This document shows, one piece after another, positions 1 to 64,000 of a stretch of DNA of 64,000 bases (the first letter of the stretch is position 1; each line of letters starts with the position of its first letter). The stretch comes from Psychrobacter faecalis (lineage in GTDB: Bacteria; Pseudomonadota; Gammaproteobacteria; Pseudomonadales; Moraxellaceae). Location: the NCBI RefSeq assembly GCF_016107575.1, contig NZ_JABAST010000007.1, positions 1 to 64,000 on the forward strand. The letters run 5' to 3'. The translations under genes were made by a program, and so were the position numbers. A model generated the notes under the pieces. The model had not been told where the DNA came from and did no database searches. It saw nothing but the letters and a program-made list of their open reading frames with translations.

Positions 1-30
1 TAGATTAGTGAGGTGCTCTTCTTTTTTCAA

Positions 31-636
31 TCACTTTCGAAGTTGAGAGTGGGGTCTATTGAGGTTATTTCTATAAAACAATAGCTCAGCCAATTCTGAC
101 TCATTACTGATAATATCCGCCAGTGTATAGCGCTCAAGGACGTTGATAAAAGCAGTCAGCGCTTCAAAAAATACCTGCTTTAACTGACAGACAGGGCTAA
201 TGATACAGCCTGATTTGACCACCGCACTGGCCTCTTCGTCGATAAGCGTCAAAGCCAAATCTTTAGCGACCCCGCTGTCTTCACTAATAACCGGACTATT
301 CGCCGTGCTATTAGTATTAGCATCGGGTTTGGCAGTTACTAATAAATCAGTCGAAAAACATTCAACCAAATTAAAATCTGGCTCAATTTGCTTAATCAAT
401 ACGCCCAAATTGATATCCTTTGGCCGACAAGCCAAGCGAATACCGCCATTTTTACCGCGTACGCTGTCGATATAACCAAGCTGCCCCAGTTGGTGGATAA
501 TCTTGGTCAAATGACTTTTAGAAATATTGTAGCTGTTGGCAATATCACTGATGTTTGCCAATAGATGCGGCTCAGGCTTAATCGCCAAATATATTAATGA
601 GCGCAGCGCATAATCACTATAGTTGGTCAGTCGCAT
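31..636 (-). CDS. nsrR: Rrf2-family NO-responsive repressor, NsrR-like
   Basis: This is an iron-sulfur transcriptional repressor of the Rrf2 family, most like NsrR, which releases DNA when its cluster is nitrosylated. The N-terminus MRLTNYSDYALR and the winged helix (about residues 1-75, with GKNGGIRLA in the wing) are typical. Asp8 is the residue that acts as the fourth cluster ligand in [4Fe-4S] NsrR. Cluster cysteines are Cys93 (VECF), Cys144 and Cys150 (C-x5-C), followed by an NsrR-like QLKQ...YTLADI helix. At 201 aa the protein is longer than usual (about 145 aa). The excess is a Ser/Asn/Asp-rich insertion between Cys93 and Cys144. A GGGGAG ribosome site precedes the ATG. It lies 73 bp downstream of nnrS on the same strand, so co-transcription and autoregulation through the operator upstream of nnrS are likely. 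NsrR identity is inferred from cysteine layout and neighbour; another Rrf2 member is possible. Confidence 0.85.
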   Translation of the reverse strand: MRLTNYSDYALRSLIYLAIKPEPHLLANISDIANSYNISKSHLTKIIHQLGQLGYIDSVRGKNGGIRLACRPKDINLGVLIKQIEPDFNLVECFSTDLLVTAKPDANTNSTANSPVISEDSGVAKDLALTLIDEEASAVVKSGCIISPVCQLKQVFFEALTAFINVLERYTLADIISNESELAELLFYRNNLNRPHSQLRK

Positions 637-709
637 TTTTTGCGCTCCCCTGTTTGAGATGAATATTAACTTGACGTTGTCAAATAACGTTGATCACGTA
701 AAAACCTTA

Positions 710-1963
710 TTAACCAAATAAGCCATCTGGCCGTTGGCGTGCCAGCATCGGTAAATAACTGATGCAAAATAGTGCAAAACAAGCAATCCAAGCACCTTGC
801 GCCGTCATAATCCATAACAAGTAATGGCTCATATCGACTAATGGTAAAAATACTCGACTGACAAACGCCAGAACCATCAGTGCAAACATGAGATTGACGA
901 TTTTGGGCGGTTGATGGATACTGCGACCTGTATGACCGAGCGATACCCGCGCCATCATTGCCACTGTCATCATACCAACGCCAGAGATGGATAATCCATG
1001 GACGGCGATACTGTGGCTGTAACCAAGCCATGGCTGTAGTGCGTATAACACAAAACTCAGACACATCCCTAAAAATGCGATATATAACGACCATAGAAGC
1101 GGTTTTTGCCAAATGCCGCGATGATACCAGCCGGCCAAGCGCACGATGTTGACCACTGCGACCCCAAGGGCACTGATGGTCAGCAAGTATTTATTGGGGT
1201 AAAATAAATCAACGAGGAAAAAAACAAAGAAAAACAGTAAACTTGCGATATCTTGTGCTTTATTATTACGTACTGTGACTTCTTCTTTTTCACCTTTAGC
1301 GTTTGGAATACTTAAACCACGCTCGATAAAGAACGGCACCACACGGCGACCAATGGTCAACACTAGGCCGATAATCAGGTAAAAGCCTAAATAGATACCT
1401 AACTTGGTCAAATTCATATTGGCGCTTATAATGCCCCAATAGCATAGCGCATTACCGAGTGTTAGAAGCGTAAGCTTGGCTAAAATACCCATCTGCTTAT
1501 ATTGCTTCACTTGTAGCACTGCCCGAGAAATCACAAATGCCATCCAGCCGACAAACAATAAATCAAATATCGCCGCGGCATATAGTAAGGCTACCCCACT
1601 ACCAGCAACCGTGATACCGAGGCCGAAAGCTATCCAGCCCAAGCGTGCCAGCAACCAACACATAAAGATACCGAGCAGCTTATAACCATGTGGCATCATC
1701 ACGCCCGTCCAGGTTTTCACTGCGGTCAATAAGAAACCCGCCACGACTGCCAGCGCATAGCCATAAATCATTTCATGACCATGCCAATACAGCGGATTTA
1801 ACGTTTGCGCATCGATATCCGTGTGTCCGGTAAACACAAACGCCCATAGAGTCATTGTGATAATGGCAAACAAAGCCGCGGCACTAAAAAATATCCGAAA
1901 GCTCAGGTTAAGAATAGGATGCGGCGAGCTTGGCGGTTTGGTAGGTAAATTAATTGATTGCAT
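710..1963 (-). CDS. nnrS: NnrS-family membrane protein, NO stress
   Basis: NnrS proteins are haem- and copper-containing polytopic membrane proteins that protect against nitric-oxide-derived stress; the exact chemistry is not settled. This 417-aa protein has the family look: a short cytoplasmic N-terminus, FRIFFSAAALFA at the first membrane segment, the histidine motif YWHGHEMIYGYA (about residues 59-70) and roughly twelve hydrophobic segments to the end. Length is normal for the family. It is the promoter-proximal gene of a probable nnrS-nsrR unit, with a palindromic NsrR-type operator about 40 bp upstream of the start codon. That placement, plus an Rrf2 regulator directly downstream, supports NO-controlled expression. 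Confidence 0.9.
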   Translation of the reverse strand: MQSINLPTKPPSSPHPILNLSFRIFFSAAALFAIITMTLWAFVFTGHTDIDAQTLNPLYWHGHEMIYGYALAVVAGFLLTAVKTWTGVMMPHGYKLLGIFMCWLLARLGWIAFGLGITVAGSGVALLYAAAIFDLLFVGWMAFVISRAVLQVKQYKQMGILAKLTLLTLGNALCYWGIISANMNLTKLGIYLGFYLIIGLVLTIGRRVVPFFIERGLSIPNAKGEKEEVTVRNNKAQDIASLLFFFVFFLVDLFYPNKYLLTISALGVAVVNIVRLAGWYHRGIWQKPLLWSLYIAFLGMCLSFVLYALQPWLGYSHSIAVHGLSISGVGMMTVAMMARVSLGHTGRSIHQPPKIVNLMFALMVLAFVSRVFLPLVDMSHYLLWIMTAQGAWIACFALFCISYLPMLARQRPDGLFG

Positions 1964-2002
1964 AACAGACTTCTTATAGTCAAAGTTAGAAGGTATGTCT
2001 TA

Positions 2003-2025
2003 AAGATATATTTTAAATGAATGTT
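2003..2025 (-). promoter_or_regulatory. NsrR-type operator upstream of nnrS
   Basis: The site is AAGATATATTT, one central T, then AAATGAATGTT: an 11-1-11 arrangement in which 8 of 11 positions are symmetric. It closely resembles the known gammaproteobacterial NsrR operator (two AAGATGCATTT-like half sites). It lies 40-62 bp upstream of the nnrS start, in promoter position. The remainder of the intergenic stretch 1964-2358 is AT-rich and holds the promoter region of the small plus-strand gene; I see nothing else definite in it. Confidence 0.7.
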
Positions 2026-2358
2026 ATACATAATACAACTGAAACTATATAACTGCTACAGTAGATTAACGCACCTATTATATACACCTTTGACTCATAT
2101 AACGCGCTACACTAGATAACTTATATTATATTAATCTATATTCTATCATTTATGCTAAACCACGGCTATTAAATAACTTATCGCAAATGACTGATATCGG
2201 CGAATTTACGGCAGTATAAATGTAAATTCTAAAAGCGACGCGCTACGAACTAAGCGCTAAAGTAGCCAGCACCTTGATATTTGCTTTCATTATTACCATC
2301 ATCAATAGTGACCACGGCTAATTTGACTACATAAATGGTCCACCTTGAGGAGAATGTC

Positions 2359-2595
2359 ATGACAGAAGCACATGCGCCAATTGAAAAACGCAAAATTGTT
2401 AATCGTTTTTTAACCCTACTGACCGAACAACAACCACAAATGTATTATGCCACGACATCAGAGGTCGCGCGCAGTATCCATACCATGATTAAAGAGCACG
2501 CCAATCGCTTGACGGTAGAAGAGCAAGCACTGACCCGCCGTATGTCTATCGAGGAAATCGAAGCGTTATTGGGTTTTCATACTAAGCAACATTAG
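2359..2595 (+). CDS. Small conserved-looking protein of unknown function
   Basis: I do not recognise this gene. It encodes a 78-aa, mostly helical, charged protein with no signal peptide, membrane segment or cysteine. The start is the ATG at 2359 because TTGAGGAGAA sits directly in front of it; an in-frame ATG at 2335 would add eight residues but lacks a ribosome site. The C-terminal half (LTRRMSIEEIEALLGFHTKQH) looks like a small helical hairpin. A strong terminator follows at 2633, so it is a single-gene unit. It lies between the NO-response genes and the aldehyde dehydrogenase locus, which does not reveal its role. Good ribosome site plus terminator make it likely to be real. Confidence 0.65.
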   Translation: MTEAHAPIEKRKIVNRFLTLLTEQQPQMYYATTSEVARSIHTMIKEHANRLTVEEQALTRRMSIEEIEALLGFHTKQH

Positions 2596-2632
2596 AATAA
2601 TCAACTTTTAGAGTCACGACATTATTAGTAAG

Positions 2633-2663
2633 AAAAAAGACCACCATCAAGGCGGTCTTTTTT
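2633..2663. terminator. Bidirectional rho-independent terminator
   Basis: AAAAAAGACC and GGTCTTTTTT form a stem with a short GC extension. It serves the small plus-strand gene ending at 2595 and the minus-strand aldehyde dehydrogenase gene ending at 2709. Confidence 0.85.
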
Positions 2664-2708
2664 CATAGCAGTACGTTTAATTAAATACGTCTAACCAAAA
2701 TACGTTGA

Positions 2709-4199
2709 TTAGAACGGATACTCACGTGGTTTATGCTGTACTGAAATCCAATGCAAAGCGGTAAATTCTTCTAGTATCCACTCACCATTAAAGCGTCCAA
2801 TACCAGAGTTTTTCTCGCCACCGAACGGCGCATTACTTTCATCATTGACCGAGATATCGTTGATATGGGTCATGCCCGCTTTGATACCGCGCGCAAAACG
2901 CAGACCTTTTTCCATATCTTGGGTAAAGACCGCACTCGATAGACCATACATAGAGTCATTGGCAATCGACAGCGCATCATCTTCATCCTTGGCACGAATG
3001 ATACCAACCACAGGGCCAAAAACTTCATTACAGGATAAGTCCATCTCACGCGTCACTTCACTAAAGATATGCGGCGGCACCACCTGACCTTTAATCTCAC
3101 CACTTAATAGCATCTTAGCGCCCTCTTTCTGCGCTTTGGCGATTTTTTCTTGTAGCGATTCGACTTGTTTTTTATTGATGATAGGGCCAACTGCGGTGTC
3201 TTCTTTGCTAGGATCACCGACATTTAGGGTTTTTACGTGAGCGAGGAAACGCTCAACGAAATCATCATAAATCTCATCTTCGACAATGATGCGATTAATC
3301 GCAATACAGATTTGTCCTTGGTGCAGGAATTTACCAAAGGCTGCTGCTTTTACCGCTTGTTCGATGTCGGCATCTTTTAGCACCACAAATGGGCTATTAC
3401 CACCAAGCTCAAGCGCCACTTGCTTTATATAATCGCCGCTGTTAGCAAGCTCGCCGATATGTTTGCCAACCGCCGTTGAACCAGTAAATGACACCAAGCT
3501 TGGAATATCGTGAGTAACAATCGCATCGCCAATCTCGCTACCTGCGCCAACGACCACGCTCAGCAGCCCTTTTGGCAGACCCGCTTCTTCAAATATTTTT
3601 GCCAATAGTAGACCGCCAGTAATCGGCGTATCACTGGCAGGTTTGAGCACCACGGCATTACCCAAGGCTAACGCAGGCGCAATAGAACGCTGGGTTAAAT
3701 GTAGAGGAAAGTTCCATGGGCTAATCACAGCAATCACGCCCATCGGCTCACGATAAATAAAGTTCTCTTTACCCGGCGTATTAGAAGGGCGAATCTCGCC
3801 ATGCACGCGGTTAGGAAAAGTAGCCGCTTCAAGCGTAATCGCACGCGCACTACCAAACTCGACCATGGCTTTAATACGGGTACTGCCCGACTCTTTAATT
3901 AACCACTCAACGATTTCTTCTTGACGCTCATCAAAAATATTGACAACTTTATATAATACCGCTGCACGCTGGGCTGGCGTTTGCTTCGCCCATTCTGCCT
4001 GTGCTTTGGTTGCCGCCTGAAAAGCTTCATCGAGCTGTTTATCGGTTGCTTGCTGAATCTCTACCAAGGTTTCGCCATTAAAAGGATTGGTATCGGTATT
4101 GACGCTATCGTCTTGACCTTTTTGCCAAGTACCGGCGATATATTGCAAATGAAAATCGTTATACGCGCTTTGTTGAGTATGCTTAGTATCGGTTGACAT
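2709..4199 (-). CDS. NAD(P)-dependent aldehyde dehydrogenase
   Basis: This is an aldehyde dehydrogenase superfamily enzyme (496 aa, full length) that oxidises an aldehyde to the acid. The cofactor-binding segment [10 protein letters not shown] is near residue 160, the general base is Glu264 in ALELGGNSP, and the nucleophile is Cys298 in GQICIAINR. The sequence type is close to benzaldehyde/vanillin dehydrogenases, but the substrate cannot be fixed from sequence. It is transcribed divergently from the NemR-like regulator gene, with a shared 539-bp intergenic region containing one of the two operators. It therefore probably belongs to the same electrophile or aldehyde detoxification regulon. 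Confidence 0.85.
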
Positions 4200-4738
4200 A
4201 ATTATCCTTATTTATTTTAAGTTTGTTTTTAAGAGCCATTCAATTAAAAGTATTTTCTAGATAGAAACTTATATAAAACACCCCACTCTCAACTTATTTT
4301 TCTAAGGTATTGGTTTACTTACTTTTTAAAATTTCAGTTAAAACAATTAGAATTTTAAATTCTATAAAAATCAAAAGCCTACGATAAGTTGAGATTGACG
4401 TATAAAACCCTAGGTTGTATCACTTTATAAACAGTCGGCACAACTATTGTGCAAAAAACTTGCTGCTCAACGTTGATAAAAGGTTTCATTGATAAAAGAA
4501 TTCATTTATAAGTTGCGTTAATAAATAAAAGCCTTCTCACCAAACGTAACTTGCTAGACGACTGGTCTAATGCTACCATAGTAAGCACAAAAACAAGAAT
4601 AATTTATCATTATGTATTGTTGAGAAAACGTAACGCTTAAAACTATTATCAAAGTAGTGCTCTCAACCCTGGTTTCTATTTAACTGATTTCCATTCGATT
4701 ACATAACCAAATAATACCCTAAGGAGAACATCCTCTTC
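4200..4738. other. Divergent intergenic region with several inverted repeats
   Basis: This 539-bp gap separates the minus-strand aldehyde dehydrogenase from the plus-strand NemR-like gene. Besides the operator at 4555 it contains an 8-1-8 palindrome at 4348-4364 (TAGAATTT, T, AAATTCTA) and an 11-bp inverted repeat, TCTCAACTTAT at 4287-4297 and ATAAGTTGAGA at 4384-4394, that encloses it. No open reading frame is convincing. A role in controlling the dehydrogenase gene is inference. Confidence 0.5.
4555..4569. promoter_or_regulatory. Probable NemR-like operator 1
   Basis: The sequence is TAGACGACTGGTCTA, that is TAGAC-N5-GTCTA. A copy differing at one base lies at 5441, in front of the next gene. 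The copy here lies between the divergent dehydrogenase and regulator genes and could control both. Two matched palindromes flanking a TetR-family gene are strong circumstantial evidence for its operators. Confidence 0.7.
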
Positions 4739-5341
4739 ATGTCTGATATTACCACCCCTATTCCATCCGATACGAAGGCGCTTCTGTTAGCGATAGGTTA
4801 TAAGCTTATTGCCCAAAAAGGTTTTACCGCTGTCGGTATCAAACAAATACTCGATACTGCCGGTGTACCTAAAGGCTCGTTTTATCATTACTTTGCTTCA
4901 AAAGAAGCTTTTGGTGAAGCCATCATCGAGCATTATTTTGCTAACTATAAAAGGCGCTTAGAGTCGATTGCAGCTGAAGATATTAGCGCGCAACAAAAGA
5001 TTTATAACTATTTTCAGAACTGGTATGACACCCAGCAAAACGGCTGCGACCATGAAAAATGCTTGGTAGTTAAGCTCAGCGCTGAAGTGGCTGATATCTC
5101 AGAAACCATGCGTAAAGCCTTGTATTCAGGTTATCAGCAAACTGTTAATTGGATTGCTGAGCAAATAAAAGCCGGCTGGGCAGATCGTTCAATTCCTCAC
5201 CCTGATAATATCGCCGCTGAAAGTATGGCTAAGCGTTGGTACTTTGCGTGGTTAGGTGCCAGCTTAATCGCTAAAATCAGTCAAACCGATACACCATTGG
5301 CAGAAGTTTGGCTGATGACCACCTCGCAACTTGGTCGCTAA
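4739..5341 (+). CDS. TetR-family electrophile-sensing repressor, NemR-like
   Basis: The protein (200 aa) has a TetR helix-turn-helix at about residues 15-60 (TAVGIKQILDTAGVPKGSFYHYF) and a C-terminal half that reads like E. coli NemR. The segment CLVVKLSAEVADISETMR matches the NemR stretch around its redox-active Cys106; the equivalent here is Cys108, with a further Cys103 nearby. WLGASLIAKIS near the end supplies Lys179, equivalent to the NemR lysine (Lys175) that forms a sulfenamide with that cysteine. NemR responds to N-ethylmaleimide, methylglyoxal and hypochlorite; the same chemistry is inferred here. The genes that follow (aldehyde reductase, enone reductase, DJ-1 protein, GST) fit that role. 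Operator-like palindromes lie before and after the gene. The AcuR branch of the family is an alternative but fits less well. Confidence 0.8.
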   Translation: MSDITTPIPSDTKALLLAIGYKLIAQKGFTAVGIKQILDTAGVPKGSFYHYFASKEAFGEAIIEHYFANYKRRLESIAAEDISAQQKIYNYFQNWYDTQQNGCDHEKCLVVKLSAEVADISETMRKALYSGYQQTVNWIAEQIKAGWADRSIPHPDNIAAESMAKRWYFAWLGASLIAKISQTDTPLAEVWLMTTSQLGR

Positions 5342-5440
5342 ATATTATTCAGGATTTCCATGAGCAACTATTTAGACCGCTAGCTAATCAATGACGATTT
5401 TCGGTTATACGATAGTTTTGTAAAATTAATAATAAATTAC

Positions 5441-5455
5441 TAGACGACCGGTCTA
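5441..5455. promoter_or_regulatory. Probable NemR-like operator 2
   Basis: TAGACGACCGGTCTA has the same TAGAC-N5-GTCTA layout as the site at 4555, differing only at the central T/C. It lies 115 bp before the yqhD-like gene, so that gene and those downstream probably have their own repressed promoter. Confidence 0.7.
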
Positions 5456-5570
5456 ATTGATGTAAAATACGCTCAAACAGCAAAAGTTACTACGATCTAA
5501 TTTTTGCGCTCACAACCTACACACTTCTTAAAACTCACCTTACAGCTTCTCATTAACAACTAGGAATTTT

Positions 5571-6788
5571 ATGAATAACTTTCAATATTACAATCCCGTT
5601 CGTATCGTCTTTGGCGAAGGTCAAATCAAAAAATTGTCAGAACTGGTGCCAACCGATGCACGTGTATTAATCACTTATGGCGGTGGTTCAGCGCAGCGTA
5701 CTGGCACCTTAGATGAAGTAAAAAATGCGCTAGGTGCTAACGGCAACCGTGAAGTATTTGAGTTTGGCGGTATTGAAGCCAATCCAGAGTTTACCACGCT
5801 GCTAAAAGCCGCTGACATGGTTAATGAGCATAATATTGATTTCTTATTGGCCGTTGGTGGCGGTTCAGTCATTGATGGCAGTAAATTTGTCGCCCTTGTG
5901 TCTTCATTAACTGAAGAAGGTAGCACAGATGGTACGGTTTCTCGTGAAAAAGCGTGGGACGCATTGACCAGCTATTGCAAAAACATCGACTCAGCGATTG
6001 ATTTAGGCGCAGTATTGACCATTCCAGCGACCGGTTCTGAGATGAACTCTGGCGGCGTAATTAACTATAGCGAACGTCAAGCAAAACTACCCTTTGGTAA
6101 CCCGCTTACCTTTCCTAAATTCTCAATTTTGGACCCTACCAAAACCTTGACATTACCTGTGCGCCAAGTGATGAACGGTGTCGCTGACGCCTTTGTTCAC
6201 GTCATGGAGCAGTACCTTACCTATCCTATTAATGCCAAAGTGCAAGATGCCTTTTCTGAGAGTTTATTAAAAATTCTTATCGAAGAAGGTAAAGCGGTCA
6301 AGGCCGACCCAGAGAATTTAGAAACGCGTAAAAACATCATGTGGACAGCAACCATGGCATTAAATGGTCTGATTGGTACGGGCGTGCCACAAGATTGGAC
6401 GACGCATATGATTGGTCATGAATTGACTTCTCTACACGCGATTGACCATGCTCGCACGCTCACGATTGTACTGCCGTCAGTCATGCGTGAGCTTAAAGAC
6501 AGTAAAAAAGACAAATTGCTCCAATATGCGCGTAACGTTTGGAACATTACAGATACAGATTTAGACGACGATACCATCATCGAAACTGCTATTGTGCATA
6601 CTGAGAACTTCTTCCGCGAGCTTGGCTTGCCAGTGAGCTTAGAAGATGCTGAGTTAGATAAGTCGGCGATTGACCTTATTATTAAGCAACTTGAAGCACA
6701 CAAAATGGTGAAATTGGGCGAACATGGTGAAAATGATTTAGACGTATCACGCCGCATCTTAGAACGCGCCGTGACGAGCAAAGCCTAA
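5571..6788 (+). CDS. yqhD: NADPH-dependent aldehyde reductase, YqhD-like
   Basis: This is an iron-containing (group III) alcohol dehydrogenase family enzyme closely resembling E. coli YqhD, which reduces short-chain and lipid-derived aldehydes with NADPH. The N-terminus MNNF...RIVFG and DARVLITYGGGS match YqhD almost word for word. The nucleotide site is GGGSVIDGSK (97-106). Metal ligands by alignment are Asp206, His210, His279 and His293. At 405 aa it is slightly longer than YqhD (387). It starts at an ATG behind AACTAGGAATTT. It is the first gene after operator 2 in the detoxification cluster. Confidence 0.9.
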   Translation: MNNFQYYNPVRIVFGEGQIKKLSELVPTDARVLITYGGGSAQRTGTLDEVKNALGANGNREVFEFGGIEANPEFTTLLKAADMVNEHNIDFLLAVGGGSVIDGSKFVALVSSLTEEGSTDGTVSREKAWDALTSYCKNIDSAIDLGAVLTIPATGSEMNSGGVINYSERQAKLPFGNPLTFPKFSILDPTKTLTLPVRQVMNGVADAFVHVMEQYLTYPINAKVQDAFSESLLKILIEEGKAVKADPENLETRKNIMWTATMALNGLIGTGVPQDWTTHMIGHELTSLHAIDHARTLTIVLPSVMRELKDSKKDKLLQYARNVWNITDTDLDDDTIIETAIVHTENFFRELGLPVSLEDAELDKSAIDLIIKQLEAHKMVKLGEHGENDLDVSRRILERAVTSKA

Positions 6789-6889
6789 TCATTTAAAGCC
6801 TTATCATCGTAACTTTCTTATCCACAACAATCGGTAGCCATCCACCTTAGTATGGCTACTGACTTTAAGAATTTTAAAACTTTAAAAAA

Positions 6890-6940
6890 CCAATAACTAC
6901 AACCAATAACTACAACCAATAACTAGAATAATAACTAGAA
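6890..6940 (+). repeat. 13-bp tandem repeat in the leader of the next gene
   Basis: Three copies of CCAATAACTA(C/G)AA follow one another (6890, 6903, 6916), then a 12-base degenerate fourth copy at 6929. The array ends immediately before the AAGGAG ribosome site of the gene starting at 6955, so copy number would change leader length but not the protein. Confidence 0.85.
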
Positions 6941-6954
6941 TAAGGAGCTTTAAC

Positions 6955-8004
6955 ATGAGCTTTAATGAACAACAAAACCAACAACAAAATCGTCAAATCA
7001 AACTTGCTAGCCGCCCGAATGGCGCTCCTACTAAAGATAACTTTGAGCTGACCATCAGCGACATCCCAACGCCTAACGACAAGCAAATGCTACTACGCAC
7101 GGTTTATATGTCACTTGACCCGTATATGCGCGGACGTATGAGCGCGTCAAAAAGCTATGCTGACCCACTAGAAGTCGGCGATGTGATGATAGGTGGCACG
7201 GTCGCCCAAGTGGTCGAATCTAATATCGATAAATTTGCCGTTGGTGATTTGGTGGTATCAAATTCAGGCTGGCAGGATTATAGCGTCAGTGATGGCGAAG
7301 GCGTGGTCAAGCTTGATAAGAATATGTCCAACCCTTCGTATGGTTTAGGTGTCCTTGGTATGCCAGGCTTTACCGGCTACATGGGTTTAACCGATATCGG
7401 TAAACCAAAACAAGGCGAAACCTTAGTCGTCGCAGCAGCAACTGGTCCTGTGGGCGCAACGGTCGGACAAGTCGGCAAGCATTTAGGCTTGCGTACCGTT
7501 GGTGTGGCAGGCGGAGCGGAAAAATGCGCCTATGCAGTTGAAGAATTAGGTTTTGATATTTGTATCGACCATAAAGCCGACGACTTTGCCGAACAGCTGA
7601 AAAACGCTTGCCCAGATGGTATCGACATCTATTACGAAAACGTTGGCGGTAAAGTACTCGATGGCGTATTGCCATTACTGAATGCTCATGCGCGTATCCC
7701 AGTGTGCGGCTTGGTGTCACAATATAATGCGACCGACCTTCCTGATGGCAAAGACCGTCTCGGTATGTTGATGGGTCTTATCCTGAGCCAACGCCTGACT
7801 ATCAAAGGTTTTATTATCTTTGAAGAGTACGGCGATTATTTCCCAGAGTTCTTAAAAACCATGGGTGAATGGGTTGAGTCGGGTAAAGTTAAAACCAAAG
7901 AGCATATCGTCGATGGCTTAGCACAAGCGCCGCAAGCTTTCTTTGACATGTTAGAGGGTAAGAACTTCGGTAAAACCGTGGTTAAAGTTGCCGACGTTCA
8001 GTAG
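6955..8004 (+). CDS. NADP-dependent enone/alkenal reductase, CurA-like
   Basis: This zinc-independent medium-chain dehydrogenase/reductase (349 aa) is of the leukotriene B4 dehydrogenase/CurA type. These enzymes reduce the carbon-carbon double bond of alpha,beta-unsaturated carbonyls. Family marks are SLDPYMRGRMS near residue 50, the nucleotide-binding stretch AAATGPVGATVGQVGKHLG (about 155-173), YYENVGGKVLD and the C-terminal GKNFGKTVVKV. The ribosome site AAGGAG is 9 bases upstream. It complements YqhD next door: one removes the aldehyde, the other the conjugated double bond, of reactive enals. The preferred substrate is not known. Confidence 0.88.
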   Translation: MSFNEQQNQQQNRQIKLASRPNGAPTKDNFELTISDIPTPNDKQMLLRTVYMSLDPYMRGRMSASKSYADPLEVGDVMIGGTVAQVVESNIDKFAVGDLVVSNSGWQDYSVSDGEGVVKLDKNMSNPSYGLGVLGMPGFTGYMGLTDIGKPKQGETLVVAAATGPVGATVGQVGKHLGLRTVGVAGGAEKCAYAVEELGFDICIDHKADDFAEQLKNACPDGIDIYYENVGGKVLDGVLPLLNAHARIPVCGLVSQYNATDLPDGKDRLGMLMGLILSQRLTIKGFIIFEEYGDYFPEFLKTMGEWVESGKVKTKEHIVDGLAQAPQAFFDMLEGKNFGKTVVKVADVQ

Positions 8005-8113
8005 TGGTTATTTTAAATAGTGCAATTCTAAGAGCAATAGAATCTCTCAGCAATACTTAACGATGGATACCAACAAGCATCAATACCAATATCAATAATA
8101 AATAAGGACAGTT

Positions 8114-8791
8114 ATGAATATTTTAATGGTACTAACCTCACACGATAAATTAGGTGATACTGGCAAAAAGACCGGCTTTTGGCTCGAAGAATTTGCCGCC
8201 CCTTACTATGCTTTTTTAGATGCTGGCGTCAATATTACCTTAGCCTCTCCTGCTGGCGGTCAACCACCACTCGATCCGAGTAGCGATACGGAAGATGCGC
8301 AAACCAAGGACACCAAACGCTTTAAAGACGACAAAGATGCTCAAGAGCGTCTTGCCAATACCAAAAAGCTTGCCGACGTAAAAGCCGAAGACTTCGATTC
8401 TGTCTTTTATCCAGGCGGTCATGGTCCATTGTGGGATTTGGCAGTCGATAAAAACTCCATCGAGTTAATCGAAAGCTTTGTTAAGCAAGACAAGCCGGTT
8501 GCTTTTGTTTGTCACGCTCCTGCAGCGCTGAAAAACGTCAAAATCGATGGTGAGTATTTAGTCAAAGGTAAAAAAGTTACTGGTTTTACTAATACCGAAG
8601 AAGAAGGCGTACAGCTCACTGACGTCGTACCTTTCTTATTGGAAGACGTTTTAAAATCCAATGGCGGTGACTATCAAAAAGGCGCAGATTGGGAATCGTA
8701 TGTCGTCGAAGACGGTCTATTGATTACCGGCCAAAACCCAGCCTCATCAGAAGAAGCTGCCAAACGCTTACTGGCTAAACTGAACGCTTAA
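8114..8791 (+). CDS. DJ-1/PfpI family protein, Hsp31/glyoxalase III-like
   Basis: The 225-aa protein has the class I glutamine-amidotransferase-like fold of DJ-1/Hsp31 proteins. The nucleophile elbow is AFVCHAPAAL with Cys133, a conserved acidic residue lies in GFWLEEFAAPY (about residue 26), and YPGGHGPLWDL (99-109) is the usual oxyanion segment. Members of this branch convert methylglyoxal to lactate without glutathione or act as carbonyl-stress chaperones. In a cluster with aldehyde and enone reductases and a GST, a role in removing dicarbonyls is likely. The ribosome site AAGGAC is 8 bases upstream, 109 bp after the previous gene. Confidence 0.85.
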   Translation: MNILMVLTSHDKLGDTGKKTGFWLEEFAAPYYAFLDAGVNITLASPAGGQPPLDPSSDTEDAQTKDTKRFKDDKDAQERLANTKKLADVKAEDFDSVFYPGGHGPLWDLAVDKNSIELIESFVKQDKPVAFVCHAPAALKNVKIDGEYLVKGKKVTGFTNTEEEGVQLTDVVPFLLEDVLKSNGGDYQKGADWESYVVEDGLLITGQNPASSEEAAKRLLAKLNA

Positions 8792-8819
8792 TATAAAATA
8801 CCGCAACAAGGCTGACATC

Positions 8820-9455
8820 ATGATTCGCTTACATCATCTTAATCAATCACGCTCACTACGTACGCTATGGCTACTAGAAGAATTGGGGCAACCTTATGAA
8901 ATCATTAGCCATCAGCGCGATGCCAACACGCATCTAGCACCTGATAGCCTAAAAGCAATTCATCCACTCGGTAAATCTCCGGTTATTGAGATGGATGGCG
9001 AGCTTTACGCCGAATCTGGGGCGATTACTGAGCTATTGATTGAGCGTTTTGCGCCAGAGCAATTACGCCCTGCGACCGACAGCACTGATTATGGTCATTA
9101 CTTGCAGTGGATTCACTTTGCCGAAAGCTCGCTGATGTTGCCGTTATTGCTTGAACTGTTTACCACTAAAGCAGGCGTTGGCGATAATGCGTTTTTGACC
9201 GGTTATATCGCTCAAGAAAAGCACAAACTCCTGAGCTATTTAGATAATGAGGTCAAAGGCAAATCATTTATTGTCGGTAACAAGCTAAGTGGCGCTGACT
9301 TTATGCTGTCGTTTGATTTAATCATGCTCGCTAAGCGCGGCGCGTTAGAAGACTACACCCATATCAAACAGTATGCTTTGCAACTGACGAGCATTGATAG
9401 CTACCAACGCGCCATGCGTTTGGAAGCCAACTATGATGACTCTATTAAGCGCTAA
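8820..9455 (+). CDS. Glutathione S-transferase
   Basis: A cytosolic glutathione transferase of 211 aa: thioredoxin-like N-terminal domain (about 1-78, with SRSLRTLWLLEELGQPYE and the cis-proline/glutathione segment GKSPVIEMDGELYAESGAI) and a helical C-terminal domain ending in LSGADFMLSFDL...AMRLEA. It begins 28 bp after the DJ-1 gene and is the last gene before a terminator. It probably conjugates glutathione to the electrophiles handled by this cluster. The class is not determinable by eye. Confidence 0.88.
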   Translation: MIRLHHLNQSRSLRTLWLLEELGQPYEIISHQRDANTHLAPDSLKAIHPLGKSPVIEMDGELYAESGAITELLIERFAPEQLRPATDSTDYGHYLQWIHFAESSLMLPLLLELFTTKAGVGDNAFLTGYIAQEKHKLLSYLDNEVKGKSFIVGNKLSGADFMLSFDLIMLAKRGALEDYTHIKQYALQLTSIDSYQRAMRLEANYDDSIKR

Positions 9456-9481
9456 GTAAGACATTTCAATGGTTTAATATG

Positions 9482-9511
9482 AAAAAACAGCTCTTTATGA
9501 GCTGTTTTTTT
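9482..9511. terminator. Bidirectional rho-independent terminator
   Basis: AAAAAACAGCTC, a short TTTAT loop and GAGCTGTTTTTTT. It closes the plus-strand detoxification cluster and the minus-strand gene ending at 9533. Confidence 0.9.
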
Positions 9512-9532
9512 ATGGCTAAGTTAATAAGGGCT

Positions 9533-10864
9533 TTAAAGGCAAAACTTTTGCTCAAGCCAGCTATTCATAAAGACATTATCAGGATCATACTCGCGGCGTA
9601 TCTCCAAAAAGCGATTGAGCTTAGGATATAAGCTTTGCAGCTCTATACGGCTCAATTTATTCACTTTACCCCAGTGCGGGCGACCCTGCCATTTTTTCAT
9701 ATACTCGTACAGCCATTTAAACAATGGCTCACAGTCCATACCTTTATAAACGTGGAACGATAATACCGCGCAATCCTCTCCCTGCGTAGGACTGAGCATG
9801 CCCGTCTCGCCTTTATGCGTGCGCACCTCAATAGGAAAGTGCGAGCCTTTATTGTCGTTTAATAAAATATGATTGACCTCTGAGATACATTCATCAAAGT
9901 CAGATAACTTGATAAAATACTCAGATTCATTAAATTTGACGCCGCGCGGTGTCGGAAACACCTCGTAGCTGTAACCTTCACGCTTGGTATTAGGAATAGA
10001 GCTTGCTGATATTTCACTGACCTTTTTGGTCAGCGACGGTTTCATACGAGCCAGCTCACACAGTACATAAAAAGCACCATTTAAAGTGACTACGCTGTCA
10101 AAATGATCTTTGAGTTTCTGCGTGCCCGTCATCGCTTTGGGTGCTATGACTGACAGCGTCTTTTGCTGAATCTTATTGGTGCCGGGAAACAAAAACCATT
10201 CTAGATGACGATGGCTGTGCGCGGTTTCATGAAAACGTGCCAACCCTTCTTCAAAATCTAAGACTTCGTTGGACTCTTTAAGTCCGTAGAGGTCAACCAC
10301 CTTAAGCGTCAATTTGGTAAAAATACCAAGCATACCAAGGCTAGCATGTAAGGCATTACCCAACTCGTCAGTTTTCGGGTCGCCGCGATGATGGGTGTGC
10401 AGCTCGCCTTTACCATCGACCCATTCCCAGGTTACCACTTGATTGGCAATCGAGCCTAAAGTAATCCCTGTGCCATGAGTTGCGGTACTGGCAGCACCAG
10501 CAATGGTTTGCGCTTGCACATCACCCATGTTTTCTAACGCCAAACCATGCTCTTTGAGCGCTGCGCCAATTTCATATAAGTAAGTACCAGCATGTAAAGT
10601 GGCAAGCTTCGCCTCTTTATCGACTGAGATAAGACCGCGCATATTATGTAAACTGACGGCAATTTCTTCAGGTTTCGCGCAGCCACTAAAAGAATGCGCC
10701 GCGCCGGTGACTCTAACGCGCTTTTTATTTGCCCGTGCATTTTTCACAATCTCTTGTAGTTCTGCAACCGATGAAGGCGTGAGTTTTTGCTCAGGGGCAG
10801 CACGCTCGTACCCTACCCAATTTTGCCAATCATTGCTTCCTTGCCACTGCCTTAATGAAAACAT
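9533..10864 (-). CDS. FAD-binding sugar-lactone oxidase-like protein
   Basis: This is a flavoprotein of the aldonolactone oxidase type (D-arabinono-1,4-lactone / L-gulono-1,4-lactone oxidase family). The N-terminal FAD domain contains VRVTGAAHSFSGCA and the nucleotide segment GAASTATHGTGITLGSIANQV. The C-terminal ALO domain ends with RPHWGKVNKL and the terminal YDPDNVFMNSWLEQ. The start at 10864 gives 443 aa and has GAGGAGAGG in front. A longer reading from 10951 would overlap the upstream gene by 100 bp and adds a non-conserved Lys/Ser-rich stretch. It overlaps the aldolase-like gene by 13 bp, so the two are translationally coupled. The substrate is unknown, and a polyol oxidase role is equally possible. 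Confidence 0.82.
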   Translation of the reverse strand: MFSLRQWQGSNDWQNWVGYERAAPEQKLTPSSVAELQEIVKNARANKKRVRVTGAAHSFSGCAKPEEIAVSLHNMRGLISVDKEAKLATLHAGTYLYEIGAALKEHGLALENMGDVQAQTIAGAASTATHGTGITLGSIANQVVTWEWVDGKGELHTHHRGDPKTDELGNALHASLGMLGIFTKLTLKVVDLYGLKESNEVLDFEEGLARFHETAHSHRHLEWFLFPGTNKIQQKTLSVIAPKAMTGTQKLKDHFDSVVTLNGAFYVLCELARMKPSLTKKVSEISASSIPNTKREGYSYEVFPTPRGVKFNESEYFIKLSDFDECISEVNHILLNDNKGSHFPIEVRTHKGETGMLSPTQGEDCAVLSFHVYKGMDCEPLFKWLYEYMKKWQGRPHWGKVNKLSRIELQSLYPKLNRFLEIRREYDPDNVFMNSWLEQKFCL

Positions 10865-12075
10865 TTGCCCTCTCCTCGGTAAGTTATCATGGTTTGCTGT
10901 TTTTTTACTTTGTTTGCTGGCCCTGTAGGCTGACCAGATTGTCGATAACAAATGAGTTCATTAAAATGTTCACACAGCTCGCCTGCTTTTGCATGGCGGC
11001 ACCAAACCATATCGCCAATATTAAGACGCGGCATCTCATCATCATTGCCCGTTTTGCCAATTGCCATCGGCGTTTGTACTTCACCAAAACCTTCATCGTT
11101 TAATAGGGATAAATGTTTGGGATAATGAATGACCGGTGCTTTATCGGCCCCTGTCGCACCCGAGGCAATAAAGCCGCCACTATGACAGGTAATCACGCCT
11201 TTTTCTGGTTGACGCGTCACAGGCAGCACAAAGCCCGCGGCAGGCTGAAACTCATGCATGCTATCCATATAATCAAAATACGCCGGTTTATAATAGGCAG
11301 AACCGACCGTTATTTCGCTAACCTCAGGCTGGCTTGAGGTGAAATCCATACTGCCACTGCCACCCCCATTGACGAGCTTAAGCGTATAACCTTGTTTATC
11401 CAGATAGGCAACAATTGAGCGGCGGTGCTTACTCACTTGTTTTTGTGAGCGGCTTTTTAGTAAACGAATTGCAGGCGACAACACAGTTTTACCCGGTAAA
11501 TGCTCGGGCAAACCCGCAATTTGTGCCTCATAGCCCATTGCCGCACTGATCTTAATATTGGGATATTTTTTGATATGCTGTAGTAGCTTTTTTACGTCTT
11601 TGATGCTCATTAATGCCGAACGCTTGGTACCGAAATACAGCTTGGGCAGCGGCATCGACATATTGATATCGAGACAAACATCAATAATGACATCGTGCGC
11701 TTTGGCAACTTCATTAAGCACATCCACATGCTCTGGGCGATCGATCATCCAAATCATGGTTGCGCCCTGTTTGGTAAAGTCAAAAGTTGCGGCGACACTT
11801 TTCGCATCTAAAGTTGGATAAGCGCAGAGAATATTATCAAAGCCATTTTCTAACAGATACACTGATTCGTCGGCCGCATAAGACATCAGCCCGATAAAGT
11901 TAGGAGATTTGTCTTTAATGTAGTGCAGAACATCGATAGAGCGAATAGATTTGGTCGCCAAGCGTAGTTGAACAGACTTAGTTTTTTGGTTGATCAGTGT
12001 TATATTATGATCGAGCGCGTCCATATCGAGCCACGCACTCGGAGCTTTCGACGGAATAATGTGGGCAAAATCCAT
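10852..12075 (-). CDS. PLP-dependent amino acid aldolase/deaminase-like protein
   Basis: The 407-aa protein has an alanine-racemase-type N-terminal barrel (fold type III PLP enzymes) and a C-terminal domain of the D-threonine aldolase/D-serine dehydratase type. Visible marks are WLDMDALDHNI at the start, the likely PLP lysine in LRLATKSIRS (about residue 42), VNGGGSGSMDF for phosphate binding, and the C-terminal metal-site-like ATGADKAPVIHYP and MVWCRHAKAGELCEHF. Such proteins are usually annotated amino acid deaminase/aldolase. AAGGAAAG precedes the ATG. Its stop overlaps the start of the lactone-oxidase-like gene by 13 bp. The actual substrate is not known. Confidence 0.75.
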   Translation of the reverse strand: MDFAHIIPSKAPSAWLDMDALDHNITLINQKTKSVQLRLATKSIRSIDVLHYIKDKSPNFIGLMSYAADESVYLLENGFDNILCAYPTLDAKSVAATFDFTKQGATMIWMIDRPEHVDVLNEVAKAHDVIIDVCLDINMSMPLPKLYFGTKRSALMSIKDVKKLLQHIKKYPNIKISAAMGYEAQIAGLPEHLPGKTVLSPAIRLLKSRSQKQVSKHRRSIVAYLDKQGYTLKLVNGGGSGSMDFTSSQPEVSEITVGSAYYKPAYFDYMDSMHEFQPAAGFVLPVTRQPEKGVITCHSGGFIASGATGADKAPVIHYPKHLSLLNDEGFGEVQTPMAIGKTGNDDEMPRLNIGDMVWCRHAKAGELCEHFNELICYRQSGQPTGPANKVKKQQTMITYRGEGKCFH

Positions 12076-12556
12076 TTTACTTTCCTTGTAACGACCATTG
12101 AATACGACCTTATATTTCTTATAATACTGTTATTATGCCTCTAAAAAAGAGGATATATCAGCATCATAGTTTGTACCCAGAGCCTAGCTCAGTCAAGCGC
12201 CATATTTATAAAAAATCGACATTTGTTAAATCACATAAATAAGTTTAGCTAAGAAGACCTTCGAGCAAAAACTCTAAATAAAAGTGGAATTATTTATATC
12301 TTTAAGCATAAAAATAACTATGACGCTCTCACCTTTTTAAACTAAAAAAGTACAATCATTAAATAGTCTCAAATTGAAATCATGATAAAATAATGCAAAC
12401 AGTCCTTTGACTGTTTTTTATTTTTTATAGCTACTAAATGAAGCACTTATGGCTCAATTTGATAATAGCTCGGATAATAGCTCGTCCAATTTTTGCTCGT
12501 CTAGGAATCCTACGATGTCACTTTATCTTTCTACTTTTAGCAGGTGGCGATAGACA
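12076..12556. other. 481-bp divergent intergenic region
   Basis: AT-rich gap between the minus-strand aldolase gene and the plus-strand MFS gene. It contains the plus-oriented terminator-like hairpin at 12398 described separately, and a small CCTC/GAGG hairpin near 12138. I find no convincing coding frame or known RNA in it. Confidence 0.4.
12398..12426 (+). terminator. Orphan terminator-like hairpin before the MFS gene
   Basis: AACAGTC, a CTTT loop and GACTGTT are followed by TTTTTATTTTTT on the plus strand. No plus-strand gene ends upstream of it for several kilobases, so it may end a short leader transcript (attenuator) or a small RNA rather than an mRNA. Confidence 0.6.
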
Positions 12557-14245
12557 ATGAGCAATGAATACCAATTCAAACCGCACGAACAACCCTTTAT
12601 GGTGGGTTCTCCCGCCACACCCGACCATCCTACGCGCCGCAAAGTATTTTATCTATTGATTGGTATTTTTATTGGCATCACCGCCAGCTTTCAAAATGGT
12701 TTATTGGTGGCAAATCTGACCCAAATCCAAGGTGAAATGGGCTTGACGCCAGTCGAAGGTGGCTGGATATCGGTCGCCTATAATATGACCAATGCTTGTA
12801 TCACCGTGCTGCTATACAAAATCCGTCAGCAATTTGGTATGGCGCTCTTTAGCAAAATCACCCTGTTCTCACTGTTGGCGGCCACCAGTTTACAATGGTT
12901 AGTCAGTAGCCATCTCTTAGACACCAGCGCTATTATCATTGAGCCTTATTATCTAGAAATCATCGCCCGCGGCTTAAGTGGTATGGTTGCTAGTGCCATG
13001 ACGGTATTGGCTATTTTTTATTGCCTGCAAGGTATGCCAACCGCCAAACGCATTAGCGGTCTGATTTTGGGGTTTGGCTTAGTACAATTTGGCATTCCTC
13101 TCTCAAGGATTATCTCGCCATATCTTGCGGTCGACGGCCAGCTTGAAACGCTATTTTTGTTTGAATTGGGCTTAACCCTGATTTGCTTTGCCCTGATTAA
13201 TATCTTAGAGCTACCACCTGGCAATACCGAAAAAGTATTCGAAAAACTGGATTTTTTAAGCTTTGCGTTTTTTGCCAGCGGACTTGCAGCGTTGGCAGTC
13301 TTTTTGGTACAAGGGCGTATCCAGTGGTGGACGACGCCTTGGCTGAGCTATCCGCTCATCATCGCGGTGGTGACAATTAGCATCGCCTTATGGATTGAAA
13401 CGCACCGTAAAAACCCAATGTTACAAGTGCGCTGGATGCGTAGCCGCAATATCATCGCTTTTACGATAACCGGCGCGGTGATGCGTATTTTATTATCCGA
13501 GCAAAATGTCGGTGCAGCTGGCTTACTGGCCAATTTGGGCTACGGAAATGATCAGTTGATTACCTTTTATGCGGTGATACTTGCCGCCAGCGTTCTGGCC
13601 TTGGTCATCAGTATTTTTAGGACCAATGCGATGGATTTACGCCGTCCAGTCATTTTCGCTGTCGCCCTGATTGCGGTTGGCGCCTGGCTAGATACAGATA
13701 TTTCGCTAAATTCTGCCCCTTATATGTTTTATGTCAGTCAATTTATGATTGCCTTTGCTGCCGTCTATTTTATGGGTCCCATGGTTTTTGAAGGGATGTT
13801 TCGCGCTATCGCTAACGGCCCCGCTTACATTATTAGTTTTTCGGTTATTTTTAGCATCTCGCAGACCATTGGCGGACTTGCAGGCGCGGCAGCGATTCAA
13901 GCGTTTACCACCATACGTACACAGATACACTACGCTGATATGGTCAGCTCGCTTAATTTGGGCGATCCGGCCTTAATGGCACAAGTTGCAGGCGCAGGTC
14001 GTATGTTATCTACCCAAATCACGGATGCCAATCAAGCAAATGTCGCAGCGATGGGACAAGTATTGCAAGGCATTCAGCGCCAAGCGACTGTCGCCGCCTA
14101 TGCTGATTTATTTTTTCTTATGGCAACTATCGCCTCCATCACAACGCTGATTTTATTACTAAATTACTTGTATCATCGCTACCATAAACGTAATCCATTG
14201 GCTAAAGAATTGGCAGCGATTGCAAAAATGCGCGAAGCAAAATAG
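12557..14245 (+). CDS. MFS efflux transporter, DHA2 (EmrB-like) type
   Basis: The 562-aa protein is a major facilitator superfamily drug/proton antiporter. About fourteen hydrophobic segments can be counted. The first region (YLLIGIFIGITASFQNGLLVANLTQIQGEMGLTPVEGGWISVAYNM) is typical of EmrB/DHA2 proteins, and a long loop lies before the last membrane pair. A basic cytoplasmic tail (YHRYHKRNPLAKEL) ends it. The HlyD-type adaptor gene follows 99 bp downstream, so the two probably form an inner-membrane plus periplasmic export unit needing a TolC-like channel encoded elsewhere. Exported compounds are unknown; there is no regulator gene beside it. Confidence 0.85.
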   Translation: MSNEYQFKPHEQPFMVGSPATPDHPTRRKVFYLLIGIFIGITASFQNGLLVANLTQIQGEMGLTPVEGGWISVAYNMTNACITVLLYKIRQQFGMALFSKITLFSLLAATSLQWLVSSHLLDTSAIIIEPYYLEIIARGLSGMVASAMTVLAIFYCLQGMPTAKRISGLILGFGLVQFGIPLSRIISPYLAVDGQLETLFLFELGLTLICFALINILELPPGNTEKVFEKLDFLSFAFFASGLAALAVFLVQGRIQWWTTPWLSYPLIIAVVTISIALWIETHRKNPMLQVRWMRSRNIIAFTITGAVMRILLSEQNVGAAGLLANLGYGNDQLITFYAVILAASVLALVISIFRTNAMDLRRPVIFAVALIAVGAWLDTDISLNSAPYMFYVSQFMIAFAAVYFMGPMVFEGMFRAIANGPAYIISFSVIFSISQTIGGLAGAAAIQAFTTIRTQIHYADMVSSLNLGDPALMAQVAGAGRMLSTQITDANQANVAAMGQVLQGIQRQATVAAYADLFFLMATIASITTLILLLNYLYHRYHKRNPLAKELAAIAKMREAK

Positions 14246-14344
14246 CCCGAATAATTAAAGCATTTTCTTCATTTAAAAATGCCACTTAACATATTAATTA
14301 ATGCAAAAAACTTATGATAACTATTCAAACTTTAGGAGCGCGGC

Positions 14345-15640
14345 ATGAGTCAAGAAAAATCTGATGAGCTTAACCAAAACCCTAAGCCTGCCTCTGACGC
14401 GCTAACCAACGACAATCATGCTCCTGATGCAACAAATCATCCAAGTGCTGTGGTCAATATAGATAAATCAGCTAACGACAGGCTCGTAAACGATGAGAGT
14501 ATTGTTAATGACGAGAGTACTGTTAATGATAATCTTACTGACAGTGATGAGTCGTCCATGCCGCCAAAGGAGCCGATTCCTAGCAGCGACGGCTGGTCGC
14601 CAAAGAAGAAATCTTATTTAAATTTAGGCATACTAATCGCCTTGATTGTGATTGGCGTGGCCTTAATTTTGTACGCTTGGAAGCTGCCGCCTTTTACTCC
14701 GACGGTCCAGCAGACCAATAATGCCTTTATTAAAGGCCAAACCACCATTATCAGTCCGCAAGTATCTGGCTACGTGACTGAGGTGGCGGTTGAGGATTTT
14801 GCCAATGTTAAAGAAGGTGATTTATTAATCAAAATAGACGATCGTACTTTTAGGCAGCAGCTTGAGCAAGCGCAGGCAAACATTGAAATCGCTGTGACCA
14901 ATCGCGCTAGTAATGCGCAGGATACAGGAACCAGCCAAGCGCAAATCGAAGCACGCGAGGCGGACTTATATAGTGCTAAAGTCAGCGTCGACAGTGCGCG
15001 TGAGGATGTCAAACGCTATCAAGGTTTAGACGCTATCGGCGCGGTCTCAAAGGCAGAAGTGGCGCATATCAAAGCGCAACTTGCAAAAGCGCAGGCCAAC
15101 GTGCAACAAGCAGAAGCGAATTTACAAGTGGCTCGTGAGGCAAGCGAGAAGACCAGCGGTAGCCGCTCATCTTTAGATGCCAATATTAAGAGTGCAGAAG
15201 CCGGTGCTAAGCAAGCTCAGATTAATTTAGACAATACCGTTATTAAGGCACCAGAATCTGGGCAGCTGAGTCAAATCAGTGTCAAAGAGGGACAATACGT
15301 GAGCGCAGGTACGCAGCTGATGTATATCGTACCAAAAGGCGTATGGATTATTGCTAACTTTAAAGAAACGCAAGTAGCCAATATGCGTATCGGTGAGCCC
15401 GCTACCATTCATGTCGATGCCCTTGGCGGTGCCAAATTTAGTGGTCATGTCAGTAATATCTCGCCTGCAACGGGCAGCGAATTTAGTGCCGGCGCGGCCA
15501 ATCCTGCGACGGGTAACTATATCAAAATTGCCCAGCGCGTTCCTGTTAGAATTGATTTAGACCAAAGCCAGCCTAACCTTGCGCAGTTACGTCCAGGTAT
15601 GTCAGTGTCAGTGAATGTCGATACCAAAGCAAGAAGTTAA
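14345..15640 (+). CDS. HlyD/EmrA-type membrane fusion protein
   Basis: This periplasmic adaptor (431 aa) links an MFS pump to an outer-membrane channel. It has a polar cytoplasmic N-terminus (1-95) and one membrane segment (about 96-116, LGILIALIVIGVALILYAW). Then come a biotinyl-lipoyl-like half (ISPQVSGYVTEVAVEDFANVKEGDLLIKID), an alpha-helical hairpin rich in Ala/Gln (about 165-300) and the second lipoyl half (TVIKAPESGQLSQISVKEGQYVSAG). The N-terminus is unusually long and contains a three-fold 18-bp repeat. AGGAGCG precedes the ATG. An IS982-family element begins five bases after the stop codon; its target duplication includes the stop, so the protein is intact. Confidence 0.88.
   Translation: MSQEKSDELNQNPKPASDALTNDNHAPDATNHPSAVVNIDKSANDRLVNDESIVNDESTVNDNLTDSDESSMPPKEPIPSSDGWSPKKKSYLNLGILIALIVIGVALILYAWKLPPFTPTVQQTNNAFIKGQTTIISPQVSGYVTEVAVEDFANVKEGDLLIKIDDRTFRQQLEQAQANIEIAVTNRASNAQDTGTSQAQIEAREADLYSAKVSVDSAREDVKRYQGLDAIGAVSKAEVAHIKAQLAKAQANVQQAEANLQVAREASEKTSGSRSSLDANIKSAEAGAKQAQINLDNTVIKAPESGQLSQISVKEGQYVSAGTQLMYIVPKGVWIIANFKETQVANMRIGEPATIHVDALGGAKFSGHVSNISPATGSEFSAGAANPATGNYIKIAQRVPVRIDLDQSQPNLAQLRPGMSVSVNVDTKARS
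14486..14539 (+). repeat. Three 18-bp in-frame repeats in the adaptor N-terminus
   Basis: Units begin at 14486, 14504 and 14522 (GTAAACGATGAGAGTATT, GTTAATGACGAGAGTACT, GTTAATGATAATCTTACT). They encode VNDESI, VNDEST and VNDNLT in the acidic cytoplasmic tail ahead of the membrane segment. Confidence 0.85.
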
Positions 15641-15644
15641 TGCA

Positions 15645-16670
15645 ACCCCAGTTCGGGATAAGCCACATTGTAACTCATTGATACTATTTACAATGTCGCT
15701 ACCTGTCCCTGCTGAGGCATATTTTTGATGGTGGGTTTATAGGGAAACCAGCAATAAGCAATTAAACCTGACAGCAAGTTTGTGATAAACCCCGTGACAC
15801 TACGATGGCGTGAGTGTTCGATTTGGCACAAGTTTTTAAGCTCTCCAAACACCGTTTCAACCAAAGAGCGATGATTGAGTAGTGCCTCATCCATAGGCTC
15901 AAGTAATTGGGGTCTCATATTACGCCGAAGTTTGGTTATCAACGTGGTATCACTGTGTTTTGTGAGCCACTCGTTTAGTGCTTTACTGATATAGCCTCTA
16001 TCCCCAAACACCTTGCCAAACACAGACGTTGCCATATCCTTAACAGGTACTCTGTCATCCGTATTACCCGCAGTGACTTTAACAGATACAAGCTCGCCCT
16101 TATGATTGATAATGGCGTGTAGCTTAAAGCCATAGAACCAGCCCATGCTGCTTTTGCCTCGGGTTGCAAGTCCTTCAAAGACTTTATGACGGTAGATACG
16201 CTTGTTATGACAAACTGCTATCTTGGTTGAATCAATATAGCTGATACCCGTACAGTCGCCCATCATGCTTTGCAAGTAGCTGCACAGTGGTATGATACTG
16301 CGCGGCACAAGCTCTATAAATCGCGAGTAGCTCGGCAGATTTGGAAACTCCCGTTTCATCATGCCAAGCATGTGATGGTAGTAAAACGCCTTAAACTGTC
16401 GATACCGCAGTTGATGAAACAGTACCAAGATGGTCATAATCTCTGCTACACTTATCTGGCATGCTCTTAACCTTTGGTGTCCCGTTGCGATTAAATGAGC
16501 GTCAAACTCAGGTTTGAATTGCTGATAAAAGTCGTCAATATGGCAGTATAGTTCGGTTAGGTTGTCCATGTAAGAAGTCCTTGTTGTGAAGTTTGTCTTG
16601 GTAAACTTACTTTAGCAACTTCGGACTTCTTTTTTTATCTTTTTTTTGAGCCCTTATCCCGAACTGGGGT
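15645..16670 (-). mobile_element. Complete IS982-family insertion sequence
   Basis: The element is 1026 bp with 18-bp perfect terminal inverted repeats, ACCCCAGTTCGGGATAAG at 15645-15662 and its complement at 16653-16670. The ACCC ends are typical of the family. It is flanked by a 7-bp target duplication TAATGCA (15638-15644 and 16671-16677). It carries a single intact transposase gene on the minus strand. It inserted between the HlyD-type gene and the terminator that follows, so this gene pair is now separated from its original terminator at 16704. Confidence 0.95.
15688..16569 (-). CDS. IS982-family transposase
   Basis: A full-length DDE transposase of 293 aa, the normal size for IS982. 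The acidic triad is visible as Asp in ISYIDSTKIAVC, Asp in VFGDRGYIS and Glu in SLVETVFGELK. The N-terminal part (LTELYCHIDDFYQQF...LRACQISVAEIMTIL) is characteristic of the family. AAGGA lies 9 bases in front of the ATG. There is no frameshift or stop, so the element may still be active. Confidence 0.95.
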   Translation of the reverse strand: MDNLTELYCHIDDFYQQFKPEFDAHLIATGHQRLRACQISVAEIMTILVLFHQLRYRQFKAFYYHHMLGMMKREFPNLPSYSRFIELVPRSIIPLCSYLQSMMGDCTGISYIDSTKIAVCHNKRIYRHKVFEGLATRGKSSMGWFYGFKLHAIINHKGELVSVKVTAGNTDDRVPVKDMATSVFGKVFGDRGYISKALNEWLTKHSDTTLITKLRRNMRPQLLEPMDEALLNHRSLVETVFGELKNLCQIEHSRHRSVTGFITNLLSGLIAYCWFPYKPTIKNMPQQGQVATL

Positions 16671-16703
16671 TAATGCAAGAAATTAGGCTAAAAATCAGCG
16701 CAA

Positions 16704-16751
16704 AAAAAGCCTCTTTAAATGCCTAGCGTGTTAGGTTTAAAGAGGCTTTTT
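16704..16751. terminator. Long bidirectional terminator between IS and pdxH
   Basis: A 16-bp perfect stem, AAAAAGCCTCTTTAAA at 16704-16719 pairing with 16736-16751, has a further CCTA/TAGG pairing inside the loop. It ends pdxH on the minus strand and, before IS insertion, would have ended the MFS/HlyD pair on the plus strand. Confidence 0.9.
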
Positions 16752-16802
16752 GATTTTTGCAATATCTTATTTTCAGTAGATTTTAGCTTAAATGAGCTAA
16801 TT

Positions 16803-17468
16803 TTATGGTAACAAACGTTTGGTTGTCCATTTTGCCGCGTCGCCCGTGCCACTCTTATCTTGCGTATAAACAATGCGGTCATGCATACGATTGGCACGGC
16901 CTTGCCAAAACTCGATGCTCTCAATCGTAATCTCATAGCCACCCCAAAACTCAGGGGTTGGCACTTGACTGTCTGCTGGATAATCATTTTGCAACTGCTC
17001 AAACGTTTGCTCCATGACCTCGCGATTGGCAACTTCACCACTTTGCGGCTGGCTAACCCACGCGCCCACTTGACTATCATGCGGACGTTTTTGGAAATAA
17101 GCCGCGGATTTAGTAGCATCTATTTTAGCAATGCTGCCGCTGATACGGATTTGACGCTCAAGCTTATGCCAAAAAAACAGCGCTTCGGCATTGGGATTTT
17201 CAGCGATATCTTGACCCTTGGCACTTTCATAATTGGTATAAAACACGATGCCTTTTTCAGTAATCTCCCGCAGCAAAACGATACGCACGCTGGGCTTATT
17301 GTCTGCGCCGCACGTCGCTAAACTCATCGCATAAGGTTCTTGCACTTCTGCTGCTATCGCTTCATTCATCCACGCGTGTAGCATCTCAAATGGTGAATCT
17401 GGTACTGACTGCTGGTCGAGTTGCCCTTTCTCATACGATAGGCGCTGATCGGTAAAATCCATACTCAT
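16803..17468 (-). CDS. pdxH: Pyridoxamine 5'-phosphate oxidase
   Basis: PdxH oxidises pyridoxine or pyridoxamine 5'-phosphate to pyridoxal phosphate using FMN and oxygen. The 221-aa protein has the split-barrel FMN domain with PSVRIVLLREITEKGIVFYTNYESAKG (about 60-85) and QIRISGSIAKID. The C-terminal dimerisation domain has FWGGYEITIESIEFWQGRANRMHDR and the terminal WTTKRLLP, where the conserved RLxP ending is intact. Length is normal. It lies 57 bp downstream of glmM on the same strand and may be read from the same transcript. Confidence 0.95.
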   Translation of the reverse strand: MSMDFTDQRLSYEKGQLDQQSVPDSPFEMLHAWMNEAIAAEVQEPYAMSLATCGADNKPSVRIVLLREITEKGIVFYTNYESAKGQDIAENPNAEALFFWHKLERQIRISGSIAKIDATKSAAYFQKRPHDSQVGAWVSQPQSGEVANREVMEQTFEQLQNDYPADSQVPTPEFWGGYEITIESIEFWQGRANRMHDRIVYTQDKSGTGDAAKWTTKRLLP

Positions 17469-17525
17469 GATTGTTTCTCGCTAACTTTCAAATATTATTA
17501 ATATAAGTGTATTTAACCAAGACGT

Positions 17526-18896
17526 TTAGCCTAAAACCGTTTTGATTTTATCGGCCAAATCGTTGGCCATCACATCACATTCTATCTCATCGTCTGACTC
17601 AACCATGACCCGAATCATCGGCTCTGTACCTGACTGACGGATAAGCAGGCGACCACGACCTTCTAAAGTAGCACGCGCTTTATCAAAAGCTGCGACAAGC
17701 TCTTCATGCTCAAACGGATCTTGCATTTGCGATAAGCGCACATTGACCAGTTTTTGTGGTAACACTTCAAAGCCTTCGGTCAAATCGCTAAGTGCCTTAC
17801 CACGTGCTTGCATCACTGCCAGCACTTGTAAGCCTGCGATAATGGCATCGCCCGTGCGGCTTTTATCCAAGCATAAAATATGACCAGATGGCTCACCGCC
17901 CAATATCCAACCTTTGGCTTCAAGCTCTTGCATGACATAGCGGTCGCCAACTTTTGCACGGGTAAAGGCGATATCCGCGTCTTTTAACGCCAACTCTAAA
18001 CCCATGTTACTCATCAAGGTACCCACAACGCCTTCAGCTTTGGTTTGACCTTGAGTAGCAAGTACATACAAAATACCATCGCCATCGACCAGCTCACCGG
18101 CTTCATCGACCATCACGATACGGTCACCATCGCCATCTAAAGCAATACCGACATCGGCTTCATATTCGAGTACCGCTTTTTGCAGACTCTCAGGATGGGT
18201 TGAGCCGCAATTGGCATTGATATTGATACCATCGGGTTTGTTATTAATTGCGATAACATTGGCGCCAAGCTCACGCATAACGCGTGGCGCAACGCTATAA
18301 CCAGCCCCATTGGCACAGTCGACGACGACGGTCAAATGATCTAAGTCATATTGATAAGGGAAGCTACCTTTACAAAATTCGATATAGCGCCCTTTCGCAT
18401 CATTAATACGATTGTTTTTGCCCAGTTGCGCCGGATCTAGAATTGGCATGATGGCATTATTAGCGGAATTTGAGGCATCCATAATTGCGGTCAATTTATC
18501 ATTGATTGCGCTTTGCATCTCATCGGTCAGTTTTTTGCCATCACCTGAGAAGAACTTGATGCCATTATCAAAATAAGGATTGTGCGAAGCAGAAATCACC
18601 ACACCAGCATCGGCGTTAAAACTGCGGGTCAAATGCGCGATAGCAGGCGTCGGTAGCGGCCCTAGCATATGGACGTCAACCCCAGCCGCATTAAAGCCCG
18701 CCTGCAGCGCCCCTTCAATCACATAGCCGGACAGACGCGTATCTTTACCTATCACCACACTGGGTTTGCGCGCAGGATTATTATTATTTTCTATCAGCAC
18801 CAGTCCCGTCACATAACCTAACTTCAAAATAAAATCAGGGGTAATCGGTAACTCACCAAATTTTCCGCGAATACCATCAGTGCCAAAGTAACTCAT
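17526..18896 (-). CDS. glmM: Phosphoglucosamine mutase
   Basis: GlmM interconverts glucosamine-6-phosphate and glucosamine-1-phosphate for UDP-GlcNAc, hence peptidoglycan and LPS synthesis. The 456-aa protein shows [15 protein letters not shown] at the N-terminus, the phosphoserine loop [17 protein letters not shown] (about residue 102), the metal loop [11 protein letters not shown], the sugar loop [10 protein letters not shown] and the C-terminal phosphate-binding [21 protein letters not shown] precedes the start. Confidence 0.97.
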
Positions 18897-19312
18897 TATT
18901 ATTATTCCTCAATTTTATAAAGTAAAAAATCAAACGGGCGCCCAGACTGTCATTGGTTTAAAAGAAGCTTAATTTATAGACAATCGCTTTTTTAGAAACC
19001 CTTTTAAAACTGTCTGCTGCTATAAATTTTCTTTTTTTGCTCTCTTTCTATGCGCCTTGTCCTTTTTAAGGCTACTAAAAATTCACTCCAGCAATGCCGA
19101 AGTTTTTTTAAAACACATCAAGTATAAGCCTTAAACCTAGACAAGGCGTCTAAATAATAAAAAGGCGTCTAAGTTATAGATAGAAGAGTTTAATGTTGTA
19201 TTTTACAAAAAAAACAGCCAACAATAACAAAGCATTGTTGGCTGTTTGTATCTTGGTCTCACGGCAACGCTACAGAGCCGATAACCTACACATAACTAGC
19301 GTTAAGAAATGA
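18897..19312. other. Intergenic region upstream of glmM with guaB terminator
   Basis: This 416-bp gap contains the guaB terminator at 19205-19245, the presumed glmM promoter, and two direct copies of AAGGCGTCTAA (19143-19153 and 19162-19172, 19-bp period). No coding frame is convincing. Confidence 0.45.
19205..19245 (-). terminator. guaB rho-independent terminator
   Basis: A 12-bp perfect stem, ACAGCCAACAAT at 19214-19225 with its complement at 19234-19245, is followed on the minus strand by eight T residues. Confidence 0.92.
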
Positions 19313-21158
<1,846 letters not shown>

Positions 21159-23201
21159 CTATGTTTCTGTTTTAACGATAAAACGTTCCGCTGGTAGATA
21201 ATCCTTTTGTTCACTATATAAGTAGCTTAGCATTCGCTCACGCACTTCACATTCAAGTAACCAAGCATTGAGCGGGCTATCGGACGCTTGGCTACAGCGT
21301 AGCTTGATAGTAGTCTCTGTTACCGATACCGTATACATCTCAGGCTCGGTATCACTATCCCATAGCTCACTGTCTTTGACCAGCTCAATATATTTTTGTC
21401 GTATCGCTTCGATATCAGCGCCATAATCGACATATAAATAAATCACTGAGATTTGATGCGACTCGGTATGTGACCAGTTTTCTACAATCTCAGTGATAAA
21501 ATGCCGCATCGGTACAATCAAGCGGCGCTCATCCCAGGTTTTTAGTACCGCATAGGTATAACCCAAATCCTCGATTGTGCACCACTCGCCTTCCATCATC
21601 ACCGTATCACCGATACGCACCGGCTGCGTAATGGCGACTTGCATGCCTGCGATGATATTACCCAAGATAGGCTGGGCAGCAATACCTATCACCGCACCCG
21701 CAATACCTGCCGAGGTAAGTAAGGTTTTACCCAAACCATCAATATTGGTAAATTCACTCAAACCTATCCAAATACCGCCTAAAATCATCACAAAGATAAA
21801 GACGCGGCGAAAAATAGACACATAGGTGCGGCGACTGCGGCCTTTATCAAACTGCTCTTCGCTCAAATTCTCGATTTGCAAATCTTTATAACGATTGGCA
21901 AAGAAATTAATGGCGCGTGTACCCAGCCACATGGCGCTTAGCACCAGCCCAATCCAAATAATGGGGCGTGTCGATGAGGCAAGCGCATCTAAGTAAGGAA
22001 AACCGCCCGATACCAAGGTATAAACCGCGGAAAAACTGATGGTAAACGTCAAAGGCACGGTCAGCTTATTGACCAAGTCTTCGACTCCGTTATGATGAAT
22101 GGTAGCGAGCCGATTGCCCTCTTTGTCTAAAACGTACCAATTGAGCAGTTTACCAGCCGCTTTACTGAGCAACCAACCGGCGCCCATGGTAAAAGAAAAG
22201 AATAAAAATAACGCGATGAATTCCCAAATGGCAATGCCAAAGACTTTTAATTTGGTCCAGTCGGGCAAATAACGCTCAAACTTGGCAGGCTGATATTGCT
22301 CATACAGCTTATTGATATTGGCGACCGTTTGCGCAGAAAACACCCAAAAAGGCGGGCTGTCATCGATACGTACGCGCTCAAGATGCAGCGGCACACGGCG
22401 ATCACGATAGTCGATATAACCCAACTGGATTGAGCGCCGAGGGATGCCTTGGATACTATTATTGCTACCAAGCGGCGGTTCTATCAAACCATCAGGACGG
22501 TCGGGCAACTTATCAAACGCATACAGCTTTTTTTCCATCAATAAAAAATCGAGCTGTTTGGCAAGCTCTATTGCTTGATTACGCTGCAACTCCTCGTCAA
22601 TCAAGTTCATATTGAGCGCATAAGCAGCCAAATCATATTGCTGCTTGATAACTGCCGATTGAAAAAACTCTAGTGTTGCCAGTGGTGTCGATAAATTCGG
22701 TGGCTCAGATAGTGGCGGCAAGCCGACATTGAGCTTATTTAAGGCATAATAACTTTCGTTATAGTCGCCAGTCAGACCGGAATCACCCTGTAATACCCCC
22801 GCTTGCTGTTCGGTTTTTTTCTCAAACGGACTAATGACCTCTTCGGCAAGCGCAGAGACACTGACGCCCTCTTTTTTGATCTTATCGATCCGTTGCGATG
22901 CATAGTCAACAATGTTTTCTGGCGCCTCGCTGATTGGCGCAGGTGTTTCGTTTTGATTGTTGATCGTTGAATTTTCATTCGCTGAATGACTAGCCGCATA
23001 AGCTGGCAGATAGACAATACTTAGGATAATAACGGAAATACTGAAAATAAAATGACGTATGTTCAAATGCCTCACGGTTAATTTCTGCCTACCTTTAATA
23101 GTATCTAGACTCTTACAACCAGAAACACCAGCGTCGCCCCTATTGCCCATATACGGAGCTTGGGTATTTTTAGCCATCAAAGACTGAGAGGAATGTTTCA
23201 T
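21159..23201 (-). CDS. MscS-family mechanosensitive channel, long N-terminus
   Basis: This is a large member of the small-conductance mechanosensitive channel superfamily (680 aa; E. coli MscS is 286). A hydrophobic segment at about residues 48-68 (FIFSISVIILSIVYLPAYAAS) looks like a signal peptide or anchor, preceded by a basic stretch, so translation could begin further in. A periplasmic-type domain follows (about 70-300). Then come several membrane helices and the pore helix/beta domain with LLTSAGIAGAVIGIAAQPILGNIIAGMQVAITQPVRIGDTVMMEGEWCTIEDLGYTYAVL condensed into the usual MscS order. The C-terminal alpha-beta part ends at YLPAERFIVKTET. It probably relieves hypo-osmotic pressure. It sits downstream of cysS on the same strand, separated by the cysS terminator. 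Confidence 0.85.
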   Translation of the reverse strand: MKHSSQSLMAKNTQAPYMGNRGDAGVSGCKSLDTIKGRQKLTVRHLNIRHFIFSISVIILSIVYLPAYAASHSANENSTINNQNETPAPISEAPENIVDYASQRIDKIKKEGVSVSALAEEVISPFEKKTEQQAGVLQGDSGLTGDYNESYYALNKLNVGLPPLSEPPNLSTPLATLEFFQSAVIKQQYDLAAYALNMNLIDEELQRNQAIELAKQLDFLLMEKKLYAFDKLPDRPDGLIEPPLGSNNSIQGIPRRSIQLGYIDYRDRRVPLHLERVRIDDSPPFWVFSAQTVANINKLYEQYQPAKFERYLPDWTKLKVFGIAIWEFIALFLFFSFTMGAGWLLSKAAGKLLNWYVLDKEGNRLATIHHNGVEDLVNKLTVPLTFTISFSAVYTLVSGGFPYLDALASSTRPIIWIGLVLSAMWLGTRAINFFANRYKDLQIENLSEEQFDKGRSRRTYVSIFRRVFIFVMILGGIWIGLSEFTNIDGLGKTLLTSAGIAGAVIGIAAQPILGNIIAGMQVAITQPVRIGDTVMMEGEWCTIEDLGYTYAVLKTWDERRLIVPMRHFITEIVENWSHTESHQISVIYLYVDYGADIEAIRQKYIELVKDSELWDSDTEPEMYTVSVTETTIKLRCSQASDSPLNAWLLECEVRERMLSYLYSEQKDYLPAERFIVKTET

Positions 23202-23286
23202 ACGTTAAGGTTCTAGGCTGATTAATGAAATGATTTAGTAGAGTTAAGCATTAATTTTGAATATAAGATAAAGCTAATGCACTGAA

Positions 23287-23313
23287 CCAAAAAAAGCCAG
23301 CATAAAGCTGACT
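23287..23313 (-). terminator. cysS rho-independent terminator
   Basis: Read on the minus strand: AGTCAGC, a short loop and GCTGGCT (one G-T pair), then seven T residues. It lies about 55 bp after the cysS stop. Confidence 0.8.
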
Positions 23314-23366
23314 TAATTTGAGGGTAAAATGTTAATTGATACAATTGCTTATAGCAAGAATACGAT

Positions 23367-24827
23367 TTAAGCACGGCGCCAAGTCGTACCCGCACGGCTG
23401 TCTTCAAGCTCAATTCCCGCCTCTTTTAACTGCTCACGTATCTCATCAGCACGGACAAAGTTTTTGTTGGTTTTGGCATCGGCACGCTCGGTGATTAATC
23501 CATCGATAGCGTCATCGGACAAACCGCCTTCTTGCGCCTCACCCACGACCGCTTGCAAAAACTGCTGTACCGGCAGCTGCAATATATTTAGCGTCTGCGC
23601 CAAGGCTTTCAGCTGCTGCGCCAATTGCCATGCAAGCTCTACCTCTTCACCTTTAATCGCTTTATTAATATCACGTGCCAGCCCAAATAATACGCTGATT
23701 GCCGTTGAGCTATTAAAATCATCATTCATGGCTTTGATAAAGTCTTGTCCTGCCGCGCTATCATAAGCAGAGTTGGTGAGCGCATCATCGATAATGAGTG
23801 CTTGTCCTTTTTGCTGTTCAGCCGCTTTTAATGCTTGATACAATCTGCTTAGGCTATTGTGCGCTTCATCTAAGGCTTTGTCTGAGAAGTTGACTTGGCT
23901 GCGATAGTGACTCGATAACAAGAAAAAGCGCACCGTTTCAGAATGATACTTGGCAATCACATCGCGAATGGTAAAGAAGTTATTCAGCGATTTGGACATC
24001 TTTTCGCCATCGACATTGATAAAACCAACGTGCATCCAATTACGTGCGTATTCGCAGCCCGTCGCCGCTTCCGATTGTGCTATCTCGTTTTCATGATGCG
24101 GAAACTGTAAATCATGACCGCCGCCGTGAATATCAAAAGTATCACCAAGGCATTTGGTTGACATCGCCGAGCATTCGATATGCCAGCCCGGACGTCCTTG
24201 ACCCCACGGCGATGCCCATTGTGGCTCACCAGGTTTCGCCGCTTTCCACAGGACAAAGTCAAACGGATTGCGCTTGTCATTTTCGACATCGACGCGCGAG
24301 CCCGCTTGCATATCGTCCAAATTGCGCTTGGATAATTTGCCATAATCAGGGAAGCTATCGACCGCATAATAGACATCGCCATTATCGCCAGCGTAAGCGT
24401 AATCATTACTGACCAAATTGCCAATCATCTGCTGCATCTCGTCGATATAATCGGTCGCGCGTGGCTCAGCATCGGGTGCTAAGCAGCCAAGGGCCGCAAA
24501 ATCTTCATGCATCGCTGTGATAAAACGCTGTGTTAATGCGCCAATCTCTTCGCCGTTTTCGGCTGCGCGAGCGATGATTTTGTCATCTATATCGGTGATA
24601 TTCCGCACATAATTAACCTCATAGCCCAATTGTTTCAGCCAGCGTACCACCATATCAAAAGCAACCATCATCCGCGCATGACCGATATGACAATAATCAT
24701 AGACCGTCATTCCGCACACATATATGCCGACTTTACCCGCAACCAGCGGCTTAAATACCTGCTTGCGTCCGTTAAGTGAGTCATAAATGGCAAGCTGAGA
24801 CATCGCGTCTGCAAGAGGTGTGGTCAT
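23367..24827 (-). CDS. cysS: Cysteinyl-tRNA synthetase
   Basis: CysS charges tRNA-Cys. The class I signature motifs are present: HIGH as CHIGHARMM near residue 43 and KMSKS as [11 protein letters not shown]. The zinc-ligand cysteine lies in [11 protein letters not shown], and [25 protein letters not shown] complete the zinc site. The start at 24827 gives 486 aa beginning [12 protein letters not shown]. An upstream in-frame extension of 20 residues is hydrophobic and unlike any CysS, so it is not used here. The divergent gene at 25078 shares the upstream region. Confidence 0.95.
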
Positions 24828-25077
24828 AGTAAAAAAGCCTTTTGATAAAAAAAATAAGAGTGAAACGAAAATATTCTTACTGCACACTTAGATAATGAAA
24901 ACGCTTATTTATAACAATATTTAGCGTCATTATCATTTTAAGGGAAACAGCGATATAAAACTTAACCCATTATCTTAGCGAAAATGCTCGTAAAATACTA
25001 CAATGAGCGCATAACTAACATTCGCAATGCTAAAAAATACTGACTTTTTAATAAACACTAACCTTTAAGGATAAAAC

Positions 25078-25677
25078 ATGGGCAATCGTTTAAGCAAAAT
25101 ATATACACGTACTGGCGATGACGGTACTACAGGCATGGCAGATGGCAGCCGCGTGAGTAAAGCGGACAATCTATTTAGCGTCATGGGTGATGTCGACGAG
25201 CTTAACTCACATATTGGTTTGGTACGCGCGCAGTTGACGCAAAACTCGACTGACGCGACAAAAGAAGCCGACTTTGCCCAAGCCTTAGTGATTATTCAGC
25301 ATCTGCTATTTAATATTGGTGGCGAGCTTGCCATGCCAGAATATGAAGGCGTGAATAGCGCGCACATTGCATGGTTAGAGCAACAGATTGACGCGATGAA
25401 TAGCACCTTGCCGGCGCTAAAAGATTTTATCCTACCGACAGGTTCAGTGTTGGTCAGTCAATTGCATGTGGCACGTACCGTCTGTCGCCGTGCTGAGCGT
25501 CAAGCGGTGCTATTGCAGCAGCAGCGCTCCGAGGCCATTCGTCCAACGGCAGTTAGCTTTATCAATCGCTTGTCTGATTGGCTGTTTGTCGCTGCGCGTT
25601 TTTGCACCGACCCTGAGCAAGTTTCTGAAGTGCTATGGGACAGTCAAGTATTACAAAAATTCGCTGAGAATAAATAG
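25078..25677 (+). CDS. Cob(I)yrinic acid a,c-diamide adenosyltransferase, PduO type
   Basis: This ATP:cob(I)alamin adenosyltransferase attaches the 5'-deoxyadenosyl group to cobalamin. The 199-aa protein has the ATP-binding N-terminal motif IYTRTGDDGTTGMADGSRVSK (about 8-28), then FSVMGDVDELNSHIG and the C-terminal-half signature ARTVCRRAERQAV with NRLSDWLFVAARF. AAGGATAAAAC precedes the ATG. It is alone between cysS and a terminator. No cobalamin synthesis genes or cobalamin riboswitch are visible nearby, which suggests salvage use. Confidence 0.93.
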   Translation: MGNRLSKIYTRTGDDGTTGMADGSRVSKADNLFSVMGDVDELNSHIGLVRAQLTQNSTDATKEADFAQALVIIQHLLFNIGGELAMPEYEGVNSAHIAWLEQQIDAMNSTLPALKDFILPTGSVLVSQLHVARTVCRRAERQAVLLQQQRSEAIRPTAVSFINRLSDWLFVAARFCTDPEQVSEVLWDSQVLQKFAENK

Positions 25678-25728
25678 TTTAGCTTTTACTGACTGCTAAA
25701 AATTAACCGCTAAAAATCCATTCAAGCA

Positions 25729-25762
25729 AAAAGCCCGCGACTTACGATAGTTGCGGGCTTTT
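25729..25762. terminator. Bidirectional rho-independent terminator
   Basis: AAAAGCCCGC and GCGGGCTTTT form a GC-rich stem. It lies between the adenosyltransferase gene and the convergent lipoprotein gene. Confidence 0.92.
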
Positions 25763-25812
25763 GAATTTCAAACGCTAGGCTTAAACAATAGAAACTGACT
25801 TCTTATAAATAA

Positions 25813-26781
25813 TTAATAAGTCGCGTCTTTATCTTCGATAATCACCATATCGATACTGTCATCTTTAGGGACTGACTTAGGTGCAGCTGGAGTCGCAGGC
25901 GCTGTAGTACTAGGCGTTGGGGCAGCTTGGTTATTGCTTTGATTATCCTGATTACTCGTGTTCTGGCTACTGTTTTGACTGCTGCTATTTTGATTGACAG
26001 TCGGTGGCGTAGCTGGCTCAGCTGGACGTACAGGGGCCGCTGGCGTTACCGGTCTTGGTTGGCGAGTTTGGTTTTCGGTATTGTTTTGTGCCGCTTGACG
26101 GCGGCGTTCGGCTGCTTGCGCGGCACGCTGCTCTTCTAGCGCTGTCTGAAAGGCTGAGCCTGCCACTACTTCTGATACCACGGTCAGCAGTGCTGGCTGT
26201 CCAGCGATACGCGTACGTACTTGACCGCCTTGGGTACCAACAACATACGTAAAGGCATCGTCAACGAGCATGTTATTATTGATACGGATATTATCATTGG
26301 CTAGGCGTGATTGTAAGCTTGGCTGATTGTTAGCGGATTGCAGCTGGCTGGCTTGGTATAAGTCTTCACTTGGCAGAGTCATGCTGACACTCGCCTGACA
26401 GGTAGTCATACCATTATCATTTGTAGCTTGTAATACCGCAGCGTTTTGTACATCGATGACGATACCATTGGTTTTACCACTGACAACGCCACCATTTAAA
26501 GCAATTTCAGCATCGTTAGCGTAACTTGCTGCCAAGGTTTGCGCTTGTTGATTGAGCGTATTTTTTAAGGCTGATTTGAGGCGATCTTGTACCATTGGAT
26601 CATCACAACTTACCGCTGTAGCAGCAGCGTTTTCGTTAGTGGCGGCCTCTTCGGTTAGCTCGGCAGTTTCTGTGGTCTCTTCTTTTTCTGAGCGGTTACA
26701 GCCTGTAAGTACCAAACTACAGGCGATACCAATACCAGCAACCTTATACCACTTGCTCAAACTCTTATTTGCTACGCTCAT
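25813..26781 (-). CDS. Predicted lipoprotein, low-complexity C-terminal region
   Basis: I do not recognise the function. The 322-aa protein starts at 26781 (GGAG upstream); a start at 26838 would only lengthen the leader. The signal peptide ends in the lipobox SLVLTGC, so it should be lipidated and exported. Next comes an acidic linker (EKEETTETAELTEE), then a domain with two cysteines (SCDDPMVQDRL..., TTCQASVSM) that may form a disulfide. From about residue 215 there is a Gln/Asn/Pro/Ala/Ser-rich disordered stretch with runs such as NQNSSSQNSSQNTSNQDN, ending in DSIDMVIIEDKDATY. It may be a cell-envelope protein with a flexible periplasmic tether. It is a single gene with a long upstream gap. 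Confidence 0.75.
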   Translation of the reverse strand: MSVANKSLSKWYKVAGIGIACSLVLTGCNRSEKEETTETAELTEEAATNENAAATAVSCDDPMVQDRLKSALKNTLNQQAQTLAASYANDAEIALNGGVVSGKTNGIVIDVQNAAVLQATNDNGMTTCQASVSMTLPSEDLYQASQLQSANNQPSLQSRLANDNIRINNNMLVDDAFTYVVGTQGGQVRTRIAGQPALLTVVSEVVAGSAFQTALEEQRAAQAAERRRQAAQNNTENQTRQPRPVTPAAPVRPAEPATPPTVNQNSSSQNSSQNTSNQDNQSNNQAAPTPSTTAPATPAAPKSVPKDDSIDMVIIEDKDATY

Positions 26782-27164
26782 CTTTTTTTGCTCCAATTTC
26801 CTGATTCGTACCGCCAATGACGGCCAGTGTTTTAACATTCAAAAACTTACACGCGCATCATGACATTTAAATGGTAACGACGGTATAGTAAAGATTGCCA
26901 TGCAATTTTTGAAAACCACGTTATTATACGGCGTTTGATTTAAATGGTCATCAGTGTAGCCTATTGATATACAAATAACGTCCAACATTGTGTACAAAAC
27001 CTTGCTTTGGTTGCAAAAAAGCTACAAAGACATATTTTATGTCGTGGCTGCAACTCATAACTACACTATCTAAGTAATGCTTCTGTTCTCAGATAAATAT
27101 TTTATTAGACCCCATTTTGCAGAGACGATATGATAGCGATAAGAATTTTTGATAGCTATTAATA
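26782..27164. other. Divergent intergenic region
   Basis: A 383-bp gap between the lipoprotein gene and the glycerophosphodiesterase gene. It must contain both promoters. I see no convincing terminator, RNA gene or small coding frame. Confidence 0.4.
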
Positions 27165-27893
27165 ATGATAAATTTTAAAAATACCCTTTTATTGGGCCAT
27201 CGCGGCGCACGCGGTGAAGCGCTAGAAAACACCTTAGCAGGCTTTAAAGTGGCGCAAAACCTACAAAGCGCGGGTTTGATAGGCGTTGAATTTGATGTGC
27301 AATTAAGCGCCGATGGTCACTTGCTGGTCTTTCATGATGATAATTTACTACGCATGTGCGCCCAACAATCCTGCATTGACCAGTTGAGTCTTGCCGAGAT
27401 TGGGCGCTATTTGCAGTCCGGTCATCAGATTACCCCTTTGGCCGAAATAGCATCCGTGCTAAAAGGTTTTGGCTATATTGAGCTTGAAATTAAGACGCAT
27501 GAGCGCACGGATTACGGCAAATTAATAAAGGCATTAATGCAAGATTTAATCGATAGTCCTCTTGCCAGCTTGCCTATAGCGCTGACCAGCTTCGATGTCG
27601 AATTACACGCAAGGCTGCAACGCAATAAAACCTTACAACACATTCCGCGTGGCTTACTGATTCGCACCCCTAAAACTTTGCTAAGCGCACCGCAAACTGC
27701 CCTGCAACTTGGCTGCGTCCAGCTAGGTATTCACTATCTATTGCTGACTCAAGCAGTCATTAAGCACTGTCATCGTTATCACTTACCAGTCAGCGCGTGG
27801 ACCGTCAATGATAGCGAAACGATTAAACAACTTATTACGTGGCAAGTCGACGTCATCATCACCGATTATCCAACCTATTTTCTCACGCGCTAA
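27165..27893 (+). CDS. ugpQ: Glycerophosphodiester phosphodiesterase, cytoplasmic
   Basis: This enzyme hydrolyses glycerophosphodiesters to glycerol-3-phosphate and an alcohol. The 242-aa protein has the GDPD barrel motifs GHRGARGEALENT (catalytic His, residues about 10-22), GVEFDVQLSADGHLLVFHDDNLLR (metal ligands and second catalytic His) and VDVIITDYP at the end. There is no signal peptide, in keeping with the cytoplasmic UgpQ form rather than periplasmic GlpQ. The ribosome site in front of the ATG is weak. It appears monocistronic. Confidence 0.9.
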   Translation: MINFKNTLLLGHRGARGEALENTLAGFKVAQNLQSAGLIGVEFDVQLSADGHLLVFHDDNLLRMCAQQSCIDQLSLAEIGRYLQSGHQITPLAEIASVLKGFGYIELEIKTHERTDYGKLIKALMQDLIDSPLASLPIALTSFDVELHARLQRNKTLQHIPRGLLIRTPKTLLSAPQTALQLGCVQLGIHYLLLTQAVIKHCHRYHLPVSAWTVNDSETIKQLITWQVDVIITDYPTYFLTR

Positions 27894-28195
27894 GTAAGTG
27901 AACTTCTTACCTATCTTTTTGTCATATTTCAAAAAACTTGCTTGAAAATGGCTTAAAAAAGCCAGCTAATTAATTGGCTCGATAGTCATTTATACATTTC
28001 TATCGCACACATATTTATCTTTTTACTTACACTATCACTTAATTGCTGATAAGTAAGGGATTATTTGGGTTAATCACTACCATAACTCCTACAAGTTATT
28101 GTTATTTAGCAATATTTTTCTAGTGTATAACTGTTCACTTTACTAGTCTTTTAGGGTAATATGGAGGCTGAAATTAATATCATTAGGAATATTAC
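27894..28195. other. Region upstream of the desaturase gene
   Basis: A 302-bp gap holding the desaturase promoter. AGTGTATAACTGTTCACT at 28122-28139 is an imperfect palindrome (six of nine positions symmetric) of the size bound by TetR-type unsaturated-fatty-acid regulators such as DesT. The match is weak. A small GGCTT/AAGCC hairpin near 27950 may weakly terminate ugpQ. Confidence 0.35.
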
Positions 28196-29593
28196 ATGAT
28201 TGCTAAAAAAGTAATAGGCTTACCACTTAAGGGCTTGCGTTTCGCCATGAAGTCGGGTGATACGCTTATACAGCATGCTGGCACTCAGGCGCTGCGCGTG
28301 AAGACGTGGCTTGATACTGGCAAAAGCAAAACTGATGAGGCTGCCGATACGCAGTTTGCGACGACGAGCGGTTATAAAGATGCCAATGCAGTCGCTAACT
28401 ATGAGGGTATCGATCCGCTTGAGCTTGAATTTCAAAAGTCGCCAATCAACTTGGTTCCAGCGATTTTTCTAATTGCGACGCCTATTGCTGCTGCCGTCAT
28501 TACGCCATGGTACCTGTTGACCCATCAAGTTAGTGCGCCGGTTTGGGGTGTATTTGGTGCCTTTATGGTGTGGACCGGTATTAGTATCACTGCAGGCTAT
28601 CACCGCCTATTGTCGCATCGCGCTTATAAAGCCCATCCCTTGGTAAAAAACTTCCTATTACTTGGCTCAACCCTTGCGGTTCAAGGCTCTGCCTTTGACT
28701 GGGTATCAGGCCACCGTACGCATCATCGTCATGTTGATGACCGCATGGAAGATCCTTATTCAGCAAGACGTGGTTTTTGGTTCAGTCATATCGGTTGGAT
28801 GTTACGCAATTATCCTAGTGGTCGCTTTGATTATAAAAACATTCCTGATTTGACCAAAGATAAAGTGCTACAGATTCAGCATAAATACTATGGTTTATGG
28901 GTACTGGCTACCAACGTTGCGATGGTTGCGGCAGTTGGTTGGTTAATCGGTGACGTTTGGGGCACGCTCGTATTGGCAGGTCTACTGCGTTTGGTGCTGA
29001 CCCACCACTTTACCTTCTTTATTAACTCGCTATGCCACATGTTTGGTACGCGTCCTTATACGGATACCAATAGTGCACGCGATAACTTTTTCCTTGCTAT
29101 CTTTACGTGGGGTGAGGGTTATCATAACTATCATCACTTCTTCCAATACGACTATCGTAATGGCGTGAAATGGTGGCAATATGATCCAACTAAATGGCTT
29201 ATCTTGGGCTTATCTAAACTTGGGCTAACCAGTGAATTACGCACGGTTGACGACACCACCATTAAGCATGCTGAAGTGCAAATGCAGTTCAAAAAGGCTC
29301 AACAGCAGATTGATAGTGTTACTGCGAACGGTCTAGATATTCCACATGCGATGAAGAGTTTCCAAGATCGTATCAAGTTTGAATACGAAGCCTTTACGCA
29401 AACGGTCGAAGAATGGCAAGCGCTAAAAGCCAAAACTATTGAGCTAAAAAAGACCGAGTTTGCTGATCGCCTGCATGAAGTTGAAGAGATGCTAAAGCAC
29501 GACTATGCCAAAGTTGAGCAAAAAATACTGGCGCATAATAGCAATCTAAAAACGGCGTTTCGCTCTATCGGTCAAAGTCCAAAAGCCGCTTAA
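28196..29593 (+). CDS. Acyl-CoA fatty acid desaturase
   Basis: This integral-membrane di-iron desaturase of the stearoyl-CoA delta-9 type introduces a cis double bond into acyl chains for membrane fluidity. All three histidine boxes are present: HRLLSHR, HRTHHRH and YHNYHH. Hydrophobic pairs at about residues 90-140 and 235-285 flank them. At 465 aa it is longer than the core enzyme. It carries an N-terminal 85-residue amphipathic extension and a C-terminal 110-residue charged helical tail (FKKAQQQIDSV...VEEMLKHDYAKVEQKIL) likely to form a coiled coil. AGGAATATTAC precedes the ATG. Such enzymes are central to cold adaptation in this group. Confidence 0.9.
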   Translation: MIAKKVIGLPLKGLRFAMKSGDTLIQHAGTQALRVKTWLDTGKSKTDEAADTQFATTSGYKDANAVANYEGIDPLELEFQKSPINLVPAIFLIATPIAAAVITPWYLLTHQVSAPVWGVFGAFMVWTGISITAGYHRLLSHRAYKAHPLVKNFLLLGSTLAVQGSAFDWVSGHRTHHRHVDDRMEDPYSARRGFWFSHIGWMLRNYPSGRFDYKNIPDLTKDKVLQIQHKYYGLWVLATNVAMVAAVGWLIGDVWGTLVLAGLLRLVLTHHFTFFINSLCHMFGTRPYTDTNSARDNFFLAIFTWGEGYHNYHHFFQYDYRNGVKWWQYDPTKWLILGLSKLGLTSELRTVDDTTIKHAEVQMQFKKAQQQIDSVTANGLDIPHAMKSFQDRIKFEYEAFTQTVEEWQALKAKTIELKKTEFADRLHEVEEMLKHDYAKVEQKILAHNSNLKTAFRSIGQSPKAA

Positions 29594-29637
29594 GCCTTTA
29601 TAGATTTATTGTTTTACTTTTTATTGTACGTTTCTCC

Positions 29638-29670
29638 TGCCCTCTATCTGTAAAGATAGGGGGCTTTTTT
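29638..29670 (+). terminator. Desaturase gene terminator
   Basis: CCCTCTATCT, a GTAA loop and AGATAGGGGG are followed by CTTTTTT, about 45 bp after the desaturase stop. Confidence 0.88.
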
Positions 29671-29882
29671 CGGCCATGAGTTGTGCGCTACTCGTTTACG
29701 CACTCATTATTTCTGCTCACTCATTGTTTATACAGCAATTACAAGAGATGGACAGAGTGAAACGCGGCATTATTAAGGCTATGCTATAGTAAGTTTATTA
29801 CTCTCTTTAAACACTTTCATTACTCGCTTTTAACCTTAAGTTTTTATATTAAAAATACATACCTCTATATTGGAACGCACCT

Positions 29883-31349
29883 ATGCGCTATCAAAATACT
29901 TACGTCACATTAGATACTCGCCTTTATCATGAACAGCAGCCGACACCGCTTGACAATCCGCGCGCTGGTCACTTTAACACCGAAGTTGCCAAGCAATTAG
30001 GCTGGCTCGATGACGATGAGCTGATGGCGCGTTGGGTTGAAATATTAGGGGGTCAATACGTGCCAGCTGAGTTTCGACCGCTGTCCATGGCCTATGCTGG
30101 TCACCAGTTCGGACAGTGGGCCGGACAATTGGGCGATGGGCGCGGTTTACTCATGGCGCAAGTGCTCGATAATAATGATAAATTACAAGATTTACATTTA
30201 AAGGGCATTGGTCTGACCCCCTACTCTCGCATGGGCGATGGGCGCGCGGTGTTACGTAGTACCATTCGCGAGTATTTATGCGGACATGCGTTGACGCAGC
30301 TTGGCATTCCTTCGTCTAATGCTTTAGGATTTGTGGTGTCTGATACACGTGTCCGCCGTGAGCGTATGGAAGCAGGCGCGGCATTGATGCGCGTCGCTGA
30401 CAGTCATATTCGCCTCGGTCATGTTGAGTGGATTGCAAGCTTTGCGCCCGACTTACTTGGCGAGTTTACCGACTATATGATTGATACATACTATCCAGAA
30501 TGCCGTGATAGTGAAGCGCCTGTCTTAGCATTTTTACAAGCGGTGGTTGAGCGAACCGCACGTATGATTGCCGATTGGCAATTGATTGGCTTTGCCCATG
30601 GGGTGATGAATACTGATAACTTATCGATTACGGGCAGTACCTTAGACTTTGGTCCGTTTGGTTTTATGGAGCGCTTTAACCCTGCGTGGATTAACAATCA
30701 CTCCGACCATACTGGTCGTTATGCCTATCAAAACCAACCTGCTATCGGTCATTGGAACTTAAATATTTGGCTCCCGCACTTTATGCGCTTAAATGGTGTA
30801 ACACGCGATACCTTGGCTGATTGCCTAGCGCCGTATGAAGCGACCTTTATGCAGCATTACCAGCAAGGACTCTGCCGTAAGCTTGGGCTGCCTCACACTA
30901 AAGAAAGTTTGACCCTTGCTTTTGAGTGGTTAACCTTGTTAGAAGACAATTTGCTCGACTATAGCAACAGTTTCCGCGCGCTATTGGGTTTGGTCGCGCC
31001 AAATGAATATCCGTATGAGCAAGAATTGCTGGCAAAAATGACTGCTGAGTTTAATAATGAGGCACAGCACGTTTGGCAACAGTGGTCAACAAGGTATTTA
31101 GCAGCGCTAGAGCCGTTATCTAGCGAAGCCTCTATTGAACAAATGCATAGCAATAATCCGGTTTATGTACTACGTAATAGTGTGGCACAGCGGGCGATTA
31201 CGGTGGCGGAACAAGGCCAATTTGAAGAGTTAAATCGAGTCTTTGACTTACTTGCCAATCCTTACAACGTCCAAGACATCGCCACTGAGCTCGATACCAT
31301 GCCGCCCGCGCCACATGCGCCGCAAATGCCAATCAGCTGTTCTTCGTAA
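29883..31349 (+). CDS. selO: Protein adenylyltransferase SelO (YdiU)
   Basis: SelO is a pseudokinase-fold enzyme that transfers AMP to Ser, Thr or Tyr of target proteins and is linked to oxidative stress. The 488-aa protein shows family marks: FRPLSMAYAGHQFGQWAGQLGDGRG (about 62-86), LKGIGLTPYSRMGDGRAVLRSTIREYL, FAHGVMNTDNLSITGSTLDFGPFGFM (the catalytic and metal-binding HGVMNTDN/DFG). The very C-terminal SCSS holds the conserved redox cysteine that is selenocysteine in animals. Length and all motifs are normal. It has its own upstream gap and no linked target gene. Confidence 0.95.
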   Translation: MRYQNTYVTLDTRLYHEQQPTPLDNPRAGHFNTEVAKQLGWLDDDELMARWVEILGGQYVPAEFRPLSMAYAGHQFGQWAGQLGDGRGLLMAQVLDNNDKLQDLHLKGIGLTPYSRMGDGRAVLRSTIREYLCGHALTQLGIPSSNALGFVVSDTRVRRERMEAGAALMRVADSHIRLGHVEWIASFAPDLLGEFTDYMIDTYYPECRDSEAPVLAFLQAVVERTARMIADWQLIGFAHGVMNTDNLSITGSTLDFGPFGFMERFNPAWINNHSDHTGRYAYQNQPAIGHWNLNIWLPHFMRLNGVTRDTLADCLAPYEATFMQHYQQGLCRKLGLPHTKESLTLAFEWLTLLEDNLLDYSNSFRALLGLVAPNEYPYEQELLAKMTAEFNNEAQHVWQQWSTRYLAALEPLSSEASIEQMHSNNPVYVLRNSVAQRAITVAEQGQFEELNRVFDLLANPYNVQDIATELDTMPPAPHAPQMPISCSS

Positions 31350-31689
31350 GAGAATACGGACAAGCTGCTATTCTGTAATGTTTTGAAACATTAGGCAATT
31401 ATGGTTGATATCGAGGGGCGTTTTTTGCCATTATCAAACAGCGAAATAACGAATATCATTTTATTATATTATTCACCTAATTGAGATGACTTGACTAGGC
31501 AGTGAAATACCAATAGTGCTAGAATAACGCTTCCTGTGAGATTGCTGTTTTTACGCTGATGTCTAGTCGCCGAGCACGACCTTTTTAGTATAAATGTGCC
31601 TTAATTATCATAGTCATGATAATGAAGCATAGACATTGGTTTTTATCACCATTTACTTTATTCCAATTATTCCAACCATGGCAATTATT
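31350..31689. other. Intergenic region between selO and maeB
   Basis: A 340-bp gap. It contains an 8-2-8 palindrome at 31376-31393 (TAATGTTT, TG, AAACATTA) just after selO that lacks a T-run and so is not a standard terminator. The remainder is the presumed maeB promoter region. Confidence 0.45.
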
Positions 31690-34011
31690 ATGAATGACGA
31701 TATCACTTTGAATACGGACACCCCTACTACGGAAAAAGAGCAGTTTGAACAATCTGCCTTACACTACCATGAGTTTCCGCGCCCCGGTAAAATCTCAGTT
31801 ACGCCTATCAAGCAACTGGCCAACCAACGTGATTTGGCACTTGCTTACTCTCCAGGGGTTGCGATACCTTGTCTTGAGATTCAAAGAGATCCAGCGTTAG
31901 CGGCTAAATATACTGCTCGTAGCAACTTGGTTGGCGTGATAACCAACGGTACTGCGGTGCTTGGTTTAGGGAATATTGGTCCATTGGCCTCTAAACCTGT
32001 CATGGAAGGTAAAGGGGTTTTATTCAAAAAATTTGCTGGTATTGACGTTTTTGATATTGAAATTGCCCAAAATGATCCAGATAAGTTCATCGAAGCCGTC
32101 GCCTCGCTTGAGCCTACTTTTGGTGGTATTAACCTTGAAGACATCAAAGCCCCAGAATGTTTCAAAATCGAGCGCGAATTGCGTGAGCGCATGAACATTC
32201 CGGTATTCCATGATGACCAGCACGGTACCTCAATCATTGTTGCCGCAGCGATGCTAAACGCTTTACTTATCACTGGCAAAAAAATCGAAGAGATTAAAGT
32301 GGTCTGCTCTGGCGCAGGTGCGGCAGCTATATCTTGCTTGGATATCATTTGTGCGCTTGGCGTAGATAGAAACAATATCTTTGTATCAGATTCACGCGGT
32401 ATCATTACCACCAGCCGTGAAAACCTTGATGAAACCAAGCAGCGTTATGCGCGCAATACTACCGCCACTACCATCGAAGAAGTGATGGATGATGTCGATA
32501 TGTTCTTAGGCCTATCAATGCCTGGCACCTTAACTGAAGACATGGTGCGCCGTATGGCAAAAGACCCAATCGTCTTTGCCCTTGCCAACCCAACGCCTGA
32601 AATCATGCCAGAAGTGGCGCACGCCGTACGTCCAGACGTTATCATGGCAACCGGTCGCTCAGATTATCCAAACCAAGTAAACAACGCGCTATGCTTCCCT
32701 TATATCTTCCGCGGTGCACTTGACGTTGGGGCGACAGCGGTTAATGAAGAGATGAAAATCGCTTGCGTAAAAGCCATCGCGGCTATGGCGCATGTTGAAG
32801 CGACACCAATGAATAACGTGAAAAACGTTGAGAGTACGCCAAGCTTTGGCCGTGATTACCTTATCCCAGGCCCTCTTGAGCCAAACCTAATCATCGAAAT
32901 CGCCTCTGCGGTTGCCAAAGCGGCGATGGATTCTGGCGTAGCAACCCTGCCTATCTCTGATATGAAAGCCTATCGTCAACGCTTGTCTGAGTTTGTTTAT
33001 AACTCAGCGTTCGTGATGAAGCCTATCTTTGCCCGCGCGAAAGCCGATCCTAAACGCATTGTTTACTGTGAAGGCGAAGACCGCAACGTACTGCTTGCCG
33101 TACAAGTGGTCGTTGATGAGCAATTGGCGCATCCAATCTTGGTTGGTCGCCCTGCCATCATTGAAAAGAACATTGAAAGATTGGCGCTGCGTCTAAAAGA
33201 TGGCGAAAACATCACCATTATTAATCAAGACGATGATCCACGCTATAAAGACTACTGGCAAGGCTACTACGAGAAAAATAAACGTAATGGTGTCAGTATT
33301 GAGCTTGCGCGCCGTGATGTCCGCCGTAAGACTTCTTTAATCGGTGCCCTACTGGTTGAAAACGGTGATGCTGATGGCATGATTTGTGGTACTTTTAGCT
33401 ACTATCATCTGCATTTAAAATACGTCAGCCGAGTTATCGACAAAAAAGCAGGCGTCAGCGATTTTTATGCGATGAACGCGGTATTGATGCAAGATCGTAA
33501 TATCTTTATTGCCGACACTTACATCCATGAAGACCCAACGGCTGAGCAGTTGGCTGAAATGACGGTACTTGCAGCCGATCAGTTACGTCACTTTAATATT
33601 ACGCCGCGTGTGGCTTTGGTTTCGCATTCAAACTTTGGTACCTCAGACCGCGAAAGCGCAGTAAAAATGCGTCGAGTGTATGAGCTACTGACAGAAATGA
33701 ATGTGGACTTTGACTTCGACGGTGAGATGCAAGGGGATGCAGCACTTGATGAGCATATCCGTGCCAATGACTTACCATCAAGCAACCTAAAAGGCTCAGC
33801 AAACTTGCTTATCTTGCCAACGCTTGATTCAGCAAATATTGCTTTCAACCTACTAAAAACGGCAACTGGCAGTGCGTCTATTGGACCTATTTTGCTAGGC
33901 GCGAGCAAACCTGTGCATATCCTAACTCCATCAGCGACAGCACGCCGTGTGGTCAATATGACAGCGCTTGCAGTTACTGAAGCTCAAGACTTAATCAATG
34001 AGCAAAAATAG
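31690..34011 (+). CDS. maeB: NADP-dependent malic enzyme (MaeB type)
   Basis: This enzyme decarboxylates malate to pyruvate with NADP+. The 773-aa protein is a fusion. The malic enzyme half (about 1-430) shows FPRPGKISVTPIKQL, LALAYSPGVAIPCLEI, NGTAVLGLGNIGPLASKPVMEGKG, FHDDQHGTSIIVAAAM and GAGAAAISCLDI. The C-terminal half is phosphotransacetylase-like (from FARAKADPKRIVYCEGEDRNVL to the end), normally regulatory in MaeB. The start is uncertain: ATG at 31690 (chosen, fits the family), ATG at 31678, or a less likely TTG further up. None has a good ribosome site. A strong terminator follows. The NAD-type enzyme MaeA is encoded 3 kb away. Confidence 0.93.
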   Translation: MNDDITLNTDTPTTEKEQFEQSALHYHEFPRPGKISVTPIKQLANQRDLALAYSPGVAIPCLEIQRDPALAAKYTARSNLVGVITNGTAVLGLGNIGPLASKPVMEGKGVLFKKFAGIDVFDIEIAQNDPDKFIEAVASLEPTFGGINLEDIKAPECFKIERELRERMNIPVFHDDQHGTSIIVAAAMLNALLITGKKIEEIKVVCSGAGAAAISCLDIICALGVDRNNIFVSDSRGIITTSRENLDETKQRYARNTTATTIEEVMDDVDMFLGLSMPGTLTEDMVRRMAKDPIVFALANPTPEIMPEVAHAVRPDVIMATGRSDYPNQVNNALCFPYIFRGALDVGATAVNEEMKIACVKAIAAMAHVEATPMNNVKNVESTPSFGRDYLIPGPLEPNLIIEIASAVAKAAMDSGVATLPISDMKAYRQRLSEFVYNSAFVMKPIFARAKADPKRIVYCEGEDRNVLLAVQVVVDEQLAHPILVGRPAIIEKNIERLALRLKDGENITIINQDDDPRYKDYWQGYYEKNKRNGVSIELARRDVRRKTSLIGALLVENGDADGMICGTFSYYHLHLKYVSRVIDKKAGVSDFYAMNAVLMQDRNIFIADTYIHEDPTAEQLAEMTVLAADQLRHFNITPRVALVSHSNFGTSDRESAVKMRRVYELLTEMNVDFDFDGEMQGDAALDEHIRANDLPSSNLKGSANLLILPTLDSANIAFNLLKTATGSASIGPILLGASKPVHILTPSATARRVVNMTALAVTEAQDLINEQK

Positions 34012-34086
34012 TCGTTTATGTCATATATAAACGCCTTATTACGACGGTCTTCTAGCGTTCATTTATAGAAACCGTCTGCTATACTA

Positions 34087-34127
34087 AAACCAGTCAATAC
34101 TTATATCGGTGTTGACTGGTTTTTTTT
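34087..34127 (+). terminator. maeB terminator
   Basis: AAAACCAGTCAA and TTGACTGGTTTT form a 12-bp perfect stem with a 13-base loop followed by more T residues. Confidence 0.92.
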
Positions 34128-34173
34128 GGGTAGAATAATATGGCAAATATTGAATAATTATAAAGAGACTATT

Positions 34174-35373
34174 ATGCAAGTGTATCTCGTCGGCGGCGCT
34201 GTCCGTGACCAATTATTGGGTCGTCCTATCAAAGACAAGGATTTTGTCGTCGTTGGCGCGACGGTCGCAGATATGCTGGATGCAGGATTTCAGCAAGTGG
34301 GCGCAGACTTTCCAGTATTTTTGCATCCTATTAGTCATGAAGAGTATGCGCTGGCGCGTACAGAACGCAAACAAGGGCGGGGCTATCAAGGCTTTAGCGT
34401 ACATGCCAGCCCTGATGTGACGTTACGTGAAGACTTACAACGTCGCGACTTGACCGTCAACGCTATGGCAATAGAAGTTAAAAGCCTTATGGATGATACG
34501 CCGATAAGTGGCGACGTTGTCGATTACTATGGCGGTTTGAACGACATTCATAGCAAAACCTTGCGTCATGTATCAAGCGCGTTTAGTGAAGACCCATTAC
34601 GGGTACTGCGCACCGCCCGTTTTTATGGCCGCTATTATGATTTGGGCTTTAGTATTGCCGATGAAACCTTGCTATTGATGCGTGAGTTGGTGCGTTCAGG
34701 CGAGCTTGCGCATCTAAGTAGTGAGCGTATTTGGCAAGAATCGAGCCGTGCTATGATGCAAGTATCGCCGCAGGTATATTGGCAACAGCTGTTTGAGATT
34801 GGGGCGTTGACGGAGTATTTTGCTCCACTACAGCAAGTTTGGAATGATAAACAGTACGATCAAATACGAGAGATTGTACAAACCGCATTGTATTTCGCCG
34901 GTCAAATGCAATTAAATTTATCGCAGCGCTGGGCGTTATTAATGGCCAGTCTGAACACAGATTTATTTACTTTAAACTCTACAGAAACTCTTTCGGTTAA
35001 TATAGAGGCAGCGGTTAAAGGTATTCATGGGATAGGAAACAGTACAAAGGTGCCAAAAGCGCATAGCCAGTTTGCCACTTTATTTGTGCAGCAAGCGAAA
35101 AATCTTAGCCGCATAGACCAGCTGAGCGCCGCCGAGAAAATCGATCTTATTCAAGCTTGTAGCGCTCATAAAGCGCCGGATAAACTGTCGCAGCTTTTGG
35201 TCACCAGTCATGTTTTAAAATTGGCGATACAGCACCGCCAAATGATGCTCGCCTTAAATAGCTTTCATGCTATTAGCATGGATAATATTGACCAGAATCT
35301 AAAAGGTCCAGCGATTGGCGAAGCATTACGCCAACGTAGAATTGAGCATTTACAAACACAACCTGTCTTGTAG
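34174..35373 (+). CDS. cca: CCA-adding tRNA nucleotidyltransferase, degenerate HD region
   Basis: This class II CCA-adding enzyme repairs or builds tRNA 3' ends. The 399-aa protein begins MQVYLVGGAVRDQLLGR with the nucleotidyltransferase metal motif DKDFVVVG. RREDLxxRDLTVNAMA-type residues (REDLQRRDLTVNAMAIEV) and FSEDPLRVLRTARFYGRY follow. The start at 34174 (AAAGAGACTATT in front) matches the family; an extension to 34126 is not needed. The middle of the C-terminal half, where the E. coli enzyme has its HD phosphohydrolase motif CHDLGKG, reads ALLMASLNTDL. The metal-binding His-Asp and the HHGHG motif are absent. Transferase function should be intact, but the phosphatase/phosphodiesterase activity is probably lost. 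Confidence 0.9.
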   Translation: MQVYLVGGAVRDQLLGRPIKDKDFVVVGATVADMLDAGFQQVGADFPVFLHPISHEEYALARTERKQGRGYQGFSVHASPDVTLREDLQRRDLTVNAMAIEVKSLMDDTPISGDVVDYYGGLNDIHSKTLRHVSSAFSEDPLRVLRTARFYGRYYDLGFSIADETLLLMRELVRSGELAHLSSERIWQESSRAMMQVSPQVYWQQLFEIGALTEYFAPLQQVWNDKQYDQIREIVQTALYFAGQMQLNLSQRWALLMASLNTDLFTLNSTETLSVNIEAAVKGIHGIGNSTKVPKAHSQFATLFVQQAKNLSRIDQLSAAEKIDLIQACSAHKAPDKLSQLLVTSHVLKLAIQHRQMMLALNSFHAISMDNIDQNLKGPAIGEALRQRRIEHLQTQPVL

Positions 35374-35555
35374 ACAAGCACTTTCAACTAGCAATTTATA
35401 GTCAGTGCAAAATAAAAGCGACACGTTATAGATTTTTGCGACTGGTATAAATTTTCCTTGCTTGCTGTTATCACAGAGGCTACGAAAAATTCATCCCAGT
35501 CGCACTGTATCGATTTTAGAGCAATTCTACTATACATAATAAAAACACCTTTAAT

Positions 35556-36368
35556 ATGAACCAAGAATTTAGCTTAAGCCAATCAAAATATTCTAATACC
35601 TCAGCGCCCGTAATGGTAGTCACCGGTGGCGCTAAGCGTATTGGTGCAGCTATTGTTCGTGCCGCCCATGAGCAAGGCTACCGCGTCATTATTCATTGTC
35701 ATCATAGTGAGCAAGAAGCCAATGTCCTAGCGGATGCGCTGAATAACAGTCGCCCTGATAGCGCGGTCGTCATCATCACAGATTTGGCAGTTGTTAATAA
35801 TAGTCAGACACTACAGCGATTTACTCGCAACATTATGCAAGCTTTTGGCCAGCTTGATGTCCTAGTGCATAACGCCTCTCGCTTTTACCCAAGTCCGCTT
35901 GGTAATATCAATCACGCTCAGTGGGATGAATTATTTTTAACCAACGCCAAAGCGCCTTTATTATTAAGCCAAGCCTTATATCCTTATTTAAGGACACAGC
36001 AGGGCTGCATCATTAGCCTACTCGATATCCATGCGCATAATAAACCTTTTAAAAATTATGCCGTCTACAATATGGCAAAGGCGGCGCATCGAATGATGGT
36101 ACAGTCTTTAGCGCTTGATATGGCACCTGAGGTACGCGTCAATGGCGTCGCTCCCGGCGTCAATATCTTGCCAGAAGCAGATAGCGACCAAGCACTTCAC
36201 CCGCAGCAGCAAAAAAGCATCATCGACTCTATTCCTATGCAGCGGATAGGCAAGCCTGAGGAAATCGCCCATAGTGTGCTTTATTTGGCTCGGGCAAGTT
36301 ATGTGACTGGTGAAATAATTGCCGTCGATGGTGGTCGTAGCCTGACATTGGCTGGCGGTCATGTTTAG
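35556..36368 (+). CDS. SDR-family pteridine reductase, FolM-like
   Basis: This short-chain dehydrogenase (270 aa) belongs to the pteridine/dihydromonapterin reductase branch. The NADP motif is TGGAKRIGAAI (about 23-33), then HNASRFYPSPLG. The catalytic YxxxK is in YAVYNMAKAA. An Asp (LLDIHAH) occupies the position of the usual catalytic Ser, a known feature of pteridine reductases and FolM. MQRIGKPEEIAHSVLYL and VTGEIIAVDGGRSLTLAGG close the domain. It probably supplies tetrahydromonapterin or tetrahydrofolate. It stands alone between cca and a tRNA gene. Confidence 0.82.
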   Translation: MNQEFSLSQSKYSNTSAPVMVVTGGAKRIGAAIVRAAHEQGYRVIIHCHHSEQEANVLADALNNSRPDSAVVIITDLAVVNNSQTLQRFTRNIMQAFGQLDVLVHNASRFYPSPLGNINHAQWDELFLTNAKAPLLLSQALYPYLRTQQGCIISLLDIHAHNKPFKNYAVYNMAKAAHRMMVQSLALDMAPEVRVNGVAPGVNILPEADSDQALHPQQQKSIIDSIPMQRIGKPEEIAHSVLYLARASYVTGEIIAVDGGRSLTLAGGHV

Positions 36369-36459
36369 CAGAGAACTAATGTTTTACTAAAAAAATCGGT
36401 AATACTTTCTATCTTTTACTTGAAAATATATAAAAATCAGGTATCATTGTGCGTCTAAA

Positions 36460-36536
36460 GGGCCCATAGCTCAGTTGGTTAGAGCAGAGGACTCATAATC
36501 CTTTGGTCGTAGGTTCAAGTCCTACTGGGCCCACCA
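36460..36536 (+). tRNA. tRNA with CAT anticodon, best read as tRNA-Ile2 (lysidine-modified)
   Basis: A complete 77-nt cloverleaf: acceptor GGGCCCA/TGGGCCC, D arm GCTC...GAGC, anticodon stem GAGGA/TCCTT with loop CTCATAA, T arm GTAGG TTCAAGT CCTAC, and an encoded CCA end. The CAT anticodon is shared by initiator Met, elongator Met and Ile2. The acceptor has C4-G69 and C5-G68, the pairs recognised by the lysidine synthetase TilS in E. coli tRNA-Ile2. Elongator tRNA-Met has U4-A69 and A5-U68. Automated tools would label it Met. Confidence 0.9.
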
Positions 36537-36547
36537 CATTTTAAATC

Positions 36548-36581
36548 AGGCTTGTTCGCAGCGATGCAGCAAGCCTTTTTT
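36548..36581 (+). terminator. Terminator hairpin after the tRNA, also a repeated element
   Basis: AGGCTTG, a loop TTCGCAGCGATGCAG and CAAGCCT are followed by TTTTTT. A close relative of this sequence, with similar flanking bases downstream, occurs at 44992. Confidence 0.85.
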
Positions 36582-36686
36582 TATGGGAATTTTAGAAATG
36601 TCAGAACATATAGGTAGATGGCAAACTATATAGAAATTAATACCATGACGTTGGTATAAAAATAATAAAAAGCTACCTAAGAAACC

Positions 36687-36728
36687 AAAAAGCCCTCTAC
36701 GCTATATAAAATAGCGTAGAGGGCTTTT
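36687..36728. terminator. Bidirectional terminator between tRNA and maeA
   Basis: An 18-bp stem, AAAAGCCCTCTACGCTAT at 36687-36704 pairing with 36711-36728. It lies 205 bp beyond the stop of minus-strand maeA and downstream of the tRNA. Confidence 0.92.
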
Positions 36729-36932
36729 ACGATTTTAATGAATGATTGATAACTATAAAAAGACGCCGATGTACCTGCTGAACTAATTGCTTTTTTATGC
36801 TAAATCAAATCAGCCGCAACCGACCAACTGTATTTAGCAAATTTCAGTTAGCGTTCAAGCATGGACATGCCCTAGCCTAGAACCAGCTATCTACTATTTA
36901 TTTATCATTTACCTATAAACACCTTCTAAAAA

Positions 36933-38615
36933 CTAGAAAGAAGTACGACGATAATTGCGATATTCAGGCAACCAAAAATTCGCTTCCAGTCGGCGCTGTA
37001 GGTTCTCCGCTGTGATAGGTAATGCCAGCTTATCTTGGACCGCTTGCAGTGCCACTTCATAGGCTATTTTTTTACTGATCTCTTTAATAACTTTAATTGG
37101 CGGTAGTATGGCACCGGGCGCTTTTTCGTACTCCATTGATATATCTGCAAGCGCTTGGCTTGCCGCCATTAACATATTGTCGCTGATACCTCTCGCCCTT
37201 GCTGCGAGAACACCAAGACCAATACCAGGAAATATATAGCTGTTATTACATTGAGAAACCTCAAAAGACTGACCGTTAAAAGTGGTATGAGCAAAAGGGC
37301 TACCCGTTGCGATAATGGCGCGACCACGGCTCCAGTTCATCACTTCTTGCGGTGTGGCTTCCACACGAGAGGTCGGGTTTGAAAGCGGTAGTACAATTGG
37401 GTGTTCAGTATTAGCACATAAGGACTCGATCACCTCTTGAGTAAACAAACCTTTTTGTCCACTCACGCCGAACAATACCGTTATTTTTGCTTGTTTCACC
37501 ACTTGCGCTAAACCGAGTTTTTGACTCTTATCCCAATGTTCAATTGCTGATTGTTTTTGCACCAGTGGCTCTTGGAATTTTTGTAGCTCTGTCATGCTAT
37601 CGATGAGCAAACCGTAACGGTCAACCATAAATACTTGGCTGCGCGCTTGCTCTTCGGTTAAGCCTTCGCGCTGCATTTGGCGAATGATATGCTCAGCAAT
37701 ACCGCAGCCCGCAGAACCTGCCCCTAAGAAAGCTATTTTTTGCTGACTAAGTTTTTGCCCTTTATTGAGGCACGCGGCAATCAAAGCACCGACCGAAACC
37801 GCAGCAGTCCCTTGAATATCATCATTGAAACAGCATAACTGGTCACGATAACGATTTAATAACGGCGTGGCGTTTCCTTGAGCAAAATCTTCAAATTGTA
37901 ATAAAACCTCTGGCCAACGACGCTTAACGGCTTGAATAAATAAATCGACAAATTCACTGTATTCATCGCCAGAGATGCGTGGATTTCTCCAACCCATATA
38001 CATAGGATCGTCAAGTAGCTGTTGGTTATTGGTACCGACATCTAACAAAATAGGCAGACAGTAAGCGGGACTAATGCCACCGCAAGCTGTGTACAACGCT
38101 AATTTGCCAATTGGAATGCCCATACCACCAATACCTTGGTCGCCAAGACCCAATATACGCTCACCATCAGTGACAACGATTACTTTAACATTCTGTTTGG
38201 TGGCGTTTTGCAGCATATCGTCGATTTTATGACGCTCAGGGTAGGAGATAAATAAGCCCCGTTTCCGGCGATAAATTTGCGAGAACTTTTCACAAGCTTG
38301 ACCAACCGTTGGCGTGTAGATGAGCGGCATGACTTCCTCAATATGCTGCTCAACCAGATGATGAAACAAGGTCTCATTGGTATCTTGTATATTACGCAAA
38401 TAAATGTGCTTATCCATCGTATTGGTAAATGAACGCAGTTGGTGATAAGCCCGCAGAGACTGCTCTTCAATCGTCTCAATGTTGTGTGGTAATAGCCCTG
38501 TTAAATTAAAGCTATCGCGTTCTTCTGATGAAAAAGCACTACCTTTATTCAATAAAGAGGTTTCTAATAGCGCGGGGCCAGCAATAGGAATATATAAGGG
38601 ACGCTTGTTTGACAT
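36933..38615 (-). CDS. maeA: NAD-dependent malic enzyme (MaeA/SfcA type)
   Basis: This enzyme oxidatively decarboxylates malate to pruvate-level C3 units (pyruvate) with NAD+. The 560-aa protein has the large malic enzyme fold: [27 protein letters not shown] (about 99-125), [28 protein letters not shown] with the catalytic-site residues, [31 protein letters not shown] and the NAD-binding [27 protein letters not shown] follows. Length is normal for the NAD type and there is no phosphotransacetylase half, unlike MaeB. An inverted repeat lies in its leader. Together with MaeB it gives two cofactor options for producing pyruvate from C4 acids. Confidence 0.93.
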
Positions 38616-38974
38616 AATAAAATCTTCTTATTAAGGACGTATGAGTGAAAACGATGCTAGGGCTGCATTATACCTAGCATCCGCTCATGTTTAACAATAG
38701 ATAACAAATCATTTTGAGTCAGTACGGCTTTAAACTTGATTGCTTATACATTTGCCTAGAAATACTGCCGTTTTCTCTAAAATTGCATGCAATGAGTCGA
38801 TTACCGCGCCAATAGTGATAAGTTCATAAAGGGGTTAACGCAAAAGAGGAATGTTTTTTCAGTCGCTTAAGAATGCCGTAGATGCTAAAAATATAATGGC
38901 TAAGAGATTAAGTGGCTAAATGATTAAGCTATTAACTGATTCACTAACAATGCTGTTACTTCAGCTTCATTACC
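38616..38974. other. maeA leader and upstream gap, with a hairpin
   Basis: A 359-bp gap. GATGCTAGG at 38653-38661 and CCTAGCATC at 38673-38681 form a 9-bp perfect hairpin with an outer ATGAG/CTCAT pair (38641-38645 and 38684-38688), all 26-73 bases upstream of the maeA start. It could be an operator or a 5' leader structure. No terminator for the beta-oxidation operon ending at 38975 is obvious. Confidence 0.5.
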
Positions 38975-40045
38975 TTACTGCCAACCCAGTGTCGCCCCAT
39001 ACTCATCTTGATGGGCAAATAAAGGATGTGCTCTTGCCTCCTCTAAACTCAATACTGGCGTGACGCACACATCGGTAGATGCAAAAACCTGCTGCCAATG
39101 GCTTAAAGGCTGATTGGCAAAGGTATCAGCAACCATTTGTGCTGCCTCTTGGCTGCTCTTGGTATTGGGCATAATCCCACGCTGCCAATGCACATCTTTA
39201 ATTTCAGCCAATTTTAATATTTCACACAGCCCTTGCCAGAATTTTAGCTCTAGTGAACCCACCGCCATATGGCGATCATCGGAAGTTCTATACAACCGAT
39301 AACAAGGTAATAAACCGCCTAAGAAATCCTGTTGCGGCTCTGGGTTTTTGCCAGAAAAGCTGGCAACCAGTTTTCCAGTCGCTTTTGGCATGACCAGATG
39401 CTGATACAAGCTGTGCGTCATACTGACCGCAACGTGGCGACCTTTCCCCGTACGCTGGGCTGCAAATACAGCCGCTAATAGAGCAATCACCGCCGTGTCA
39501 CTGCCGCCTGCTAAGTCTGCAAACTGAACATTGGGCATTGCCTGCTCGCCATCTGCCGTCTTGAGCTGGTCAAGCACCCCGCTCATCGCCATAAAATTGA
39601 TATCATGACCGGCTTTATGCGCCCAATCATGAGTGATGCCATCGCTATTAGCCATGCCATAGCCCGTAATCGATACCATGACCAGCTTTGGATTAATGGC
39701 ATGCAAGGTTTTGGCATCAAGCCCCATGCCTTCTAATACCTCAGGGCGAAAGCTATCGAGCATCACGTCGCTATCCTTGATTTGCGCTTTGATAGTCTCA
39801 ATACCTTGCGAGTCACGAAAGTCAACTTTTAAAGTGGTTTTGCCATGATTAAGGGCGGTAAACAAATCCCCAAAAGCGCGGGCTGGATCGCCATTGAGTG
39901 GTTCAATCTTAATAATGTTCGCGCCTAAGTCCGCAAGCAATCTGGTCGCAAATGGCCCAGGCAGATTGCGCGTTAAATCAATGACGCGCAGCCCTTGTAA
40001 GCAGTCTTTCATAGCATCCGCTTGATTAACCATCGATTCAGTCAT
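38975..40045 (-). CDS. CaiB/BaiF CoA-transferase family, alpha-methylacyl-CoA racemase-like
   Basis: The protein (356 aa) belongs to the type III CoA-transferase/racemase family. The N-terminus GLRVIDLTRNLPGPFATRLLADLGANIIKIEPLNGDPAR is diagnostic. The segment HKAGHDINFMAMSGVL matches the alpha-methylacyl-CoA racemase motif around its catalytic Asp, and a His is present in the preceding ITHDWAHK. AMACR-type enzymes epimerise 2-methyl-branched acyl-CoAs so that beta-oxidation can proceed. It overlaps the upstream hydroxyacyl-CoA dehydrogenase gene by 8 bp and is the last gene of the beta-oxidation operon. A simple CoA-transferase activity cannot be excluded. Confidence 0.82.
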   Translation of the reverse strand: MTESMVNQADAMKDCLQGLRVIDLTRNLPGPFATRLLADLGANIIKIEPLNGDPARAFGDLFTALNHGKTTLKVDFRDSQGIETIKAQIKDSDVMLDSFRPEVLEGMGLDAKTLHAINPKLVMVSITGYGMANSDGITHDWAHKAGHDINFMAMSGVLDQLKTADGEQAMPNVQFADLAGGSDTAVIALLAAVFAAQRTGKGRHVAVSMTHSLYQHLVMPKATGKLVASFSGKNPEPQQDFLGGLLPCYRLYRTSDDRHMAVGSLELKFWQGLCEILKLAEIKDVHWQRGIMPNTKSSQEAAQMVADTFANQPLSHWQQVFASTDVCVTPVLSLEEARAHPLFAHQDEYGATLGWQ

Positions 40046-42221
40046 CTGAGAAAACCTCGCCTTTTGCCGCCATTGCCACTAGTATCTGCGCAGGCTCAAA
40101 ACGTGCGCCATATTTCTGTGCCAGCTCACGACTACGCGCGACAAATTTATCGACGCCTACTGAGTTGATAAACTGTAGCGTACCCCCTTGGTTTGGCGCA
40201 AAACCCCAACCAAAGATAGAGCCGATGTTGGCATCGGCCACCGTACGCACGACGTTTTCTTCATAGCATTTGGCAGTCTCATTGGCTTGCACGTAAAGTA
40301 GACGGTCTACCAAGTCTTGCTGCGAGGGCTGCTCATCTGTCGTTTGATACAGTTCAGTGAGCTCAGACCATAGATGTTTTTCACCATTCTCTGGATAATC
40401 ATAAAAACCTTTAGACACCTTTTTACCTTCGCGGCCAAATTCTTTGACCATTTTTTCTACTACTGACATCGCAGGATGCGGCGTAAAAGTCTTACCTTCT
40501 GCCTCCATTGCCTTTTTAGTCTGCTCCATCACGTGTAGTGACAGGCTGAGTGACACCTCATCTTGCAGTGCCAGCGGCGGCATCGGCATACCAGACTTCA
40601 TACCAGCCACTTCTATACTGCGAGGATGAACACCTTCAGCTAACATGGCAATGCCTTCTGACACATAAGTGCCAAAAACACGTGATGTATAAAATCCGCG
40701 GCTGTCATTGACAACGATGGGCGTCTTGCCAATTTGGCCAACATAATCAAAACCTGTTGCTAGCGTGGCATCGTCGGTTTTTTCACCAACGATAATCTCA
40801 ACGAGTGGCATCTTGTCGACCGGTGAGAAGAAATGCAGACCGATAAACTGGTTCGGGCGTTTGCTGGCTTTAGCAAGCTCAGTGATTGGCAAGGTTGAGG
40901 TGTTCGATGCATAAACGGCAGTCTCTGGAATAACGTCTTCAGATTGTCGCGTACATTCCGCTTTAATATCAATGTCTTCAAAAACAGCTTCAATGATTAA
41001 ATCACAGCCCTCTAAATCATCATAAGACGTGGTGGTCTTGATAAGGTCTAATAATGCTTGTTTTTTGTCCTCTGTTGAACGCCTTCGGCTGATGGCTTTG
41101 TCTAACAGCTTAGTAGAGTAGCTTTTGCCTTTTTCGGCACCTTCAATCGCCGTATCGAGCAATACCACTTCCATACCCGCTTTAGCTGAAACGTAAGCGA
41201 TACCAGCGCCCATCATGCCAGCACCTAAAATACCGACTTTGCTGACTTTAGATCGCTCAAACCCTTGCGGGCGTGATTGTCCTTTTTTAATACTATTGAG
41301 CTGCGTCCAAAGGCTATTAATCATGTTTTTGGATACGTCTGATAACACGCAGGCGACAAAAAAACGCGACTCGATTTTAAGGCCGTTGTCGATATCGGTT
41401 AAGCAGCCTTCAAACACGCTAGATAAAATATGGGTAATCGCAGGATAGTTGCCGTGGGATTTTTGATTGGCCATCGCTGGGGCCATAGAAAATACTTGCA
41501 CCATTTTTGGATGATTGCTATCACCGCCTGGGATTTTAAAGCCTTTTTTGTCCCATGGTTGCTGCGCTTTTGGATTGTCATTAATCCATGCTTTCGCCTT
41601 ACTGATAAGCTCGTCATCGTCATGAGCCACGTCATCGATAAAGCCAATTTCTAGCGCTTGCTGTGGACGCAGCTCTTTACCTTGGGTCATCAGCTCAAGG
41701 GCTTTTTGAATACCAATCAAACGCGGTAGACGCTGTGTCCCGCCGCCGCCGGGTAACAAGCCAAGCTTAACTTCTGGCAAACCCAGCTTGGTTGTAGACG
41801 AGGTTTTTGGTGAATCGATAGCAATACGATAATGACAGGCTAAGGCAAGCTCAAGACCGCCCCCAAGCGCCGTACCCGTAATAGCAGCAACGACTGGCTT
41901 ACCTGAAGTTTCAAGTTTACGCAGGCTAGTTTTTAAGTCTTCAACCAGATCAAAGGCTTGCTCGGCCGTTTCAATAGTAGCCAATTGGTCAATATCTGCG
42001 CCAACCACAAAGGTTGATTTACCAGACGTTAGAATTAGGCCTTTTGCGTCCTGGTCATTGATAAAAGCATCCGTTATTGTAGCAAAGGCTTCATTAAAGC
42101 CCTCTCCAATGACATTCATCTTACGCTCGGTTTGGTCGATAGTGACGGTGATAATTCCATTATCAGATTGGGCAGAAAAATTCTTTAATGCATTGATGGC
42201 ATCTACGCTATTGGTGCTCAT
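40038..42221 (-). CDS. Fused enoyl-CoA hydratase / 3-hydroxyacyl-CoA dehydrogenase
   Basis: This bifunctional beta-oxidation protein (727 aa) is like the alpha subunit FadB/FadJ. The crotonase domain (about 1-200) shows [19 protein letters not shown] and [23 protein letters not shown] with [22 protein letters not shown]. The dehydrogenase part begins near residue 325 with [21 protein letters not shown] (NAD site), then [11 protein letters not shown] and [19 protein letters not shown] with the catalytic His, and the C-terminal helical domains. It overlaps the CaiB-like gene and follows the thiolase gene by 57 bp. The partner beta subunit is presumably that thiolase. Confidence 0.92.
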
Positions 42222-42278
42222 TTTAAATCCTTGTTAATCATCCATAATCATTTTTATAATCGTTTTTGCTAAATGTTT

Positions 42279-43487
42279 TTATACACGCTCAATGATAGTT
42301 GCAATCCCCATACCGCCGCCGACGCATAGCGTAACCATGGCGGTTTTTAAATCGCGGCGCTCAAGCTCATCAAGCACCGTCGTCATTAGCATCGCACCTG
42401 TTGCGCCGAGTGGGTGACCCATCGCAATCGCGCCGCCATTAACATTGACTTTATCTAATGAAATACCAAAGTCGCTAGCGGTGTTCATCGGAACAGCAGC
42501 AAAGGCTTCGTTTATCTCCCATAGGTCGATATCAAACGCTTGCATACCCGCTTTATCTAGCGCTTTTTTACAAGCTGGTGTCGGACCTGTCAGCATAATA
42601 GAAGGTTCTGAGCCAATGACTGCTGCCATAGTAATCTTCGCTCGCGGCTTAAGTCCAGCTTTGTCCCCAGCGGCCGCACTACCGATAAGACATATCGCAG
42701 CACCATCGACGATACCTGATGAGTTGCCAGCATGATGCACGTGGTTTACTTTTTCAATCGTGGTGTATTTATCCAAAATAACGCTATCAAAACCCATCTG
42801 ACCGGGCATAGCAAAAGACGGATTGAGCTTTGCTAAAGTAGTAACATCAGTATTTGGACGAATGGTTTCGTCTTTGTCTAATAGTAATAAACCATTAATA
42901 TCCTTAACGGGCACCACTGATTTATCAAAATAGCCTTTTTCCCAAGCGGTGGCGGCTCTTCTATGTGACTCAGTGGCAAACTCATCAACATCGCTGCGAC
43001 TAAAGCCCTTTAGGGTCGCGATAGTATCAGCGCCAACCCCTTGTGGGACAAAACCAGTAGCATCATTAACGCGTGGATCCATATACCAAGCACCGCCATC
43101 TGAGCCCATCGGTACGCGGCTCATAGACTCAACGCCGCCCGCTACAACCATGTCCTCCATACCGGACATGACTTTGGCAGCAGCAAGGTTGATAGATTCA
43201 AGGCCTGAGGCGCAGTAGCGTGACAATGTCACCCCTGCTACACGTTGATCCCAGCCTGCATCGAGAGCAGCGATACGAGCGATATCTGAGCCTTGCTCAC
43301 CGACTGGCGTCACACAACCCAGCACGATATCGTCGACGAGGCTGGTATCTAAGTGATGACGCTGCTGCATCTCTTTAAGTAGCGTACGTGTCAACCAAAT
43401 CGGCGATGCTTGATGCAAAGCGCCATCCTTTTTTCCTTTACCACGAGGAGTGCGGATCGCATCATAGATATAAGCGGTCTGGGTCAT
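42279..43487 (-). CDS. Acetyl-CoA C-acyltransferase (thiolase)
   Basis: This thiolase (402 aa) cleaves 3-ketoacyl-CoA to acetyl-CoA and a shortened acyl-CoA. The nucleophilic Cys is in [16 protein letters not shown] (about residue 89), the His is in [16 protein letters not shown] and the second Cys is in [12 protein letters not shown]. The N-terminus [21 protein letters not shown] is typical of the group next to multifunctional hydratase/dehydrogenases. It lies between the acyl-CoA dehydrogenase gene (81-bp gap) and the fused hydratase/dehydrogenase gene, forming an operon. It is distinct from the 3-oxoadipyl-CoA thiolase at 55.9 kb. Confidence 0.93.
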
Positions 43488-43568
43488 AATAAATCCCTTT
43501 AATTTTTAAGTAGCTAGTTTTAAATAAGGAAGTGTTGAGAAGCGCGCATTCTGCTCACTCATAAGCGA

Positions 43569-44720
43569 TTACATAAAGCGCGAGGCCAGCTCTTTCATGA
43601 TTTCATTGGTGCCGCCGTAGATTTTTTGTACGCGAGCATCGGCATACATACGAGCGATTGGGTACTCTGACATATAACCGTAACCACCAAATAACTGTAA
43701 GCATTCATCCATCGTTTTACACTGTTTTTCTGTCACCCAGTACTTGATTAAGGATGCTTGCGCGGCGTCAAGCTTACCCTGTATTTGCGCCTCAACTGCT
43801 GAATCACATAAGGCTTTTACCGCTAAATAATCCGCTTGTACCTCAGCGAGCTTAAAGCGCGTGTTTTGGAATTGCCAAATTGGCTTGCCAAAGGCTTCAC
43901 GCTCTTTGACATATTTAAGCGTCAGCTCTAACGCCAGTTTCATCGCGCCGCAGCCACTTAAAGCAATAATCAAGCGCTCTTGTGGCAGCTCTTGCATCAT
44001 GTGTATAAAGCCGAGCCCCTCGACACCGCCTAGTACGTTTTTTTGTGGCACACGCACATTACTAAAGAAAAGCTCTGAAGTATCTTGTCCAGCAAGACCC
44101 GTCTTTTTCAGGTTACGGCCACGTGTAAAACCCTCTAAACCGTCGGTCTCAACAAGAATCAGCGAGACGCCTTGCGCGCCCTTATCGCGGTCTGTCTTAC
44201 AAGCTAATAGCACGATATTGGCATGCTGACCATTGGTGATAAAGGTTTTTGAACCATTAATGATATAGTCGTCGCCCTCTTTTATCGCATAAGTTTTGAT
44301 GGCCTGCAGGTCAGAGCCCGTCGTCGGCTCAGTCATCGCAATAGCACCAATATATTCGCCCGTCGCCATCTTAGGCAACAATGATTTTTTTTGCTCTTCA
44401 GTTCCAAGCTTATAGATATATGGAGCCACGATACCTGAGTGCACCATACCGCCATAACTGGCTCGGTTCGCCTGCGCCTGCGCCAAAAGAATCGCGGCTT
44501 CATGACCAAAATCACCGCCGCCGCCGCCGTACGCTTCTGGTATTGACGCACATAAAAAGCCCATCTCGCCGGCCTCTTCCCAAGCCGCGCGGTCAATCAT
44601 ACCGTTTTCTCGCCACTGCTCGTCTTTGTCCTCCCAGCTTTGAAACATTTTTAGCGCACTGTCATATACCATTTCGTGTTCTTCAGTCATCCATTTTGCT
44701 GGAAATGCTTTGATACTCAT
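43569..44720 (-). CDS. Acyl-CoA dehydrogenase
   Basis: This FAD enzyme catalyses the first step of beta-oxidation. The 383-aa protein has the acyl-CoA dehydrogenase marks AMTEPTTGSDLQAIKTYA (about residue 125) with the substrate-binding segment, NGSKTFITNGQHANIVLLACKT and the C-terminal CLQLFGGYGYMSEYPIARMYADARVQKIYGGTNEIMKELASRFM, whose Glu in GGTNEI is the usual catalytic base. The start at 44720 is preferred because AAGG is 8 bases before it; an ATG at 44729 sits directly on the ribosome site. It is the first gene of the four-gene beta-oxidation operon, with a long upstream gap that should carry the promoter. Confidence 0.92.
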   Translation of the reverse strand: MSIKAFPAKWMTEEHEMVYDSALKMFQSWEDKDEQWRENGMIDRAAWEEAGEMGFLCASIPEAYGGGGGDFGHEAAILLAQAQANRASYGGMVHSGIVAPYIYKLGTEEQKKSLLPKMATGEYIGAIAMTEPTTGSDLQAIKTYAIKEGDDYIINGSKTFITNGQHANIVLLACKTDRDKGAQGVSLILVETDGLEGFTRGRNLKKTGLAGQDTSELFFSNVRVPQKNVLGGVEGLGFIHMMQELPQERLIIALSGCGAMKLALELTLKYVKEREAFGKPIWQFQNTRFKLAEVQADYLAVKALCDSAVEAQIQGKLDAAQASLIKYWVTEKQCKTMDECLQLFGGYGYMSEYPIARMYADARVQKIYGGTNEIMKELASRFM

Positions 44721-44991
44721 ACGGGTCATCCTTGACGTAAATTAACAGACATAAATTAAAAAATAATGAAATTGATACGATTAAAACTAACGTTTATTAG
44801 AATAATAGCCAATATACGGTAATCATAATTACCATATATGTTAACTCTCTAAAGCCATATATTTAACAACTCGCAAAAACATACTAAATTAACCAAAAGC
44901 TTTGTTCAATAAACTTGTATAAAATCGTGCTGGGTAGATTTGACCACATACCCTACCCTAAGACTGTTCCTTATATTTCATAAAAAAAGGC

Positions 44992-45023
44992 TTGTTCGCA
45001 GCGATACGACAAGTCTCTTTTTA
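44992..45023 (+). repeat. Second copy of the post-tRNA hairpin sequence
   Basis: AGGCTTGTTCGCAGCGAT is identical to the copy at 36548; then come an imperfect CAAGTCT arm, TTTTTATGG and further partial similarity for about 30 bases (TTTTCAGAA...TATA). There is no tRNA or other gene directly upstream here. The whole gap 44721-45278 otherwise lacks a convincing gene. Confidence 0.75.
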
Positions 45024-45278
45024 TGGTATTTTCAAGGTTTTCAGAATGTATAAGACTGTGGCGGACCTTATACTTAGATATCGTTGAGATATGCTGCATC
45101 AAGCGCATAACGGAATCTGGTAAACGAATAATCATATTAGGGTAAGTTAGCAAACCCAAGCTTAGCACACTCTTTCAAAGCACTTACTCTTTGATAATTT
45201 AAAAATAGTTCAACTTTAGAAGTTGCAGATTTATAATGCTACTTAAGCATGCGTTAAACCTTTATCAGCTCTTTATAG

Positions 45279-45392
45279 TCAGTCTTCTAGTTCAGCAAAA
45301 TCGTATTCACGACGATTATAATAAGGGCTACCACAAACGAGCCGTGCTACTTCCGCCGGCCCTGCTTCGGGTTTGTAATGGAATTCTGGCAT
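45279..45392 (-). CDS. Possible 37-aa protein downstream of catM
   Basis: A short frame reads MPEFHYKPEAGPAEVARL followed by VCGSPYYNRREYDFAELED and a TGA stop. AGGA lies 8 bases before the ATG, and an in-frame stop (TAG) overlaps that site, so the frame is closed upstream. It begins 54 bp after the catM stop on the same strand, in operon-like position. Composition is protein-like and acidic at the C-terminus, with one cysteine. I do not recognise a family. It may be a small regulator, a remnant of a longer gene, or non-coding. Confidence 0.5.
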   Translation of the reverse strand: MPEFHYKPEAGPAEVARLVCGSPYYNRREYDFAELED

Positions 45393-45446
45393 AAAACTAT
45401 CCTATTATGAGTTCATATTAAGGTTATTAATAAGCAATTGATCTTC

Positions 45447-46364
45447 TTAAATTTTTTCAAGCTTATAATCAAACCCTTCTTCATCGTAAATCTGATAAGT
45501 CACCTCCAACAATGTTTTTAATAGCTCTGATTTGTCAAAATGCCTCACACTCATAACAATAGGCGAGGTTAAAAGCCCGTCCTCGAAAGGAATATAAGTC
45601 ACTTCCTGATTCCGTAGATGCTCAAGCGTTTTTGGTACAATAGTCAAGCCCTCACCTGCTGCTACCAATCCTAAAGCAATATGCAGCTCACGTACTTCAG
45701 TAAAATAGTTTGCTTTTAGATTGCGTGACTCAAAGAGCTCTAAGACAAAATCAATAAAGCTAGGACGAGGTGCCATTGGATATAACAATAAATTTTCATT
45801 GGTTAAATCCATTAAACGAATGCTCTTTTGTTGCTCTTTTGCCAATCGATGCTTGTTAGGAACCGCAACCACTAAACGCTCCTGTCTTAGTAATAATCGC
45901 CTAATAGAAGCGTCTTCAAATAAAAGCCTCCCAAAACCGACATCTATTTTGCCTTCTACTAAGCTTTGCGTTTGCTGCCAAGAGTTCAATTCATATAATT
46001 TAATCTTTATATTTGGATACACCTCTCTGAAGCGCGCAATCACTTTCGGCAATATGCCATACAGTATCGACGACACAAAACCTATCGATAATGTGTTGTC
46101 AAAGCTGCCTTTACGAAAGGTCATTGCCCGCAGATCATCTGATTTTTTTATTATCTGAAGCGCATGATCATAAAAAAAGTCGCCAGCTTCTGTAAGCTTT
46201 AAAGGGCGATTGTCCCTATCAATGAGCGTGACGCCGATCTCTTCTTCCAACTGTTTTATCTGACGGCTCAGTGGGGGCTGTGAAATAAACAAACGCTCTG
46301 CTGCCTTATTAAAACTTTTTTCCTCTGCTACCGCTACAAAATAGCGTAAATGTCTCAATTCCAT
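45447..46364 (-). CDS. catM: LysR-type regulator of catechol/benzoate genes, CatM/BenM-like
   Basis: A LysR-family activator (305 aa) with the winged HTH MELRHLRYFVAVAEEKSFNKAAERLFISQPPLSRQIKQLEEEIG split over residues 1-44, and an effector domain reading like CatM/BenM (GFVSSILYGILPKVIARFREVYP, SLVEGKIDVGFGR, VAAGEGLTIVPKTLEHL). Known relatives respond to cis,cis-muconate, and BenM also to benzoate. It is divergent from catB, with a 187-bp intergenic region containing a perfect ATAC-N7-GTAT box. As the only LysR gene next to the complete ben-cat cluster it probably controls all of it. The symbol catM is used; benM is equally arguable. Confidence 0.88.
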   Translation of the reverse strand: MELRHLRYFVAVAEEKSFNKAAERLFISQPPLSRQIKQLEEEIGVTLIDRDNRPLKLTEAGDFFYDHALQIIKKSDDLRAMTFRKGSFDNTLSIGFVSSILYGILPKVIARFREVYPNIKIKLYELNSWQQTQSLVEGKIDVGFGRLLFEDASIRRLLLRQERLVVAVPNKHRLAKEQQKSIRLMDLTNENLLLYPMAPRPSFIDFVLELFESRNLKANYFTEVRELHIALGLVAAGEGLTIVPKTLEHLRNQEVTYIPFEDGLLTSPIVMSVRHFDKSELLKTLLEVTYQIYDEEGFDYKLEKI

Positions 46365-46440
46365 TGAACATTATTCCTTAAGTGACCTATAAGCCTATCG
46401 ATACCTAAAGAACATAACACGGTGAAGGTTGATTATCAAA

Positions 46441-46455
46441 ATACCCAAAAGGTAT
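46441..46455. promoter_or_regulatory. CatM/BenM binding box between catM and catB
   Basis: ATACCCAAAAGGTAT matches the known CatM/BenM recognition pattern ATAC-N7-GTAT exactly. It lies 97 bases before the catB start and 77 bases from the catM start, in the position expected for the high-affinity site of a divergent LysR promoter. Confidence 0.82.
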
Positions 46456-46551
46456 CAATATCAGACTAAATAGGTCTTAGACATGTCGTTATCTAATAAC
46501 TATAGTTCTTATTAAGCATAAGGAAGCATCATCTATTCAATAGGGACTGTC

Positions 46552-47724
46552 ATGATTCGTTCAATTAATACTTTATTGGTACCAATACCTACTATAAGGG
46601 CTCATAAGCTCGCTTGTACCGTTATGAACGAACAAGTCTTGGTCTTGGTACACATTCAAACAGAAGATGGCTACGAAGGTTGGGGCGAAGCGACCACCAT
46701 TGGCGGCCTAAGCTACGCAGAAGAAAGCCCTCATAGCATCAAAACCAATATCGATACCTACTTTACCCCTCTTTTATTAAAAGAACAGCCGACTAGTCCA
46801 GCAAAAGCTATGCAGCTGCTAAGTCTTCATATCAATGGCAACCGCTTTGCAAAGTGTGCCATCGAAACGGCTCTACTCGACATTGAAGGTAAACGCCTAA
46901 ACCTACCAGTAAGTGAGCTAATTGGTGGCCGCGTTCGTGACCGTATCGAAGTGGCTTGGACGCTTGCCAGCGGCAATACAGCGACCGATATCGCCGAAGC
47001 TAAGCGTATGATTGAGCAAAAGCGCCATCGCATTTTTAAATTAAAAATCGGTAGCAATCCGATTATTGATGATGTTGCCCACGTATTGGCTATCAAAAAA
47101 GCGCTGCCTGATTGCCGCATTACGGTTGATGTTAACCAAGCATGGACAGAGCTTGAGGCAATGCAAGGTATTAGTCTATTGCAAGCTGGTGGCGTTGATT
47201 TAATAGAACAACCTGTCTCAATGCGTAATAAAGCCGCTCTAAAACGTTTAACTGATCGCTTTGATGTGGCGATTATGGCGGATGAAATTGTCCAAGATCC
47301 TCAGAATGCCTTTCATTTAGCAGCAGATCATTATGCTGATGTCTTTGCGGTAAAAATTAATCAAGCAGGCGGATTGAGAGCAGCTTGTCTTATTGGACAA
47401 ATGGCACATCTAGCAGGTATCGAGCTGTATGGCGGCACTATGCTTGAAGGGCCTATCGGTACGGTGGCCTCAGCTCATGTATTCTCAACCTATCCCAGTC
47501 TAAATTTTGACACCGAACTGTTTGGTCCGTTGTTATTAACCGACGATGTTTTAGCACAGCCTCTTGATTATCAAGATTTTGGGTTAAATGTACCTACGGG
47601 CGCAGGTCTTGGTATCGAAGTAGATAGCGATAAAGTCTATCACTACGCCAAACAAGCAATCAATAATTCACTTAAATCATCGAAGCCGCAATTTTCTACT
47701 AATCCTCAAACTGAAATGCTGTAA
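46552..47724 (+). CDS. catB: Muconate cycloisomerase
   Basis: CatB converts cis,cis-muconate to muconolactone with Mn2+. The 390-aa enolase-superfamily protein has the KxK pair in FKLKIGSNP (about 162-170), metal ligands Asp in TVDVNQAW, Glu in LIEQPVSM and Asp/Glu in IMADEIVQDP, and the distal Lys in FAVKINQAGG. GGTMLEGPIGTVAS closes the barrel. It is the first gene of the long ben-cat transcription unit and lies next to the CatM box. Catechol-branch identity is supported by catC and catA downstream. Confidence 0.93.
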   Translation: MIRSINTLLVPIPTIRAHKLACTVMNEQVLVLVHIQTEDGYEGWGEATTIGGLSYAEESPHSIKTNIDTYFTPLLLKEQPTSPAKAMQLLSLHINGNRFAKCAIETALLDIEGKRLNLPVSELIGGRVRDRIEVAWTLASGNTATDIAEAKRMIEQKRHRIFKLKIGSNPIIDDVAHVLAIKKALPDCRITVDVNQAWTELEAMQGISLLQAGGVDLIEQPVSMRNKAALKRLTDRFDVAIMADEIVQDPQNAFHLAADHYADVFAVKINQAGGLRAACLIGQMAHLAGIELYGGTMLEGPIGTVASAHVFSTYPSLNFDTELFGPLLLTDDVLAQPLDYQDFGLNVPTGAGLGIEVDSDKVYHYAKQAINNSLKSSKPQFSTNPQTEML

Positions 47725-47766
47725 CAGCTAAAAAAATTACCCATCATCAAATATAAGGAAATAATT

Positions 47767-48057
47767 ATGTTATATCACGTCAGAATGGATGTCTTAATCC
47801 CAACAGATATGGACGCCGATAAAGTCAACGAGCTTAAAGCTACAGAAAAAGAGCTGTCACAAAAGCTCCAAGAGCAAGGTAAATGGCGTCATATTTGGCG
47901 CATAGCCGGTCAGTACTCTAACTTCAGTATCTTTGATGTTGAAAGTAATGAAGAGCTACACGACATTATGATGTCTCTGCCACTTTACCCCTATATGAAA
48001 GTTGAAGTGACACCATTGTTACGTCATCCATCATCTGTTCGTAGTGATGACAGCTAA
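47767..48057 (+). CDS. catC: Muconolactone delta-isomerase
   Basis: CatC isomerises muconolactone to 3-oxoadipate enol-lactone. The 96-aa protein has the family's small ferredoxin-like fold with MLYHVRMDVLIPTDM at the start, a central WRHIWRIAGQYSNFSIFDVESNEELHDI and the C-terminal LPLYPYMKVEVTPLLRHPS. Length matches the family (about 96). It follows catB by 42 bp behind AAGGAAATAATT. Confidence 0.95.
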   Translation: MLYHVRMDVLIPTDMDADKVNELKATEKELSQKLQEQGKWRHIWRIAGQYSNFSIFDVESNEELHDIMMSLPLYPYMKVEVTPLLRHPSSVRSDDS

Positions 48058-48157
48058 AGCAAGCCAGTACAGCTGATATCAGAATCCATAAAAATTTGAG
48101 TAAGAATACTCACTATAAAAACCCCTTAACAAAACAGTCCTCAACAAGGAGAGAGAC

Positions 48158-49081
48158 ATGGAACGCAGCCAAATTGAAACATTAGCTACGCAGTTCACCA
48201 AAGGTAAAATCGATTACCCAGAGCAAGTCAATCCACGCGTACAAGAGATTGTCTTGCGTATCGTGACCGACCTTATGCAAACCATTAACGACTTAAAAAT
48301 CACTGCCGATGAATATTGGTCTGGCGTTGAGTTTATCGGTGATTTGGGCAAAGAAGCTGGTTTATTATCACCAGGCTTGGGTTTCGATCACTTCATGGAT
48401 TTAATGATTGAAGAGGATTTAAAAGCAGCCGGTCTTGACGGTGGTACTGTACGTACTATTGAAGGTCCACTCTATGTCGCTGGTGCGCCAGAAGAAAAGG
48501 GCTTTGCGCGTCTAGATGATGGCACTGACCTTGATAATGGCACCGTGCTATTTATGCAAGGCACTGTTTATGGTGAAGATGGAAAGCCTCTTCCAAACGC
48601 AAAAGTTGAAGTGTGGCATGCCAACAGCTTAGGTAACTACTCTTTCTTTGATGAATCACAGTCTCATTTCAACTTACGTCGTAGCATCATTACCGATGAA
48701 AACGGAAATTATGCATTCCGCAGCATCGTGCCGCTAGGTTACTCGGTACCACCAGAAGGAATGACGCAAAAAGTATTGGGCGCGCTAGGACGTCACGGTC
48801 ATCGCCCAGCTCACATTCATTTCTTTGCCAGTGCTGACGGTCATCGCAAACTGACCACGCAGATTAACATCGATGGCGATGAGTACCTATGGGATGACTT
48901 TGCTTTTGCAAGCCGCGAAGGTTTGGTACCAGAGGTAACGATGGTCGAAGATGCGGACAAGCTAAAAGAAAAAGCGCTTGATAAGCCTTACGCAAGTATC
49001 GACTTTGACTTTCATTTAGTAAAAGACATTGACCAAGCTATACAAGGCAGCGAAGTAGAACGCCGCCGTGCTCAAGGTTAA
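48158..49081 (+). CDS. catA: Catechol 1,2-dioxygenase
   Basis: CatA performs intradiol cleavage of catechol to cis,cis-muconate with Fe(III). The 307-aa protein shows the four iron ligands: Tyr161 in GNYSFFD, Tyr195 in PLGYSVPP, His219 and His221 in RPAHIHFF. An N-terminal helical dimerisation domain occupies residues 1-100, with the family signature around LPNAKVEVWHANSLGNYSFF. AAGGAGAGAG precedes the ATG. It lies between catC and benA, linking the upper (benzoate) and lower (catechol) parts of the pathway. Confidence 0.96.
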   Translation: MERSQIETLATQFTKGKIDYPEQVNPRVQEIVLRIVTDLMQTINDLKITADEYWSGVEFIGDLGKEAGLLSPGLGFDHFMDLMIEEDLKAAGLDGGTVRTIEGPLYVAGAPEEKGFARLDDGTDLDNGTVLFMQGTVYGEDGKPLPNAKVEVWHANSLGNYSFFDESQSHFNLRRSIITDENGNYAFRSIVPLGYSVPPEGMTQKVLGALGRHGHRPAHIHFFASADGHRKLTTQINIDGDEYLWDDFAFASREGLVPEVTMVEDADKLKEKALDKPYASIDFDFHLVKDIDQAIQGSEVERRRAQG

Positions 49082-49127
49082 TGAGCACTCATATTAAATA
49101 GCATTCATTAATAACGATTAGCGACTT

Positions 49128-49162
49128 ACGTTTGATATGTCCTCAGTTGTCGTATCAAACGT
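49128..49162 (+). promoter_or_regulatory. Perfect hairpin between catA and benA
   Basis: ACGTTTGATA at 49128-49137 and TATCAAACGT at 49153-49162 form a 10-bp perfect inverted repeat with a 15-base spacer, 48 bases before the benA start. No T-run follows, so it is not a terminator. It could be an mRNA stability or processing element, or a protein-binding site. Confidence 0.6.
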
Positions 49163-49209
49163 TAGCTTCTAATCTCATTTTATACCGTCATTATACAAGG
49201 AAGGCAGCC

Positions 49210-50595
49210 ATGAGCGAGCGTATCAATCTAGTACCTGAAGGATCAGACATCACTATTGATGATTTTTTAGAAGAGAACAGTGAAAAAGGGATTTATCGCC
49301 TGCATCGTAGCGCCTTCACTAACGAAGAGTTGTTCGAGCTTGAGATGAAGTACATCTTTGAAAACAATTGGGTGTATTTGGCTCATGAGTCTCAAGTTCC
49401 TGATAACAACGACTACTACACCTCATACATTGGTCGTCAGCCTGTTATTCTTGCCCGCAATAAAGAAGGCGAGCTGCACTGCATGATTAACTCATGCTCA
49501 CATCGTGGTGCACAGCTCTGCCGACATAAAAAAGGCAATAAAGCCACTTACACCTGCCCATTCCACGGTTGGACCTTTAACAACTCAGGTAAGCTGCTTA
49601 AAGTTAAAGATCCAAGACATGCAGGCTATCCAGAATGCTTCAATAAAGAAGGCTCACACGACCTAAAACAAGTGAAGATGGCCAATTATAAAGGCTTTAT
49701 CTTTGCCAGCTTAAATGATGATGTTCAGTCAATCGAAAACTGGCTTGGCGGCTCTACCAAAATTCTTGACATGATTGTCAATCAGTCGCCAGAGGGTCTA
49801 GAAGTGTTACGCGGCACCTCAACCTATACCTTTGATGGTAACTGGAAACTGCAAGCTGAAAACGGTGCTGACGGCTATCACGTATCAGCCGTCCATTGGA
49901 ACTACGCTGCGACAACTGCGCGCCGTAAAGAAACTGAAGCTGTCAAAGAAGACAATATCAAAGCCATGAACGCTGGCAAATGGGGTCGACAAGGCGGTGG
50001 GTTTTATTCTTTTGAAAACGGTCACATGCTGTTATGGACACAATGGGAAAACCCACAAGACCGTCCAAACTACGCTTATCGCGATGAGTATGTCGCCAGC
50101 TACGGTGAAGCCATGGCGGACTGGATGATTGAACGCTCACGTAACTTATGCCTATATCCAAACGTCTACATCATGGATCAGTTCGGCTCACAAATTCGTA
50201 TGCTCCGCCCTATCGCGGTTGACAAAACTGAAGTTAGCATCTGGTGTATCGCACCAAAAGGCGAAAGCGATGAGTCACGTGCACGCCGTATCCGTCAGTA
50301 TGAAGATTTCTTTAACGTTACTGGTATGGCAACACCTGATGACTTAGAAGAGTTCCGCTCGTGTCAAGAAGGTTATAACGGTATCAAGCTTGAATGGAAT
50401 GATATGTGCCGAGGCTCTGAGCATTGGATTCAAGGTGCAGATGAAGGCGCTGCCGCTATTGACCTTAAACCTTTGATGAGTGGTGTTAAGACTGAAGATG
50501 AAGGGCTATATACCGTCCAACATCGTTACTGGCATGAAGAGATGAAAAAAGCTCTAGAGCAAGAGCAGCAGCTACACGGTGCTAATAGCGACTAA
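49210..50595 (+). CDS. benA: Benzoate 1,2-dioxygenase large subunit
   Basis: BenA is the catalytic alpha subunit that, with BenB and the reductase BenC, converts benzoate to its cis-diol. The chosen start gives 461 aa ([11 protein letters not shown]) with AAGGAAGG in front; an upstream TTG-initiated extension is not credible. The Rieske [2Fe-2S] site is Cys96-x-His98 (CSHRG) and Cys116-x2-His119 (CPFHGW). The mononuclear iron site includes His224 and His229 in [12 protein letters not shown]. Length and motifs are standard for BenA. It begins the benABCDE block inside the larger operon. Confidence 0.95.
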
Positions 50596-50657
50596 TACAT
50601 TTTTATTATTACTCTGCTATTTATTGTAGAACTGACAAAAAAATAAGGATATCAATC

Positions 50658-51155
50658 ATGAAAAATGCAACTGTTAACATTGAAGACATTAGACAGTTTC
50701 TATACCGTGAAGCGCGTTTATTGGATGAGAAAAAATGGGAAGAATGGCTCACTTATTACGATGAAGACTGCCCTTTCTGGATGCCAAGTTGGGATGATGA
50801 TGGTCAGCTCATCAGCGACCCACAACGAGAAATCTCGCTGATTTATTATCCGGATCGCCGTGGTCTTGAAGATCGTATCTTCCGCATCGAGACTGAGCGC
50901 TCATCAGCGACCATACCTGATACGCGTACCACGCACAATTTATCGAATATTGAATTACTCGAAGACAATGACGGTATTGTGACGGTACGTTTCAACTGGA
51001 TCAACAAGTCCTTTCGCTATCACGAGACCAATACCTATTGGGGTTACTCTCAGTACAAAATAGACATGACTCAAGACCAACCAAAAATTTTGGATAAGTA
51101 TGTGGTCTTAAAAGACGACTATGTGCATCAAATTATGGACGTCTATCACGTCTAA
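50658..51155 (+). CDS. benB: Benzoate 1,2-dioxygenase small subunit
   Basis: BenB is the beta subunit of the ring-hydroxylating dioxygenase, with a structural role in the hexamer. The 165-aa cystatin-like/NTF2-like protein has FLYREARLLDEKKWEEWLTYYDEDCPFWMPSW, the conserved SLIYYPDRRGLEDRIFRIETERS and the C-terminal YVVLKDDYVHQIMDVYHV. It follows benA by 62 bp with AAGGAT in front of the ATG. Confidence 0.95.
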   Translation: MKNATVNIEDIRQFLYREARLLDEKKWEEWLTYYDEDCPFWMPSWDDDGQLISDPQREISLIYYPDRRGLEDRIFRIETERSSATIPDTRTTHNLSNIELLEDNDGIVTVRFNWINKSFRYHETNTYWGYSQYKIDMTQDQPKILDKYVVLKDDYVHQIMDVYHV

Positions 51156-51220
51156 TCATTATTCACTCATTATTTAGTCACTAGCTTTTAATTAATACGT
51201 GTTGAAAAGGGATATTTCTC

Positions 51221-52237
51221 ATGGAATATAATATTGCTCTACAGTTCGAAGACGGCGTCACAGGCTTCATCAAATGTGAAGCCGACGAAACCGTCGCCGA
51301 AGCCGCTTATCGTCAAAAATTTAATATCCCTGTGGATTGCCTTGATGGTGCTTGCGGTACTTGCCGTTGCCATTGTGAATCTGGCAGCTACGACATGCAC
51401 CCTGATATGTATATCGAAGATGCACTGACAGAAGCTGAAGCCGCTGAAGGTTATGTACTCACCTGCCAGATGATTCCAGAAAGCGACTGCGTGATCAAAG
51501 TACCAACCTCCTCTGAAGCCTGTAAAGTTGGTAAATCTACTTTTAAAGGTAAATTACAGCAACTCAATGTGTTGTCTGAATCTACCATTCACTTTGGCGT
51601 CGAAGTCGACAATCCAGATACGCTAGTATTTTTGCCAGGCCAGTATGTCAATGTCAGTATTCCTGATTCTAACGAGACACGCTCTTACTCATTTAGCTCT
51701 GTACCCAATGCCAAGCAGGCTGAGTTCGTCGTTCGTAATATTCCTAACGGTAAGATGAGTACTTTTTTATCTGACATCGCTCAGATTGGCCAAGATATTG
51801 ATTTCGAAGGCCCATTTGGTAGCTTTTATCTACGTCCTCTTGTTCGTCCGACATTATTCCTAGCAGGTGGTACCGGTATTGCGCCTTTTCTATCGATGCT
51901 AAAAAGCTTAGAGATGTCTGGTGCTCACCATCCTGTCAGGATGGTCTACGGCGTCACCAACGACTTTGATCTTATAGAAGTTCAGAAACTAGAAGAAGTC
52001 AAACAAAACCACCCTTGGTTTGACTACCGCACCTGTGTCGCCACTGAAGACAGCCAGCATGAGCGTAAAGGCTATGTTACCGGTCATGTTGATAACGAGT
52101 GGCTGAACGATGGTGACGTCGATGTCTACTTGTGTGGTCCGTTAGGGATGGTAGATGCTGTGAGTAATTGGTTAGATAGTAGCAACCTCAAACCAAGTAA
52201 TTTTTATTATGAGAAATTCACACCTAGTGAGCAATAA
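51221..52237 (+). CDS. benC: Benzoate 1,2-dioxygenase electron-transfer reductase
   Basis: BenC passes electrons from NADH through FAD and a plant-type [2Fe-2S] centre to BenAB. The 338-aa protein has the ferredoxin domain first, with cysteines 40, 45, 48 and 82 (CLDGACGTC and LTCQM). An FAD domain (RSYSFSSVPN near residue 151) and an NAD domain (FLAGGTGIAPFLSMLK, VYLCGPLGMVDAV) follow. This single-chain domain order is the known BenC architecture. The start has AAGGGATA upstream. Confidence 0.95.
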   Translation: MEYNIALQFEDGVTGFIKCEADETVAEAAYRQKFNIPVDCLDGACGTCRCHCESGSYDMHPDMYIEDALTEAEAAEGYVLTCQMIPESDCVIKVPTSSEACKVGKSTFKGKLQQLNVLSESTIHFGVEVDNPDTLVFLPGQYVNVSIPDSNETRSYSFSSVPNAKQAEFVVRNIPNGKMSTFLSDIAQIGQDIDFEGPFGSFYLRPLVRPTLFLAGGTGIAPFLSMLKSLEMSGAHHPVRMVYGVTNDFDLIEVQKLEEVKQNHPWFDYRTCVATEDSQHERKGYVTGHVDNEWLNDGDVDVYLCGPLGMVDAVSNWLDSSNLKPSNFYYEKFTPSEQ

Positions 52238-52295
52238 TAGAACCTAAAGGCATCCCTTTAGTAGCAGAGCATGAGCAAGTTTTTAGGAGACGGTC

Positions 52296-53075
52296 ATGAG
52301 TAAAAGATTTGATCATAAAGTATGTATTGTCACTGGTGCTGCTCAAGGCATCGGACGCGGAGTTGCACTGCGCTTGGCAAGCGAAGGCGGCAAAATCGTC
52401 ATGGTAGACTTCTCTCCATTAGTAGAAGAGGTGCTAGCTGAAATCATCACTAACGGTGGGGATGCAGTTACTATTCAAGCTGACCTTGAAACGCATCAGG
52501 GTGCTAAAGAAGCTATCGACAAGGCAATAGATACTTACGGGAGAATTGATGTTTTGGTCAACAATGTCGGCGGCGCAATATGGATGAAACCTTTTACCAG
52601 CTTCTCTGAAGCAGAAATTCAAAAGGAAATCAGCCGCTCATTATTTCCAACATTATGGTGTTGTCATGCGGTATTACCAACCATGGTCAAACAGCAATCA
52701 GGCACTATTGTTAATGTGTCCTCTATCGCTACTCGCGGTATCAACCGCATACCCTATTCGACAGCGAAAGGCGGCGTGAACGCCATGACCGCATCGCTCG
52801 CTTTTGAGTATGCAAACGATGGTATCCGTGTGAATGCAGTGGCAACTGGCGGTACTGAAGCGCCGCCCAGAAAGATTCCACGTAACGCCAAACCATTAAC
52901 TGATGATGAAAAATCATGGATGAATGCGGTGGTTGATCAGACCATTGATCGCACCTTTATGAAACGCTACGGCACGATTGATGAGCAAGTCAATGCCATC
53001 TTGTTTTTAGCATCCGATGAGTCTTCTTATATTACTGGTAGTACCATTCCTGTGGGCGGTGGCGACGAAGGCTAA
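52296..53075 (+). CDS. benD: Benzoate cis-diol dehydrogenase
   Basis: BenD oxidises and decarboxylates 1,6-dihydroxycyclohexa-2,4-diene-1-carboxylate to catechol with NAD+. The 259-aa classical SDR has TGAAQGIGRGVALRLA (cofactor), NNVGGAIW, a catalytic Ser in IVNVSSIATRG and YxxxK in IPYSTAKGG. The segment EAPPRKIPRNAKPL is typical of BenD/XylL. AGGAGACGG precedes the ATG. Its position after benABC supports the assignment over other SDRs. Confidence 0.94.
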   Translation: MSKRFDHKVCIVTGAAQGIGRGVALRLASEGGKIVMVDFSPLVEEVLAEIITNGGDAVTIQADLETHQGAKEAIDKAIDTYGRIDVLVNNVGGAIWMKPFTSFSEAEIQKEISRSLFPTLWCCHAVLPTMVKQQSGTIVNVSSIATRGINRIPYSTAKGGVNAMTASLAFEYANDGIRVNAVATGGTEAPPRKIPRNAKPLTDDEKSWMNAVVDQTIDRTFMKRYGTIDEQVNAILFLASDESSYITGSTIPVGGGDEG

Positions 53076-53164
53076 TAATTAATCTGCCAATAAATAGCAT
53101 GAACCTGAATTTGTCATCCCAAACTGTTAATCCCATGACAAATGCTAATTTGCAAGGAAGCAAT

Positions 53165-54394
53165 ATGGCCTCTGTAATCCAAACCTTAAAAAGCGATTGG
53201 TCGCTCTCCGCCTCGGTTGCAGGGTTCTTAGCGGTTCTTATTTCTTATGCGGGTCCTTTGATTATTTTTTTTCAGGCCGCACAAGCCGCACAAGTTTCAG
53301 ATGCCATGATGGCGTCTTGGATTTGGGGTGTCTCCATCGGTGCGGCTATTTCTGGTATATATTTGTCTATTAAATATAAAACACCGGTTATTACAGCATG
53401 GTCCGCCCCTGGTACCGCTTTACTGGTTACCCTATTTCCACAGATGAGTATTAATGAAGCTGTTGCCGGTTATATCATCTCAGCGATTGTCATATTTATC
53501 GTGGGGGCAACAGGTTACTTCGACAAAATATTAAAATGGATTCCTAACGGTATCGCCGCTGGCATGATGGCAGGGATTCTATTTCAATTCGGCTTAGAAT
53601 TATTTAAAGCCACTGATAGCATGCCATTTATCGTCTTTAGCATGCTCGGTTGCTATTTATTAGCCAAACGCTTTTCGCCGCGCTATACGATGATTTGGGT
53701 ACTACTGTGCGGTGTTATCTTAAGCGTCTTACTTGGCAAAATGAACCCTGTCAATTTCGATTTAGCTATCACTATACCTACTTTTATTGCCCCTGAATGG
53801 TCGTGGAACTCAACGTTTAACCTCGCTATACCACTCATCCTTGTGAGCTTAACTGGCCAGTTTTTACCCGGTATGGCTATTTTAAATCTTAGCGGTTACG
53901 ACACGCCAGCCAAGCCTATTGTGAGTGTTACAAGCCTCGCCTCGTTAGCAGTTGCATGTGTTGGTGGTATCACTATCGTACTTGCCGCTATCACAGCCGC
54001 GCTTTGTACTGGCAAAGATGCGCATGAACTTAAGGAAAAGCGCTATATCGCAGGTGTCGCTAATGGCATCTTCTATTTATTTGGCGGTTTATTTGCTGGC
54101 AGTATCGTGATGGTATTTAGCTTGCTTCCAAAAGAGCTTGTCGCGGCACTGGCCGGCCTTGCATTAATCGGTGCCATTTCTGCCAATATCACCATTGCTA
54201 TGAAAAATGATGAGCAAAGAGATGCAGCGTTAATTACCTTTTTGGCGACAGCATCGGGTATGAGCTTTTTGGGATTAAGCTCTGTTTTTTGGGGCATTCT
54301 TATTGGCATGATTGCTCACTATATTCTGACCAAAAAACGCCTACTACCAACATCATCTATCTCATTAACGACCTCTAATAATGAAGCCAATTAA
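53165..54394 (+). CDS. benE: Benzoate:H+ symporter
   Basis: BenE-family proteins are membrane permeases thought to import benzoate. The 409-aa protein from the ATG at 53165 (AAGGAAG in front) has about eleven to twelve hydrophobic segments. Family motifs are FLAVLISYAGPLIIFFQAAQAA near the N-terminus, ITAWSAPGTALLVTLFP, and IPNGIAAGMMAGILFQFGLELF. The ATG at 53099 would add 22 polar residues without family resemblance. It closes the ben block; a 113-bp gap with an inverted repeat separates it from catI. Confidence 0.9.
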   Translation: MASVIQTLKSDWSLSASVAGFLAVLISYAGPLIIFFQAAQAAQVSDAMMASWIWGVSIGAAISGIYLSIKYKTPVITAWSAPGTALLVTLFPQMSINEAVAGYIISAIVIFIVGATGYFDKILKWIPNGIAAGMMAGILFQFGLELFKATDSMPFIVFSMLGCYLLAKRFSPRYTMIWVLLCGVILSVLLGKMNPVNFDLAITIPTFIAPEWSWNSTFNLAIPLILVSLTGQFLPGMAILNLSGYDTPAKPIVSVTSLASLAVACVGGITIVLAAITAALCTGKDAHELKEKRYIAGVANGIFYLFGGLFAGSIVMVFSLLPKELVAALAGLALIGAISANITIAMKNDEQRDAALITFLATASGMSFLGLSSVFWGILIGMIAHYILTKKRLLPTSSISLTTSNNEAN

Positions 54395-54507
54395 GAGCAA
54401 GTCTCTTACGAAAAAAATTAAGTAGTGTCAGAGCAATGAGTCCAACCCATGTACCACTTATTAATTTTAAAGACACTACCTCATATGACTTTTTATAGGA
54501 TATAAAC

Positions 54508-55197
54508 ATGATTAACAAAGCAGAGAAAAATATCACTGACGTACTTAGTCAAATCAAAGATGGCGCCACCATCATGATTGGTGGCTTTGGCACAGCGGGT
54601 CAACCCGCTGAACTCATTGATGGACTTATTAATTTAGGCGTAAAGGATTTGGTCATCATTAATAATAATGCCGGTAATGGCGATCACGGCCTTGCCAAGC
54701 TCTTAAAAACAGGTGCTGTGCGTAAAATCATTTGTTCTTTCCCGCGTCAATCGGATTCTTGGGTATTTGATGAGCTTTATCATGCTGGCAAGATTGAGCT
54801 GGAGCTAGTACCACAGGGTAATTTGGCTTGCCGTATTCAAGCAGCAGGTATGGGACTCGGTGCGGTATATACGCCCACAGGCTTTGGTACTTTACTCGCA
54901 GAAGGTAAGGAAACTCGAGAAATCGATGGTAAAGACTATGTTCTTGAATATCCGATCAAGGCTGATTTTGCTTTAATCAAAGCTTCTAGAGGCGATCGCT
55001 GGGGCAATTTAGTCTACCGCAAGTCTGCGCGTAACTTTGGTCCTATCATGGCAATGGCGGCTGATATTACTATCGCCCAAGTCTCCGAAACGGTTGAGCT
55101 TGGCGCGCTTGATCCTGAGCACGTTATTACGCCGGGTATCTTTGTGCAGCATGTGGTGCAAATTCAGCCTGCTAGCACTGAATCTGCTAGCGCTTAA
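54508..55197 (+). CDS. catI: 3-oxoadipate CoA-transferase subunit A
   Basis: This alpha subunit of the succinyl-CoA:3-oxoadipate CoA-transferase activates 3-oxoadipate. The 229-aa protein carries the family I CoA-transferase signature KDGATIMIGGFGTAGQPAELIDGLI (about 17-41), NNNAGNGDHGLAKLLKTGAVRKIICSFPRQ and YPIKADFALIKASRGDRWGNLVYRKSARNF. It pairs with the next gene. The name catI reflects the catechol context; pcaI is the equivalent in protocatechuate clusters. TAGGATATAAAC precedes the ATG. Confidence 0.93.
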   Translation: MINKAEKNITDVLSQIKDGATIMIGGFGTAGQPAELIDGLINLGVKDLVIINNNAGNGDHGLAKLLKTGAVRKIICSFPRQSDSWVFDELYHAGKIELELVPQGNLACRIQAAGMGLGAVYTPTGFGTLLAEGKETREIDGKDYVLEYPIKADFALIKASRGDRWGNLVYRKSARNFGPIMAMAADITIAQVSETVELGALDPEHVITPGIFVQHVVQIQPASTESASA

Positions 55198-55256
55198 CTT
55201 TCTAGCACAGCTACTACAGCCACCGCTTAATACTGCCAACTATAAGGAGCGTCATC

Positions 55257-55922
55257 ATGAGCCATACTTCCTACACCGTTTTGACCCGCGATCAAATCGC
55301 CGAGCGTGCTGCACAAGATATTCCAGATGGTGCCTATGTCAATTTAGGCATCGGACTACCGACCAAAATTGCCCAATACCTACCGGATGATAAAGATGTA
55401 TTTTTGCATTCAGAAAACGGCTTATTAGCTTTTGGACCGCCACCTGCTAAAGGCGAAGAAGATCCCGAGCTGATTAATGCCGGAAAAGAGTACGTCACCA
55501 TGCTCGATGGCGGTAGCTTCTTTCATCATGGCGACTCTTTTGCCATGATGCGTGGTGGTCATATCGATATTTGCGTATTGGGTGCGTTTCAAGTAGCTGC
55601 CAATGGCGACTTAGCCAACTGGAGCACGGGTGCGCCAGATGCAATACCTGCTGTTGGCGGCGCTATGGACTTAGCCGTCGGTGCCAAAAAAGTCTTTGTG
55701 ATGACCAATCACACCACCAAAACTGGCGACCCTAAAATCGTTAGCAAGCTTACCTACCCCGTGACTGGCAAAAACTGCGTTGATCGCATTTATACTGACT
55801 TATGTGTTATTGATGTCACTGATAAAGGTTTGGCCGTCACTGAAATAGTCGATGGCTTAAGCTTTGCGGACTTACAAGCATTGACGGGTGCGACGCTAAT
55901 TGATGCTACAAATTCAAAATAA
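55257..55922 (+). CDS. catJ: 3-oxoadipate CoA-transferase subunit B
   Basis: The 221-aa beta subunit contains the catalytic Glu in LHSENGLLAFGPPP, where the enzyme forms a glutamyl-CoA thioester. GAYVNLGIGLPTKIAQYLP lies at the N-terminus and MDLAVGAKKVFVMTNHTTKTGDPKIV in the second half. It follows catI by 59 bp (AAGGAGCG before the ATG), so the two subunits are made together. Confidence 0.94.
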   Translation: MSHTSYTVLTRDQIAERAAQDIPDGAYVNLGIGLPTKIAQYLPDDKDVFLHSENGLLAFGPPPAKGEEDPELINAGKEYVTMLDGGSFFHHGDSFAMMRGGHIDICVLGAFQVAANGDLANWSTGAPDAIPAVGGAMDLAVGAKKVFVMTNHTTKTGDPKIVSKLTYPVTGKNCVDRIYTDLCVIDVTDKGLAVTEIVDGLSFADLQALTGATLIDATNSK

Positions 55923-55936
55923 TAAAAAGGACAAGG

Positions 55937-57178
55937 ATGATGACTGTTTCAACCACTGGTTTAAATAATGCTTATATTATCGATGCCATTCGCACCCCTT
56001 TTGGTCGCTACGGCGGCGGTCTAGCACCTGTCCGTGCCGATGACTTAGGTGCTATCCCTATCAAGGCGTTAATGGAACGTAATACCAATGTCGATTGGGT
56101 AAAAGTAGATGACGTTATTTACGGCTGTGCTAATCAGAGCGGTGAAGATAATCGCAACGTCGGGCGTATGTCGTCGTTACTAGCTGGCCTACCTTATCAA
56201 GTGCCTGCCACTACCGTGAATCGCTTATGCGGCTCGTCAATGGATGCGTTAGCGATAGCGGCGCGCGCTATTAAAGCGGGTGAAGCGCATCTAATTATTG
56301 CAGGTGGTGTTGAAAGCATGAGCCGTGCGCCATTGGTAATGGGTAAGTCAGATCAGGCGTTTGGTCGTAGTCAAAAGCTCGAAGATACCACGATGGGCTG
56401 GCGCTTTATCAATCCAAAGCTTGATGAGCTATATGGCACGGAGACCATGCCAAAAACAGCTGAAAACGTCGCAGAGCAGTTCAATGTCAATCGCGCTGAC
56501 CAAGATGCATTTGCATTACGTAGTCAACAACGTACCGCAGCGGCGCAAGAGGCAGGGTTTTTCAAAGATGAGATTACTCCTGTCGTCATTCCACAACGCA
56601 AAGGCGATCCTGTCAGTGTCGATACTGACGAGCATCCTCGTGCTGATACCACGCTTGAGAAGTTGACCAAACTACGCCCTATCGTCACCGCAGAGGGTAC
56701 CGTGACGGCTGGCAATGCGTCAGGTATCAATGATGGCGCAGCGGCTTTTTTAGTGGCATCAGAGCAAGCCGTTAAAGAGTTTAATCTAAAGCCGCGTGCA
56801 CGTATTGTGGCCTCAACTACGGTAGGCGTTGAACCGCGTATTATGGGCTTTGCCCCAGCACCGGCGATGAAAAAGCTGCTTAAGCAAACTGGACTGTCAA
56901 TCGATGAGATGGATGTCATTGAATTAAACGAAGCCTTTGCCGCTCAAGCTCTCGCCTGTACGCGTGACTTAGGGTTAGCTGATGATAGCAAGCGCGTCAA
57001 CCCTAATGGCGGTGCGATTGCCCTTGGTCATCCACTCGGCGCCTCAGGAGCACGTTTAATTTTAACAGCACTCAATCAACTTGAGAAAACAGGTAAGCGT
57101 TATGCCATCTGCTCGATGTGTATTGGCGTTGGACAAGGTATCGCAATGATTATTGAGCGGGTTAATTATCAAGCGTGA
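55937..57178 (+). CDS. catF: 3-oxoadipyl-CoA thiolase
   Basis: CatF cleaves 3-oxoadipyl-CoA to succinyl-CoA and acetyl-CoA, the end of the pathway. The 413-aa thiolase has the nucleophile Cys in VNRLCGSSMDALAIAAR (about residue 96), His in NPNGGAIALGHPLGASGAR and Cys in CSMCIGVGQGIAM. IDAIRTPFGRYGGGLAPVRADDLGAIPI at the N-terminus is typical of the PcaF/CatF group. It starts 14 bp after catJ; either of two adjacent ATGs could be used, behind AAGGACAAGG. Confidence 0.95.
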   Translation: MMTVSTTGLNNAYIIDAIRTPFGRYGGGLAPVRADDLGAIPIKALMERNTNVDWVKVDDVIYGCANQSGEDNRNVGRMSSLLAGLPYQVPATTVNRLCGSSMDALAIAARAIKAGEAHLIIAGGVESMSRAPLVMGKSDQAFGRSQKLEDTTMGWRFINPKLDELYGTETMPKTAENVAEQFNVNRADQDAFALRSQQRTAAAQEAGFFKDEITPVVIPQRKGDPVSVDTDEHPRADTTLEKLTKLRPIVTAEGTVTAGNASGINDGAAAFLVASEQAVKEFNLKPRARIVASTTVGVEPRIMGFAPAPAMKKLLKQTGLSIDEMDVIELNEAFAAQALACTRDLGLADDSKRVNPNGGAIALGHPLGASGARLILTALNQLEKTGKRYAICSMCIGVGQGIAMIIERVNYQA

Positions 57179-57232
57179 TACTCATCCCTACATATGTCTT
57201 CAACACTTTAATCCTAAATAAGGATGCTTAGT

Positions 57233-58012
57233 ATGCCCATATTTAACAACCAAGAAATTGCCCTAAACTATGCCACTTTTGGCGATAAAAGCAGCCCTGC
57301 TCTGATATTTTCTAACTCCTTAGGTACCAGCTATCATATGTGGCAGCCGCAAATCGATGCCTTACAAAACGATTATTTTATTATCTGCTACGACACCCGT
57401 GGCCATGGTAAGTCTTCCGCACCAAAAGGTCCTTATAGTTTGGATCAGCTTGGACAAGACGTTATTGATTTGCTTGATTATCTAAACATCGATAAAGCGT
57501 TTTTTTGTGGCATCTCTATGGGCGGAATGACGGGTCAATGGTTAGCTATCAATTACCCTGACCGCTTCCATCACTTAATGCTATGCAATACCGCCGCGAA
57601 AATTGGCAATGAGGATGCTTGGGTAGATCGGGCAAAATTGGTACGTGAGAAAGGATTAGAACCTATTGCATCGACAGCTGCTTCGCGTTGGTTTACAGCA
57701 AGTTTTATCGATGATTATCCAGATGCAGTTAAAGCATTATCTGACGCTCTCGTAGCTGGCAGTAGCGAGGGTTATGCCAGCTGCTGCGAGGCATTATCTG
57801 ACGCTGATACACGTGAACAGCTAAAAGATATCCGCGTGCCAGTTACGGTGGTTGCAGGTTCTAAAGACCCAGTGACGACGGTTGCCGATGGTCAATATAT
57901 GGTCGAACACATCCCTAATGCTAAGCTTGCGACTATCGATGCTTCACATATCTCAAATATTGAACAGCCTGACGTGTTCAATCAATTAATCAAACAATAT
58001 TTTCATGACTAA
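57233..58012 (+). CDS. catD: 3-oxoadipate enol-lactonase
   Basis: CatD hydrolyses 3-oxoadipate enol-lactone to 3-oxoadipate. The 259-aa alpha/beta-hydrolase has the nucleophile elbow CGISMGGMTGQW, an Asp in VAGSKDPVTTVADG and the His in IDASHISNIEQPD. YDTRGHGKSSAPKGPYSLDQLG is the usual PcaD/CatD stretch. The start at 57233 is chosen because the ribosome site AAGGA is 9-10 bases away; an ATG at 57224 overlaps it. It is the last gene of the operon, before a strong terminator. Confidence 0.93.
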   Translation: MPIFNNQEIALNYATFGDKSSPALIFSNSLGTSYHMWQPQIDALQNDYFIICYDTRGHGKSSAPKGPYSLDQLGQDVIDLLDYLNIDKAFFCGISMGGMTGQWLAINYPDRFHHLMLCNTAAKIGNEDAWVDRAKLVREKGLEPIASTAASRWFTASFIDDYPDAVKALSDALVAGSSEGYASCCEALSDADTREQLKDIRVPVTVVAGSKDPVTTVADGQYMVEHIPNAKLATIDASHISNIEQPDVFNQLIKQYFHD

Positions 58013-58093
58013 TAGAGTTACGGATATCATCAGATTTTTTAGTAATAAAAAAATAGTCTAACAAATAAGAGCTTAAATCTTTCATTTGATTTA

Positions 58094-58138
58094 AGAAAAG
58101 CACCTGTATATCTAAAGGATATGTAGGTGCTTTTCTCT
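58094..58138 (+). terminator. Terminator of the ben-cat operon
   Basis: AGAAAAGCACCT at 58094-58105 and AGGTGCTTTTCT at 58125-58136 form a 12-bp perfect stem with extra pairing inside (ATATC/GATAT). It lies between catD and the separately regulated benK. Confidence 0.92.
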
Positions 58139-58188
58139 TTTACCACATGTCACCGCCCTTTATTAAGTTACGTCAAAATCTATACCTT

Positions 58189-58209
58189 ATAGGTATAGAT
58201 TAATACTCA
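58189..58209. promoter_or_regulatory. CatM/BenM box upstream of benK
   Basis: TCTATACCT, TAT, AGGTATAGA: a 9-3-9 perfect palindrome containing the exact ATAC-N7-GTAT core at 58192-58206. It lies about 80 bases before the benK start and just after the operon terminator, so benK probably has its own muconate- or benzoate-responsive promoter. Confidence 0.8.
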
Positions 58210-58286
58210 GATGGTTTTTGACTTGCTTGATAGAAAACAATAACTTAATAAAGACTTATAGGGATATTACCCACGGAGAAAAAAGA

Positions 58287-59651
58287 ATGGACTCACCTAC
58301 TTTAAACATCAATAGGGTTATTGATGAAGCCAAATTTGCACCTTTTCACTGGAAAGTCTTATTTTGGTGTTTATTGATTATTATCTTTGATGGCTATGAT
58401 CTTATTATTTATGGTGTAGCATTGCCCCTACTCATGGAGGAATGGTCATTAACCGCAGTACAAGCAGGTTTTCTTGCCAGTGCTGCACTTTTTGGCATGA
58501 TGTTTGGCGCTATGATTTTTGGAACACTATCAGACAAGATTGGACGCAAAAAAACCATTATGATTTGCGTCGGCTTGTTCAGTAGCTTTACTTTTCTTGG
58601 TGCTTTTGCTGGTGGCCCAATACAGTTCGCCACTTTGCGCTTTATTGCAGGCCTAGGTATCGGTGGTGTTATGCCTATCTGTGTTGCTTTAACCTCCGAA
58701 TATGCACCAAAACGTATTCGCAGTACTTTAGTTGCTATAATGTTTAGTGGTTATGCCATTGGTGGCATGGCATCGGCATTATTAGGCTCGTTTTTGGTGG
58801 TAGATTTTGGCTGGGAGATTATGTTTTATATCGCTGGCATTCCAATGCTACTTTTACCAATTATTTGGAAAATGTTGCCTGAATCTTTGATGTATTTGGT
58901 AAAAGAGATGCGAGATAAAGAAGCCAAAATTATTGTTAAAAAATTGGCACCGCAAGAAACGATTACCACTTCTACCAGTTTGCTACTGGACGAGCCGACC
59001 AAAGGCGATGATGCACCAATTAAAGCCTTATTTCTGAAAAACCGTGGTTTCACTACTATCATGTTTTGGGTCGCTTTCTTTATGTGCTTACTGATGGTGT
59101 ACGCCCTTGCTAGTTGGTTGCCAAAACTAATGATTCAGGCGGGTTACTCACTAGGTGCAAGCATGCTGTTCTTATTTGCACTCAATATTGGTGGCATGGT
59201 GGGAGCTATCGGCGGCGGCATACTGGCTGATAAATTTCATCTTAAACCTGTCTTAGCCATCATGTTTGCCCTAGGCGCTGCGGCGTTGATACTGCTTGGC
59301 TATAACAGCCCTCAGCTAGTACTATATACTCTGATCGCGATTGCAGGCGCTACGACTATCGGCTCACAGATACTACTCTACACCTTTGTCGCACAGTATT
59401 ATCCGACGAGTGTACGGACAACAGCTATGGGCTGGGCATCAGGTGTTGGTCGTATTGGTGCTATCGTAGGTCCTATCTTAACTGGAGCCCTACTCACCCT
59501 TGAGCTAAGCCATCAAACAAACTTCTTGTTTATCGCGATACCAGGATTAATTGCAGCCACTGCTATTTTCCTTGTGAATTTAAGCGCAGCAGTGGATGGC
59601 AAAACAAACAAGGCACAACCAGTAACTTTAGATACGCCTATAGCAACCTAA
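58287..59651 (+). CDS. benK: MFS aromatic acid:H+ symporter, BenK-like
   Basis: An AAHS-family major facilitator (454 aa, about twelve membrane segments) that probably imports benzoate or muconate. The first membrane segment has the diagnostic DGYDLIIYGVALPLLMEEW. The loop 2-3 motif is GTLSDKIGRKKTIM and the fifth-segment region RFIAGLGIGGVMPICVALTSEYAPKRIRS is typical. The start at 58287 follows GGAGAAAAAAG; an upstream in-frame extension from 58218 has no family resemblance. It is separated from catD by a terminator and has its own CatM/BenM-type box. MucK and PcaK are related alternatives. Confidence 0.88.
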   Translation: MDSPTLNINRVIDEAKFAPFHWKVLFWCLLIIIFDGYDLIIYGVALPLLMEEWSLTAVQAGFLASAALFGMMFGAMIFGTLSDKIGRKKTIMICVGLFSSFTFLGAFAGGPIQFATLRFIAGLGIGGVMPICVALTSEYAPKRIRSTLVAIMFSGYAIGGMASALLGSFLVVDFGWEIMFYIAGIPMLLLPIIWKMLPESLMYLVKEMRDKEAKIIVKKLAPQETITTSTSLLLDEPTKGDDAPIKALFLKNRGFTTIMFWVAFFMCLLMVYALASWLPKLMIQAGYSLGASMLFLFALNIGGMVGAIGGGILADKFHLKPVLAIMFALGAAALILLGYNSPQLVLYTLIAIAGATTIGSQILLYTFVAQYYPTSVRTTAMGWASGVGRIGAIVGPILTGALLTLELSHQTNFLFIAIPGLIAATAIFLVNLSAAVDGKTNKAQPVTLDTPIAT

Positions 59652-59709
59652 ATTTGACTAAACTCTATTTTTATTCAAGTATTTTTATATTACACCTATA
59701 TAGCTTTTA

Positions 59710-59738
59710 GCGTACTCACGATGTGGGTGCGTCTTTTT
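59710..59738 (+). terminator. benK terminator
   Basis: GCGTACTCAC, a GAT loop and GTGGGTGCGT pair over ten positions (some G-T), followed by CTTTTTG. Confidence 0.75.
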
Positions 59739-59950
59739 GACAATTTGAATAAAAGCTTAGCTCTTTATCTTTAAACCTTATGTGAGAGATATTATGTACA
59801 ATTACTTTTTAAAATTATTCTTTTAAGGCGTAATGAACGATTTTTACGCCAGACTGTGACAGTACTGCACAAAATTTGCTACCATAACCTTTTTAAACAC
59901 TATAATTTCAGATTTAGGCAATTTCACTTAGGTACTTAGGTAATACAGAC

Positions 59951-60484
59951 ATGGCCAAAAACGCCCTACAAGAACAACTCTTAAAAGCTGGATTGGTGGA
60001 TAGCAAAAAAGCCAAAAAAATCAGCAAACAGTCGCAGCATGCCAAGCGCACAGGTGACGCCTCAAACCTTGAAGCCAAAAAAGCCTTGGCAGACGCTCAA
60101 GCCAAAAAAATAGAAAAAGACCAAAAGCTCAATCAAGAAAAACAGCAGCTTTTAGAAGAAAAAACGCTAAGAGCCAACGTTATCCAAATGATTAGGCAAC
60201 ATCAAATCACAGAAACACAGGGTGACATCACTTATCAGTTTGTTGATAATGGCAAAATTAAAAAGATTTATATCTCCCAAAAGCTCTATGATCAAATCGT
60301 AGCGGGTCATGTGGTGATTGCGCGCTTAGAAGACGATTATGCGCTGCTGCCTCGTCCACTAGCTGACCGTATCAACGCCAAGCTCGAAGGCTTTATTGTG
60401 GTGTCGAATGACAAGTCAGAGGTCGAGCTGGCAGAAGATGATCCTTATGCCGCTTACGTCATTCCAGATGATTTGATGTGGTAA
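59951..60484 (+). CDS. DUF2058 family protein (YaiL-like)
   Basis: This 177-aa protein has the DUF2058/YaiL layout. The N-terminus is a basic, lysine-rich, probably nucleic-acid-contacting helical region (MAKNALQEQLLKAGLVDSKKAKKISKQ..., about 1-70) with coiled-coil character. A compact C-terminal part follows (ITYQFVDNGKIKKIYISQKLYDQI, then ALLPRPLADRINAK) and an acidic tail ending DDPYAAYVIPDDLMW. The family is often labelled nucleoprotein/polynucleotide-associated, but its function is not established. It is a single gene with a terminator behind it. Confidence 0.85.
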   Translation: MAKNALQEQLLKAGLVDSKKAKKISKQSQHAKRTGDASNLEAKKALADAQAKKIEKDQKLNQEKQQLLEEKTLRANVIQMIRQHQITETQGDITYQFVDNGKIKKIYISQKLYDQIVAGHVVIARLEDDYALLPRPLADRINAKLEGFIVVSNDKSEVELAEDDPYAAYVIPDDLMW

Positions 60485-60512
60485 TCTACCATTTTATTGC
60501 TAAGCATTAACC

Positions 60513-60552
60513 AAAATCCCCTATATAGAATATCTATAACAGGGGGTTTTTA
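60513..60552. terminator. Terminator after the DUF2058 gene
   Basis: ATCCCCTATATAGA pairs with TCTATAACAGGGGG (small internal mismatch), followed by TTTTTATT on the plus strand. The minus-strand gene ending at 60641 is convergent. Confidence 0.8.
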
Positions 60553-60640
60553 TTAGCGAGATAGAAAAACATTCTAAGCGCAGCAAAGCATTATGATTAA
60601 AATGATAACGATTAAAATGACAAGGCGCTAAAATCAGCAA

Positions 60641-62140
60641 TTACGACGGTAGCAAAACGTGCTTACTCTTCTGATAAGCAGACAAGCCATCAGCACCCAA
60701 TTCGCGACCAATGCCACTTTGCTTAAACCCGCCCCAGCCTGCTTCGGGCAATACGATTTGCTGCTCGTTAACCCAAATATGACCAGCTTGAATTTGTAGC
60801 GCCATCTCTAACGCTGCACTTTCATTGGCGCTCACAATAGTCGCTGCCAAGGCATACTTACTATCATTGGCAAGTTCAACCGCCCACGCATCGTCTGCAA
60901 AGGTGGTACTGACCAATACCGGCCCAAATACTTCTTCTGTCCATAACCGACTACTCACTGGTACCTCTGTATAAATGGTCGGCGTGACAAAATACCCTTG
61001 ACGCTCTAGTATCTTGCCACCTGTTAGGCAATTAAGATTTTCATCAACCGCGATATCGATATACTTTTTGACTTGCGCAAGTTGCTGCGCACTGACCAAT
61101 GGACCCATTTGCGTATCGACAGCAAAACCATCGCCAATTTTCAAAGTTTCTGTTTTTGTTTTCAGTGCGTCAAATAACGACTGCGCAATGTCTTGATGGA
61201 CGAGCAATCTTGAGGTCGCAGAACAAATCTGACCGGCGTTGGTAAAGATACCACCGATGATTAAATCACAGGCATAATCAATATCAGCATCTGCGCGCAC
61301 TACGATAGCGGACTTACCACCAAGCTCTAGACTGATATCCTTGATACCTGTTGCTGCTTGGCGCATTACTTTTTCACCGACGACATTACTGCCGGTAAAA
61401 GACACTTTGTCAATCAACGGGTGGCTGGTCATCGCCGCACCTACTTCTGCTGCGCCCGGTAGGATATTGACCACCCCTTTTGGCAGATTAATAGTAGACA
61501 ATATATTGCCCAGCATCAACTCTGGTAATAGTGTCACCTCTGACGGTTTGAGAATAACAGTACACCCTGCCGCCAGCGCGGGCGCTAGTTTCCAAGCGGT
61601 GGTGACCATCGGAAAGTTCCAAGGCGCGATAAGGGCGCAAATACCAACGGGTGCATAGGTTTTTAATAAGCGTATGCTTGACTCGTTTGTCTCGACCTTA
61701 GACCAAGTCGTCTGCTCGGTGATAAGATTGGCATAATAGCGATAACAAGCAATGGCGTCGCTCACGTCTATTTTCGCCTCTGCAATCGGCTTACCATTAT
61801 TCAATACCGACAACGCAACCAGCTTCTCAAACTGCTGCGCCATCGTATCTGCAATCGCCTGCAGATAACGCGCGCGCTCATTGACGCTGGTTTGCGACCA
61901 AGTTGCATAAGCGCGTGATGCAGCATAAGCGGCGCTGTCTACCTGTGCGCTACGACACAAGCGAGTTTTTGCAATGACTTCGCCGGAGTTTGGATCATAT
62001 AAAGCATGCTCATCTACTGATTCAGAGGCTGCAATCGTGACCCAATCACCCTCTATGTAGGCGGCATTTAACCTAACTTCATTTTTCATGCTTTGCTGAG
62101 CGGCGGCTCTCGTTAAGGATAAAGAATTTGTTATTTCCAT
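60641..62140 (-). CDS. Aldehyde dehydrogenase
   Basis: A full-length aldehyde dehydrogenase (499 aa) of the betaine-aldehyde/aminoaldehyde type by overall sequence. It has IAPWNFPMVTTAWKLAPALAAGCTVILKPSE (about 171-201), the general base Glu272 in LELGGKSAIV, the nucleophile Cys306 in NAGQICSATSR and the C-terminal GGFKQSGIGRELG. The start is not certain (a Met at residue 18 is possible; neither has a strong ribosome site). Upstream on the same strand are a YjiH-like membrane protein and a TPP-dependent enzyme. A natural role is oxidising the aldehyde made by that decarboxylase, for example a guanidino- or amino-aldehyde; this is inference. Confidence 0.85.
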   Translation of the reverse strand: MEITNSLSLTRAAAQQSMKNEVRLNAAYIEGDWVTIAASESVDEHALYDPNSGEVIAKTRLCRSAQVDSAAYAASRAYATWSQTSVNERARYLQAIADTMAQQFEKLVALSVLNNGKPIAEAKIDVSDAIACYRYYANLITEQTTWSKVETNESSIRLLKTYAPVGICALIAPWNFPMVTTAWKLAPALAAGCTVILKPSEVTLLPELMLGNILSTINLPKGVVNILPGAAEVGAAMTSHPLIDKVSFTGSNVVGEKVMRQAATGIKDISLELGGKSAIVVRADADIDYACDLIIGGIFTNAGQICSATSRLLVHQDIAQSLFDALKTKTETLKIGDGFAVDTQMGPLVSAQQLAQVKKYIDIAVDENLNCLTGGKILERQGYFVTPTIYTEVPVSSRLWTEEVFGPVLVSTTFADDAWAVELANDSKYALAATIVSANESAALEMALQIQAGHIWVNEQQIVLPEAGWGGFKQSGIGRELGADGLSAYQKSKHVLLPS

Positions 62141-62233
62141 GATGACTAGTTGCCTTATATTGTTTAATAAAGTTGTCTTTACGCTAACTGTTCACTGCTT
62201 TTTTAATGCCAAAATGAGGCGTTGCAATCACGA

Positions 62234-63640
62234 CTAATACAATAGATGCGCCACCGACGTAATGACCACCAAGCTAATCAGCGTCCGCAAGATAAAAATT
62301 ATAAACAGCTCTAAGACGTTCAGCTTGATGTTTGATTTCAATATCAGCGCGCCTACCTCAGACATATAGATAATCTGGGTAATAGAAGCTGCACCAACGA
62401 TAAAACGCGTCATTTCACTCTCAATACTTTTACCAACCAATGCTGGCAAGTACATATCGGCAAAGCCCATAATCATCGCAGGCGCGGCCTCTGCTGCCTC
62501 TGGAATTTGTAGTAATTCAAGCAACGGCACGAGCGGCGCAGAGAGCCAATTAAATACCGGCGTGTATTCTGCTAAACCAAGACCAATAACGCCGATAGCA
62601 AAAATAACCGGAATTAAGCCAAAATAAATATCAAATAAGTTCTTTAGGCTGTGCTTAAACACCCTCCCTAAGCTTGGCATAGAATGCGCGCGCGTGACGG
62701 CACGATTGATCGCCCATTGGTAAGTAGAATACTCAGTAGGGATTTCTTCATCGAGCATACTTTTACCAGAATGATAAGTGTCAGGCTTTAATGACAGCGG
62801 CGGTATACGCGGCATAATAATCGCAGCGATAAAACCAGTTGCAGCAATGGTCAGATAAAAGAAAACAAAGTTGTTGTCAACGCCGATGGTTTTGGCAACG
62901 ACATAGGTAAAAGCGATGGATGTCACCGAAAAAGTGGTGGTGATAATTGCTGCTTCACGCTGACTATAGTAGCTTTTATCATACTCTTGCATGGTCACCA
63001 GCAGACCAATAGAGGCGGCGCCAAACCAAGAGGACATGGCATCGACCGCAGAGCGACCCGGCAACCTGAATAACTTAACGAACACCTTGCTAGCTAAAGT
63101 ACCCAAAAATTCCATCAAACCGAAATCTGTAAGAAACGGTAAGGATAAAATGGCAAAAAAGAACAAAGGAATCACAACAGGAATCAGATCTTCGAAAATC
63201 ACGCCGCCGGTATTATGATTGATAATAAACTCAGGGCCGACTTGTAAATAAATCATCCACGCAAACAGCACGCCCAAAAAGCGGGCAGCAAACCAAAACC
63301 AATCGACATCAAAAAGCTTTGTCCACATGGAGCCTGCGGGCAGATTGGGTCTTAAAACCTTAACGGTCAGCGCCCCGATAAAGGAGGTCGTCACAATCGC
63401 CAATACCGCGTAAACCACATAACTGCCCAGCACTGCTTGCAAGGTATCGCTTAATACGCCCAATAAAATGGTGACTTTGCCATCCCACTGAAAGGGAATA
63501 ATAAACAGCGCAATACCCAGTGCTGAAAATAGCAAAAACTTCCACATGGAGGCGCGCCAATGTAGTCCTTCTGGCGTGCCTGAAACGATGGTATTGTTAC
63601 CTAAGATTGGCTGCTGGGATTTATCTATATAGTTCGTCAT
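62234..63640 (-). CDS. YjiH-family membrane protein (nucleoside-recognition/GATE domain)
   Basis: This polytopic inner-membrane protein (468 aa, about ten to eleven hydrophobic segments) belongs to the YjiH family, whose members carry nucleoside-recognition GATE domains. Visible marks are WKFLLFSALGIALFIIPFQWDGKVTILLG at the N-terminus, FGLMEFLGTLASKVFVKLFRLPGRSAVDAMSSWFGAASIGLLVT in the first GATE domain, and MGFADMYLPALVG with the following helix in the second. The true substrate of the family is not established. Here it sits between a TPP enzyme gene and an aldehyde dehydrogenase gene on one strand, which suggests transport of the substrate of that pathway. Confidence 0.85.
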   Translation of the reverse strand: MTNYIDKSQQPILGNNTIVSGTPEGLHWRASMWKFLLFSALGIALFIIPFQWDGKVTILLGVLSDTLQAVLGSYVVYAVLAIVTTSFIGALTVKVLRPNLPAGSMWTKLFDVDWFWFAARFLGVLFAWMIYLQVGPEFIINHNTGGVIFEDLIPVVIPLFFFAILSLPFLTDFGLMEFLGTLASKVFVKLFRLPGRSAVDAMSSWFGAASIGLLVTMQEYDKSYYSQREAAIITTTFSVTSIAFTYVVAKTIGVDNNFVFFYLTIAATGFIAAIIMPRIPPLSLKPDTYHSGKSMLDEEIPTEYSTYQWAINRAVTRAHSMPSLGRVFKHSLKNLFDIYFGLIPVIFAIGVIGLGLAEYTPVFNWLSAPLVPLLELLQIPEAAEAAPAMIMGFADMYLPALVGKSIESEMTRFIVGAASITQIIYMSEVGALILKSNIKLNVLELFIIFILRTLISLVVITSVAHLLY

Positions 63641-63766
63641 TCAATCCTCCTTGATAGGTGACGAGCGTCAATTTTTTCTTTGGCGGCCCAATCTATCCAT
63701 AGACTGAGCGCATTGCGCAAATAGTTAGATAACGTTTTATAAGTTATTTTTAGTAGCAATTATGCT

Positions 63767-64000
63767 TTAGCTAAAGCAGGTAAAACCTTTACCCATTTCA
63801 AGAAGAAATGCATCGGCTTCATCGACTTCATAAATAATTGGTTGTTTGCCTTTAATATCCTCTTGCAAGGCATCTAATAGCTGCTGCTTATCTGTGATTC
63901 GACGATAACCGGCGCTAAATCCTGCGGCTAACCGCTCAAAGTTCGGGGTTTTTATATTAACTCCAATCAAAGGCAAGCCACCCTCTTGCATATAGCGGCG
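63767..64000 (-). CDS. TPP-dependent decarboxylase/synthase family, C-terminal part
   Basis: Only the last 77 codons are inside the window; the gene continues beyond 64000. The segment IGVNIKTPNFERLAAGFSAGYRRITDKQQLLDALQEDIKGKQPIIYEV is the C-terminal end of the pyrimidine-binding TPP-enzyme module (acetolactate synthase, benzoylformate decarboxylase, 2-ketoarginine decarboxylase family), where the PDF-xx-LA pattern is usual. With an aldehyde dehydrogenase downstream, a 2-keto-acid decarboxylase such as AruI (5-guanidino-2-oxopentanoate decarboxylase) is the most natural reading, but that is inference. A 16-bp perfect palindrome covers the stop codon. Confidence 0.7.
   Translation of the reverse strand, partial: RRYMQEGGLPLIGVNIKTPNFERLAAGFSAGYRRITDKQQLLDALQEDIKGKQPIIYEVDEADAFLLEMGKGFTCFS

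Follow-up and report, generated by a model that had tools for sequence, protein, structure and literature searches.

The nsrR-like gene of Psychrobacter faecalis encodes a regulator of the Rrf2 family in which a 50-residue loop separates the first two of three presumed cluster cysteines (C93-x50-C144-x5-C150). Long loops of widely differing length occupy this position in all NsrR proteins of Psychrobacter and its Moraxella-type relatives that we collected, and the presumed cluster ligands are invariant in these proteins. In the main Psychrobacter clade one short hydrophobic segment of the loop is under strong purifying selection, and the remaining loop residues change rapidly. The gene was analyzed within a window consisting of the first 64,000 nucleotides of contig NZ_JABAST010000007.1 (Table 1).

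Table 1. Features of the nsrR–nnrS region; positions are those of the window.
Feature	Position	Strand	Remark
nsrR-like gene (Rrf2 family, 201 aa)	31–636	-	ends 30 bp from contig edge
nsrR stop codon	31–33	-	
nsrR start codon	634–636	-	
Asp8 codon	613–615	-	presumed cluster ligand from partner subunit, as in S. coelicolor NsrR
Cys93 (C1) codon	358–360	-	invariant in 99/99
Inserted loop, residues 94–143, 50 aa between C1 and C2	208–357	-	low model confidence
Conserved segment LALTLIDE, residues 127–134, within loop	235–258	-	
Cys144 (C2) codon	205–207	-	
Cys150 (C3) codon	187–189	-	
nnrS, upstream neighbor of nsrR	710–1963	-	Pfam NnrS, E 2.4e-98; order kept in relatives
Predicted NsrR-type 11-1-11 operator AAGATATATTTTAAATGAATGTT	2003–2025		39 bp upstream of nnrS start codon; conserved in relatives

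Identity of the protein and distribution of the loop

The gene is located at the extreme end of its contig, in a genome of 3.08 Mb. Its product has an Rrf2 domain (Pfam PF02082, E 2e-31; score 109 bits, cut-off 30 bits), and among the eight NCBIfam families that match it the NsrR model ranks first, with 132 bits in a match that is also split by the loop. This score is under the 182-bit cut-off of the NsrR model, but that cut-off says little: in a sample of 274 genomes of the class not one had a protein that attained it, among 14 control genomes a single one did, and the threshold apparently singles out proteins closely related to E. coli NsrR. A fold search with the AlphaFold model returned the NsrR–DNA complex 7b0c first, and since RsrR, CymR, and IscR ranked close behind, the search indicates the family and not the member.

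In IscR, His107, located three residues after C3, is described as the fourth cluster ligand; the corresponding position is Lys in 90 of the 91 Psychrobacter proteins and Gln in the remaining one, and this IscR feature is thus absent. RsrR, whose C1–C2 spacing is probably longer than usual, has His33 and Glu8 as cluster ligands. Here position 33 is Ala, Val, or Ser and position 8 is Asp, so that the RsrR ligand set is absent as well. All 91 Psychrobacter and all eight Moraxella-type proteins have Asp8, Arg12, Glu85, and the three cysteines, and the last two cysteines are spaced x5 in every one of them. The gene order nnrS-nsrR, on the same strand, is also found in relatives, and the two genes probably form one operon. 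A small open reading frame on the plus strand (window 2335–2595) diverges from nnrS across the operator region and has no Pfam match from position 2359 on. A search of window positions 1–4800 with Rfam gave nothing above threshold.

The original prediction, an NsrR-like sensor with conserved Asp8 and an insertion exactly between cluster ligands, agrees with these data: the Rrf2 domain, the best NCBIfam match, the neighboring nnrS, and the operators described below all point to NsrR, Asp8 is present in the window protein and in 99 of 99 long-loop proteins, and residues 94–143 are bounded by two invariant cysteines. The predicted separations of 50 residues between C93 and C144 and of five between C144 and C150 are those encoded in the minus-strand reading frame.

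We searched 105 Psychrobacter genomes and obtained 91 full-length nsrR genes from 90 of them, G077 contributing two. In three more genomes nsrR is broken or truncated by a contig end (L092, L094, and L095), and 12 of the 105 gave no nsrR match at 1e-15. Apparently broken copies occur in two genomes (L092 and L095; G102 and G005), and the two copies in G077 belong to the same nsrR–nnrS stretch present on two contigs (L086 and L087). The C1–C2 spacing is long in all 91 genes, ranging from 15 to 57 residues with a median of 33. All 91 proteins have 93 residues from the start through C1 and 26 from C2 to the sequence YTLAD; length variation is confined to the loop and the C-terminal tail (C2 to end, 44–58 residues). 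The eight Moraxella-type genes, from two genera of the family (g8 and g14), encode loops of 23–61 residues. The insertion, for which a check of lineage conservation had been proposed, is thus found throughout this lineage. In one Psychrobacter protein (L027), KVGCVISPV around C2 is duplicated in tandem, which creates an extra cysteine.

Elsewhere the spacing is short, at 2–10 residues in 120 of 120 NsrR-like proteins examined. A short spacing is customary in NsrR but does not define its function. It is x4 in five of five homologues of the same-family genera g2, which we take to be Acinetobacter, and g5, and 6–7 residues in seven of seven NsrR homologues of other genera of the family. E. coli NsrR likewise has C-x4-C, and measured against this spacing the insertion has the 46 residues originally predicted. 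The spacing is 6–10 in 58 further relatives, mostly from Bacillales and Marinobacter, a set that may overlap the others. It is 2–9 in all 50 sequences of a class survey (47 measured by script and three by eye), some lower-scoring members of which may not be NsrR proper; 48 of the 83 matching genomes supplied these sequences, and the other genomes were covered by inspection of match spans. One other clear excess length was seen in the match spans of this survey: L255 and L256, from another family, have a Thr/Ala-rich insertion near residues 19–40 and keep C-x6-C-x5-C. A metagenome-assembled genome labelled Alcaligenaceae (L155) encodes an NsrR with a 31-residue loop; nnrS and an operator-like site are neighbors of the gene, and the case reflects either a wrongly binned contig or a transfer.

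Long cluster loops are not general among the Rrf2 proteins of Psychrobacter, as the IscR paralogues of the genus have none: their spacing is C94-x5-C100-x5-C106 in 21 of 21 cases (the window genome and 20 others). Psychrobacter IscR resembles NsrR in having three cysteines and differs from it in having Arg in place of Asp8. The IscR tails do vary in Psychrobacter.

Quick trees calculated from 138 columns, with the loop left out, separate the long-loop proteins from the others by a single branch (SH-aLRT 95). The trees contained 153 rows, or 94 after twelve of the longest branches had been dropped and Psychrobacter thinned to 31 rows; both are unrooted, with many forks open. We consider with good confidence that the long loop has a single origin, in an ancestor shared by the Psychrobacter and Moraxella proteins. 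The same trees place the Psychrobacter/Moraxella NsrR nearer to Bacillaceae than to the g2/g5 NsrR of its own family, at poor resolution, and a closer tie to the latter was not rejected in an AU test (p = 0.097). Tandem Repeats Finder detected no tandem repeat in window positions 1–700. Across the genus, short tandems occur in five of 91 loops (L012, L016, L041, L074, and L076), in 20 of 91 body stretches of the same length, and in none of 91 codon-shuffled loops; slippage is thus a possible general origin of the insertion.

Predicted operators

Upstream of nnrS, NsrR-type palindromes were scored against an E. coli-type 11-1-11 consensus; a site required at least 16 of 22 matches and a distance of no more than 130 bp from the nnrS start. 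Such a palindrome is present at 71 of 75 Psychrobacter loci, compared with five of 1500 shuffles. The first pattern, used for the window site, had been written after that site was seen, and its chance estimate is therefore not independent. The 75 loci are those of 94 that have nnrS and at least 62 bp of upstream DNA (19 were dropped), and they include L092 with its broken nsrR. In 44 of the 71 the palindrome ends 37–40 bp from the nnrS start codon. Among the four loci that have no qualifying site, two have a site just past 130 bp and one has a site scoring 15.

Patterns built from the nnrS sites, and hence independent only for the other genes, matched five places in the P. faecalis genome with at most two mismatches, while a reversed control matched none; a sixth place has three mismatches. 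The five predicted operators precede nnrS, hmp (flavohaemoglobin), norB (two sites), and nirK. We take the norB product to be a quinol-type NO reductase, because it is a single chain of 768 residues, and a multicopper oxidase/cytochrome c gene to be nirK. Just before the operator of a nirK-type gene lies a transposase-like gene (L220:389–1315; Pfam HTH_38 over its cut-off, rve under it), which we presume to be IS30.

The operator also tracks the regulator. Among 28 Psychrobacter genomes, namely all 12 without nsrR and 16 chosen from those with it, the operator is present in 16 of 16 with nsrR and one of 12 without (Fisher p = 5.6e-7, ancestry ignored). The one exception, G081, is 77% complete, and its nsrR may therefore be missing from the assembly. 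Ten of the 12 genomes that have no nsrR lack nnrS too, so that joint loss of the regulator and its targets explains part of this co-occurrence. The two genomes that keep nnrS without nsrR (G074 and G104) have no operator. That the operators are conserved and occur together with nsrR speaks against a loop that disables the regulator, and to judge from these sequence patterns the long-loop protein is very probably functional.

M. catarrhalis NsrR (L157) resembles the window protein in having a long loop, of 36 residues, invariant ligands, and operator-like sites, which score 18 and 17 of 22 before a copper-oxidase/cytochrome c gene of nirK type and a norB gene, respectively. Its loop cannot be aligned to that of the window protein, and the conserved segment is not recognizable in it. 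The gene order also differs, being nirK-nsrR-norB, with no nnrS found in the stretch examined, as against nnrS-nsrR in Psychrobacter. M. catarrhalis NsrR has been called a repressor and connected with the denitrification genes (PMC3699543). Two other Moraxella stretches (L151 and L156) contained no operator-like site within about 4 kb.

Variable and conserved parts of the loop

Ser, Thr, Asn, and Asp make up 40% of the window loop, compared with 22% of the rest of the protein. Across the genus these residues account for 35% of the loops and 22% of the body, and hydrophobic residues for 22% and 41%, respectively; the loop is net negative in 69 of 91 Psychrobacter proteins. AlphaFold modeled the window protein, from a 42-row alignment, with a confident core and block-mean pLDDT values of 41–54 in the loop. 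A relative whose loop has 34 residues was modeled from 38 rows, again with a confident core, and the loops of the two models span block means of 35–54. Low pLDDT alone is no proof of loop disorder, since the C2-to-C3 stretch is also poorly modeled and both models are of long-loop proteins. The loop ends are kept, as C-F or C-L at the start and x-C-x-I-x-P-x-C-x-L-K at the end.

Loops of the main Psychrobacter clade contain one segment of the approximate form L-P/S-x-T-L/F-I-D/E-E, located 9–13 residues before C2 in most proteins. Within the main group (VECF, 72 genes), 64 loops match the pattern [LI]x[VILM]x[LFV][IV], whereas shuffled loops of this group match it 0.6 times on average and three times at most. 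The pattern ends nine residues before C2 in 44 main-group loops and 11 residues before it in the window protein. As the pattern was derived from the same data, we also scanned all 7-residue windows, unselected. In the loop-length classes 31, 33, and 34, non-synonymous change dips to the range of the body at L-P-[IV]-T-[LF]-I-[DE] and climbs on either side, staying fairly low up to C2 in class 33. The dN/dS ratio is 0.034 for the segment, 0.039 for the body, and 0.50 for the remaining loop (228 related pairs from 55 genes, which share ancestry, with gaplessly alignable loops only). The flexible loop that was originally predicted accordingly stands as regards composition and model confidence, but not as a uniform stretch. 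The loop may, as was also predicted, affect cluster exposure, nitrosylation, or partner binding.

The segment is confined to part of the lineage. Of 58 distinct main-group loops, 56 contain a 6-mer in which four or more residues are hydrophobic, against 16.8% of shuffles. A comparable 6-mer occurs in one of 17 distinct loops of the second Psychrobacter group (8.6% of shuffles), where the pattern [LI]x[VILM]x[LFV][IV] matches two of 19 loops, and in two of six distinct Moraxella-type loops, near the shuffled rate of 29.6%. A segment common to all long-loop proteins is unsupported, as it is missing in the second group and ill-defined in Moraxella-type loops. It is therefore not needed for NsrR function in general, and from its distribution it looks like a feature of one clade and not the reason for the origin of the loop.

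These patterns bear on whether the loop has a function at all. The turn may simply tolerate any flexible stretch, with a length that drifts nearly neutrally and a loop that does nothing. The 91 genes have 26 distinct loop lengths, a tree of 31 Psychrobacter rows calls for at least 25 length changes, and this variability, the high dN/dS outside the segment, and the absence of a segment common to the second group or the Moraxella type are what such drift would leave. Strong constraint on the main-clade segment and its excess of hydrophobic 6-mers over shuffles are not, and no loop in the 91 genes is shorter than 15 residues, though all proteins examined elsewhere manage with 10 or fewer. A functionless spacer is thus a serious alternative, though not the likelier one.

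The loop may instead be a docking site for another protein, such as an adaptor, a partner regulator, or a protease, in which case the segment would act as a hidden degron and set the turnover of NsrR after NO. A conserved hydrophobic segment within a fast-evolving, flexible stretch resembles a linear motif, by analogy, and the segment has no defined place in the AlphaFold monomer models, where its pLDDT is mostly below 50. Hydrophobic loop segments can equally be internal braces, however, no partner is known, and the segment is limited to one clade; we regard docking of another protein as slightly less probable still than a functionless spacer.

Proposed role of the loop

The S. coelicolor NsrR structures (PDB 5n07 and 7b0c) share with the window protein the fold, the three cysteines, Asp8, Arg12, Glu85, and inverted-repeat operators. 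As described for that protein, the cysteines and Asp8 bind the cluster, Arg12 pairs with Asp8, the cluster orders the C93–C99 turn to meet the DNA backbone, and Asn97, a residue of the turn, forms a bond with the main-chain carbonyl of Gly37, close to the recognition helix (PMC5411485). The window protein has a 50-residue loop in place of this C93-x5-C99 turn, which touches DNA. With a turn of the C93–C99 type gone, its link to DNA and the recognition helix has probably been rewired, and by analogy the DNA-contact role of the turn may have been lost in the loop.

We lean toward a reading in which the protein is a working, NO-responsive NsrR, its turn replaced by a long disordered loop that is pinned by the cluster, with the main-clade segment docking as a lid or brace. 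NsrR would be an NO-responsive Fe-S repressor of nnrS, hmp, norB, and nirK whose short C1–C2 turn was swapped, most simply once, for the loop. The three cysteines, together with Asp8 from the other subunit, would most likely still hold a [4Fe-4S] cluster; the conserved loop ends argue that the same ligands were kept, and C93, from its invariance, is likely still among them. The loop would bulge as an omega-like excursion, pinned shut by the cluster. In the main clade, we infer, the hydrophobic segment would dock near the cluster or the dimer interface, and loss of the cluster to NO would free it. That the segment docks on NsrR itself is the tentative part of this reading. A more elaborate form, in which the [4Fe-4S] cluster closes a 50-residue ring from C93 to C144 and thereby hides or braces the segment as a cluster-gated latch, is doubtful. 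If it were true, destruction of the cluster by NO would open the ring, the freed segment would alter DNA binding or recruit a partner or protease, and the sensor would be tunable through the length of its loop.

In another reading, C93 no longer binds the cluster and the protein works in the manner of RsrR. RsrR of Streptomyces venezuelae (6hsd and 6y42), which shares the Rrf2 fold with the window protein, is described as holding a [2Fe-2S] cluster by two Cys of one subunit and Glu and His of its partner; such a set evidently suffices in an Rrf2 protein, and the distance to C1 makes a loss of C93 conceivable here. A cluster of the RsrR type is nevertheless very improbable, given the invariance of C1 in 99 of 99 proteins and of Asp8, Arg12, and Glu85, and the Ala, Val, or Ser at position 33. 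Finally, an assembly artefact or decaying gene, which the location at the contig edge might suggest, can be dismissed in view of the homologous loops in many independent Psychrobacter genomes, the open reading frames, and the low dN/dS of the body.

NsrR itself is already known, and the M. catarrhalis repressor is reportedly the subject of a 2008 paper in the Journal of Bacteriology. We have not seen the variable loop and its segment described before: a literature search covering mostly papers available without subscription returned no description of such a loop in Psychrobacter or Moraxella NsrR or in Rrf2 proteins.

In the S. coelicolor structure, as described, the short C1–C2 turn couples the state of the cluster to DNA contact. 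Its replacement, most simply once, by loops that are 15–61 residues long, with ligands and operators kept, provides a natural series on the role of the turn, and the conserved segment is a precise target for mutation.
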